This document shows, piece after piece, positions 1-39,971 of a stretch of DNA of 39,971 nt. Numbering within the stretch: position 1 is the stretch's first letter; each line of letters begins with the position of its first letter. The position numbers and the translations under genes were made by a program. The notes under the pieces are model-generated. The model was not told the origin of the DNA. It saw only the letters and a list, made by a program, of their open reading frames with translations, and did no database searches. This DNA is from Acidobacteriota bacterium (GTDB lineage Bacteria > Acidobacteriota > Blastocatellia > Pyrinomonadales > Pyrinomonadaceae). The stretch lies in contig JAFAOW010000196.1 of the NCBI GenBank assembly GCA_019247455.1, forward strand, positions 1 to 39,971, in the 5' to 3' direction.

Positions 1-1642
1 GGTTCGCGACACAGGCCGTTCTGGCCTGGAATTTCTGATAGTCCTCTTTTGTCCACCAGTTGTTCAAACGCCCTTGCGCATCGAACTGGGCTCCCTGATC
101 ATCAAATCCGTGGCTGATCTCGTGGCCGATGACGACTCCGATGGCCCCGTAGTTGATCGGATCGGATGCGTCGAGGAAAAAGGCGGGCGACTGAAGGATC
201 CCCGCCGGGAACGTAATGTCATTAAGGAGCGGATTGTATTGCGCGTCGGATGTCGCCGGCGTCATCTGCCAGCGCTCGCGATCGACGGGCTTGCCGATCG
301 TTGAATAATTGTCCGCGACGAGGAATTCCGTTGCGGCTTGGACGTTCGCGGCATGCGACGACTTAGCAATGACCAGCTTGCTGTAATCACGCCATTTGTC
401 TGGATAGCCGATCTTGGGCTTTAACGTCGCGAGCTTTTCAAAGGCGTGTTTTTTCGTCTCGGGGCTCATCCAGTCAAGGTTCTCGATGATCTCGTGCATC
501 GCAGCGATCTCGTTATGAACAAGCTCGGTCATGCGAGCCTTTGCCTCAGGCGGGAAGTATTTCTCGACGTACTTTTTGCCAACGGCCTCGCCGAGTAGAT
601 TATCGGCGGATTCGGCACACCGGGTCGCACGGGGCTTCATTTCCTTCGCACCGAAGAGGAACGCGTTGTAAAATGCGTAATTTTGCTCAACAAACGGCGT
701 TGACAGGCTGCCGGCAGAGCTGTTGATGACATTCCACTTGAAATAGGTCTTCCAGTCGCTGATGTCGCGGGTCTTTAATTGGTTATCGAACTCTCGCAGG
801 AACGCTGGTTCGGCTACATTCACGTCTCCTTCCGGCACTCCCAGACGCTTGAAATACGCGGTCCAGTCAAAATTCGGCGTGAGCTTTTGCAGCTCGACGA
901 ATTTCATCTTGTGATCGGTCGCCGCGGGATCGCGAAGTGCGACATTATCCAGCGAGGCTTTGGCGAGAGTCGTCTCTATAGTAGTGATCGAGGCCGCGTC
1001 CGCCGCTGCATCGGCCTCAGAAAAGCCCGCAAGTGCGAACATCTTGTCGAGGTGTTTTTTGTATTCATCGCGCGCCTTTACAAATCGGTCGTCAGTTTTT
1101 AGGTAGTAGTCACGGTCGGGCATTCCGAGGCCCCCGGCAAAAACTTGGGCGATCACGTTCGCGGGATCGTGGCTGTCCTGGCCGCCGCCGAAGTTGAACG
1201 GGGCACCGATGCCTATCTTTGCCAATTCTGCGATCATTCGCTCGACGTCCGCCCGGGTCTTAATTCGGTCGATCTGGGCAAGCAGCGGTTTAATGGGTCC
1301 GATGCCGTTCTTGTCCGCTAACGCCTGGTCTTTACATGTCGTATAAAAATCGCTGACAAGCTGATCGACCGTGCCCTTTTCATACGGTCCCTTTGACGAG
1401 ACATCCTCAAGGATCTCCCGAAGGCGGTCCTTAGCCTTTTCACCGGCCTCCCAACGGCGGCTCCAGCGAGGCATTGACGCCGGAATGGGATTATTCTTTC
1501 GCCAGGTGCCGTTGGCGTACTCATAAAAGTCGTTGCAGGCCTGCACGCTCGTATCCATGTCGGAAAGCTGGACGCCTCGGGTCTGCATAAACACGGTCGA
1601 ATACAAAAGAAGAAAAACTGTGAGTGCTCTAATAATGGGCAT
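1..1642 (-). CDS. M13 family zinc metallopeptidase (neprilysin/PepO-like), C-terminus cut by window edge
   Basis: About 547 residues are visible and the frame is still open at base 1; the family is usually about 650-700 aa, so roughly the last 130 are missing. The product starts MPIIRALTVFLLLYSTVF, a signal peptide, followed by the M13 N-terminal signature ACNDFYEYANGTW. Near the edge lies the catalytic zinc motif HEISH (bases 110-124) inside VVIGHEISHGFDDQGAQFD, typical of M13. The third zinc ligand (ExxxD) would lie beyond the edge. The start ATG at 1642 has GGAGG four bases upstream. The family cleaves small peptides in the periplasm or outside the cell. The substrate-binding NAYY motif of the family reads DAQY here, so specificity may differ. 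Family call is firm; the substrate is unknown. Confidence 0.93.
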   Translation of the reverse strand, partial: MPIIRALTVFLLLYSTVFMQTRGVQLSDMDTSVQACNDFYEYANGTWRKNNPIPASMPRWSRRWEAGEKAKDRLREILEDVSSKGPYEKGTVDQLVSDFYTTCKDQALADKNGIGPIKPLLAQIDRIKTRADVERMIAELAKIGIGAPFNFGGGQDSHDPANVIAQVFAGGLGMPDRDYYLKTDDRFVKARDEYKKHLDKMFALAGFSEADAAADAASITTIETTLAKASLDNVALRDPAATDHKMKFVELQKLTPNFDWTAYFKRLGVPEGDVNVAEPAFLREFDNQLKTRDISDWKTYFKWNVINSSAGSLSTPFVEQNYAFYNAFLFGAKEMKPRATRCAESADNLLGEAVGKKYVEKYFPPEAKARMTELVHNEIAAMHEIIENLDWMSPETKKHAFEKLATLKPKIGYPDKWRDYSKLVIAKSSHAANVQAATEFLVADNYSTIGKPVDRERWQMTPATSDAQYNPLLNDITFPAGILQSPAFFLDASDPINYGAIGVVIGHEISHGFDDQGAQFDAQGRLNNWWTKEDYQKFQARTACVAN

Positions 1643-1799
1643 TGGTCCTCCGCGGATCTTGATTTTGTTAGAGTTTACGATGGTTTTAGTGGAAAAGTTT
1701 AGGGCTGGCGGGGAAGCCGTCTCCAAGCGGTCAGTTCCGCCTATAAAGACGAGGAGGGCCGCCCACCGAGCCACGCACATGGTTCCTTCTTTTGTCGTT

Positions 1800-1827
1800 T
1801 TGAAGTTAGGATAGGCTGTTGTATCAT
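1800..1827 (+). promoter_or_regulatory. Candidate sigma-70 promoter for glnA
   Basis: TTGAAG (1800-1805) and TATCAT (1822-1827) are separated by 16 bases and lie about 75 bases before the glnA start codon. The stretch 1643-1901 holds no gene I can support; it separates glnA from the divergent M13 peptidase gene and should carry both promoters. I see no clear promoter for the peptidase side. Assignment is by consensus match only. Confidence 0.4.
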
Positions 1828-1901
1828 CCTTTTTTAATTTTCCGCTATGCGTTGTCTAACCCTAATTCAACCATTCGAGAAACCTTAACTCAGGAGAACA
1901 A

Positions 1902-3320
1902 ATGAACGCCAAGAATGTATTGACTTTCGCTGCCGACCAGGAAGCGAGATTCGTCTCTGTGCGCTTTACCGACCTGCCCGGTTCCTGGCATCACCTTACC
2001 TTTCCGATCGCCCAATTAAGCGAAGACAGTTTTGAGGACGGCTTCGGATTTGACGCGTCGTCCCTGCGTGGATGGGCCGCGATCCACGAGTCGGACATGC
2101 TTCTCGTGCCGGATCCTTCGCGGTTCTGGATCGATCCTTTCACGGAAGAGACGACGCTTTGCCTCATCGCGAATGCCGTCGATCCCATCACAAAAGAGGG
2201 TTACTGGCTCGACCCTCGCTCGGTCGCCCAGCGTGCCGAAAGCTACCTGAATTTTACGGGTATAGCTGACACCGCGTATTTTGGGCCCGAGGCGGAATTT
2301 TTTGTATTCGACGAAGCGCGGTTTCACAACGAGCAGTCGTCTGCCGGGTATTTCGTAAATTCTGAGGAGGGCCACTGGAATTCGGGACGCGAAGGCGGTG
2401 ACAATCCGAACAACGGACTCCATATCCGCGCGAAGGAAGGGTACGTCCCCGTTTCGCCGCTCGACACGCTCGTGGATCTTAGAAACTCGATCTCCGCGAT
2501 CCTCGGCGAGGTCGGTATCGACGTCGAATGCCATCACCACGAGGTTGCGACAGCGGGGCAGTGCGAGATCGATTTCCGATTCTCGAACCTTCTGCACACA
2601 GCCGACAACCTCATGCTCTTCAAGTATGTCGTCAAAAACACGGCGTACGCCGCTGGCAAGACGGCGACCTTCATGCCGAAACCGCTGTTCGGCGACAACG
2701 GGTCGGGAATGCACGTCCATCAGTCGCTGTGGAATGGCGGCGAGCCGCTGTTCGGAGGCGATCAATATGCCGGGCTGTCTGAAATGGCGAAGTTCTACAT
2801 AGGCGGCCTTCTCAAGCATGCTCCCGCAATTGTCGGCTTCGCGGCACCGACGACGAATTCCTACAAACGTCTCGTCCCGGGTTTTGAGGCCCCTGTGAAT
2901 TTAGCCTACTCGGCACGAAATCGGTCTGCGGCGGTGAGAATACCTATGTTCTCAGCGTCGCCGAAGGCGAAGCGGCTTGAGTTCAGGCCGCCAGATCCAA
3001 GCTGTAACCCGTACCTGACCTTTGCTGCCTTGCTGATGGCAGGCCTTGACGGCATTCAGAACCGGATCGATCCAGGTGAGCCGCTCGACAAGGATATTTA
3101 CGACCTTCCGCCCGAGGAACTCGCGAATGTTCCAAGTCTCCCCGGCAGTCTCGATGAGTCTCTCAAGGCTCTTGAAAACGACCATGACTTTCTGCTCAAG
3201 GGCGATGTGTTCACGACGAGCCTTATCGATCGCTGGATCACTTACAAGCGCGAGCACGAGATCACGCCGCTGAGGCTGCGACCGCATCCGTTGGAATTCT
3301 CGATGTACTACGACATCTAG
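1902..3320 (+). CDS. glnA: Type I glutamine synthetase
   Basis: A 472-aa cytoplasmic enzyme that makes glutamine from glutamate, ammonia and ATP; length is normal for the dodecameric GSI class. Visible signatures are the N-terminal [11 protein letters not shown] (48-58), the ATP/metal motif GPEAEFFVF (128-136), GSGMHVHQS (267-275), [11 protein letters not shown] (322-332), NRSAAVRIP (340-348) and [15 protein letters not shown] (358-372). [10 protein letters not shown] (397-406, Tyr400) matches the adenylylation site of the GSI-beta type, so control by adenylylation is likely. The start is set by AGGAGA seven bases upstream. It stands alone, with a promoter candidate at 1800 and a hairpin terminator right after the stop. 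No glnB, glnE or amt gene is in the window. Confidence 0.97.
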
Positions 3321-3346
3321 AAGGGCGAAGTACAATGTGGAGAGGC

Positions 3347-3376
3347 GGCCGGTGGCGACGCCGGCCTTTCTTTTTT
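3347..3376 (+). terminator. Intrinsic terminator after glnA
   Basis: GGCCGG (3347-3352) pairs with CCGGCC (3361-3366) around an 8-base loop and is followed directly by TTTCTTTTTT. It lies 26 bases past the glnA stop. Because it sits inside the longest open frame of the next gene, it also argues that gene starts downstream at 3380. Confidence 0.75.
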
Positions 3377-3379
3377 GCT

Positions 3380-3985
3380 ATGCTCAATGCTCTAGTGAAG
3401 GTTGAACCGGTCACATTGGAAGGGAAATTCGTCAAGCTCGAGCCGATGCGGTTTGATCATTTTCCCGCTCTGTGTGATGTTGGGCTCGAACCTTCGTTAT
3501 GGAAATGGACCGCGAACATCGTCGAGAAAGAAACCGATCTCGAGAAGTATGTCCGCAGCGCCCTGGCGGACCGTGACCAGGGCATTGCTCTTCCGTTCGT
3601 GACCATCGACAAGACCAGCGGCGCCATAGTCGGCTCAACGCGATTTGGAAATATTGACCCCAATCACAGAAAGGTAGAGATAGGGTGGACATGGATCAAC
3701 CCAAAATGGCAGCGGACCCGGATCAACACGGAGGCCAAGCTTCTTATGCTCACGCATGCATTCGAAGTGTGGGCCTGTGTTCGCGTTGAGTTGAAGACAG
3801 ATTCGAATAACAAGAGGTCCAGGGCCGCGATGATCCGGATCGGGGCTACGGAAGAGGGCACCCTGCGCAATCACATGATCACGGAGTCAGGCCGAAATCG
3901 GCACTCCGTTTATTTCAGCATAATCGACTCCGAATGGCCGTCGATCAAGGAAGACCTGAACGCAAAGCTCGCCGACCGCGACTGA
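3380..3985 (+). CDS. GNAT family N-acetyltransferase (RimJ/RimL type)
   Basis: A 201-aa cytoplasmic acetyltransferase using acetyl-CoA. The sequence carries the Acetyltransf_3 / RimJ-RimL layout: an N-terminal substrate strand (VTLEGKFVKLEPM), a central beta strand GAIVGSTRFGNI, the strand KVEIGWTWI with WQRTRINTEAK in the place of the acetyl-CoA loop, and the C-terminal GRNRHSVYFSIIDSEWP common in this group. The canonical Q/RxxGxG/A loop is degenerate. The frame is open from 3335, but that part overlaps the glnA terminator, so I use ATG 3380; no clear ribosome site is seen for it. Substrate (protein N-terminus, antibiotic or metabolite) cannot be told. Confidence 0.85.
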   Translation: MLNALVKVEPVTLEGKFVKLEPMRFDHFPALCDVGLEPSLWKWTANIVEKETDLEKYVRSALADRDQGIALPFVTIDKTSGAIVGSTRFGNIDPNHRKVEIGWTWINPKWQRTRINTEAKLLMLTHAFEVWACVRVELKTDSNNKRSRAAMIRIGATEEGTLRNHMITESGRNRHSVYFSIIDSEWPSIKEDLNAKLADRD

Positions 3986-4025
3986 CGCGAGACTGATGCG
4001 ATCTGTTGTATAATTTAGCGGTTTT

Positions 4026-4313
4026 ATGGAAAAGTTCACGGTTATCTGTCCCTGTTGTGAGGCTTCTCTGACCATCGATTCAGCGACTGGTGCCATTCTC
4101 GGACACGAAGAAAAAAAGAAGGTTCTCGGCTCGTTCGAAGACCTTAAAGGCGAGCTGAGTAAGCAAAAAGAGACGCGTGACCAGATCTTCGCTCAGGAGA
4201 TGTCGTCGATGAAGGACCGTGAGAGGCTTCTCGAGGAGAAATTTAAGGAAGCGATGAAGCGAGCGGACATCGATGCCGACAAGCCGTTCAAGAATCCCCT
4301 CGACCTCGACTGA
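4026..4313 (+). CDS. Small CPCC-motif protein with charged helical tail
   Basis: A 95-aa protein I cannot assign to a named function. The first 25 residues read like half of a zinc ribbon (VICPCCEASLTIDSATGAI), with a single CPCC, so metal binding would need a dimer. Residues 30-85 are highly charged and likely a long helix or coiled coil (KKKVLGSFEDLKGELSKQKET), ending in KPFKNPLDLD. A TATAAT box at 4009-4014 lies only 11 bases before the ATG, so the messenger may be almost leaderless. pyrF starts two bases after the stop, which suggests translation in one unit with pyrF. Coding nature is well supported by the tight spacing; function is unknown. Confidence 0.8.
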   Translation: MEKFTVICPCCEASLTIDSATGAILGHEEKKKVLGSFEDLKGELSKQKETRDQIFAQEMSSMKDRERLLEEKFKEAMKRADIDADKPFKNPLDLD

Positions 4314-4315
4314 AA

Positions 4316-5056
4316 ATGAGCAAACCCTGCGAAGCTCCCATAGGATCGGCGCCGGCGAGCGACCAGATCATCCTAGCGCTCGATGTCAATGGCGCAAATG
4401 AAGCACGCTCGATCGTAAAGGAGATCGCTGGTCGCATCGGCGCGTTCAAGATCGGACTACAGTTGTTTACAGCCGCCGGGCCGTCCTTCGTCAGGGAAAT
4501 GACGTCGGCCGGACATAAGGTATTTCTCGATCTGAAGTTTCACGATATTCCTAATACCGTGGCTAGTGCGGCTGTTGAGGCTGCCAGGATGGGTGTATGG
4601 ATGTTCAACGTACATGCGATGGGCGGGAGCAACATGATGCGGAGAACGGTTGAAGAAGTTAATGAGGCTTGTGCACGCGAAAAGCTCGCGCGGCCCCTGA
4701 TCATTGCTGTCACAGTACTAACGAGCGTGGGCGATGACGATCTCGCTGAGGTAGGCTTCGAGACTACTGCGGGGGATTCCGCCGTCCGGCTTGCTACGAT
4801 CGCTGCGGCGAGCGGGCTCGACGGTGTCGTAGCATCGCCGCTCGAGGCAGCCGCGATACGCTCAACCGTTGCAAATAAAGACTTTGTCATTGTAACGCCT
4901 GGGATTCGCCGGGCGTCTGCAACTAAGGACGACCAGCGGCGTGTAAACACCTTTCGCCAGGCATTGGCGAACGGTTCGACCTATACCGTCATCGGAAGAC
5001 CCATATTGTCCGCGGCGGACAGGATCGCGGCTATCAACGACATCTGCTCCGAATAG
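4316..5056 (+). CDS. pyrF: Orotidine 5'-phosphate decarboxylase
   Basis: A 246-aa cytoplasmic enzyme for the last step of UMP synthesis (OMP to UMP plus CO2). The barrel strand IILALDV, the catalytic DxKxxD array in FLDLKFHDIPNTV (Asp72, Lys74, Asp77), the strand FNVHAMGG and the phosphate-binding end VTPGIR and YTVIGRPI are all present. Length is typical of the short bacterial (group I) enzyme. The ATG follows the previous stop by two bases and the next gene starts nine bases after this stop, so it is in the middle of a three-gene unit. No other pyr gene is nearby. Confidence 0.96.
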   Translation: MSKPCEAPIGSAPASDQIILALDVNGANEARSIVKEIAGRIGAFKIGLQLFTAAGPSFVREMTSAGHKVFLDLKFHDIPNTVASAAVEAARMGVWMFNVHAMGGSNMMRRTVEEVNEACAREKLARPLIIAVTVLTSVGDDDLAEVGFETTAGDSAVRLATIAAASGLDGVVASPLEAAAIRSTVANKDFVIVTPGIRRASATKDDQRRVNTFRQALANGSTYTVIGRPILSAADRIAAINDICSE

Positions 5057-5065
5057 GCGAGTTAA

Positions 5066-6526
5066 ATGAAGCTCACAATATCCTCTCGTAAGTTTATTCT
5101 TCCATTGCTTTTCGCATTCTTGGCTTTGACGTCTGGTATCGCCGCTCAGACTGGGCCGCGAGTAGGGGAGAAACTGACCTACAGCATACAAGTTGGGCCG
5201 TTCATCGGCGCAGGTTATGCAGAAACTCAGGTGATGTCGCAAGGGCGTCTGAGCGGAAAGGATGCGATCGAGATCCACGCGAAGGTGAAGACGCTCGAAT
5301 TCGTGAGCGCGGCCTATTTCATGATCGACCAGACCCGTACCATCTATGTTGCGCCGGACACCGGTTTGCCACTGTACGTCTCAAAGGTATCAAGTGCCGG
5401 GGCTACACCGACTGAGACTATCGTCAATAACCTTAGTACTCCGACGGAAAGCTTTGATATTTTTAGTCTGCTTTATGCGGCCCGGGGCGGTGACGGGAAT
5501 GGGACCTATTCACTATTTGAAAATGGCAAGACGTTCGAGGTAAGGCTTCGACAGGCGGGCGGCGAGCACCTGCACACCGACGCCGGCGAGTTCGATACGA
5601 AAATATCCGTTGTCGAAAGCGATTATCTCGCGTCGATCGGATGTAAAGATCTCCGCATCCATTTCTCGAATGACGCCGCGAGGATCCCTGTCGCAATAGT
5701 CTTTCAGTCCTCGAAGGGCGTAGTGAGGGTCTTATTGAACGGAGTTGTGTCCCCAGCCGCGGACGTAGTGCCGTCCTTTGCCACGCCCACGCCAACACCT
5801 ACTCCCAAACCGACTCCGAGGCCCGCGTCGGCTCCCTATGTCGAGAACCAGCCGCTCTCGTCAGAGCTTGGTTTCAAGTTGGGAGAGTCTCTTGACTACC
5901 GAATTTCCGCAGGTGGAAAGCCCCTGGCTGTTCTGAATTTCCAGGCGGTCGCGAGAAAGCTGTACAACCGCGAAGACAGCCTCCAGCTCGTCGCAAAGAT
6001 AGCGAGTGCCGAACCAAACAACGGGCTTTTCAGGGCCGGCGATTATGCCAGCGTACAGGTTGACCCTGACACGCTGGCCCCTACATGGTCGGAAACGAAA
6101 TTTGACTCTACATTGGCGGGACTTCATCAAGCCCTGACATTCGACAAGGTCACCGGCAATGTGAAGGTAGGCAATAGCGCTGCCATCGAGGCGCCGGTGG
6201 GTACCCACAGTATTCTGTCGCTCATCTACGCGATGCGCTCATTCAACCTCCAGCCGAGTAAGACACCGGGGAACCCTGTAAATGACACTCGGGTCGCGGT
6301 ATTTTGGGACGCCAAGCCCTATATCTTCATTCTTCGGCCCAGCAATCCCGAGACGATCCTGATGAACGGGGTAAAGGTGCAGGCGCAGCTCGTCTCTGTC
6401 ACCACAGGAAATCCGCAGCTTGACGCCCTATCTCCGAAAGTCTGGCTGGGGCTTGATGAGGCGCGGACGCCTCTTCGTTTCTCTTTGGGCACGCTCCAGG
6501 CCGACCTGATCACCCGATCCAGTTAA
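5066..6526 (+). CDS. Secreted protein with two tandem DUF3108 domains
   Basis: A 486-aa exported protein. Residues 1-28 are a signal peptide (ILPLLFAFLALTSGIAAQ). Two related domains follow, about 32-240 and 270-480. Both begin with GxxLxYxI (VGEKLTYSIQVG; LGESLDYRISAG) and share the DUF3108 pattern of a strand pair, an IFSLLYAAR / ILSLIYAMR helix and a late ATPxxF-like end (ARTPLRFSLG). They are joined by a flexible Thr-Pro linker (TPTPTPTPKPTPRP, about 242-255). DUF3108 proteins are periplasmic or outer-surface beta proteins of unknown role, mostly single-domain, so the duplication is notable. It follows pyrF by nine bases and a terminator closes the unit at 6533. Confidence 0.85.
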   Translation: MKLTISSRKFILPLLFAFLALTSGIAAQTGPRVGEKLTYSIQVGPFIGAGYAETQVMSQGRLSGKDAIEIHAKVKTLEFVSAAYFMIDQTRTIYVAPDTGLPLYVSKVSSAGATPTETIVNNLSTPTESFDIFSLLYAARGGDGNGTYSLFENGKTFEVRLRQAGGEHLHTDAGEFDTKISVVESDYLASIGCKDLRIHFSNDAARIPVAIVFQSSKGVVRVLLNGVVSPAADVVPSFATPTPTPTPKPTPRPASAPYVENQPLSSELGFKLGESLDYRISAGGKPLAVLNFQAVARKLYNREDSLQLVAKIASAEPNNGLFRAGDYASVQVDPDTLAPTWSETKFDSTLAGLHQALTFDKVTGNVKVGNSAAIEAPVGTHSILSLIYAMRSFNLQPSKTPGNPVNDTRVAVFWDAKPYIFILRPSNPETILMNGVKVQAQLVSVTTGNPQLDALSPKVWLGLDEARTPLRFSLGTLQADLITRSS

Positions 6527-6532
6527 GTTATT

Positions 6533-6563
6533 AATGCCGCTTATCCGGAAAAGTGGCATTTTT
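6533..6563 (+). terminator. Intrinsic terminator after the DUF3108 gene
   Basis: A 10-bp stem with one G-U pair, AATGCCGCTT (6533-6542) with AAGTGGCATT (6551-6560), runs into TTTTT (6559-6563). It lies just past the DUF3108 stop and just before the feo promoter, insulating the two transcription units. Confidence 0.65.
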
Positions 6564-6573
6564 CTCTAATTGA

Positions 6574-6604
6574 AATTGAAAACTATTTTCAATTAGGATA
6601 GAAT
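6574..6604 (+). promoter_or_regulatory. feo promoter with overlapping Fur-box-like operator
   Basis: A near-consensus promoter is visible: TTGAAA (6576-6581), exactly 17 bases, TAGAAT (6599-6604). The palindrome ATTGAAAACTATTTTCAAT (6575-6593, arms of 8 around CTA, one more pair outside) covers the -35 box and spacer. Its core resembles the 7-1-7 Fur box TGATAATnATTATCA. Binding there would block polymerase, so iron-dependent repression by Fur, or by a DtxR-family regulator, is the likely mode. The operator class is inference; the palindrome and promoter are seen directly. Confidence 0.75.
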
Positions 6605-6651
6605 TCGCTTGTATGGAAACGTCCACGAGGGCAGTCGGATCCAGCGGAACG

Positions 6652-6873
6652 ATGACTTTGACCCATTTACCTATCGGGAAGGTGGGCAGGGTCACCTCTG
6701 TACGTGGCTCAGGGCGTGTTACACGGCGCCTGCTTGAAATGGGCGTAATACCGGGGGTGACAGTACAAGTAGTGAAGATGGCACCATTTGGTGACCCCAT
6801 TGAGGTGAGGGTTCGAGGCTACAACCTTGCAATGCGGCGCAGCGAGGCTGACGCGATCGAGGTTGTCATCTAA
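6652..6873 (+). CDS. feoA: Ferrous iron transport protein A
   Basis: A 73-aa SH3-like cytoplasmic partner of FeoB. It has the family pattern: MTLTHLPIGKVGRVTSVRG, RLLEMGVIPGVTVQVV, PFGDPIEVRVRGYNLAMRRSEADAIEVV. The frame is open back to an ATG at 6613, but the mapped -10 box would put the transcript start at about 6611, and other FeoA proteins begin at MTL; I therefore prefer 6652. It is the first gene of the iron operon and ends 11 bases before feoB. Confidence 0.9.
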   Translation: MTLTHLPIGKVGRVTSVRGSGRVTRRLLEMGVIPGVTVQVVKMAPFGDPIEVRVRGYNLAMRRSEADAIEVVI

Positions 6874-6884
6874 CACGTCTCGAA

Positions 6885-8858
6885 ATGGCGAGCTCCGCCC
6901 GAAAAAAACAGATCACCATCGCTCTCGCCGGTAATCCAAATGCCGGTAAGACTACTCTTTTTAATTCATTAACAGGACTTAGGCAAAAGGTCGCGAATTA
7001 CCCGGGTGTTACGGTAGAGCGTAAAGAAGGTCCGTGGCAGCTGAACGGATCAAGTGCGGACCTCATAGATCTGCCGGGCCTCTACAGTCTCGAGGCAACA
7101 TCGCTGGACGAGCAGATCGCGAGCCAGGTCATTACCGGCGAGCAGGCGGGAATTCCCAAGCCGGATGTCGTCGTTGCGGTCGTTGACGCTACGAACCTCG
7201 AACGAAACCTTTATCTTGTTACTCAGCTTTTTGAATTCGGCATCCCGGTGGTCGTTGCGTTGACCATGATCAACATATTCGAGAAGCAGGGGCATACGAT
7301 CGATGTCGAGATGCTGTCAGCTATGCTCAAGACACCCGTCGTTCGCGTTAACGCGAGATCCGGCCGAGGCCGAAAGGAGCTTGCCGAAAAGGTGCACGAT
7401 CTGATCGGGACGACTCCCGAGACGCCCTATCTCGAAGAGCTGCCGGCCGACGTCGAGGACCCGCGCCACGCGAAGATCTTTGCCCGATACCAATTCATCT
7501 CGAATGCGGTCCAGGAATCCGTCTGGCATAACGATGCGAAAAGTCACCGCCTTTCTGACAAGATCGATAAGGTGCTGACGCACAAGGTCTTTGGCTTGGC
7601 GATCCTCGTCCTGATCCTTCTGCTTGTTTTTCAGACCATCTTTTCGTGGGCGAGTTTGCCGATGGACCTCCTTGAGAAGGGATTCGGTGCGATCGGCGAC
7701 GCGGTGAAGGCGAGCATGCCGCCGGGGATATTGGCAGACCTGCTCTCGGATGGAATTATTGCGGGCGTGGGCGGCGTTGTGGTGTTTCTGCCTCAGATCC
7801 TGCTGCTTTTCCTCTTTATCTCGCTGCTTGAGGATTCGGGTTATATGGCACGCGCGGCATTCCTCATGGACAAACTGATGTCACGCGTCGGCCTGCACGG
7901 GAAGGCATTCTTACCGCTGATCTCCAGCTTTGCATGCGCGATCCCCGGGATCATGGCGACTCGGACGATCGAATCTCGACGGGACAGGTTTGCGACGATC
8001 CTCATCGCACCTTTCATGAGCTGCTCGGCTCGGCTGCCGGTGTACACACTGATGATCGCGACATTCTTCGCGGGCAGAACGGTTTTCGGATTTCTGTCAA
8101 TGGGAGCGGTCCTGATGCTCGCGATGTACGCGCTCGGAATCCTGGTAGCGGTAGCGGTCGCAGCCATCCTCAAACGAACGCTTCTCAAGGCGCCGCCACC
8201 GCCTTTCTTGATGGAACTGCCGCCATATCGGCTCCCGAACTTACGGACCGTTCTGCAGAATATGCTCACGCGGGCGTGGCTGTTCCTTAAGCGTGCGGGG
8301 ACTGTAATTCTCGCGATCTCGATCATTCTTTGGGCGTTGATGTATTTCCCGCGAGGCAGTCAGCAGACAGCAGTCAGCGATCAGCAAGCCGCCGCGGAGC
8401 AGCCGACGAATGACAACCAGGCCGCCAGTGAACAGCTGAAGAACAGTTTCGCGGGCAAGCTTGGGCATCTGATTGAACCGGCGATCCGCCCTTTGGGATT
8501 TGATTGGAAGATCGGTATCGCGCTGATCTCGAGCTTTGCGGCAAGAGAAGTCCTTGTATCAACGCTGAGCATTATCTATAACGTAGGCAAGGACGAAGAC
8601 GCCCAGAGCCAGACACTCGTACAGGCTGTAAAGGATGCGAAGACGGACGATGGCCGGCCCGCATGGACGCCGCTCACCGCCTTGACGCTGATGGTATTCT
8701 TCGTATTGGCCATGCAATGCATGTCGACGATAGCGGTCGTTCGCCGCGAGACTAACTCGTGGAGATGGCCGATATTCATGCTCAGTTATATGACGGCTAT
8801 CGCCTATATCGGCGCCTTTATCACCTATCAGGGGGGAAAGGCGCTAGGATTTGGATAG
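6885..8858 (+). CDS. feoB: Ferrous iron transporter B (GTPase-permease)
   Basis: A 657-aa inner-membrane Fe(II) importer. The N-terminal G domain shows G1 GNPNAGKT (16-23), G2 region ANYPGVTVE and G3 DLPG (62-65). The G4 position, normally NMxD, reads TMIN (VVALTMINIFEKQG), so the Asp that reads guanine is Asn. The membrane part has the two Gate regions with their Cys motifs (SSFACAIPGIMATR, PFMSCSARLPVYTLM) and the closing FAAREVLVSTLSIIYNVG and QCMSTIAVVRRET. Between two membrane helices, around residues 489-515, is a Gln/Ala-rich stretch (SQQTAVSDQQAAAEQ) that looks inserted. It sits between feoA and the FeoB-associated small protein. Confidence 0.96.
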   Translation: MASSARKKQITIALAGNPNAGKTTLFNSLTGLRQKVANYPGVTVERKEGPWQLNGSSADLIDLPGLYSLEATSLDEQIASQVITGEQAGIPKPDVVVAVVDATNLERNLYLVTQLFEFGIPVVVALTMINIFEKQGHTIDVEMLSAMLKTPVVRVNARSGRGRKELAEKVHDLIGTTPETPYLEELPADVEDPRHAKIFARYQFISNAVQESVWHNDAKSHRLSDKIDKVLTHKVFGLAILVLILLLVFQTIFSWASLPMDLLEKGFGAIGDAVKASMPPGILADLLSDGIIAGVGGVVVFLPQILLLFLFISLLEDSGYMARAAFLMDKLMSRVGLHGKAFLPLISSFACAIPGIMATRTIESRRDRFATILIAPFMSCSARLPVYTLMIATFFAGRTVFGFLSMGAVLMLAMYALGILVAVAVAAILKRTLLKAPPPPFLMELPPYRLPNLRTVLQNMLTRAWLFLKRAGTVILAISIILWALMYFPRGSQQTAVSDQQAAAEQPTNDNQAASEQLKNSFAGKLGHLIEPAIRPLGFDWKIGIALISSFAAREVLVSTLSIIYNVGKDEDAQSQTLVQAVKDAKTDDGRPAWTPLTALTLMVFFVLAMQCMSTIAVVRRETNSWRWPIFMLSYMTAIAYIGAFITYQGGKALGFG

Positions 8859-8860
8859 TT

Positions 8861-9016
8861 ATGAGCTTTCAACTTATCGTTGTTCTTGCCATCATTCTGG
8901 TCGCTGTATTTTTCGCGGGCAGCAAGCTCCTATCGAAGCGAAGGTCCTTCTCAACAAAGGGAGACTGCGGCGAAGACTGCGGTTGCAGTTCGGGCGGCAA
9001 GAAATTACGCTCATAG
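8861..9016 (+). CDS. FeoB-associated Cys-rich membrane protein
   Basis: A 51-aa protein starting two bases after the feoB stop, with AGGATTTGGA as a likely ribosome site. It has one N-terminal membrane helix (LIVVLAIILVAVFFAGSKLL), a basic stop-transfer KRR and a short cytoplasmic tail with CGEDCGCSSGG. This is the plan of the FeoB-associated Cys-rich family, small partners found beside feoB and thought to help FeoB act or assemble. The frame is open further upstream inside feoB, but MSFQ is the natural start. Confidence 0.88.
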   Translation: MSFQLIVVLAIILVAVFFAGSKLLSKRRSFSTKGDCGEDCGCSSGGKKLRS

Positions 9017-9017
9017 T

Positions 9018-9920
9018 TTGAGCGATTCCCTCGACACCAATTGGCTCACGCCCGGCGTGCGTTCGATGCTGTTATCGACGTTCGCCTTTTTCTTGGCCAA
9101 TGCATTTGTAAAGCAGGTCGGGCACATTCCGGCGATGGAGATAGTCTTCTTTCGCTGCGTCACAGCGACGGCAATGTGCCTTGCGGGGCTCTACCGCGCG
9201 AAGGCGGATCCCATTGGGTCAAACCATCTGATGCTCCTTCTCCGGGGGCTGTTTGGGACAACCGCTCTCTTTTGCTTTTTTATAACGCTGCAGCAAATGC
9301 CGCTCGCGTCAGCGCAGACCGTTCAGTATCTCTCGCCGATCTTTACCGCCACGATCGCGATCTTCATTCTTAAGGAAAGCGTTCGGCCGCTGCAATGGAT
9401 ATTCTATGCGGTCGCGTTCAGCGGAGTCCTGGTGATCGATCAGGTGGACACGCGTATCTCACCGTTCTATTTGGCGGTCGGGATAGTGTCGGCCTTCTGC
9501 TCGGGCATGGCGTACAATCTCGTTCGCAGCATGAGAGGGAAGGAGCATCCGCTGACCATCGTGCTGCACTTCCAACTCGTTGGAATGGTGGTGGGATTTA
9601 TTAGCCTCTTTTTCCAGTGGGAGTGGCCGCAAGGATGGGACTGGCTGTTTCTTTTGTTCGTTGGCGTCTTTTCGCAGCTTGGACAGATATTTTTGACGAA
9701 CGCATTGCAGCGGGAGGCGATCGCGGGCGTGGCGATCGTCAACTACACCGGCCTTGTTTACGCGATCACCGTCGGCTGGATCATTTTTGGCGAAGAGCAG
9801 TCGTTATATTCTCTACTGGGAATGGCCCTCGTCGTGGCCGGGGTGCTAATGAGCGTGATGTACGGCCGCCGTCAGCAGCGACTCGCTGCAATGGCCGAGA
9901 TGGACGTGACACAGGCGTAA
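9018..9920 (+). CDS. DMT superfamily transporter (EamA family)
   Basis: About 300 aa with ten predicted membrane helices in two EamA repeats. The first repeat includes STFAFFLANAFVKQVG, EIVFFRCVTATAMCL and the helix LLLRGLFGTTALFCFFITLQQMPLASAQTV (given in parts: LLRGLFGTTALF, ITLQQMPLASAQ); the second ends in AGVAIVNYTGLVYAI and GWIIFGEEQSLYSLLG. Such proteins export or exchange metabolites; substrate unknown. The TTG at 9018 follows the preceding stop by one base and gives a family-like N-terminus; ATG 9069 is the alternative. Position suggests co-transcription with feo, but a role in iron handling is only a guess. Confidence 0.85.
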   Translation: MSDSLDTNWLTPGVRSMLLSTFAFFLANAFVKQVGHIPAMEIVFFRCVTATAMCLAGLYRAKADPIGSNHLMLLLRGLFGTTALFCFFITLQQMPLASAQTVQYLSPIFTATIAIFILKESVRPLQWIFYAVAFSGVLVIDQVDTRISPFYLAVGIVSAFCSGMAYNLVRSMRGKEHPLTIVLHFQLVGMVVGFISLFFQWEWPQGWDWLFLLFVGVFSQLGQIFLTNALQREAIAGVAIVNYTGLVYAITVGWIIFGEEQSLYSLLGMALVVAGVLMSVMYGRRQQRLAAMAEMDVTQA

Positions 9921-9951
9921 CAGAAATGGCCACAAAAGGCAAAAGGCTAAA

Positions 9952-9981
9952 GCATAAGTTGCCACTAGCTTTAGCTAGTGG
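9952..9981 (+). repeat. Left outer inverted repeat (REP-like hairpin)
   Basis: Thirty bases that are the exact reverse complement of 10493-10522. They contain the hairpin CCACTAGCTTTAGCTAGTGG (9962-9981), 8-bp arms around TTTA, preceded by GCATAAGTTG. Confidence 0.9.
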
Positions 9982-10002
9982 AAAAGGTTGAAAGAATAGA
10001 TA

Positions 10003-10018
10003 GGGCTTTAGCCCAAAT
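10003..10018 (+). repeat. Left inner inverted repeat
   Basis: GGGCTTTAGCCCAAAT is the exact reverse complement of 10456-10471 and is itself a small hairpin (GGGCT/AGCCC). It lies just before the transposase start. Confidence 0.85.
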
Positions 10019-10025
10019 GACTCCC

Positions 10026-10454
10026 ATGCCATGGATAAAGATCTGGGTACACTTAGTCTGGTCGACCCACACTCATATACCTTTTCTAACTGACGACATC
10101 CGAAAAAAGGTCTTTCAGCATATTCTTGAGAACGCCCGTGAAAAGGGTATTTTTATTGATATGATCAACGGATACGTCGATCATGTGCATTGCCTCATTT
10201 CCTTGGGGTCAGATCAGAATATTGAGAAAGTTCTACAACTTATTAAAGGCGAGTCGTCGTTCTGGATTAATCAGAACAAGCTTACTAGGACTAAGTTCGC
10301 TTGGCAGGATGAGTATTTTGTAGTGTCCGTAAATCCGGCAGGGCTTGATGCGGTTCGGAGATATATTGCAAACCAGGAAAAGCACCATGCTAAAGTCAGT
10401 TTTCGCGATGAATTCCATGATTTTCTTTCTCGCGCTGGACTTGACGGTCGTTAG
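10026..10454 (+). CDS. REP-associated tyrosine transposase (Y1, HUH family)
   Basis: A 142-aa protein starting MPWIKIWVHLVWSTHTHIPFL, the usual opening of IS200-like RAYT proteins. The metal-binding HUH motif is HVH (53-55, in VDHVHCLISL) and the nucleophile is Tyr113 in RRYIANQEKHH, with Gln117 as the usual helper. FAWQDEYFVVSV is also typical. All catalytic residues are present, so the enzyme may be active. ATG 10017 or a GTG at 9978 inside the left repeat are possible earlier starts. It nicks and joins single-stranded DNA at the hairpins that flank it. Confidence 0.92.
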   Translation: MPWIKIWVHLVWSTHTHIPFLTDDIRKKVFQHILENAREKGIFIDMINGYVDHVHCLISLGSDQNIEKVLQLIKGESSFWINQNKLTRTKFAWQDEYFVVSVNPAGLDAVRRYIANQEKHHAKVSFRDEFHDFLSRAGLDGR

Positions 10455-10455
10455 G

Positions 10456-10471
10456 ATTTGGGCTAAAGCCC
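10456..10471 (+). repeat. Right inner inverted repeat
   Basis: ATTTGGGCTAAAGCCC matches the reverse complement of 10003-10018 over all 16 bases and starts directly after the transposase stop codon. Confidence 0.85.
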
Positions 10472-10492
10472 GAGCTTTCTGCTCCCTGTTAC

Positions 10493-10522
10493 CCACTAGC
10501 TAAAGCTAGTGGCAACTTATGC
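10493..10522 (+). repeat. Right outer inverted repeat, overlapping the mogA start codon
   Basis: Exact reverse complement of 9952-9981. The hairpin CCACTAGCTAAAGCTAGTGG (10493-10512) is followed by CAACTTATGC, and the ATG in that end (10519-10521) is in frame with the downstream molybdopterin gene. Confidence 0.9.
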
Positions 10523-11031
10523 CAGATAGGAATGGGATTTCAGTGGCTGTCGTAACAATAAGTGATACTCGATCCTTGCAAGCCGACGGATCCGGAGACC
10601 GTCTTGTTCAGTTGGTCAATTCGATCGGTGGTGAGGTTCTAGAAAGAATGATCGTTACTGATGATCTGCTCCCATTGCGTGAGCTTCTTTACGCCCTTAC
10701 GGAACGTGAAGACATTAACCTTATTCTGACGACCGGCGGCACCGGGCTCGGGCCTCGTGACAACACGCCTGAAGCCACCCGAGCGGTGATCGACCGCGAG
10801 GCTCCCGGCATCGCCGAGGCGATGCGGCGGGAGACGGCTTCAAAGACATGGATGTCGATGCTCTCGCGCGGCATCGTGGGTACGCGAAACTCGACGCTGA
10901 TAATTAACCTTCCCGGTTCACCGAAAGGAGTAGAAGAATGCTTCGAAGTGATAAGGCCGGTCCTGCAGCACGCTATCGATCAGATCACGGGCAAGACCGG
11001 CCACGGACTCATTCCCCGCAGTACGCGCTGA
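10519..11031 (+). CDS. mogA: MogA/MoaB family molybdopterin adenylyltransferase
   Basis: A 170-aa cytoplasmic enzyme that adenylylates molybdopterin before metal insertion, or a MoaB paralogue of it. Signatures are the opening strand VAVVTISDTRS, the core TTGGTGLGPRDNTPEAT (about 71-87), GTRNSTLIINLPGSPKGVEE and the helix after it. The symbol mogA is by family; MoaB cannot be excluded. No other molybdenum cofactor gene is in the window. The first ATG lies in the terminal repeat of the RAYT element and lacks a ribosome site; GTG 10543, preceded by AGGAATGGGA, is a good alternative start. The 3' end overlaps the convergent gene at 11009 by 23 bases. Confidence 0.9.
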   Translation: MPDRNGISVAVVTISDTRSLQADGSGDRLVQLVNSIGGEVLERMIVTDDLLPLRELLYALTEREDINLILTTGGTGLGPRDNTPEATRAVIDREAPGIAEAMRRETASKTWMSMLSRGIVGTRNSTLIINLPGSPKGVEECFEVIRPVLQHAIDQITGKTGHGLIPRSTR

Positions 11032-11449
11032 ACGACCGCGAAAGCGTCGAGACCTTGGTTTGCCCGGTCACGCTGGCCGTTATCTTCAGGTTGTCGCATA
11101 CCGGGCCGTAGATCCAGATCGGGATATAATATTTTCCGTTGTCGTTGAGGATGCCGGGCATAGCCACGCGGCTTAGCTTCTCCTTTTTCCCCTCGGTGAC
11201 GTTCACGCGCACCATTCGATTCGGGACATACTCGCCTTTCTCACCGCTGATCTCGATCGTCGCAAAAAATGACAAGCTCAGGTCGTTCCCAAAAGACGAA
11301 TCTTTTGTAACCTCGTCCCCGAATTTTCCGGTTACCTCGTCAAAGGTGACGATCTTGATAGAACTGACTATATAGGGGGCGTTCTTCTGAGCAACGGCGG
11401 CCGTGGCGGTCAACAATACCATGCAGAGAAGGATCGTTAGTTTTTTCAT
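11009..11449 (-). CDS. Small secreted protein, unknown family
   Basis: A 146-aa protein with a clean signal peptide (MKKLTILLCMVLLTATAAVAQ) and a ribosome site GGAGC before the ATG. The mature part alternates short beta-type segments (IVSSIKIVTFDEV, LSLSFFATIEISG, RMVRVNVTEG, YYIPIWIYGPVCDNLKITASV) and contains only two Cys (in GPVCDNL and SAYCGE), which could form a disulfide. This suggests a small periplasmic or surface beta sandwich. It starts 19 bases after the S10 peptidase stop and so is probably its operon partner. I do not recognise the family. Confidence 0.82.
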   Translation of the reverse strand: MKKLTILLCMVLLTATAAVAQKNAPYIVSSIKIVTFDEVTGKFGDEVTKDSSFGNDLSLSFFATIEISGEKGEYVPNRMVRVNVTEGKKEKLSRVAMPGILNDNGKYYIPIWIYGPVCDNLKITASVTGQTKVSTLSRSFSAYCGE

Positions 11450-11468
11450 ATTTGCTCCAAATGTTTAG

Positions 11469-13037
11469 CTAGCGTCTGACCGCGGCCGAAATGAATGCAG
11501 CCTCGTCATCGTGCAGCTTCTTAAGCGAGCGGGTATCGATGTACATCATGTGCCCCGCTTCGTAATAGTTGAAGTTGATATTTCGACGGATAGTAGGGTC
11601 GAGGTTCATCGCCGACACCGTGTATTCCGCAGCGGCAAACGGTGTTGCCATATCGTAATAGCCGCAGGCGATCATGACCTTCATGAATGGATTCCTGTTC
11701 ATTGCGTCCTTGAGTGGGATACTAGTGTCGGCGTAACCATTTGTAACGCCGTAATTCCACGGTGCGGTAATGCCGCCGCCGAGGATGTAATATTCGACAT
11801 CTGATCGATAGCCGAGCTCGCCGCGAACATAGCTGTTGAAGGCAGCCGTGTATGGCGGTCTAATGGAATCATTTGAGGGGTCGCCTTGGGTGTTTGACCC
11901 CAGCGCGTCACGCTCTATGCCCTTGAAGCGGCTGTCCAGCCGCCCCGTCGTGCGCCGCTCCCCTCGTAAAAGTTCTTTGCTGAATTCGCCCAGCTCTATG
12001 CGGAAGTTGCCCCTCTCGACAAAGTCGGGTGACATTCCCGTAAATTTGCTGTAATTCTCGGCGAGCGCGTGTTTCTCTTGCGCGCTCAAGCTGTCGATGC
12101 GCATCATCGCGGGAGCGTAACTGCCGATCGCCCAGTCGGTCGCTTCCTTGGCGACTTGGGCGACCGGCTTTCTTTGCATCTCTGGAGACAGTTTCTTGTG
12201 ATACCAAGCTGTCGTCGCGTAGCTCGGGAAGTAAAAGATCAGCGGCAGGTCGTTGTTGTCGGCAAAGCTGATCGTCTCGAAATTCATCACGGTCGAGATG
12301 AGCGTGATGCCGTTCAGCGCGATACCGTGATTGAAAAGCCAGTTTGAGAGGCCTGACGCCCGGGTCGTGCCATAGCTTTCGCCTACGAGGAAGAGCGGTG
12401 ACATCCAGCGATCATTTCGACCCAGGTACATTCTGATGAATTCCCCGACCGAGTCGATATCACCGTTAACTCCAAAGAATTTCGCCGCAAGCTCGGGCCT
12501 CGTCGCCCTTGAATACCCCGTGCCGACGGGATCGATGAAAACGAGATCGCTGTCAGCCAGCCACGTCGATTGATTGTCCTCCATTTGGTAGGGCGGCGGA
12601 GGCATCATACCGTCGTCCATCATCTTGATACGTCGGGGGCCCAGGGCGCCGAGATGCAGCCACACGCTCGCCGAACCTGGCCCGCCGTTAAATGAGAACA
12701 TCAACGGCCGCCCGGCGGGAGCATTGTCCATCGTATATGCGATAAAGAACATACGCGCCTCCGTCTCGCCGCTGACCGCGTTCTTGATAGGCATAAAACC
12801 GGTGGTCGTCGTGTAGTCGATCTGTTTTCCGCCGACGTTGATCGAGTGTTTTTTGATCGTAGGGGGTTCCTCCCGTTCCGGAGGAGTTATCGGCCTATTC
12901 GGTCCTGAACCGTCCGGCGTCGGTGTCGCCTGAGCATTGCCAAACTGCCGTCCGCCGCCATTTCCTCCTCCCGGAGGTTGCGCAGCGAGCGAGAATGAAA
13001 GGTAAACAAAACACAACAATAGAAAGGCAAGGCGCAT
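11469..13037 (-). CDS. S10 family serine carboxypeptidase, secreted
   Basis: A 522-aa exported peptidase that removes C-terminal residues, related to carboxypeptidase Y. The signal peptide is MRLAFLLLCFVYLSFSLAAQ, followed by a Gly/Pro-rich linker (about 21-65). Family landmarks in order: SFNGGPGSASVWLHLGALGP (oxyanion region), FIDPVGTGYS, the nucleophile Ser221 in VGESYGTTR, the Asp in ACGYYDMATPF and the His in YYEAGHMMY. The ATG at 13037 has AGGGGACC upstream; the frame stays open 72 bases further without a good start. It reads into the small secreted gene at 11449. Such bacterial S10 enzymes often work at acid pH; that is family knowledge, not seen here. Confidence 0.94.
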   Translation of the reverse strand: MRLAFLLLCFVYLSFSLAAQPPGGGNGGGRQFGNAQATPTPDGSGPNRPITPPEREEPPTIKKHSINVGGKQIDYTTTTGFMPIKNAVSGETEARMFFIAYTMDNAPAGRPLMFSFNGGPGSASVWLHLGALGPRRIKMMDDGMMPPPPYQMEDNQSTWLADSDLVFIDPVGTGYSRATRPELAAKFFGVNGDIDSVGEFIRMYLGRNDRWMSPLFLVGESYGTTRASGLSNWLFNHGIALNGITLISTVMNFETISFADNNDLPLIFYFPSYATTAWYHKKLSPEMQRKPVAQVAKEATDWAIGSYAPAMMRIDSLSAQEKHALAENYSKFTGMSPDFVERGNFRIELGEFSKELLRGERRTTGRLDSRFKGIERDALGSNTQGDPSNDSIRPPYTAAFNSYVRGELGYRSDVEYYILGGGITAPWNYGVTNGYADTSIPLKDAMNRNPFMKVMIACGYYDMATPFAAAEYTVSAMNLDPTIRRNINFNYYEAGHMMYIDTRSLKKLHDDEAAFISAAVRR

Positions 13038-13130
13038 GGCTGGTCCCCTAAAACTAAGCTGGATCCTGGAAAATCTAATTCGGAATGTGCAAAGAGTAGC
13101 ACAGGTCATTCGTTTTGCGACAGCCTAAGC

Positions 13131-13165
13131 GCAAAAAAGCACCGACATCATCGGTGCTTTTTTGC
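13131..13165 (-). terminator. Strong symmetric terminator after the DUF3761 lipoprotein gene
   Basis: A perfect 15-bp inverted repeat, GCAAAAAAGCACCGA and its complement, around a 5-base loop. It has U-runs on both strands, so it can stop transcription in either direction. It lies 18 bases past the lipoprotein stop and separates it from the S10 gene. Confidence 0.85.
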
Positions 13166-13182
13166 ACAGTACTAAGCAGCTG

Positions 13183-13572
13183 CTAGTATTTCTCGGCTAC
13201 CCCATTGTGCCCGGAACATTGGCCCGAGGCGGTCTTAGAAAAGCTATACGTACCGTCGCCGCACTTCGCCGTCGCTCCTTTCGGGGGCTTCTGGGTAGTC
13301 GCTACTTTGTTCGCCGCGGTGTTCGCTGCGGGAGGCGTTGCGGTCTTTGTATTCGCAGCCGTATTTGCCGCAGTGTTTGCCGGTTTGTTCGCGGCAGTGT
13401 TGGCTGCGGAGTTTGCCGCGTTAGACGAACTATTCGATACCGTATTTGAATTAGTTGCGGTATTTGCATTCGAATTTGCCTTATTGGCGTTCGTGTTAGC
13501 GTTATTCGCCGGACCGCCGCCGCACGCCGCTGCGAAGGAGACAAGCGATAAGACAAGGATCAGATTTTTCAT
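13183..13572 (-). CDS. DUF3761 lipoprotein with Asn/Ala/Thr-rich linker
   Basis: A 129-aa protein. The N-terminus MKNLILVLSLVSFAAACGGG is a lipoprotein signal with lipobox AAAC, Cys17. Residues 21-95 are a low-complexity tether made of AN, NT and AANTAAN repeats, a common lipoprotein spacer style. The C-terminus ATAKCGDGTYSFSKTASG and the following QCSGHNGVAEKY is the DUF3761 domain, a small two-Cys module of unknown role. The long antisense frame over this gene is an artefact of the repeats. A terminator follows at 13131. Confidence 0.86.
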   Translation of the reverse strand: MKNLILVLSLVSFAAACGGGPANNANTNANKANSNANTATNSNTVSNSSSNAANSAANTAANKPANTAANTAANTKTATPPAANTAANKVATTQKPPKGATAKCGDGTYSFSKTASGQCSGHNGVAEKY

Positions 13573-13709
13573 TTATTTAGACTTCCTCTATAGATGAGAT
13601 CGATAAGGCGTTCAATTGTTTGAACGAAATCGATTAAAGACCGAGTTTGCCCCATTGTCAAAGCCGGGGACCACGATTTGAAGAGCTAACAAATAAGGGC
13701 CTCGAATTC

Positions 13710-14741
13710 CTAGGCTTTTACCGCCTCGACGATACTTATCGGCGAAGGCGTCGGTATGATTTGCGTCATCTTGAAGCCTGAGGCGTCGAGCAAAGATTCA
13801 AATTCCGCGGCGGTCCGCTCCATTCCCCCCGGCAGCATCAGCATCTCGAGGTCAAGGAACTTGGAAAAGTGGGGTTCGCCGGGCGGCGGGATGATCGCGT
13901 CGATTATGAGCACTTTGGCGCCGCCGGGCATCTCGTTTCGGATATTGGAAAGTATGGTCTGGCACTTGTCGTCGTACCAGTCGTGAATGATGTGCTTGAG
14001 CATGTAGATATCGGCTTTGACCGGGATCGCTTCTGTAAAGTCGCCCTCGACAAGTTCGACTCGGTCGCGCACGCCATAAGTATCGAGCATGGCCGGCGCA
14101 CCTTCAAGGACCGGCGCGACCTCGAATAACACACCTCTTTTATCCGAATATTCCTTGAGCACCGCGCCGAGCAGGTGGCCGTACCCGCCGGCAATATCTG
14201 CGATCGTATTGGCCCCCGAGAAATCATATGCCGCGAGGATCGCGGGAATCGTCTGACGGGAGAAGCTCGCCATGGCCTTGTTGAAGACCGTTCCGAGTTC
14301 CTTCTGCGAACCGAACAGCGATGCGAAGACGGGTTCGCCGTAGACCTTATCCCATGCAGTCTTCCCGGTCTGAACGCTGTAAAGCAGCTCGCCATAAACG
14401 CGCCAATGCGGTTCTTCGAGCATCCACAGGACCATATCCCGCGCGCTGTTTGGGTGATCCGCACACAGCGTTTCGGACACCGGAGTATTAGCAAACGAGC
14501 GATCCGGCAGCTCCTCAAATACGCCGATGCTGGCGATCGCGCGAAGAACCCTGTAAAGCGATCTTTCGTCTGTATCTGTCGCGGTCGCGAGGTCCGCGGA
14601 GGTTTTTGGCCCGTCGGCTAGGAGCTCGGGGATCCTGAGCTTGGTCACAACAAAGATCGCCTGCGCCGGAAAGAATCCGGTAGCGATCTGGAGCATTTGG
14701 GCCTCTGGGGGCAGCGGATGCGGATGAGAAGAGTCGTTCAT
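13710..14741 (-). CDS. SAM-dependent O-methyltransferase (Methyltransf_2 family)
   Basis: A 343-aa cytoplasmic enzyme of the plant-type/HIOMT-like O-methyltransferase family. Residues 15-100 form the winged-helix dimerisation domain (ATGFFPAQAIFVVTKLRIPELL, split: FFPAQAIFVVTKLRIPELL; SLYRVLRAIASIGVFEEL). The SAM motif is IADIAGGYGHLL, and ADIYMLKHIIHDWYDDKC carries the usual catalytic His. LIIDAIIPPPGEPHFSKFLDLEMLMLPGG has the family end pattern. GGAGA upstream supports ATG 14741. Relatives methylate phenolic or carotenoid-like compounds; no biosynthetic genes flank it, so the substrate is open. Confidence 0.9.
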   Translation of the reverse strand: MNDSSHPHPLPPEAQMLQIATGFFPAQAIFVVTKLRIPELLADGPKTSADLATATDTDERSLYRVLRAIASIGVFEELPDRSFANTPVSETLCADHPNSARDMVLWMLEEPHWRVYGELLYSVQTGKTAWDKVYGEPVFASLFGSQKELGTVFNKAMASFSRQTIPAILAAYDFSGANTIADIAGGYGHLLGAVLKEYSDKRGVLFEVAPVLEGAPAMLDTYGVRDRVELVEGDFTEAIPVKADIYMLKHIIHDWYDDKCQTILSNIRNEMPGGAKVLIIDAIIPPPGEPHFSKFLDLEMLMLPGGMERTAAEFESLLDASGFKMTQIIPTPSPISIVEAVKA

Positions 14742-14789
14742 TAGGTATTCTCCGTGATCTTCGAATCAATTGTGTTGATGTTAACTATA

Positions 14790-17204
14790 TCAGGGCACCA
14801 GTGAAAAGGACCTCGGAACGAATTCGAGCGAAACGAGTGGCCCGTTGTTTTCGCCGGTTTTCTTGTAAATGAATATGACCGGGTATTCGATGGCCTTTGT
14901 CCTGCAGTTGAGGTTGAGAGCTGCCAGATCGGGTGTGAATATCCTTACCGGGACCGTATCGGAGTCGGCGGGCCGCAACAATAACTCACCGGCAGACGTG
15001 GCTATGTGGTAAATAGCCCCTTTGCCAGTACACTCGATGCCTTTTAGGTAACCGCTGTCCCGAACTTCACCGTCGCCAGGCTTTCGAAGCGCGTCCCGGA
15101 CAGTTCGAAGCGCCTCGTCTCGGGCTGAGTCATCCGGAAGTGCCAGCCCATTTAAGACCGTGATCTTACTTGGAAGTTCTACGTTCGACCTGACAGGCGG
15201 CTCCATCGGTACGATCCGCGGAGGCGGTATCTTGCTTTCTTCTTCCGTCATGAAGCGAAAGTCATCGGAGACAAATTCGATCGACACGAGCGTCCCGTGC
15301 TGCTGCGGCGTCGCCGGCGGTCGATAAGTCAGTACTGAGTTGTATGCCTCGAGCGATTCTCCGCAGCCCAAACGCGCGCGGGACGCGTTCCTTCGAAAAA
15401 TGGCGACGTGCACCGACTTGAAATCGGGGCTTGATAACGCTATTTCTCCACTCGCGGATCTGACCGGATATGTTATTTCCGCGCCTTTACAAGCGATTCG
15501 CGCGACCCTGCCGATGACGCGCTGCTCCCCCGGGGACGGCGGGCGAAGCGAGATGTTCGTACCCCGCAGTTCGTTCTCGGCGTTCATCTTCTCAAGTTCT
15601 GCTTCGGTCGGGGGGCGTTCCTCGACATGAACGTCAAGCTGTTGCGGGCGGATATCCACCGGCATCGGGGTGACCGTTTTGATGACGGCCGATGCCGTTT
15701 TTTCAGATGTTCGAATGTCCTCGATACTCTTTTTCAAGGCAGATGCCCGCTGTCGAAGCTCACCATCCTGCGCGGTTGATGAAATTTCCTCGACGATCTT
15801 TAGAGCGCCGTCATATCGGTGCTGCTTGAAATAGATATCCGCTATTCTCATCGTTAGCCGCCCATCACGCGGCGCAAGCCTCTGTGCTGTCGCTAAGGCC
15901 GAGAGCGCATCATCTAATTCTTCACCGTTCACGAGATCGATGAACGCGAGACGCTCGTAGGCGTCGACGAATCCAGGATCAAGTGCGATCGCCTTACGCA
16001 GGGCGGTCCTCATCTTATCGGCGTTTTCTTTGCGAAAGCTGTAAACGTAGCCGAGGTCATCCATATCAGCACGGCCGACAAGGTCCGCGTAGCGATAGCT
16101 GACGACCGCGCTCTCGAGGCCCCCGGAAAGGGAGGCCCCAAGATATTTTTTCGCTTCTTCGAATCGGCGCTGCTTGAGACGAAGCAGTCCCAAAGCCTTA
16201 TTCGCCAAGGCCGAGTGAGGGTCCTCTCTTAGCGCCGCCGCAAGATGGCTCTCGGCCTCGTCGTCCCGCTGCATGTGATAAAGCAGGTCGCCAAGGTATG
16301 CCTCGGCTTCGGCTTCGGGGATCGCTTCAGCCACTGTATCGGAAGCTTCGCTGCCGACGCCCGTTAGCACTTGGACCGTCGTTTTGTAGCGGCCATGAGC
16401 GACATATTTCTGCAGCTCGCGGTCTGCCTGCTGAAACGGTTCAGCAATGGCCGACGCGAAGGCAGCCCGCGATCGTTCGCCACTCATTAGGGCCCGGATG
16501 TATAACGCCATACGGTCGGGCCGACTGCCCTGAAGAATTAGATGAACGAGGGCCCAGGACTCTCCGTAAAAAAGCAGCCGCTCGGCCGGCTCCATGGCGC
16601 GAAGCTGGGCGTTCGAGGTACCTACGAGCTGCTCGACCGGCATCAATCTGCCGCCGTTGAGCAGGTCGGCATAAGGCGCACGAGGTGAGCCGACGACCGC
16701 ACGCCTATCTTTTCCGAAACTGACCGTTTGGTAGTACTCCGCAATGCCTTCATTCAGCCAGGGCGGAACCTCGGTGCGGCCGAAATTATCACTGACGATA
16801 AAATGCACGTATTCGTGATAGAACGTCTGAAAAAGCTCGTCGTCCGTATCACTAGCGAGCGTGATATAGTTGGCGTCCTCGCCCGATTGAAAAAAGCCAG
16901 CGACGTCCTGGTCGATGCGCCCATCGCTTCGCTTCGGCTTATACGGCCGATATGAGGCTTCGCTGTCAAATACGACAACAGTGATCGGCGTCGTGTTTTT
17001 GACGCTCATGGCCGGGGCGAGGCGCCGCAAGGTCTCGCGAAATTCTTCCAAGCGATCAGCGATCCTGCGAAGCTCAGCGGGTGAAGAGCTTCCAACAAGG
17101 GTGAAATTGGCCGAACGCAGGCGATTCCAGGACTCTTTTGACAACGCGGGCAGCGTCAATAGAAAGATCAGAAGAAAGGCTAAGGAAATGCCCCGGAGGA
17201 TCAT
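14790..17204 (-). CDS. Exported DUF1570-like gluzincin with TPR repeats and duplicated C-terminal module
   Basis: About 804 aa. After a signal peptide (ILRGISLAFLLIFLLTLPALS) comes a peptidase-like domain: SANFTLVGSSS, TVVVFDSEASYRPY, then YHEYVHFIV (HExxH at about 130-134) and WLNEGIAEYY with the third zinc ligand Glu, the pattern of DUF1570/peptidase MA-like gluzincins. Residues about 300-500 are TPR-like helical pairs (AEAYLGDLLYHMQRDDEAES, ALANKALGLLRLKQRRFEEA). The C-terminal third holds two related beta modules, one around IACKGAEITYPVRSASGEI and one around IECTGKGAIYHIATSAGEL, each with paired Cys. ATG 17204 suits the signal peptide; GTG 17246 is an alternative. The upstream membrane gene ends 54 bases earlier. 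Confidence 0.85.
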   Translation of the reverse strand: MILRGISLAFLLIFLLTLPALSKESWNRLRSANFTLVGSSSPAELRRIADRLEEFRETLRRLAPAMSVKNTTPITVVVFDSEASYRPYKPKRSDGRIDQDVAGFFQSGEDANYITLASDTDDELFQTFYHEYVHFIVSDNFGRTEVPPWLNEGIAEYYQTVSFGKDRRAVVGSPRAPYADLLNGGRLMPVEQLVGTSNAQLRAMEPAERLLFYGESWALVHLILQGSRPDRMALYIRALMSGERSRAAFASAIAEPFQQADRELQKYVAHGRYKTTVQVLTGVGSEASDTVAEAIPEAEAEAYLGDLLYHMQRDDEAESHLAAALREDPHSALANKALGLLRLKQRRFEEAKKYLGASLSGGLESAVVSYRYADLVGRADMDDLGYVYSFRKENADKMRTALRKAIALDPGFVDAYERLAFIDLVNGEELDDALSALATAQRLAPRDGRLTMRIADIYFKQHRYDGALKIVEEISSTAQDGELRQRASALKKSIEDIRTSEKTASAVIKTVTPMPVDIRPQQLDVHVEERPPTEAELEKMNAENELRGTNISLRPPSPGEQRVIGRVARIACKGAEITYPVRSASGEIALSSPDFKSVHVAIFRRNASRARLGCGESLEAYNSVLTYRPPATPQQHGTLVSIEFVSDDFRFMTEEESKIPPPRIVPMEPPVRSNVELPSKITVLNGLALPDDSARDEALRTVRDALRKPGDGEVRDSGYLKGIECTGKGAIYHIATSAGELLLRPADSDTVPVRIFTPDLAALNLNCRTKAIEYPVIFIYKKTGENNGPLVSLEFVPRSFSLVP

Positions 17205-17258
17205 TACCTGTTTGATGAAAGAACTGATATGAGGGTAGCCGGCCACGCGGGGAAAATC

Positions 17259-17864
17259 TCAACGGCCCGCGATCAGGGGCCGCCCGCCGCCGAACATCGC
17301 CTCAGGCATCGTGGCATCCAGGTTGAGTCGCTCCTTGAGCGTCCCGTCACCCAGTATTTCCGTAAGGATGCGAAGTAGGGCAACGGCCTCGGGGTCCCTG
17401 AGCGTATTCGCTTTCGTAATTTCCAGCAGCGCTTCTCTCGAGCGGCCCATACCTGCAGAAAGTGCCGCCCGCGATTTTCGGCGGAGGCACGCCGCCGCCA
17501 GCCCTAAGTTAGGATGCCGAGCCACTTGAAGCAATTGAAGAGGTCCAGGCCCGTCATGGGCGGCGTGGAAGGCCACATATTCGTCAAAAGCAGCCCGAAA
17601 TTGCAAGCGGCGCTCGAGGGTGGTTTGTCCAAAAGCCGCCGATTCGAGAAGCGAACGGATCTCCGGGATGGACGGGCGACGTCGAAACGTTACGCGAGGC
17701 AGCTGCCAAAATACGAATCTAAACGCGGAAACAGGCCATAATAGGAGATAAAGTATCGATTTGCCGGCGACCCGCAGCGAAACCGGGTCTGCAACTGCCA
17801 CGCGATAAACCGCAAACGGTGCTCCGCATGACAGATAAACAACAATTCCGGCAAAAAAGCTCAT
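17259..17864 (-). CDS. Membrane-anchored protein of unknown function
   Basis: A 201-aa protein. Two membrane segments lie near the N-terminus (about 2-24, FFAGIVVYLSCGAPFAVYRVAV; about 33-54, KSILYLLLWPVSAFRFVFWQL), followed by a basic turn RRRP and a soluble helical domain rich in Leu, Ala and Arg (SLLESAAFGQTTLERRLQFR, LAAACLRRKSRAALSAGMGR). No catalytic motif is visible. It ends shortly before the DUF1570-like gene, so the two are probably one operon and may act together at the membrane. I do not recognise the family. Confidence 0.7.
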   Translation of the reverse strand: MSFFAGIVVYLSCGAPFAVYRVAVADPVSLRVAGKSILYLLLWPVSAFRFVFWQLPRVTFRRRPSIPEIRSLLESAAFGQTTLERRLQFRAAFDEYVAFHAAHDGPGPLQLLQVARHPNLGLAAACLRRKSRAALSAGMGRSREALLEITKANTLRDPEAVALLRILTEILGDGTLKERLNLDATMPEAMFGGGRPLIAGR

Positions 17865-18072
17865 CCCTGAATAAATTAAGGCAATGTTTACATCCGGTCA
17901 ACGTTCTATTCATAAGGACGTTGATATCGTGGACGCATCACGGCTTTCAAAACTTGATTTGTGGAACAACTAGATACCGTTTGGCGTAATCTAAATCACC
18001 GCAAAGCGATCGGAAGTCCACCTGCGTGCATTTCTTCAAACCGCATCAATACGGCACTAGCGAAATTTCATT

Positions 18073-18285
18073 ATGTCTGAGAAATCCAGGATCAAGGTAA
18101 TAAAGCGCGGCGAGATCGTGCCGACACCAAAAAAGAAGCGGGGAAAAAAGGCTTCACGGGAGACCCCGGCGAGAGAAATGGTATCGACCGTTACCGGCTG
18201 GGTCGCGGACGTCAAAAAGCGGAAAAGCGACGAAGCGAAGGCGGCAGTGGACCTTTTGCTCGGTCGAACGACGCTAAGCAATTGA
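18073..18285 (+). CDS. Small basic protein, unknown function
   Basis: A 70-aa Lys/Arg-rich protein. Residues 1-40 are strongly basic and probably disordered (IKVIKRGEIVPTPKKKRGKK); residues 35-65 could form an amphipathic helix (EMVSTVTGWVADVKKRKSDE). Nucleic-acid binding is possible but only inferred from charge. A clean terminator 34 bases past the stop supports a transcribed unit. No ribosome site is obvious. The preceding stretch 17865-18072 lies between divergent genes and holds nothing else I can identify. Confidence 0.5.
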   Translation: MSEKSRIKVIKRGEIVPTPKKKRGKKASRETPAREMVSTVTGWVADVKKRKSDEAKAAVDLLLGRTTLSN

Positions 18286-18318
18286 TCTTTCATTACTGCA
18301 CTGATCCTGACCCACGAG

Positions 18319-18342
18319 CGGCTTCTTTCGAAGCCGTTTTTT
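18319..18342 (+). terminator. Intrinsic terminator after the small basic gene
   Basis: CGGCTTC (18319-18325), loop TTTC, GAAGCCG (18330-18336), then TTTTTT. Textbook shape, on the + strand. Confidence 0.8.
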
Positions 18343-18423
18343 CATTTGCCTCCTGAGAAGTGTTGTTTGCCAGAGTTTCCAATTCGTTGCTATCCTTAAC
18401 TGCAAAATCACAAGAAAATAGGT

Positions 18424-19185
18424 ATGCAGGGAAAGGTCGTCATAGTAACGGGTGCAAGCAGCGGCATAGGCAACGCAGCGGCCGCGATCTTTGCAAAACA
18501 TGGGTCGACCGTGGTGGCAGTGGGCCGAAATGAGAGGGAGCTAACGGAACTTAGCAAGAGGCACAGTGGAAAAAAAGGGGTCATAAAGCCGCATCTTGCC
18601 GATGTGAGAGAACTCACCCAGCTTGATCGGCTTGTCAGCGAAACTGTCGCAAATCACGGCCGGCTCGATGTGTTAGTGAACTCCGCAGGGATCATCCAGA
18701 ACGGTACTATCGAGAATACCTCTCTCGAAGACTGGGACAAGATGCTCGACATCAACCTGCGGTCCGTGTTTTCCCTCATTCAGAGATGTGTGCCCCATCT
18801 CGAGGAGACAAAAGGCAATATCGTTAACGTTTCGAGTGTTGCCGGGACGCGTGCGTTTCCAAATGTCCTGGCTTATTGCGTGTCGAAAGCGGCGCTCGAT
18901 CAGTTAACTCGCTGTGCGGCCCTTGAGCTCGCACCCAAGAAGGTTCGCGTAAACGCGGTGAATCCGGGCGTCGTTGTTACGAACCTGCACCGGCGGAGTG
19001 GAATGGAAGAAGATGCATATGCGAGCTTCCTCGAACGTTCTAAAGAAACGCACCCGATCGGGCGGGTAGGCAATCCGCAGGAGGTCGGCGAACTGATCTA
19101 TTATTTGGCTTCGGAAAAGGCCGGCTGGATCACGGGCGCGACATACGCGATAGACGGCGGGCGGGCCGAGACATGCGCGAGATAG
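18424..19185 (+). CDS. Short-chain dehydrogenase/reductase (classical SDR)
   Basis: A 253-aa cytoplasmic NAD(P)-dependent oxidoreductase. The Rossmann motif is TGASSGIG (9-16), with NSAG (86-89), catalytic Ser138 in NVSSVAG and the pair Tyr151/Lys155 in YCVSK. The end GWITGATYAIDGGRA is typical of FabG-like members. VAVGRNERE after the second strand puts an Arg near the cofactor ribose, which favours NADP. The MBL-fold gene starts three bases after the stop, so they are co-transcribed. Substrate not predictable. Confidence 0.93.
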   Translation: MQGKVVIVTGASSGIGNAAAAIFAKHGSTVVAVGRNERELTELSKRHSGKKGVIKPHLADVRELTQLDRLVSETVANHGRLDVLVNSAGIIQNGTIENTSLEDWDKMLDINLRSVFSLIQRCVPHLEETKGNIVNVSSVAGTRAFPNVLAYCVSKAALDQLTRCAALELAPKKVRVNAVNPGVVVTNLHRRSGMEEDAYASFLERSKETHPIGRVGNPQEVGELIYYLASEKAGWITGATYAIDGGRAETCAR

Positions 19186-19188
19186 CTG

Positions 19189-19962
19189 ATGAAGCTCCAG
19201 TTGCTTCCAAGTACGATCGATGAGAACGGACGCGCTTCGGCGCGTCAGCACCTTCTATCGATCGTCATCGATGACAAGGTAGCTATCGACGCGGGTTGTT
19301 TGGCATTTTCCTGTTCGAACGAACAGCGTGAGAATGTACGGGACATAATTCTAACCCACACGCACCTCGACCATATCGCATCGCTGCCGATGTTCATCGA
19401 CGATCTCTTCGCGTCCTTGACCTCTCCGGTTCGGATACACGGAACGCGGCAAATGATCGAGATCCTGGAACGGGACATTTTTAACTGGGCTATTTATCCG
19501 CGCTTCTCCGAGCTGACGAACTCGTATGGAAAAGTGGTCGAGTACGTCCCTTTTGAAAGCGGGTCGCGTTTTGAGGTGAAGCATCTTTCGGTTCAGAGCA
19601 TTCCGGTCAATCACAAGGTGCTTGCGCACGGTTTCATCGTCTCGGACGAAAGGGTCAGCGTTGCAGTTTCGGGCGATACCACGACGACGGAGGGCCTGTG
19701 GCGTGAATGTAACTCTAGGGATGATCTTGCCGCGGTGCTGGTCGAATGCGCGTTTCCCAACGAGATGAAAGAGCTCGCTGGTGCATCACAACATCTTGTT
19801 CCGGCCTTGCTTTCAGATGAGCTGGCAAAGCTTGAAAGGCCGGCACCAGTCTTTGTGATCAATCTAAAGCCGGCGTATCGCGAGCGGGTCATCAGTGAAG
19901 TCCGCGCTCTCGGACTGGGGGATGTTGAGATCCTCGAAGTGGGGCGTATCTACGAATTTTGA
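19189..19962 (+). CDS. MBL-fold metallohydrolase, class II cyclic-nucleotide phosphodiesterase-like
   Basis: A 257-aa metallo-beta-lactamase-fold protein. The metal site includes THTHLDH (56-62), then IPVNHKVLAHGFIV, VAVSGDT and a further acidic residue in VLVECAFPN. The HTHLDH signature and the overall layout resemble class II 3',5'-cAMP phosphodiesterases rather than glyoxalase II or RNase Z, but the downstream part of that signature is only partly matched. It starts three bases after the SDR. A role in cyclic nucleotide turnover is plausible and unproven. Its 3' end overlaps the opposite gene by 13 bases. Confidence 0.82.
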   Translation: MKLQLLPSTIDENGRASARQHLLSIVIDDKVAIDAGCLAFSCSNEQRENVRDIILTHTHLDHIASLPMFIDDLFASLTSPVRIHGTRQMIEILERDIFNWAIYPRFSELTNSYGKVVEYVPFESGSRFEVKHLSVQSIPVNHKVLAHGFIVSDERVSVAVSGDTTTTEGLWRECNSRDDLAAVLVECAFPNEMKELAGASQHLVPALLSDELAKLERPAPVFVINLKPAYRERVISEVRALGLGDVEILEVGRIYEF

Positions 19963-20174
19963 TTGTTTCGGGCCTTTTCGCGAAGAAAATTAAGGGTCTC
20001 GAACGCTGTCTCGCGGTATTCTCCCTTAAATCCGTATAGAGTTACACGCCCATTCGGGAGTACCTTTTCGATGCGAAAGGTCCTTTCCTCCCGCGCGGTT
20101 CCGGGCATGATCTCCGCACGAAACGTGACGTTCATCTCGGGCCGTGCCCATACAAATTGAGCTGTCTCAGGCAT
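19950..20174 (-). CDS. Small conserved-looking protein of 74 aa
   Basis: MPETAQFVWARPEMNVTFRA, then RTFRIEKVLPNGRVTLYGFKGEYRETAFETLNFLREKAR. The middle alternates as a small beta sheet with a Gly turn (VLPNGRVTLYGF) and ends in a helix, suggesting a compact fold. Its ATG shares one base with the TGA of the preceding ORF (TGATG), so translation is coupled. No family recognised. Confidence 0.6.
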   Translation of the reverse strand: MPETAQFVWARPEMNVTFRAEIMPGTAREERTFRIEKVLPNGRVTLYGFKGEYRETAFETLNFLREKARNNQNS

Positions 20175-20341
20175 CAGTCTTCGACCTCGGGCGGGTGTTT
20201 GTGTTTCGCTTTGCGCTGCGATGGGCGAAGCTTCTCTTCGGGCCGGTCACTTCCGAACCTATGCGTCGGCGGGGCGGTCGGTTTGCGGATCGAGCTGAAT
20301 ACAGGCATCTCCACCGATCTCTTTTTCTTTCGCTGGCTCAC
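20174..20341 (-). CDS. Very small basic ORF coupled to the 74-aa gene
   Basis: Fifty-five residues from a GTG (SQRKKKRSVEMPVF onwards) or 44 from ATG 20308 (MPVFSSIRKPTAPPTHRF). It is rich in Lys, Arg, Pro and His and ends KHKHPPEVED, most likely disordered. The frame is open far upstream, to about 20710, but that part opposes another gene. A TACAAT lies just before the GTG. The TGATG junction with the next gene is the best evidence that it is real. Confidence 0.42.
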   Translation of the reverse strand: MSQRKKKRSVEMPVFSSIRKPTAPPTHRFGSDRPEEKLRPSQRKAKHKHPPEVED

Positions 20342-20512
20342 AGAGCGATTGTAACAGAATCCCTCAAGCGGCCGGATAATTGACTTATCAAGGCAAAAAG
20401 TAAAGAATCTTTGGTATCGTTTGCTCACACCCTCTACCCCTAAAACATAGGCTGTTTGACGAATTTGGCGGTAGGGCTGTGAGAAGGGTAGATCAGCGAG
20501 GGCACGCCAGTC

Positions 20513-21406
20513 ATGAAAGCTAACCGCAGGCCTTTTTGGCTGCCTGCGTCGAACTATTATGTACTCGCGATCGCGATAACGGCCGCGTTCTTCTTTCTCC
20601 TCTGGGGGATACTGCACGACGCGGATGTTGAATTGCCCTGGGTTACCGCAGGTATCAGCGCAAGCGTGTTTCTCGCGGGGGCGGTGGTGCTGAGAGTTAT
20701 TCTCATGCATCGGGCTCGGGTGCTCTCGCAGCAGCCCACGTTGGGAAGTGAGCCTATCGAACGCCGCTCGAGTCGGCGGGAGCGCGTCGCGGATACCGGC
20801 AAGCTCACTTTGGAACTTAACGAGGCGATCCTACGCGAGATACGGCAGAAATCAGATGCTGCGAATGTACTTGGGGCATTGGCGGCGGCACATCTCGAGG
20901 TCGCAGAGCTTTGCCGGCGTTATATCGCTCGTAACGACAATGAGCTGAAAAGCGTTAAAGCAAGTTCGCCGCGGCTTGCACCGCTTCTAAAGGGACGTTC
21001 GGCCGCGGCAAAGCTGCATAAGGCGCATTTGCTTCGGTGGGCTGAGATAGAATCTCAAGCCCTGACCGCCGACGCAAGGTCACGTTCGGCACCCGGCGAG
21101 CGCATGAAAGCTGCAGAAGACGCTTTGGGGGTCGTCGAGAGGGCCTTGGAAGCCTACCCCGGTGAGGCGGCACTGTTGGATTCCAGGGAGATCTTGGTTG
21201 AACTTGTACTTCAGGTGAAGGTTGCGAATCTAGTTGAGCAGGCCGAAAGAACCCATTTTGAAGGTGATAACGGTCAGGCGATAATACTTTATCGGGAAGC
21301 CTTGTTTGAACTGGGCCGGGATAATATTGTAACGGAGACTCGCGGCCGCGCCGCGGAACGGATAACGACAGCGATCGAAAGAATTCGATCGATAAGTAAC
21401 GAATAA
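20513..21406 (+). CDS. Two-TM protein with long helical cytoplasmic domain
   Basis: A 297-aa protein. Two membrane helices lie at about 15-34 (YYVLAIAITAAFFFLLWGIL) and 42-65 (PWVTAGISASVFLAGAVVLR), then a basic RRSSRRER segment and a domain that is nearly all helix (LTLELNEAILREIRQKSD; HLEVAELCRRYIARNDNE). The C-terminal third has TPR-like spacing (ALGVVERALEAYPGEAALLD; HFEGDNGQAIILYREALFE). It may be a scaffold at the inner membrane. First gene of a five-gene run to 24121. Family not recognised. Confidence 0.72.
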   Translation: MKANRRPFWLPASNYYVLAIAITAAFFFLLWGILHDADVELPWVTAGISASVFLAGAVVLRVILMHRARVLSQQPTLGSEPIERRSSRRERVADTGKLTLELNEAILREIRQKSDAANVLGALAAAHLEVAELCRRYIARNDNELKSVKASSPRLAPLLKGRSAAAKLHKAHLLRWAEIESQALTADARSRSAPGERMKAAEDALGVVERALEAYPGEAALLDSREILVELVLQVKVANLVEQAERTHFEGDNGQAIILYREALFELGRDNIVTETRGRAAERITTAIERIRSISNE

Positions 21407-21452
21407 GGACGATCGTCCGTCTGTCTATGTAACAGGCGGGCAATTTTGATCA

Positions 21453-21671
21453 ATGATCTCTCAGAAATGCCCACGGTGTAAGAGCGACCGGATCAGATTG
21501 GGATACCGGCATACTTCGATCTTCTCGAAGCTGATCTTCCGGTATTACTTGCTCTGCAACAGGTGTAACTGGGAGTTCACGGGGTTTGCCGTACCTTTTA
21601 CAGTTGGATCGAGAACGAAACACCGCTCGCGGCCCGTCGCCGATCGGAAGACTGCTGCTGATCAGCGTTGA
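21453..21671 (+). CDS. Small zinc-ribbon protein
   Basis: A 72-aa protein with two knuckles, CPRCKSDRIR and CNRCNWEF, giving a four-Cys zinc ribbon at residues 6-42, with the hydrophobic stretch KLIFRYYLLC between them. The tail is basic (RTKHRSRPVADRK). The TTG start of the next gene overlaps its stop, so they are translationally linked. It may bind nucleic acid or a protein partner; unknown. Confidence 0.72.
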   Translation: MISQKCPRCKSDRIRLGYRHTSIFSKLIFRYYLLCNRCNWEFTGFAVPFTVGSRTKHRSRPVADRKTAADQR

Positions 21672-22606
21672 ACGTGAAGTTTTTTGCAGCGTTCACAATT
21701 CTCCTGCTCGGTTCCGCCGTTGCCGCGGCGCAGGGCGCTAATATCCAGGAAGACCTCGTTCACTTTGGTGATGTCGTCGACGTTGACGTTGTTGGCGGAT
21801 ATGAGTTCGACTGGCGGGGGAGCTTGAATGCCGACGGATTTCTTGAGGGCTATGACGCTTACGGTGACCCTATCCCGGGGCTCTGCAGGTCGGAAGCTGC
21901 CATTGCCGCTGACGTAACAAAGGTTCTCAGCAAGATCCTTCGTGATCCTAAGGTCGTCGTGAAGATCGTTGACCGGTCGAACAGGGCCTTTGCGAGACTT
22001 GACGGAGCCGTGAGGACCCCGACACGCTTCAGCCTTAAACGTAATGCAAGTCTTCGCGAACTCATTGTTCTTGCCGGCGGCTTCACGGACGACGCGAGCG
22101 GTGAGATCAGTATTTATCGGTCGTCTACTTCTTCGTGCTCATCGAAGTCCCCGGGGGACAACGGGTCTCAAGCGATGGCCATCAAAGTCAGCGACCTACT
22201 CAAAGGGGATCTGAACGCAAATCCGCAGATCCTAAGCGGCGACCTGATAACTGTGGAGAAGGCTTTGCCTGTTTACGTTATTGGAGCGGTCAACAATCCG
22301 CGGCCGGTATTCACCCGCGAGAAGATGACCGTTTCACGGGCCGTAGAAAGTGCTGGGGGGTTGACAAAAGAGGCCGAAGAAACGCGAGTAACGATTTTTC
22401 GCAAGAATGGGACCGAGACGAGTCTGATCGAGATCGATCTGGATAAGGTCAAGAGAGGTGAAACGGACGACGCGGTACTCAAGCCTTTTGATATAATAGA
22501 CGTCGCGGCTCGGGGCGGCCTAAAGCGCAAGTACCCACCCGTAGCCGCCCTTCAGGAAAACAAGGACCGGTCAAGAGGAGAACTGCCCCTGCGCGTCGTC
22601 GATTGA
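21668..22606 (+). CDS. Polysaccharide-export-type protein with SLBB domains
   Basis: A 312-aa exported protein: signal peptide FFAAFTILLLGSAVAAAQ, then a poly-export (Wza-like) domain at about 28-105 (VHFGDVVDVDVVGGYEF, DGFLEGYDAYGDPIPGL, KILRDPKVVVKIVDR) and two SLBB domains (ARLDGAVRTPTRFSLKRNAS, LRELIVLAGGF; VYVIGAVNNPRPVFTREKMT, AVESAGGLTKEAEETRV). Wza-type proteins form the outer-membrane channel for capsule or exopolysaccharide. This one has no lipobox Cys, and no Wzc kinase or glycosyltransferase is nearby, so the export role is uncertain. Start is TTG 21668 or GTG 21674; no ATG fits. Confidence 0.83.
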   Translation: MNVKFFAAFTILLLGSAVAAAQGANIQEDLVHFGDVVDVDVVGGYEFDWRGSLNADGFLEGYDAYGDPIPGLCRSEAAIAADVTKVLSKILRDPKVVVKIVDRSNRAFARLDGAVRTPTRFSLKRNASLRELIVLAGGFTDDASGEISIYRSSTSSCSSKSPGDNGSQAMAIKVSDLLKGDLNANPQILSGDLITVEKALPVYVIGAVNNPRPVFTREKMTVSRAVESAGGLTKEAEETRVTIFRKNGTETSLIEIDLDKVKRGETDDAVLKPFDIIDVAARGGLKRKYPPVAALQENKDRSRGELPLRVVD

Positions 22607-22620
22607 CCAGCGGTCCGTAA

Positions 22621-22839
22621 ATGATCATGGCTTCAAAAAGAAAAGGAATCAGCCGCCGGACCGCATCGTTGTTGTGGATGGCGCTCATCGTCGTTGTAAT
22701 TGGCGTATTGATCTATCTCGAGCAGATATCTGTACTCTATGTCCTCGCGACATTTTCGCTCGTCGTTCTGCTGCTCATTGTCGGTTTTGCCGACCTCGAG
22801 GGCGTAAAGCGAAGCGATATCGAAGCAAAAGACTCCTGA
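22621..22839 (+). CDS. Small two-TM membrane protein
   Basis: Seventy-two residues: basic N-terminus (ASKRKGISRRTAS), helix LLWMALIVVVIGVLIYL, a short turn, helix VLYVLATFSLVVLLLIVGFA, acidic tail LEGVKRSDIEAKDS. Both ends should face the cytoplasm. It lies 14 bases after the SLBB gene and 13 before the protease gene. ATG 22627 is an alternative start. Function unknown. Confidence 0.68.
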   Translation: MIMASKRKGISRRTASLLWMALIVVVIGVLIYLEQISVLYVLATFSLVVLLLIVGFADLEGVKRSDIEAKDS

Positions 22840-22852
22840 TCCTCCGCATCGC

Positions 22853-24121
22853 ATGCGTGTGCTCCGTCCGAGCATCAGTTTGTTACTAGCCGCCGTGATG
22901 GGCGGCGCGAACGCCGTTGTGTCGGCATTGCCCGGACCTCCTACCCGGCCCGAGCAGGAACATCTGAGATGGAAGGGCCGCTCGATCACTCTCTCAGTTT
23001 CGAGTTCGGTCGTTCAACCCAATCCTAATTTCAAACCTGACAGCGATGTTATTGGTGCCATACGGCGTAGCGTGGACGCATGGCAGGCAGCGGCCGGGCT
23101 CGATATTCAGATCGAGTTCACCGATAAGCAAAGCGTAAGCCCTTCAGGCGGCGCAGGCGACGGGATAAGTATCCTGACGATCGCCCAGACCCCTGATAAC
23201 GTACTCTTGTTTTCAAAGGATCCAAAAGGGGGATCTGCCAAGACACGGGTTTTCTACAACAAAAAAGGGAATGTAACCGAGGCGGATATTGTCCTTAATC
23301 CTTTTGAGCAGTTTTCAACGGATGGGGCATTCGGCACCTTTGACCTGGAAGCGACGATCAAGCATGAGATCGGCCATCTGCTCGGCCTTCACCACTCCGC
23401 CGTTCTGGGATCGGTAATGTCGGACAGCATCCCGCGAAACGACGCTTCCGGCGGAGAGCGAATAAACTCCGATCTGGCGGCGTGCGACGTTGCCGCCATA
23501 CGTGAGCTGTACGGAGCCCCGGATGATGACGCAGACTGCTGCTCCTCGATCGCCGGAAAGCTCAATATCGACCGCGGAGCTAGAGACTTGCGTGTCTGGG
23601 CGGAAGAAACTGATACCGGCCGTGTCGTGGGTCAGGCGAAGGTTGCCGCAGACGGGAGTTTTAGAATTGGCGGCCTGACGGCGGGAAGCTATACCGTGAA
23701 CTGGCAGCGGACGGACACCGACGGTAAGAGCGTCGGCTTGCTATCAACGGTTAAGATCTCCAAGAATGAGACCAGGACATTAAGCGAAAGGAATCCAGCG
23801 ACTCGCTCCACGGTCTCGCTCGAGTTGATCGGTTCGTCGGAGCGGCTTGGCGATTCGGCCTATCACGCCCGTGGAGGAAGGGAATACACAATTCTTGTTG
23901 GCGGCCGGCAGCTTAATGCAAATTCCTGCAGCATCGAATTTAGTTCTCCGCTGATCATGCTCCGTCCCGGGTCAGTGGTCACGGAGCAGTTCGAAGACGG
24001 TATGACGGCCCTTCGCTTCTCGTTATCGACTGATGAAAAACTCCAGCCCGGCGCGTATACGGTCTATGTGACCAGCGGGGCCAGCCGGTCAGCTCTCATC
24101 GGTTCCATAAGAGTTAACTGA
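22853..24121 (+). CDS. Secreted matrixin-like metalloprotease with C-terminal beta domains
   Basis: A 422-aa exported protein. Signal peptide 1-25 (ISLLLAAVMGGANAVVSA). The catalytic domain spans about 37-215: substrate strands (ITLSVSSSV, ADIVLNPFEQF), the metzincin zinc site HEIGHLLGLHH (171-181) and the Met-turn SVMSD (187-191), with a matrixin-like end AIRELYG. A carboxypeptidase-regulatory-like beta domain follows (SIAGKLNIDRGARDLRVWAE ... GGLTAGSYTVNWQ), then an IPT-like domain to the end. All zinc ligands are present. Two adjacent Cys (DCCSS) lie after the catalytic domain. Last gene of the run from 20513. Confidence 0.9.
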   Translation: MRVLRPSISLLLAAVMGGANAVVSALPGPPTRPEQEHLRWKGRSITLSVSSSVVQPNPNFKPDSDVIGAIRRSVDAWQAAAGLDIQIEFTDKQSVSPSGGAGDGISILTIAQTPDNVLLFSKDPKGGSAKTRVFYNKKGNVTEADIVLNPFEQFSTDGAFGTFDLEATIKHEIGHLLGLHHSAVLGSVMSDSIPRNDASGGERINSDLAACDVAAIRELYGAPDDDADCCSSIAGKLNIDRGARDLRVWAEETDTGRVVGQAKVAADGSFRIGGLTAGSYTVNWQRTDTDGKSVGLLSTVKISKNETRTLSERNPATRSTVSLELIGSSERLGDSAYHARGGREYTILVGGRQLNANSCSIEFSSPLIMLRPGSVVTEQFEDGMTALRFSLSTDEKLQPGAYTVYVTSGASRSALIGSIRVN

Positions 24122-24169
24122 CCTAGTTCCAATAAAATAAACAATCTTCAACGAATCGTTTTTCGCAGG

Positions 24170-24197
24170 TTGCGTTTGTTTGAGGCCTGTGCATAAT
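24170..24197 (+). promoter_or_regulatory. Candidate promoter of the permease leader
   Basis: TTGCGT (24170-24175), 16 bases, CATAAT (24192-24197). A transcript would start near 24204, at the foot of the first hairpin of the leader, which is what one expects for a structured 5' RNA. Confidence 0.45.
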
Positions 24198-24203
24198 AGT
24201 TGT

Positions 24204-24286
24204 GTTCACCTCCCGGTGAACATCTGTCGGGCGTTCGCGCTCGGCGAGAGGGCGACGGTGTGGGAGACGTCGCCCTTTTTCTTTTT
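24204..24286 (+). ncRNA. Structured RNA ending in an intrinsic terminator (sRNA or leader part 1)
   Basis: Hairpin GTTCACC-TCCC-GGTGAAC (24204-24221) is followed by a GC-rich linker and a terminator: AGGGCGACG (24249-24257), a 10-base loop, CGTCGCCCT (24268-24276), TTTTTCTTTTT. The first loop carries CTCCC (24210-24214) and the terminator loop carries GGGAG (24262-24266), so a 5-bp loop-loop contact is possible. It may be a stand-alone small RNA, the first part of the permease leader, or simply the terminator of the protease gene upstream. Confidence 0.5.
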
Positions 24287-24293
24287 CGACGCG

Positions 24294-24445
24294 GGATCAC
24301 TGCTTGATTTTGGTCCGCGAAGGGCGTAAGAATTGAATGTGCGACCGAGGTACCGGCTTTTTGCTTGCTCGGTCTTTATATTTTGAGCAGCGAGTGATCC
24401 TGTAATCGAGATCGGCCACCGGCAATTTTCGTCGGCGGTCTTTTT
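24294..24445 (+). promoter_or_regulatory. Candidate riboswitch or attenuator before the APC permease gene
   Basis: A closing stem GGATCACT (24294-24301) with AGTGATCC (24393-24400) encloses an inner hairpin GACCGAG/CTCGGTC (24343-24349, 24368-24374). Then comes a terminator-like hairpin GGCCACCGGC with GTCGGCGGTC (24414-24440) and TTTTT, ending nine bases before the permease ATG. Aptamer-like fold followed by terminator just before the start codon is the riboswitch layout. I do not see the conserved GAATCCGTCAGCTAACC core of the ydaO/c-di-AMP class. Ligand unknown. The 333-base gap 24122-24454 holds no gene. Confidence 0.5.
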
Positions 24446-24454
24446 GCTGTCTAT

Positions 24455-26473
24455 ATGGCAAAACCTGAACCTGGCAGGTTCAAAAAGTGGCTTTACAGCG
24501 GTGTGGCAGAGATCGAGGGACCTGCTGCTCCAGAAGGACGGCATCACAGTCACCCTTGGTGGAAGGTGATGTGCCTGACGGGCGTCGATTACTTCTCGAC
24601 GCTTGGGTATCAGCCCGGGATCGCATTTCTCGCCGCAGGCGTCTTGTCGCCGATCGCGACTCTCATTCTTGTCCTCCTCACGCTTTTTGGGGCCCTGCCG
24701 ATCTACAGCCGGGTCGCAAAAGAGAGTCCGCACGGTGAAGGCTCTATCGCCATGCTGGAGGCGCTCCTTTCACGGTGGAAAGGGAAGCTATTTGTTCTGG
24801 TCCTCCTCGGGTTCGTCGCGACGGATTTCGTTATCACCATCACCTTGTCTGCAGCCGATGCAACGGCTCACATTCTAGAGAACCCGTTTGTAAGAACGTC
24901 GCTGCCATGGCTGGATCACCCGATCCCTGTGACCCTGGCGCTCGTCGCGCTGCTCGGCATCGTCTTTCTCAAAGGATTCAAGGAGGCGATCGGTATCGCG
25001 GTCATCCTGGTCGCGATCTATCTTCTGCTGAACCTGGTCGTCATCGGCAGGGGGCTTGTTGAGGTGGTGAACCACCCCGACCTGATCGCTGATTGGCGTA
25101 CCGCACTTTTTGCCACGAAGATGTCGGTCGGCAGGTTCCAACTCGCCGGAGTCGCTGCGATCGTTCTGCTTTCGATAACGAGCTTTCCAAAATTAGCACT
25201 CGGCCTTTCTGGATTTGAGACCGGTGTTGCGGTGATGCCGCTGGTCAAGCGGCCTAACAGGATCGGAAACACTCGCAAGCTTCTCACGACGGCGGCGCTT
25301 ATAATGAGCTTCCTTCTGATCGCGAGCAGCTTCGCGACGAGCGTACTGATACCCAAGGAAGAATTCTGTCCCGCGATCTCATGTCCGATCGACAAGGATC
25401 ACCCTGCTCCCGCGTATTGCACATGTACCGCAGACCAGGATGCGGCACACGCAACCACGGACGGCGGCAAGGCCAACGGCCGCGCGCTTGCCTACATCGC
25501 GCACAAGTATCTCGGGGATGTTTTTGGGACGTTCTACGACCTGAGCACCATCCTCATTTTATGGTTCGCAGGCGCCTCGGCTATGGCCGGTCTGTTGAAT
25601 ATAGTTCCGCGTTATCTGCCGCGTTACGGCATGGCGCCCGAATGGTCCAGGGCCACACGGCCCCTCGTGCTCGTTTTCATGGGCATCTGCTTTGCGATCA
25701 CCTGGGTCTTTGAGGCAAATGTCGACGCTCAGGGCGGAGCCTACGCGACAGGTGTCCTGGTCCTCATGTCTTCGGCCGCCATTGCTGTTTCGATCTCGGC
25801 ACGGCGGAGAGGCAGCAAATGGACATGGGCCTTTTGGCTGATCTCATTGATCTTTGCGTACACGACCATAGCAAATGTCTTCGAGAGACCAGACGGTATC
25901 AAGATCGCGTCGATGTTCATTTTCGGTATCATCGCGGCTTCATTCATATCACGTGCGATGCGCTCGACCGAGATCCGCATCGACAAGATCGAGCTTGATG
26001 AGGCGGCCCGCGCATTCCTCAATGAAGTAGACGAAGAAGGCGAAATACGTATCGTAACGAACCGCCGCGAAACAGGCGACATGACCGAGTATCGGTTCAA
26101 GGAACACGAGAAACGCGTTGACAATCACATACCCTCTTCCGATCCGGTTTTGTTCTATGAGATCGAGCCGGGGGACTCGTCCGAGTTCAAGGGCAAGCTC
26201 TTCATACGCGGCGTCGACGTGGATGGCTACAAGATCTTGAGGACGCAGGCACCGGCGGTGCCTAATGCGATAGCCGCGTTCCTGCTTTACCTGCGTGATA
26301 CTACGGGCAAGATCCCGCACGTTTACTTTGGGTGGAGCGAGGGCAATCCGATCATGTATCTTGCCAGGTACATTCTATTTGGTGAAGGGGATACCGCTCC
26401 GGTGACGCGCGAGATATTGCGCCAGGCGGAACCGGACCCCGAGTTGCGCCCTAATGTTCACGTTGGCGGTTAA
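24455..26473 (+). CDS. APC family permease (amino-acid or potassium type) with large C-terminal tail
   Basis: A 672-aa inner-membrane transporter. The N-terminus is [28 protein letters not shown], i.e. [14 protein letters not shown] in the first helix, typical of a distinct APC group that also includes KimA-like potassium importers. About twelve helices follow up to residue 505, with a Cys-rich external loop ([24 protein letters not shown]). Residues about 510-672 are a soluble tail ([20 protein letters not shown] ... [20 protein letters not shown]). Substrate is not certain. Preceded by the structured leader, with no clear ribosome site. It overlaps the convergent zinc-ribbon gene by four bases. 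Confidence 0.85.
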
Positions 26474-26853
26474 GGGTAGGAGTTGGCCGACTCGCCTTTC
26501 ATCTCGATAAAACAGGCACGGCAATAAACAGGTCTTCCCTGTGAGGGATAAAAGGGAATGGTGGTCGTCTGCTGGCAGCGGGCGCAGCGGGCCTGAACGT
26601 CGATCCGGGTCTTCTTGCCGGTGATCTTCGAGAGTTCGATAGCCTCTAGACGGCGGTTCTTGGCCTGCTTGCAGGACTTGCAGCGTTTTGGCGGATTCTG
26701 TAGTTCTTTTTGGCGGTAGAAGGCCTGCTCGCCTGCGGTCCAAACGAACTCAGATTCGCAATCGATGCACGGGATCAGCTTGTCGGTAAATTCGTCAGCG
26801 TCGCTGACTTTTCCGTTTGTTTTCGCGAATCGCCCGGTGCCTATCTGTGACAT
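26470..26853 (-). CDS. Zinc-ribbon protein with CxxC-x17-CxxC domain
   Basis: About 127 aa. The first ribbon is [20 protein letters not shown] with RCKSCKQAK; the second is [20 protein letters not shown] followed by VYCRACF, the CxxC-x17-CxxC type. Eight Cys in four CxxC pairs can bind two zinc ions. The linker is basic ([19 protein letters not shown]). Such proteins are usually small cytoplasmic, nucleic-acid-associated proteins of unknown role. I take ATG 26853; a TTG two codons earlier is also possible. Divergent from purD. Confidence 0.85.
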
Positions 26854-26908
26854 ATCCAACCGCTTGCTGTTCGCGGCCCGTCTATGGAAATCGGACCTGC
26901 GTGTAGTA

Positions 26909-26938
26909 GATTTTACAGTGAAGGCAAACCGTAAAATC
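26909..26938. promoter_or_regulatory. Inverted repeat between zinc-ribbon gene and purD
   Basis: GATTTTAC (26909-26916) and GTAAAATC (26931-26938) form a perfect inverted repeat with a 14-base spacer, in a 182-base divergent intergenic region. It could be an operator or a hairpin in the leader of either gene. It does not match the PurR box. Confidence 0.4.
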
Positions 26939-27035
26939 CGAAATGGAATGGGGCAAGTAGATTGACCTTACACCGCGCATTCGGGCCGTGTCAAGACTCA
27001 AATGACCGCACGGTATCGGCGGACAGAAACTGGTT

Positions 27036-28301
27036 ATGGATGTTCTTGTAGTCGGATCGGGCGGGCGTGAGCACGCCTTATGCCGGGCGTTTCGCCGCTC
27101 ACCAAAGGCAGGCAAGCTTTACTGCGCGAGCGGCAACGCCGGCATCGCACAGGACGCGGAATGCGTAGCGATCGCGCCTGATGACATCAAGGCGCTTGCC
27201 GATTTTGCGCAAAGCAGAAATATTGGCCTGACATTTATCGGTGGTGAGGTGCCTCTCGCCCTCGGCGTCGGCGATGAGTTTGCGGCGCGCGGCCTGAACG
27301 CGATCGCGCCGTCTCGTGATGCATCGCAGCTTGAGTCGAGTAAATCCTTCGCGAAGGATTTCATGGCGCGTCACGGCGTGCCGACCCCCCGATACGTTAC
27401 AGCCCATTCACCCGACTTTGCGATCCTCGAATTGGAAAGCGGCGACTTCGGCGACGAATCCGCACCCGTAGTGGTAAAAGCCGACGGCCTCGCGGCGGGA
27501 AAGGGCGTTGTTGTTGCCAAGAACCGCGCTGACGCGATAGCGGCCATCAGTGGAATGTCCGAGCTAGTAGGTACTGCCGCCGCCGAAAAGATCGTGTTGG
27601 AAGAGTGTCTGACGGGTCACGAGGTCTCGCTGCTTGCGTTTGTGGACGGCGAGAATTTCGCATTGATGCCGCCGGTCCGTGATCACAAGCGGATCGGTGA
27701 CGGTGACACAGGCCCAAATACCGGCGGCATGGGCACCATTACAGACGCCTCTTTATTGAACGGCGACGAGCTTACGCAGATCACAGAGGCGGTAATTCGG
27801 CCTACCCTTCATGGCTGTATCCGTGAAGGATTCCGCTATCGCGGGGTGCTTTTCCTCGGGTTGATGATGACAAAGGACGGACCGCAGCTGCTCGAATACA
27901 ACGTGCGATTTGGCGACCCGGAGACCCAAGCCATACTCGTCCGGCTGGAAGCTGACCTTGTTGATATTTGCGGGTCGATGATAAGCGGCACGCTTGCTTC
28001 ATCTGAGATCAAATGGCGGCCCGGCAGCTCGGCGTGTGTCGTTCTTGCTGCCGAAGGGTATCCCGGTAAGGTCCGCACCGGCGACGTCATCGACGGAGCG
28101 CAGGACATGCCCACAGGCGTTGAAGTGTTCCACGCGGGCACGGCGCTAGACCCGCAGCATCGATTCATAACGAATGGCGGCCGCGTTCTCGGCGTCACCG
28201 CTGCGGGTGACGATCTCGCGTCGACACTTGACCTGGTCTATTCGGGAGTAGGGCGTATCTCTTGGCCCGGGATGCAATATCGGCACGACATCGGGAAATG
28301 A
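27036..28301 (+). CDS. purD: Phosphoribosylamine-glycine ligase
   Basis: A 421-aa cytoplasmic enzyme for the second step of purine synthesis (phosphoribosylamine plus glycine and ATP to GAR). Signatures: MDVLVVGSGGREHAL at the start, GGEVPLALGVGDEF, the ATP-grasp lid VVKADGLAAGKGVVVA (about 147-162), RDHKRIGDGDTGPNTGGMGT, and YNVRFGDPETQAIL. Length is normal. No ribosome site is obvious. It stands alone, and its stop is adjacent to the stop of the convergent archaemetzincin gene. Confidence 0.97.
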   Translation: MDVLVVGSGGREHALCRAFRRSPKAGKLYCASGNAGIAQDAECVAIAPDDIKALADFAQSRNIGLTFIGGEVPLALGVGDEFAARGLNAIAPSRDASQLESSKSFAKDFMARHGVPTPRYVTAHSPDFAILELESGDFGDESAPVVVKADGLAAGKGVVVAKNRADAIAAISGMSELVGTAAAEKIVLEECLTGHEVSLLAFVDGENFALMPPVRDHKRIGDGDTGPNTGGMGTITDASLLNGDELTQITEAVIRPTLHGCIREGFRYRGVLFLGLMMTKDGPQLLEYNVRFGDPETQAILVRLEADLVDICGSMISGTLASSEIKWRPGSSACVVLAAEGYPGKVRTGDVIDGAQDMPTGVEVFHAGTALDPQHRFITNGGRVLGVTAAGDDLASTLDLVYSGVGRISWPGMQYRHDIGK

Positions 28302-29261
28302 TCAGTTGGTGACTGCGGCCAGCTTCTTTTCGAATTCATCGGCCTCCTTTGCGAGGCCATTTTTTTTGCAAAAATCCACAAGTTTCTTGTACCTTTCGGC
28401 CGGCGTGATGTCCGACAGCCAGCATATCTTCGCCATGCACTCGGGGCACGCATCGATGGGCCGGCGGTCGGTTTCCCCAAGATAATTCGTTCCACTCATC
28501 ACGCATTCGTATTTTGTGCAGTGATGCATCGAGAACATATGCCCGGTCTCATGCGCTGCGATCTTAAGCGTTCGCCTGAGAAAGGTGGCTTCGTCCGCAT
28601 TGTCATCGAGGCGATAAAGCGACCAGACCCCGAGGCGGTCCTCCATGCTCGCCTGGCCAAAAACGAAATTCATCGTTTCATCCGGATAGAGGTCGCTGCT
28701 CGTGAAGGCGATCAATGCCGCTGCATCTTTTGGGAGCTGAGGTTTCAAGACCTCGTCGAGAATGTAGCCCGTCCTTATTTGCTCTACCTCAGGATAACCA
28801 TGACGTCGGCTGTCTTGGACACTAAGCGGATGCTTGATCGCCTCAGCCGACATCTTCTTGACCGGCAGGTCATAAAACGCCGCAAGATATCCGGCTGTGA
28901 TGTCGATGATCCTTTTCTGCCGCGCCGTCAACGTCCCCAGCGGCAGCACGTATATCGCCTGCCGCTCCTTCGTCGGCTTTGTCGGTTTGCTGTCTAGGTA
29001 TTCGTCAAAGGTCTGTCCCGGCTCCCGGTGCGACGCAAGCCAGTCAAACCCTTGAGGCTTGCCCATCGGCTGGAAGAACGAAGCGACCTTTATCATCGCT
29101 TCGCGAAGAAATTTGAAGTCTGTACGCGTTTCCGGGGGTGTAGCGGTGTTCGACGCGGCCTCGGGCTTTGAGCAGGATATGCATGCGCACAGGACTACGG
29201 TGAGTACGACAAGCTTCGCGGCGGGCCTGTATTGAATGATTTTCGTGCCTGTAGTCGGCAA
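28302..29261 (-). CDS. Archaemetzincin-family metalloprotease, exported, probably a lipoprotein
   Basis: A 319-aa protein with an N-terminal signal (KLVVLTVVLCACISCS; possible lipobox LCAC). The zinc site HETGHMFSMHHC is followed by CVM and a CPEC pair (YECVMSGTNYLGETDRRPID, ACPECMAKICW), which is the archaemetzincin pattern HExxHxxGxxHCx4CxM...CxxC; these add a second, structural zinc. The conserved Gly of the helix turn is Ser here. A TTG at 29261, eight bases after the aroC stop, is the only reasonable start. Most family members are cytoplasmic, so an exported one is unusual. Last gene of the long minus-strand run. Confidence 0.87.
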   Translation of the reverse strand: MPTTGTKIIQYRPAAKLVVLTVVLCACISCSKPEAASNTATPPETRTDFKFLREAMIKVASFFQPMGKPQGFDWLASHREPGQTFDEYLDSKPTKPTKERQAIYVLPLGTLTARQKRIIDITAGYLAAFYDLPVKKMSAEAIKHPLSVQDSRRHGYPEVEQIRTGYILDEVLKPQLPKDAAALIAFTSSDLYPDETMNFVFGQASMEDRLGVWSLYRLDDNADEATFLRRTLKIAAHETGHMFSMHHCTKYECVMSGTNYLGETDRRPIDACPECMAKICWLSDITPAERYKKLVDFCKKNGLAKEADEFEKKLAAVTN

Positions 29262-29269
29262 TGAATTTA

Positions 29270-30451
29270 TCAGTAGCGTTGAACGGTGCCTTGATAACCC
29301 TCGAAATTCCGCCGCATCTCTTCGATCGAATCTCCGCCGAACTTCTCGCGCATCGCGTCGGCCAATACGATCGCGATCATCGCTTCGCCAATGACGCCCG
29401 CCGCGGGCACGGCTGTGATGTCGGAACGCTCGAACGCAGCTAGATCCTCTTCCTTCGTGTTTATATCGACCGAATGAAGCGGCTTGCGAAGCGTCGAGAT
29501 CGGTTTCATATATCCGCGCACGCGAAGCTCTTCGCCATTAGTAATGCCGCCCTCAAGCCCGCCGGCGCGATTGGTCTTGCGAAAGAACCCGGTTGCTACC
29601 GCACTCGTTTCCGACAAGAGGATCTCGTCATGCACTTCCGACCCGCGCTTTGCCGCATTTGCGACACCCATTCCGATCTCGACCGCCTTTGTAGCGTGGA
29701 TCGACATGATCGAGCGTGCGAGGCGCCCATCGAGCTTGTCTTCCCAGGACGTGTGAGCACCGAGGCCCACCGGCAGCCCTCTCGCGACGACCTCGTAAAT
29801 GCCGCCCAGCGTGTCGCCATCGTCTTTCGCCTTGTCGATCAATGCGATCATCGCCTGCTCAATCTCTGCATCGGCACAATTGAGCGCGGAATCGCGAGGG
29901 ATCGTAGCGATGTCGTCCCAAGTCCTTTCAAGCGGCTGCTCGGGAGTACCGCCAAGCTGAATAACGTGGCTCTTGATCTCGATCCCAAACTGAGCGAGCA
30001 GCTGTTTTGCGATCGCGCCGCACGCAACCCGGGCGGCAGTCTCACGAGCCGAGGCTCTTTCCAAAATATCCCTTAGATCTCGCGTCCCGAATTTTTGCCC
30101 TCCCGGCAGATCGGCGTGCCCGGGCCGCGGCCGGGTCACGACTCTTGGGTTCGTTGGCTCCGAATCTAGAGCCTCAACTGACATCACGTCCTGCCAGTGC
30201 ACAAAATCGTCATTCGCGATCATCAATGCGATGGGCGATCCCAGGGCCTTGCCGTGACGAACTCCCGACAAAATCTCGACCGTCTCTGTCTCGATCTTCA
30301 TCCGGCCGCCGCGGCCATAACCTTGCTGCCGACGCCACAACTCGTGATCGATCGCAGCGACGTCGATCAGCAGACCGCCAGGAACACCCTCGACAATGGC
30401 CACAAGTGCCTTGCCATGCGATTCCCCGGCTGTAGTGAACTTGAAATGCAT
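29270..30451 (-). CDS. aroC: Chorismate synthase
   Basis: A 393-aa FMN-dependent enzyme that turns EPSP into chorismate, the end of the shikimate pathway. Family blocks: [20 protein letters not shown] (6-25), [61 protein letters not shown] and [13 protein letters not shown]. All are in place. It is two bases after the VOC gene. Its product feeds PabB, encoded at 37573. Confidence 0.97.
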
Positions 30452-30453
30452 CG

Positions 30454-30924
30454 TTATTGCGGATCGCGTTGACCCGCGAAAAACTCATCTGCCTGAGCTT
30501 GTTCCTGCTCCGGTGTCAGTTCATGCTGCTGCTGGTTTATGCCCCATTCATGACCATACGGGTCGCGGATCTTTCCGTACCGAGCTCCCCAGAACATATC
30601 CGAGGCAGGCAAGAGCACCGTGGAACCGCGTTCGACCGCCCGTGCGATTACAGCGTCCGCATCATCTACCTCAAGAGTGATACGCACACACGTGCCGCCA
30701 AGTCGATCAGGCGAATCAAGCGTCCCTCCATCTGTCGGTGCAAACCAGTCCGAAACAAACAGCTTATGGCCATCCAACACGATCTCGCCATGCATCAGCT
30801 TGCTGCCATCCGGCGACATCATGTTGTGACCGTCCACGCCGCCAAAAACCGCTTTGTAAAACTCGAGTGCCGCGAGTCCATCTCTCACGATCAGGTGTGG
30901 AACGAATTGATCTTTTCGATCCAT
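30454..30924 (-). CDS. VOC family protein (glyoxalase/PhnB-like)
   Basis: A 156-aa protein with the vicinal-oxygen-chelate layout: [37 protein letters not shown], then [18 protein letters not shown] and [20 protein letters not shown]. This is the PhnB-like / 3-demethylubiquinone-type subgroup. AGGAG eight bases before ATG 30924 fixes the start; the frame is open much further up but that lies over the EamA gene. Possible metal ligands are the His in MHGEIVL and the Glu in GHEWGI. Function unknown. Confidence 0.88.
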
Positions 30925-30932
30925 AAGATCTC

Positions 30933-31850
30933 CTACTCGTCGACCGGCACGGGGGGCAATCGATTCGCCCGCCTCCGAAACACGATCAGCCCTATTCCCC
31001 CGATGACCAAAAGCCCGCCAAAAAATGTCTGCGGCGGCAGCCTCTCGCCGAGCGTTATCGCTCCGATGATCACCGCAAGCAGCGGCGTCACGAGCGAGAT
31101 CATCATCGCCTTGGTCGACTCGATCCGGTTTAGCAGCCAGTAGTAAAGCCAAAAAGCGGCGATCGTCCCGACTACAGTCAAATAGGTCACGCACAGTATA
31201 GCCCGAGGCGTCCAATTGAACGTAAGCGGATTTCCTTCGCGTATCACACTGTACACGATGATCGCCGGCAAGCCGCATAACATTTGGCAAAAGACGAGCG
31301 AAGCCGGATGAACGCCGCTGAATCTCGCTTTTATCAAGATCGATGCCTGTGCCGCCGCGTACGAACCGACCACCACCGCGACGCACCCGGCAAATGCCAT
31401 CCAATTCTCGATCCGCAGTTGGTCGATAAATATCACCGCGACCCCAATAATTCCGATAGCTACGGCGATGATCTTTTGCGGAGTGATGCGTTCGTCGGGC
31501 AGGAATATCCACGCGAGCACGAGGCCGAATACGGTGATCATCGACTGCAGCACGGCGGCGAGCCCCGATGTTACGTACTGCTCGCTCCAAAAGACCATTG
31601 AATAATTGATCGAGAATTGCAGTATGCCGGTCAGGATGATCAGTCGCCATTGTTCCCAATCCCGCGGCAGCGCGAGCCGCTGGAACTTGATGACCGCGAA
31701 TAGTATCAGAACCGCCAGAACGAACCGCGCGCCCGCGAATCCGATCGGCGGCAGGTCCTCGAGGCCTACCTTGATAAAGATCCACGTCGACCCCCAAATA
31801 AGGCAGAGGATCGCCCAGACAAGGATGTTCAGCGAAGCGAACCTACGCAT
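30933..31850 (-). CDS. DMT superfamily transporter (EamA family)
   Basis: A 305-aa inner-membrane protein with ten helices in two EamA repeats. The start LVWAILCLIWGSTWIFIKVG is the hallmark first helix; AGARFVLAVLILFAVI, SMVFWSEQYVTSGLAAVLQS, KIIAVAIGIIGVAVIFI and LNRIESTKAMMISLVTPLLA follow. It overlaps the rsmD stop by eight bases. It is a different subtype from the EamA protein at 9018. Substrate unknown. Confidence 0.93.
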   Translation of the reverse strand: MRRFASLNILVWAILCLIWGSTWIFIKVGLEDLPPIGFAGARFVLAVLILFAVIKFQRLALPRDWEQWRLIILTGILQFSINYSMVFWSEQYVTSGLAAVLQSMITVFGLVLAWIFLPDERITPQKIIAVAIGIIGVAVIFIDQLRIENWMAFAGCVAVVVGSYAAAQASILIKARFSGVHPASLVFCQMLCGLPAIIVYSVIREGNPLTFNWTPRAILCVTYLTVVGTIAAFWLYYWLLNRIESTKAMMISLVTPLLAVIIGAITLGERLPPQTFFGGLLVIGGIGLIVFRRRANRLPPVPVDE

Positions 31851-32394
31851 TCTCGTAAAAGCTCAGGCTCGTCTCGCCCTGCTTGAGCACGCGCCACCGG
31901 CGGATCGACCCCACGATCTCGTGCATGTGTTTCTTTGAATGATGCTCGATCACGAGGATCCCGCCAGCGTTCAGCAAGTTGTTCCGGGTACCAAAGTCAT
32001 GCATTACAAGCGAATGATCCGAGTCATACGGCGGATCAAAAAATACGATATCCCAGCCTGAGACATGTTCGCGGCTCGTAAAATTCTCTGCGGTGAGATT
32101 CAGTACCGTGGTTTGTTGATCAGGCACACCCAATTTGTCGAGATTCTCTTCAATGAGTGCGCATGCGCGTTTGGAACGATCCACGAACGTGACAAACGAT
32201 GCGCCGCGCGACAACGCCTCGATCCCGATGGCTCCCGTTCCCGCACAAAGATCGAGAAACCGGGTCTCATCATTAATGTGCGGTGCGAGAACGTTGAACA
32301 GCGTCTCGCGTAGCCGGTCGGAGGTGGGCCGGGTCTTGGAGTCGGGCGGACCCTTGAGCAAACGCCCGCGATATTCTCCGGCAATAACCCTCAT
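31843..32394 (-). CDS. rsmD: 16S rRNA (guanine(966)-N2)-methyltransferase
   Basis: A 183-aa SAM-dependent enzyme that methylates G966 of 16S rRNA during 30S assembly. Signatures: MRVIAGEYRGRLL and TRPTSDRLRETLFNVL at the start, SAM motif FLDLCAGTGAIGIEALSRGA and the catalytic IVFFDPPY. Length is normal. Upstream of EamA with overlap. Confidence 0.95.
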   Translation of the reverse strand: MRVIAGEYRGRLLKGPPDSKTRPTSDRLRETLFNVLAPHINDETRFLDLCAGTGAIGIEALSRGASFVTFVDRSKRACALIEENLDKLGVPDQQTTVLNLTAENFTSREHVSGWDIVFFDPPYDSDHSLVMHDFGTRNNLLNAGGILVIEHHSKKHMHEIVGSIRRWRVLKQGETSLSFYENA

Positions 32395-32417
32395 GCATAT
32401 AGGTTATCGAATCGAGT

Positions 32418-32478
32418 GGCCACCCCAAAAGACTCCCCTCCTTGATTAGGAGCGGTGGCCCAGTAGGGTCGGGGTCGT
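32418..32478. repeat. REP-like intergenic palindrome between recG and rsmD
   Basis: GGCCACC (32418-32424) pairs with GGTGGCC (32454-32460), and within it CTCCT/AGGAG (32438-32442, 32448-32452) around TGATT. The flanking CCCCAAAAGACTCCCC and GTAGGGTCGGGGTCGT resemble a dispersed intergenic repeat I have seen in several bacterial phyla. Only one copy is in this window, so its repeat nature is inferred. Confidence 0.45.
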
Positions 32479-32504
32479 AGATATGCGTGCCTATCTTGTG
32501 CGTT

Positions 32505-34799
32505 TTATCCCACGCCGCCGAGGCGATGAGCTCGGTGTGAGCGGACGCGCTTGATCAACTTATTCGTTTCTGGGGAATTACGATGTTCTATAAGGTATTC
32601 TTCCGCCGATTTACGAGCGGAAACGAGAATGTCGAGATCTCGGACCAGATTCCCGATCTTGAAATTTTGCAAACCTGACTGCCGGGTCCCAAGTATCTCT
32701 CCTTCGCCTCTTATCTGCAGGTCCTTTTCAGCGATCTTGAATCCATCAGAGGTTTCTTCCATTATGCCCAGGCGTTCCTTCGCAACAGCCGTCTTTTTGT
32801 CGCCCGTCAATAGGACGCAGTAGCTTTGGTCCGCGCCCCTGCCCACACGTCCGCGAAGCTGATGCAGCTGCGACAGACCGAATCTCTCCGCATGCTCGAC
32901 GATCATCAGCGAAGCATTCGGCACGTCCACGCCCACCTCGATCACGGTTGTCGAAACAAGGATATTTATGCCCCCTGCCACGAACTCGGCCATTATCTCT
33001 TCCTTCTCGGCTGCCTTCATTTTCCCATGCAGCAGTCCGACGCGCAGGTGCGGAAAGACGCGTTTACGCAGGTCGTCATACATTATTGTCGCGGCCTTCA
33101 GGTCAGTTTTCGCTGACTCCTCGATCAGCGGATAAACGACATATGCTTGCCGTCCGAGCTTTATCTCGCGTTCGATCCCCTTGTAAACACCCTTCCGCTG
33201 GTCCTCGCCGACGACCACCGTCTTGACCGGGGTACGACCCGGCGGTAGTTCATCGATGACCGAGACGTCAAGATCCCCATACACCGTCATCGCGAGCGAA
33301 CGAGGTATCGGCGTCGCCGTCATTACGAGAATATCGGGATTCTGGCCCGACGCCTTCAGCTGGGCCCGCTGAAGCACGCCGAACCGATGCTGTTCGTCTA
33401 TCACGGCAAGTCCAAGCCTGTCGAATTTCACGGCATCCTGAATAATAGCGTTGGTGCCGATCACCATATCGACCTCGCCTGCCGCGATGTCGGCGTGAAG
33501 CTTTTTCTTTGCAGCTGACTGACGGCTGCCGACCAGGAGAGCGATGCGGTAGCCTGACGGGCCGAGAATTGTTTCGGCGTTGCGAGCATGCTGCTCGGCA
33601 AGTATCTCTGTCGGCGCCATCAGCGCCGTTTGATAACCATTCTCCATCGCGGCGAACATCGCGAGGAATGCGACTATTGTCTTGCCGCTGCCGACGTCGC
33701 CCTGGATCAGGCGGTTCATTGGAGCGTCTGACTTCAGGTCGTCAAAGATCTCACCGACCACCTTTTTTTGCGCGTCAGTAAGTTTGAAGGGAAGGAGTGC
33801 CTTTAGCCTCTCCCGGGTATGGTCGTTGATCTCGATCACGGTGCCCTTAGGCTCCTTCTCCCTTTCTCCCCGCAGCAGCTGCATTGCAAAAGCCAGCCAA
33901 AAGAATTCCTCAAAGATCAGCCGTCGCTGAGCCGGCGAGCGATACATCTCGTATTCGTTGATCGACGCATCGGGAGGCGGGAAGTGGATCTCCTTTAAAG
34001 CCTGGTGACGGGAAATGAGTTGTTGCGATCTCAGGACTTCGGCAGGGATCTCATCGTGAACCGAGAAGGCATCCAATTCGTCCAACGCGCTGTGAACGAT
34101 CTCCCTGAGCCGCTTTGTCTGAAAGGGGCCGAGCTTTCGATAGATCGGAACGCGGCCGGTATGCACGGTCGCGAGAGCGGGGTCGGCGTAGTCCTCCTCG
34201 TCTTCTTTTGGTTGTCGATGCTCAACGGAAGGCGCCGAATCATTTTCGAGTAACCCAAAGGACTCCGCGTCCTTGTCCGCCGGCAAAATTTCGATCTCAT
34301 CGGGCTTCGCGATCTTCAGCGCGAAGGTCCCCCGCTTTTCGTATTCCCAACGTCCGTACGCGACGAATCGCACTCCGCGTGTAAATCGCTTTGTGTACCA
34401 GTCGATGATATCGCGAGAATTCTTTCCGGAGACGAACCACTTCACCGACACCGGGCGCAAACGGCGCTCCGCGTCGCCTCCTGTGATCTCAAATAGATAG
34501 AGCGGCGGCCGCCGCGGATCACGATTTCGACCAACCTGCATTCCGCCCGATCCACGAACGTACAGCTCGACAGCGGCCTCCATCCCATCCGCGAGCTGGT
34601 CGAGCGACATGAAGTGTGACCGGTCTTCGTAACGCGTGGGGAAGTAGTTCAAAAGGTCCTCGACCGTGACTTCTTCAGGGTCCGTTTTTGCCGATAAAGG
34701 CGCCAGAGCGACCGCCAGCTTGCGCGACATCACCGGGGTGAGCTTCGCGACTCCGTGGCGGAATAGATCAACAACCGGCGTGTCGAGGGTCAGCTTCAT
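32505..34799 (-). CDS. recG: ATP-dependent DNA helicase RecG
   Basis: A 764-aa helicase that regresses stalled replication forks. The N-terminal wedge/OB domain (LLNYFPTRYEDRS; SVKWFVSGK) is followed by a region with an acidic insertion (about 170-210, QPKEDEEDYADPA). Helicase motifs: IQGDVGSGKTIVAFLAM (Walker A), DEQHRFGV (II), MTATPIPRSLAMT (III), VIEVGVDVPNASLM, QLHQLRGRVGRG (VI), then the wedge-contact end FKIAEKDLQIRGEGEILGTR. It starts four bases after the queuosine-transporter stop. Confidence 0.96.
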   Translation of the reverse strand: MKLTLDTPVVDLFRHGVAKLTPVMSRKLAVALAPLSAKTDPEEVTVEDLLNYFPTRYEDRSHFMSLDQLADGMEAAVELYVRGSGGMQVGRNRDPRRPPLYLFEITGGDAERRLRPVSVKWFVSGKNSRDIIDWYTKRFTRGVRFVAYGRWEYEKRGTFALKIAKPDEIEILPADKDAESFGLLENDSAPSVEHRQPKEDEEDYADPALATVHTGRVPIYRKLGPFQTKRLREIVHSALDELDAFSVHDEIPAEVLRSQQLISRHQALKEIHFPPPDASINEYEMYRSPAQRRLIFEEFFWLAFAMQLLRGEREKEPKGTVIEINDHTRERLKALLPFKLTDAQKKVVGEIFDDLKSDAPMNRLIQGDVGSGKTIVAFLAMFAAMENGYQTALMAPTEILAEQHARNAETILGPSGYRIALLVGSRQSAAKKKLHADIAAGEVDMVIGTNAIIQDAVKFDRLGLAVIDEQHRFGVLQRAQLKASGQNPDILVMTATPIPRSLAMTVYGDLDVSVIDELPPGRTPVKTVVVGEDQRKGVYKGIEREIKLGRQAYVVYPLIEESAKTDLKAATIMYDDLRKRVFPHLRVGLLHGKMKAAEKEEIMAEFVAGGINILVSTTVIEVGVDVPNASLMIVEHAERFGLSQLHQLRGRVGRGADQSYCVLLTGDKKTAVAKERLGIMEETSDGFKIAEKDLQIRGEGEILGTRQSGLQNFKIGNLVRDLDILVSARKSAEEYLIEHRNSPETNKLIKRVRSHRAHRLGGVG

Positions 34800-34803
34800 C
34801 GGC

Positions 34804-35514
34804 TCAGACGCTGATCGTGAATGGGTTGAAATCCGTGTCGCGGTCGAAATAATCCTCGTGCTCGACCCGTTTTAGAAAGCCAACTACTTTGTACGTTAAC
34901 GGCGTCGCCACGACTTCCCAAAATACCTTTATGAAGTAGTTGCCGATCATCACGCTGATCACCTGCTCGTTCGACCAGGTGCCGAGAAAAGCGACTGGAT
35001 AAAAGATGAGACTGTCGACCGCTTCCCCGACAGCGGTGGAACCGATCGTTCGGGTCCAGAGGTACTTGCCGTCAGTCGCGACCTTGAGTTTTGCAAGCAC
35101 AAAAGAATTCGCAAATTCACCCAGCCAGAACGCCGAAAGCGATGCGAGAACGATCCGCCACGTCTGGCCGAACATCATATTGACGGCAGCTTGGGATTCG
35201 GGCGACATCGTACTTGCGGCCGGCAGGCTGGTGACGATGAACGACATCACCGACGCGAAGACCATCGCGCCAAATCCCGCCCAGATAACGCGCCGCGAAC
35301 GCTTATACCCGTAAACTTCAGTGAGGATATCTCCAAAAAAGTAGCTGATCGGAAAGAACAGCACCCCGGCGCCGTAGATGTATTGATAGCCGCCTGTGAA
35401 CGGGATCGTGATGTACGAGACTTTTTGCACGCCGATCAAGTTCGAACACAGCAAAACCGTGACGAAAGCAGCCATGATCAGATCAAAATATCTATATTTT
35501 CTCGTCTCTGGCAT
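34804..35514 (-). CDS. Queuosine precursor transporter (YhhQ/VUT family)
   Basis: About 236 aa, six helices. The family core ISYFFGDILTEVYGYKRSRR is present, as are LIGVQKVSYITIPF, IVLASLSAFWLGEFANSFVL and the late TIGSTAVGEAVDSLIFYPVA. These proteins import preQ0/preQ1 for the tRNA base queuosine. A TTG six codons earlier extends the frame; ATG 35514 is preferred. First gene of the run queT-type, recG, rsmD, EamA, VOC, aroC, archaemetzincin. No preQ1 leader motif is obvious upstream. Confidence 0.9.
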   Translation of the reverse strand: MPETRKYRYFDLIMAAFVTVLLCSNLIGVQKVSYITIPFTGGYQYIYGAGVLFFPISYFFGDILTEVYGYKRSRRVIWAGFGAMVFASVMSFIVTSLPAASTMSPESQAAVNMMFGQTWRIVLASLSAFWLGEFANSFVLAKLKVATDGKYLWTRTIGSTAVGEAVDSLIFYPVAFLGTWSNEQVISVMIGNYFIKVFWEVVATPLTYKVVGFLKRVEHEDYFDRDTDFNPFTISV

Positions 35515-35545
35515 TCGCGGCAATTGTAGCAAAACGGCTCATTAG

Positions 35546-35638
35546 AACGCAGGCAGCTTGCCTGCGTTTCGTGACGGCTCGCGACACGGGCTCCCAGCCC
35601 GCCCACGGCGGCAAGCCGGCCTGTAGGGAGGGTGCCCT
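35546..35638. repeat. Cluster of short palindromes upstream of the queuosine transporter
   Basis: Four hairpins in a row: AACGCAGGCA-GCT-TGCCTGCGTT (35546-35568, perfect 10-bp arms), CGGGCT-CCC-AGCCCG (35587-35601), CGGC/GCCG (35606-35618) and a small GGG/CCC one (35630-35637). This is the look of a REP/BIME-type intergenic mosaic, not coding DNA. No second copy is in the window. Confidence 0.55.
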
Positions 35639-35640
35639 GT

Positions 35641-35674
35641 AAAAAGAAAAGGCCGCCTCGTTTTCGAGACAGCC
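35641..35674 (-). terminator. Intrinsic terminator after rpsT
   Basis: On the minus strand GGCTGTCTCG, loop AAAA, CGAGGCGGCC form a 10-bp stem with two G-U pairs, followed by TTTTCTTTTT. It lies 24 bases past the rpsT stop. Confidence 0.8.
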
Positions 35675-35698
35675 TCCAAATAAAACCGAAATACTCAG

Positions 35699-35962
35699 TT
35701 ACGCCATTCCGCCGACATGCTTGGTCAGCCGCGACTTATATCGGGCCGCGGTGTTCTTGTGGATGATGCCCTTGTTCACCGCCTTGTCGATCAGCGAGAT
35801 GGTCGGATTGAGAAGCTCGGTGCTTCCTGCCTTGTCATGTGCCGCAACCGAAGCGCGGAGCTTCTTGATCGACGTGCGAAGCTTGCTGCGGTTGCTGCGG
35901 TTTATCTCGTTACGCTTAGCGTTCTGCCGAACACGCTTTTCTGCTGATTTATGATTAGCCAT
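35699..35962 (-). CDS. rpsT: 30S ribosomal protein S20
   Basis: An 87-aa, strongly basic ribosomal protein that binds the 5' domain of 16S rRNA. MANHKSAEKRVRQNAKRNEI at the start and LIDKAVNKGIIHKNTAARYK near the end are diagnostic. It has its own promoter and terminator, as usual for rpsT. Confidence 0.98.
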   Translation of the reverse strand: MANHKSAEKRVRQNAKRNEINRSNRSKLRTSIKKLRASVAAHDKAGSTELLNPTISLIDKAVNKGIIHKNTAARYKSRLTKHVGGMA

Positions 35963-35995
35963 TACTCTTCAAAGTTCCTTGAAAACAAACTATAA

Positions 35996-36024
35996 AGTCT
36001 AGCGACAGCGGCCGAGCATGTCAA
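35996..36024 (-). promoter_or_regulatory. Strong sigma-70 promoter of rpsT
   Basis: Read on the minus strand: TTGACA (36024-36019), exactly 17 bases, TAGACT (36001-35996). The -35 box is perfect. The start site would be near 35989, giving a leader of about 27 bases. Confidence 0.8.
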
Positions 36025-36031
36025 GGTAACG

Positions 36032-36859
36032 TCAGCGCTCAAGTCCTGATGCTACCGAATGCATAAGGTCCACGAAAAAAGTGATTATTGGCGGGTAAAA
36101 GACGAATTCGAAGAAGTTTATCGGGTTGTCGGGAAAATGTACGTAGAACATATGCGGCAGGTACGTACCGCTGAATGTCGTCACTGTACCCAGCAGCGTC
36201 CCGCCGACACCGAGTACGATCAGGGCCCCTACCAGCATTCCTCCGGCCGCGACCCTTGAGAACCGCCGGGTCGGCACGGGCGTCTCATCTAAAACTGAAT
36301 CGTGAATACTGTCGTCGGGCTCTGTGTACCGAATAAAACCGTCACGAAGTCGCCCGATCAGGTGGATCACCCCAACTGCGAACAGCGAAACGATGATTAT
36401 TTTTCCGATGATCGCCGATTCCCCGAAAACACGGGGCTTTAGCAGCGTTGCCAGAAACACGGTCACGAGCAGGGCCACCAGAGGATAGATGGCTTTTTGA
36501 AAGGCCATCGCTTCGCGGCGTTCCTCGGCGATCATGCGATCGATGATGTCGTTGTACCGTTTTTCATAGACCATCTGCCGCCAGCGTTTCGCGTGGCGGT
36601 TTGTCGATGTGAATACGGAGTCCCCCTCGCCGTTCTGGCTGTACTGCACCTCCAGCAGCCGTTGATCGTACCGTGCACGTTCCTTGGCGTTGCCTAGGAC
36701 CTCGTACGCCTCGGCGATCGCCGCGAATTTCAACGCGGTCTCTTCCGATCCGTTGTTTCTGTCGGGATGGAGCTTGCGGGCCAAGCGCCGGTACGCCGAT
36801 TTGACCTCGGCACCAGACGCTTTTGGTGACACCTTGAGAATGTCGTAGTAATTCACCAT
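36032..36859 (-). CDS. Membrane-bound J-domain protein
   Basis: A 275-aa protein. The J domain (1-66) has the HPD motif at 31-33 (RKLHPDRNNG) and would stimulate a DnaK-type Hsp70. A charged linker follows (KRWRQMVYEKRYNDIIDRMI), then four membrane segments (AIYPLVALLVTVFLATLL, IIGKIIIVSLFAVGVIHLIG, AAGGMLVGALIVLGVGGTLL, FFEFVFYPPIITFFVDLM). There is no zinc finger or substrate domain, so this is not DnaJ proper but a membrane recruiter of DnaK. The frame is open 60 bases further up, but ATG 36859 gives the natural J-domain start. Confidence 0.88.
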   Translation of the reverse strand: MVNYYDILKVSPKASGAEVKSAYRRLARKLHPDRNNGSEETALKFAAIAEAYEVLGNAKERARYDQRLLEVQYSQNGEGDSVFTSTNRHAKRWRQMVYEKRYNDIIDRMIAEERREAMAFQKAIYPLVALLVTVFLATLLKPRVFGESAIIGKIIIVSLFAVGVIHLIGRLRDGFIRYTEPDDSIHDSVLDETPVPTRRFSRVAAGGMLVGALIVLGVGGTLLGTVTTFSGTYLPHMFYVHFPDNPINFFEFVFYPPIITFFVDLMHSVASGLER

Positions 36860-36935
36860 CAAGCGGAGCGATTTGTGAAGCCGCCCGTAAGACGCTGAAG
36901 GAGAACGCCTTGCAGGCAATATCGATTATAGCACC

Positions 36936-37403
36936 TCAATCGAGCCTGTCGATCTGAAGGCTTATCGGATAAGCTCCCGCCAACTTAACCGCATCGACCA
37001 CTCGCGCGATGCTGCCGTAATCGATGTTCCTGGGTGCTTTTATGAAGACCGTGCGTTCCGTGGTGTCCGAATAGGGCCGGTCCGGCGAATTAGCGAAGGA
37101 GCCCGAGACGCTTCCGTTCGCCGTTCGTTCCGCAAATACCGACTTGAGGCGATCGATCAGCGGTGCAGCGTCATTCGATGTGCCTAGATCTCTCGTTCCG
37201 TTCAATGTCAGGGAGAGGTCCTTGTCAACGGTCACGACCAGTACGTCCGGATGTGTTAGCACAGGCCTGTCATCGGCGATCGGTTCGGAAGGGATACGGG
37301 CGTGAAAACTGCTGGGTTTGAGCGGTGCGACCACCATAAAGATGATCAGAAGAACAAGCAGGACGTCGATGAGCGGCGTGACGTTGATATTGGGCTTTGA
37401 CAT
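36936..37403 (-). CDS. ExbD/TolR family protein, no ExbB nearby
   Basis: A 155-aa protein with one membrane helix near the N-terminus (NVTPLIDVLLVLLIIFMVVA, with the proton-path Asp in PLIDVLLVLLIIFM) and a periplasmic domain (PDVLVVTVDKDLSLTLNGTR; RTVFIKAPRNIDYGSIARVV; VDAVKLAGAYPISLQ). This is the ExbD/TolR pattern. A Ser/Asn-rich insert (NGSVSGSFANSPDRPYSDTT) interrupts the periplasmic domain. The family couples proton flow through ExbB/TolQ to outer-membrane transport or envelope constriction; the partner gene is not in the window. Its start is at 37403. Confidence 0.9.
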   Translation of the reverse strand: MSKPNINVTPLIDVLLVLLIIFMVVAPLKPSSFHARIPSEPIADDRPVLTHPDVLVVTVDKDLSLTLNGTRDLGTSNDAAPLIDRLKSVFAERTANGSVSGSFANSPDRPYSDTTERTVFIKAPRNIDYGSIARVVDAVKLAGAYPISLQIDRLD

Positions 37404-37444
37404 TGAACCGAGCCTCCTTTGGCTTCTTAGACACCGAAAGGAGG

Positions 37445-37547
37445 TTCAAAGTTCCCGGTCCCGAGTTCTGAGTTCCAATTTCAAAACTTCGAGTTCAGAG
37501 TAGATTCCTTTGTGTCCTCTGTGTCCGACCCTTTGTGTCCTTTGTGA
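37445..37547. repeat. Degenerate short-word repeats between exbD-like gene and pabB
   Basis: Two tracts. 37445-37500 repeats GAGTTC/GTTCC words (GAGTTCTGAGTTCCAA, TTCGAGTTCAGAG). 37508-37547 repeats CTTTGTGTCC (CTTTGTGTCCTCTGTGTCC, then CTTTGTGTCCTTTGTG). Both kinds of simple repeat recur in intergenic DNA of several bacteria. They are not coding. Confidence 0.6.
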
Positions 37548-37572
37548 TAAAAAGACCTCGGTCTAAATCAAA

Positions 37573-38871
37573 CTACGAGAGGCCGCCGACGTTCACCGCG
37601 TCCAAAAGCGCTTTGGCTTTCAACAGCGACTCCTCATACTCCGCCTTCGGATCGCTGTCGATCGTAATTCCGCCGCCGACATTGAACGTCGCAATTCCAT
37701 TTCGCACTACCATCGTTCTGATGGCGACCGACAAGTCATAGTCCGCCACTCCGACGACGCGAGCGGCCTGCCATTCTTTTCCCGGCGGAAGGTAATAGCC
37801 GATCGCACCCATCGAAAGGCCCCGCACGTGCGGTTCCAATTCGTCGATGATCCGCATCGCGCTGATCTTCGGCGCGCCTGTGATCGACCCGCAAGGGAAG
37901 ACCGCACGAATGATCTCGCCGATCGTCGTATCTTCTCGAAGCTTGCCGGAAACGGTCGAGACAAGGTGGCGGTACGTCGGATGCTCTTCCAACTCGCAGA
38001 GCGAATCAACTTTCACGCTCCCGTATTCGCAAACCCGTCCCAGATCATTCCGAAGCAGGTCGACGATCATCGTGTTCTCGGCACGGTCCTTTTCACTCGT
38101 GAGAAGTTCCTCGCGAAGATCCGCATCCTCGCCCGGCGTGTTTCCGCGCGGCCGCGTACCCTTGATCGGCGACGTGATTATTCGCCCACCCGCGATGCGA
38201 AAAAAACGCTCCGGCGAAGCTGAGATAACGGTCGAATCACTTCGCGTAATAAACGCCGCGAACGGCGCAGGATTTTGCTCGCGAAGGCGCCAAAAGATCT
38301 CTTGAGCTGTCAGATCTGATGGAAGTTCGCCCGAGAGTTGCTGCGTCAGGTTCGTCTGATATGTATCGCCGCGTCGGATCAGCTCTTTGATCCGGTCTAT
38401 CGCGTCCAGATAATCCTGTTTCGTGAAATTCGATCTGACATCAGGCGTTTCACCTGACACAAAGTGCGGGCATGCTTCTGTGGCTCCATCGATGTCGATT
38501 TCGCGGCCGATCTGAAAGGTCTCACCGCTGCTATAGTCATGAACTATCAGCGAATCAAATTGTGAGATACAAGCATCAGGCTCGTTCGCGGCATGCCGTG
38601 TGTCGATCCCAAGCACACTCCGCCCAAAGTCGTACGATAGGGTAAAGATCGTCGGCTTGTCACCCGTCAGAAGGGTTACCAGCTCGTTCAACGAATCCTC
38701 CGCCGAGTGACCTTGTGCTTCCACGACATTGACTGCGCCGACCCCAGCGATCATTAGATGCGAACCCAAATGCCCGACGCCGCAGCTGTCGAGAAGGCTG
38801 ACGGGCTCGGTCTCAGACATCCACAGCAGAGCCGCAACCAATTCATTCGCACTGAGTTCCAACTCTCGCAC
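37573..38871 (-). CDS. pabB: Aminodeoxychorismate synthase component I
   Basis: A 432-aa chorismate-binding enzyme for the folate precursor p-aminobenzoate. The C-terminal catalytic half is complete: SASPERFFR, SPIKGTRPRG with Lys237 (the PIKGT motif that marks PabB against PIAGT of TrpE), ENTMIVDLLRNDLGRVC, PTYRHLVSTVSG, FPCGSITGAPK, and VGGGITIDSDPKAEYEE. The N-terminal half is weakly conserved. Component II (pabA) and pabC are not in the window. Its substrate chorismate comes from AroC, encoded 7 kb away. Confidence 0.93.
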   Translation of the reverse strand: MRELELSANELVAALLWMSETEPVSLLDSCGVGHLGSHLMIAGVGAVNVVEAQGHSAEDSLNELVTLLTGDKPTIFTLSYDFGRSVLGIDTRHAANEPDACISQFDSLIVHDYSSGETFQIGREIDIDGATEACPHFVSGETPDVRSNFTKQDYLDAIDRIKELIRRGDTYQTNLTQQLSGELPSDLTAQEIFWRLREQNPAPFAAFITRSDSTVISASPERFFRIAGGRIITSPIKGTRPRGNTPGEDADLREELLTSEKDRAENTMIVDLLRNDLGRVCEYGSVKVDSLCELEEHPTYRHLVSTVSGKLREDTTIGEIIRAVFPCGSITGAPKISAMRIIDELEPHVRGLSMGAIGYYLPPGKEWQAARVVGVADYDLSVAIRTMVVRNGIATFNVGGGITIDSDPKAEYEESLLKAKALLDAVNVGGLS

Positions 38872-38882
38872 GCCGCGATTTT

Positions 38883-38928
38883 AGCACGCGAGCGCGTGCT
38901 TCACAGGGCAACGCAATTCGCGTAATAT
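38883..38928 (+). promoter_or_regulatory. Promoter of the terminal permease with adjoining palindrome
   Basis: TTCACA (38900-38905), 17 bases, TAATAT (38923-38928). A perfect palindrome AGCACGCG-AG-CGCGTGCT (38883-38900) abuts the -35 box and sits between the divergent permease and pabB genes, so it may be an operator serving either or both. Confidence 0.5.
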
Positions 38929-38950
38929 GTTCGTGCTGTCCCCTCAAAAT

Positions 38951-39971
38951 ATGGCTGAGCAAAATGTAGATCGACAACACCTCGTCAGGGGGCTCGGACT
39001 CGTAGCAGCGGTCTCCGTGATCATCGGAAATGTGATCGGGACCGGTGTTTTCCTAAAGGCGCGTGTAATGACCTGTAACGTCGGATCACCCGGCTGGGTG
39101 ATCGCCGCGTGGGTTGCGGCCGGATTGCTCTCGCTCGCCGGCGCATTGACCTACGCCGAGCTCACGGCTATGAAGCCCGAGGCCGGCGGCGAATACGTCT
39201 TCTTACGCGATACATATGGCAAGCTGTCGAGTTTCCTTTACGGGTGGATGCAGATCTTCATCGCCCGACCGGGCTCACAGGCGGCCGCGAGCATGGCGTT
39301 CGCGATCGGCCTGAACGATTTCCTGGATGGGAAGCTGGCGCAAAAGCTGACTTCATTCCAGATCCTGGGGATACCCTTCGAGATCACGACGCTAACCCTC
39401 GTGGCGATCATGATCATCGTCATATTCACGACGCTCAATTGTGCCTCGATAGCTCTCGTCGGGCGTATTGCATCGGTGCTCACGGGCGTAAAGGTGGCCC
39501 TGATCCTCTTCGTAACCATCGGGGCGTTCGTCCTGGTCAGCGGCAACTTCGTCCATTTCTCGATGATAAATTCCGGCGGCACTTGTGAAGGCGTTGCCGA
39601 CGCGGTGAAATTCGGCTCGCCAAGTTACACGTTCCTCGGCGGATTTGCCGCCGCGATGCTCGGTGCTCTTTGGGGTTACGACGGATGGAACAACCTTACC
39701 TTCGTCGCGGGCGAGGTCAAGGACCCGAACCGCAACATTCCGCTAGCGATCATCGGCAGCACTGTCCTGGTTATCGTCTTGTATGTGCTCGCCCATATCG
39801 GGTATTTTTACGTGCTCGATCCGACAGCGATCGCTTCTGTGGCAAAGACCTCATCCGTTGCCAAGGTGGTCGTCAGTATGTTCTTTGGCGGTGATGTCGC
39901 GTCGATGGCGACTGGCGCCGCGATCGCGTTTTTTACGGTCGGGTTGATGCTTTCCTCGCTCGGAACGCTGC
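38951..39971 (+). CDS. APC family amino-acid permease (LAT-like), C-terminus cut by window edge
   Basis: 340 residues are visible and the frame is open at the edge; such proteins are about 450-500 aa. The first helix LVAAVSVIIGNVIGTGVFLK carries the GxGxF-type substrate loop of APC transporters; EAGGEYVFLRDTYGKLSSFL and LGALWGYDGWNNLTFVAGEV with KDPNRNIPLAI are hallmarks of the L-type / SteT-like group, usually amino-acid exchangers. ATG 38951 fits the promoter at 38900; ATG 38927 overlaps the -10 box and is less likely. Confidence 0.92.
   Translation, partial: MAEQNVDRQHLVRGLGLVAAVSVIIGNVIGTGVFLKARVMTCNVGSPGWVIAAWVAAGLLSLAGALTYAELTAMKPEAGGEYVFLRDTYGKLSSFLYGWMQIFIARPGSQAAASMAFAIGLNDFLDGKLAQKLTSFQILGIPFEITTLTLVAIMIIVIFTTLNCASIALVGRIASVLTGVKVALILFVTIGAFVLVSGNFVHFSMINSGGTCEGVADAVKFGSPSYTFLGGFAAAMLGALWGYDGWNNLTFVAGEVKDPNRNIPLAIIGSTVLVIVLYVLAHIGYFYVLDPTAIASVAKTSSVAKVVVSMFFGGDVASMATGAAIAFFTVGLMLSSLGTL

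Follow-up and report, generated by a model that had tools for sequence, protein, structure and literature searches.

A subclass 1.2 TnpAY1 gene between double-hairpin inverted ends in a Pyrinomonadaceae genome and a candidate family of REP-like units associated with it

The tnpA locus and its enzyme

The stretch of DNA analysed here (the window, 39,971 nucleotides) corresponds to contig C103 of a draft, metagenome-assembled genome (G000) that its relatives place in the family Pyrinomonadaceae of the Acidobacteriota; the genomes of relatives are labelled G0xx, and loci Lxxx. Between two genes that presumably encode a DMT-type permease and a MogA/MoaB-like protein, the window contains an outer hairpin, an inner hairpin, tnpA, the inner hairpin inverted and the outer hairpin inverted, in that order (Table 1). 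As the preliminary description had stated, both nested pairs are exact, the left outer repeat (GCATAAGTTGCCACTAGCTTTAGCTAGTGG) being matched by its reverse complement at 30 of 30 positions and the inner pair agreeing at 16 of 16. A repeat finder merges the outer and inner repeats into 67-nt arms that are 81% complementary and spaced 437 nt apart, and each of these arms forms two separate hairpins, one of 8 bp and one of 4 bp, both with a TTTA loop. For three stretches of the window folded as single-stranded DNA, the fold z scores lie between -2.9 and -4.0, and the longest inverted match between the upstream and downstream sides of tnpA (30 nt) was reached by 0 of 100 shuffles. The probable tnpA start codon (ATG 10017) lies 2 nt beyond the end of the left inner hairpin, and the MogA-like gene has its start codon 6 nt beyond the end of the right outer one. 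An Rfam scan of positions 9700-10700 gave no family reaching its gathering score.

Table 1. Coordinates of the hairpins and genes at the tnpA locus of the window
Feature	Position	Strand	Description
DMT-type permease gene (presumed)	8880..9920	+	left side of insertion site
Left outer terminal repeat	9952..9981	+	7-nt symmetric flank, TTG foot, hairpin CCACTAGC-TTTA-GCTAGTGG; solo copies found
Left inner hairpin	10003..10018	+	GGGC-TTTA-GCCC + AA; just 5' of tnpA start codon
tnpA, HUH/Y1 transposase, assigned to subclass 1.2	10017..10454	+	ATG 10017 or 10026; ORF open from GTG 9978; HUH = DHVH; Y motif YIANQEKHH
Right inner hairpin	10456..10471	-	exact inverse of left inner hairpin
Right outer terminal repeat	10493..10522	-	exact inverse of left outer repeat; overlaps MogA-like start codon at 10519
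MogA/MoaB-like gene (presumed)	10519..11031	+	right side of insertion site

The product of tnpA is an open and intact Y1_Tnp domain (87.9 bits in a profile search), and its H-V-H and tyrosine align with residues of ISHp608 TnpA that we take to be the catalytic ones of that enzyme. Across 33 aligned sequences, namely the window protein and 32 hand-chosen relatives, all of which retain Y---Q--HH, the second histidine and the tyrosine are invariant and the first histidine nearly so, and Y115, Q119, H122 and H123 are invariant. The conserved motif residues agree with the earlier prediction of an intact HUH/Y1 transposase, but its label as a RAYT does not hold. The RAYT motif Y---NP is absent from the window protein, which reads YIANQ where E. 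coli RayT reads YIYINP; the NCBIfam model REP_Tyr_transpos (NF047646) gives 27.2 bits against a cut-off of 80, whereas the IS200 TnpA model (NF033573) is passed with 62.7 bits against 55. The protein's motifs DHVH, WQ and YIANQEKHH match the signature of TnpAY1 subclass 1.2, for which Quentin et al. 2018 (PMC6006769) give DH[IV]H, WQ and Y---Q--HH, and also a C-terminal domain of some 30 aa that is particular to it. A predicted model of the protein (mean pLDDT 91) has a predicted C-terminal helix, and the structures closest to it are those of ISDra2/IS608 TnpA (Z 14.7 to 13.3), with TnpAREP (4er8) lower at Z 10.8. Judged by motifs, position in a tree and profile scores, the window TnpA is a member of subclass 1.2, on the IS200 side, and not of class 2.

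It is thus very unlikely that we are dealing with a true RAYT (class 2 TnpAREP) forming a REPtron with a new REP. Such an origin would suit the inverted hairpins around the gene, the solo copies in inverted pairs described below and the fact that the gene is single-copy at its identity level in the genome, but it conflicts with the Y---Q--HH motif, with both profile scores and with a hairpin foot that reads RTTG instead of GT[AG]G.

The genome has no near-identical second tnpA, the next best being 31% identical. A second subclass 1.2-type TnpA on contig C301 (L006 1-620), with the motif YIRNQKEHH and 31% identity to that of the window, is bounded on either side by inverted copies of a hairpin repeat of its own (AGCGAAACCTGTAG), which differs from that of the window. 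Among plasmid records, tnpA has 42 matches, all in the band below 60% identity and the top one at 34.6%, and thus there is no close plasmid carrier among those records.

Hairpin units with and without tnpA

The hairpins were listed in four genomes (G000, G016, G017 and G021), giving 101 places, 89 of them with arms of 5+5 nt. Stem pairing is perfect in 82 of these 89, which comprise 14 arm types; when the 3' arms were redealt, 13.5 perfect stems were expected, with a maximum of 23 in 1000 draws. Thus, the stems vary in sequence but covary, staying paired. In a set of loci partly hand-chosen for having two ends, 125 of 142 stems are perfect. The left and right outer stems of complete units are the same in 22 cases and different in 23 (of 45), each hairpin still being paired. 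A long hairpin between left and right as the conserved structure is ruled out by the 23 units with differing stems, and what is kept is the local hairpin.

Neighbouring hairpins no more than 260 nt apart (93 of the 101 places were used) form 25 inward pairs, 4 outward pairs and 3 same-way pairs, with 0 of the ++ kind; the resulting inward units measure 113-137 nt in 24 cases and 176 nt in one, and up to 249 nt in a wider set. An inner hairpin, GGCTTTAGCC, usually followed by AA, lies at a loop-to-loop distance of 33-43 nt from the outer one in 98 of 159 ends, compared with 0 of 159 after one shuffle of each; in the other 61 ends this rule finds no inner hairpin. The sequence 5' of the outer hairpin is TRAATTG-like, with RTTG as the foot, and over about 7 nt the two ends of a unit are partly symmetric (mean 2.3 versus 1.36, with a maximum of 1.81 in 500 permutations). 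As read from these sequences, a unit consists of an RTTG foot, an 8-bp hairpin with a TTTA loop, about 20 nt, GGCTTTAGCC plus AA, then tnpA or a few nucleotides, and the mirror image of the whole; the geometry is the same in units with and without tnpA. The core of the outer hairpin is, as had been noted at the outset, unlike that of the enterobacterial REP consensus.

That the locus is an ordinary insertion sequence of the IS200 type, left as a lone copy, is very unlikely. Its enzyme does come from the IS200 side, but its ends are inverted where same-strand hairpins would be expected, no tnpB lies within the unit, the next best tnpA of the genome is far from identical, the gene is intact and the stems covary.

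Solitary copies, for which the preliminary description had proposed a search, are present in the genome of the window, and they occur as inverted pairs. There is a third exact copy of CCACTAGCTTTAGCTAGTGG, on contig C275, and GGGCTTTAGCCC is present in four other contigs. Gene-less units with both outer hairpins were found on C275 and C289, while in those on C14 and C272 the right outer hairpin is divergent; the inner pair is present in all four. In the wider genus, a loose pattern (TTGCC-arm-CTTTAG-arm-GG) has matches in 41 of 41 genomes searched, with a total of 657 against 373 for a backward control pattern, overlapping readings being counted. The largest numbers are 72 in G006 (control 10) and 56 in G017 (control 5), and in several genomes the matches are not above the control. 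The excess over the control has a median of 8 in the 21 genomes with a close TnpA and of 0.5 in the 20 without one (one-sided p 0.02, kinship ignored), yet there are matches without a close TnpA in G014, G038 and G039, and a TnpA without an excess of matches in G005, G007, G008, G012 and G036. Hairpin counts therefore track close TnpA only loosely.

G017 has four near-identical units. The similarity of the second copy on its contig C300 to the others stops at both feet; among the remaining three, two have common flanks, and in the third the flanking similarity covers part of the right side. Together, the four units speak for spread, a point weakened by the flanks common to some of them. A form with an ATAGG foot and the same inner and outer plan occurs at 29 places in five flavobacterial genomes (control 0).

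A set of 47 Pyrinomonadaceae units, in which gene-bearing and tandem units were counted and two units come from the Bacteroidota locus L047, showed no clear target duplications. At offset 0 and k 6 there are 3 matches against 0.37 expected, but all are TTTAAA, which is palindromic, so that direct and inverted repeats are indistinguishable at this offset; at offset 1 and k 4 there are 4 against 0.67 expected, with two matches each at offsets 2 and 8.

Relatives' loci, insertion sites and age

The association between hairpins and gene extends to 58 named loci of tnpA relatives, including some from Bacteroidota. In their non-ORF DNA, 117 hairpins of the TTTA/TTCA type lie in the 16.8 kb no more than 250 nt from tnpA, and the 17.4 kb at distances above 700 nt contain 6, an approximately 20-fold lower density. 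At the 55 loci with 100 nt on both sides, 90 hairpins are oriented in the expected way and 49 in the opposite one, and 22 loci have hairpins of the expected type on both sides of tnpA. At 27 of 56 loci, the window included, no more than 1 of 100 shuffles equalled the best inverted match between left and right; at the remaining 29, more shuffles did so. One locus, L043, has short direct repeats (AATTCATAAAATCGGC) in the flanks of its match (3001-3420), stacked at the outer hairpin and resembling repeated feet.

Ten more distant Y1 genes were taken from the genus and from the window's own genome, in one of which (L118) the frame that was read shows no Y1 motif. For seven of the ten, none of the shuffles equalled the inverted match, and the hairpins there have other sequences. 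Four distant genes of the Y---Q--HH kind (L116, L117, L121 and L122) are flanked by exact inverted hairpins of 26-31 nt whose stems are immediately preceded by GTAG or ATAG, resembling the classical REP foot; their enzymes are not RAYTs.

The insertion site itself was followed through the flanking genes. MogA has a match in 37 of 41 genus genomes, some of them weak or partial; 30 MogA loci were compared, and 29 of these, the window's and those of 28 relatives, have the adjoining DMT gene. Among the 29 junctions, tnpA is present in two (G000 and G017) and a gene-less unit in one (G016). Comparison with the empty site, which the preliminary description had also proposed, thus gave 26 of 28 relatives in which no unit was seen at the junction, two of them with a longer spacer of other sequence, and a gene at the site in only 1 of the 28. 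Neither outcome named beforehand as refuting was obtained, since the hairpins are not restricted to this locus and most relatives lack the gene here. The junction of G032 may hold a decayed right hairpin. In G000 (window 10493-10525), G017 and G016 (L126, L125), the unit ends with CAACTT directly before the MogA-like ATG, and a stable hairpin thus occupies the ribosome-binding region of that gene.

Given that G017 carries the element at the same place, and that its TnpA is 76% and its MogA 70% identical to those of G000, the insertion must be old, about as old as the split between these two genomes, and a recent insertion of the window copy is ruled out. The preliminary description had attributed the identity of the inverted pairs to recent movement or strong selection; the first of these is contradicted by G017, and the second, or gene conversion in its place, is favoured by the inner hairpin, which differs between G000 and G017 by a change from GGG/CCC to CGG/CCG made in step in all four arms. 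A two-gene tree places G000 and G017 as sisters (support 0.73) and groups G016 with G026 (0.98), in which no unit was seen, so that the unit of G016 may represent a separate insertion, the loss of a gene or an older state.

A second site is offered by G027. Both G018 and G023 lack its tnpA locus, and their DNA on either side can be aligned with that of G027 (83-88% and 78-81% identity); these flanks are about 30 and 86 nt apart in the two genomes and about 2.5 kb apart in G027. The stretch specific to G027 (L310 2880-4184) contains, alongside the tnpA unit, an ORF of 434 aa that from its sequence we presume to be ATPase-like. With this length and a further gene, it is not a clean insertion of one unit. 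Across 22 tnpA loci of the genus, common neighbours were found in two pairs only (G000/G017 and G002/G033), some contigs ending near the gene.

In Halpernia humi (L055, genome G050), hairpin units are enclosed by amplified, near-identical repeats of 198-231 nt with 12-nt terminal repeats of the ACCTGAGTTCGA type. Nine copies were compared (L246, L251, L253, L259, L260, L264, L267, L269 and L270), leaving out L255, whose ends are 314 nt apart with a poor right end, and copies with one or both ends unfound; direct repeats of 5 bp are exact in seven of the nine and agree at 4 of 5 positions in the other two. These ends and direct repeats point to a different, DDE-type transposon in which the hairpin unit would be nested and which would have carried it.

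Halpernia bears on the possibility that the hairpins are host elements acting in transcription or RNA stability, spread by other transposons or by recombination, with tnpA merely lodged within them. The pattern matches in genomes without a close TnpA and the position of the window's unit directly 5' of a start codon are in keeping with this explanation as well. We nevertheless regard it as unlikely, because hairpins are concentrated 20-fold beside tnpA relatives, the geometry is alike with and without the gene, and the tnpA loci mostly lack common neighbours.

A proposed mechanism and comparison with known systems

We favour, and consider likely, a reading in which this locus belongs to a REPtron- or REPIN-like family of single-stranded DNA transposons with double-hairpin ends, served by a subclass 1.2 TnpA, and is one of the copies that carry the gene. 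The hairpin repeats are probably mobile, and we infer their transposition from sequence comparison. TnpA would bind the TTTA-loop hairpins on single-stranded DNA, for instance on the lagging-strand template; the 5' foot would guide the enzyme, whose tyrosine would cut before rejoining takes place. Owing to its inverted ends, the element presents one cognate end on either strand, which it has in common with REP and REPIN systems and not with IS200/IS605. A TnpA dimer may find its two sites in the pair of same-strand hairpins that lie about 38 nt from each other at an end. Movement by TnpA of the unit that encodes it may be rare, and that of the short units without a gene more frequent. Expression of tnpA could be restricted as well by the inner hairpin, which reaches into the region where translation of the gene starts; units without tnpA have this hairpin too, however, and this speaks for a function in DNA. 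Action on a folded single strand at the foot is proposed by analogy with IS200/IS605 and with TnpAREP (PMC8266576).

More tentatively, subclass 1.2 may constitute a second REPtron lineage, from the IS200 side and independent of RAYTs. Its substrate would be two TTTA-loop hairpins about 38 nt apart on the same strand, recognised by loop, foot and paired stem rather than by stem sequence, with one TnpA dimer on both, and other subclass 1.2 branches in the genus would have hairpins of their own, some (L116, L117, L121 and L122) with a GTAG or ATAG foot resembling that of classical REPs.

The REP-like hairpin family with double-hairpin ends, tied to an IS200-side subclass reported without REPs, is real and widespread. 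In the open-licence literature, no prior report of hairpins of subclass 1.2 was found by title or by the start of the abstract, and a text search for GGCTAAAGCC found no paper on the subject among the titles listed. In Acidobacteriota and Bacteroidota, a subclass described as REP-less can now be linked to repeats that form a recognisable family and give its TnpA a candidate substrate. With a second enzyme/REP pair, the open question of REP movement becomes testable, as does, by comparison, the origin of REPtrons from IS200-type transposases.

Several known systems resemble this family in part. IS200/IS605 elements such as IS608 and ISDra2 share the enzyme fold, the catalytic motifs and the hairpin ends, and no clear target duplication accompanies the Pyrinomonadaceae units either. 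However, the end hairpins of IS200/IS605 are on the same strand and not inverted, whereas here the ends are inverted (25 of 32 neighbour pairs face inward), many units are gene-less and there is no additional tnpA of high identity. REPINs likewise consist of two closely spaced, inverted REP-like hairpins scattered in the genome, but they have one hairpin per end, compared with two in 98 of 159 ends here. REPtrons, with their RAYTs and REPINs, also enclose a gene in inverted hairpins that have a 5' foot, and have gene-less inverted pairs scattered in the genome; they differ in the side from which the enzyme comes, in the foot (GT[AG]G, as against RTTG) and in lacking two hairpins per end at a fixed spacing, with perfect stems of variable sequence and a TTTA loop.

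The TIRtrons, with their TIRYTs (Di Nocera 2013, PMC3733652), are Y1 transposase genes with flanking inverted repeats, and they include examples from Acidobacteria; many of their repeats have GGGGWSAS in common, in contrast to the RTTG foot here, and Quentin et al. 2018 (PMC6006769) assign 20 of the 26 TIRYTs to subclass 2.1. The closest counterpart of the enzyme is subclass 1.2 as set out in the same work by Quentin et al., with DH[IV]H, WQ, Y---Q--HH, a length of about 140-150 aa and relatives in Bacteroidota. There, the subclass is marked 'no' for REP, is generally without typical terminal IS200 structures and comes mostly from Cyanobacteria and Bacteroidetes, whereas the members described here have hairpin ends and gene-less units, and occur in Acidobacteriota too.
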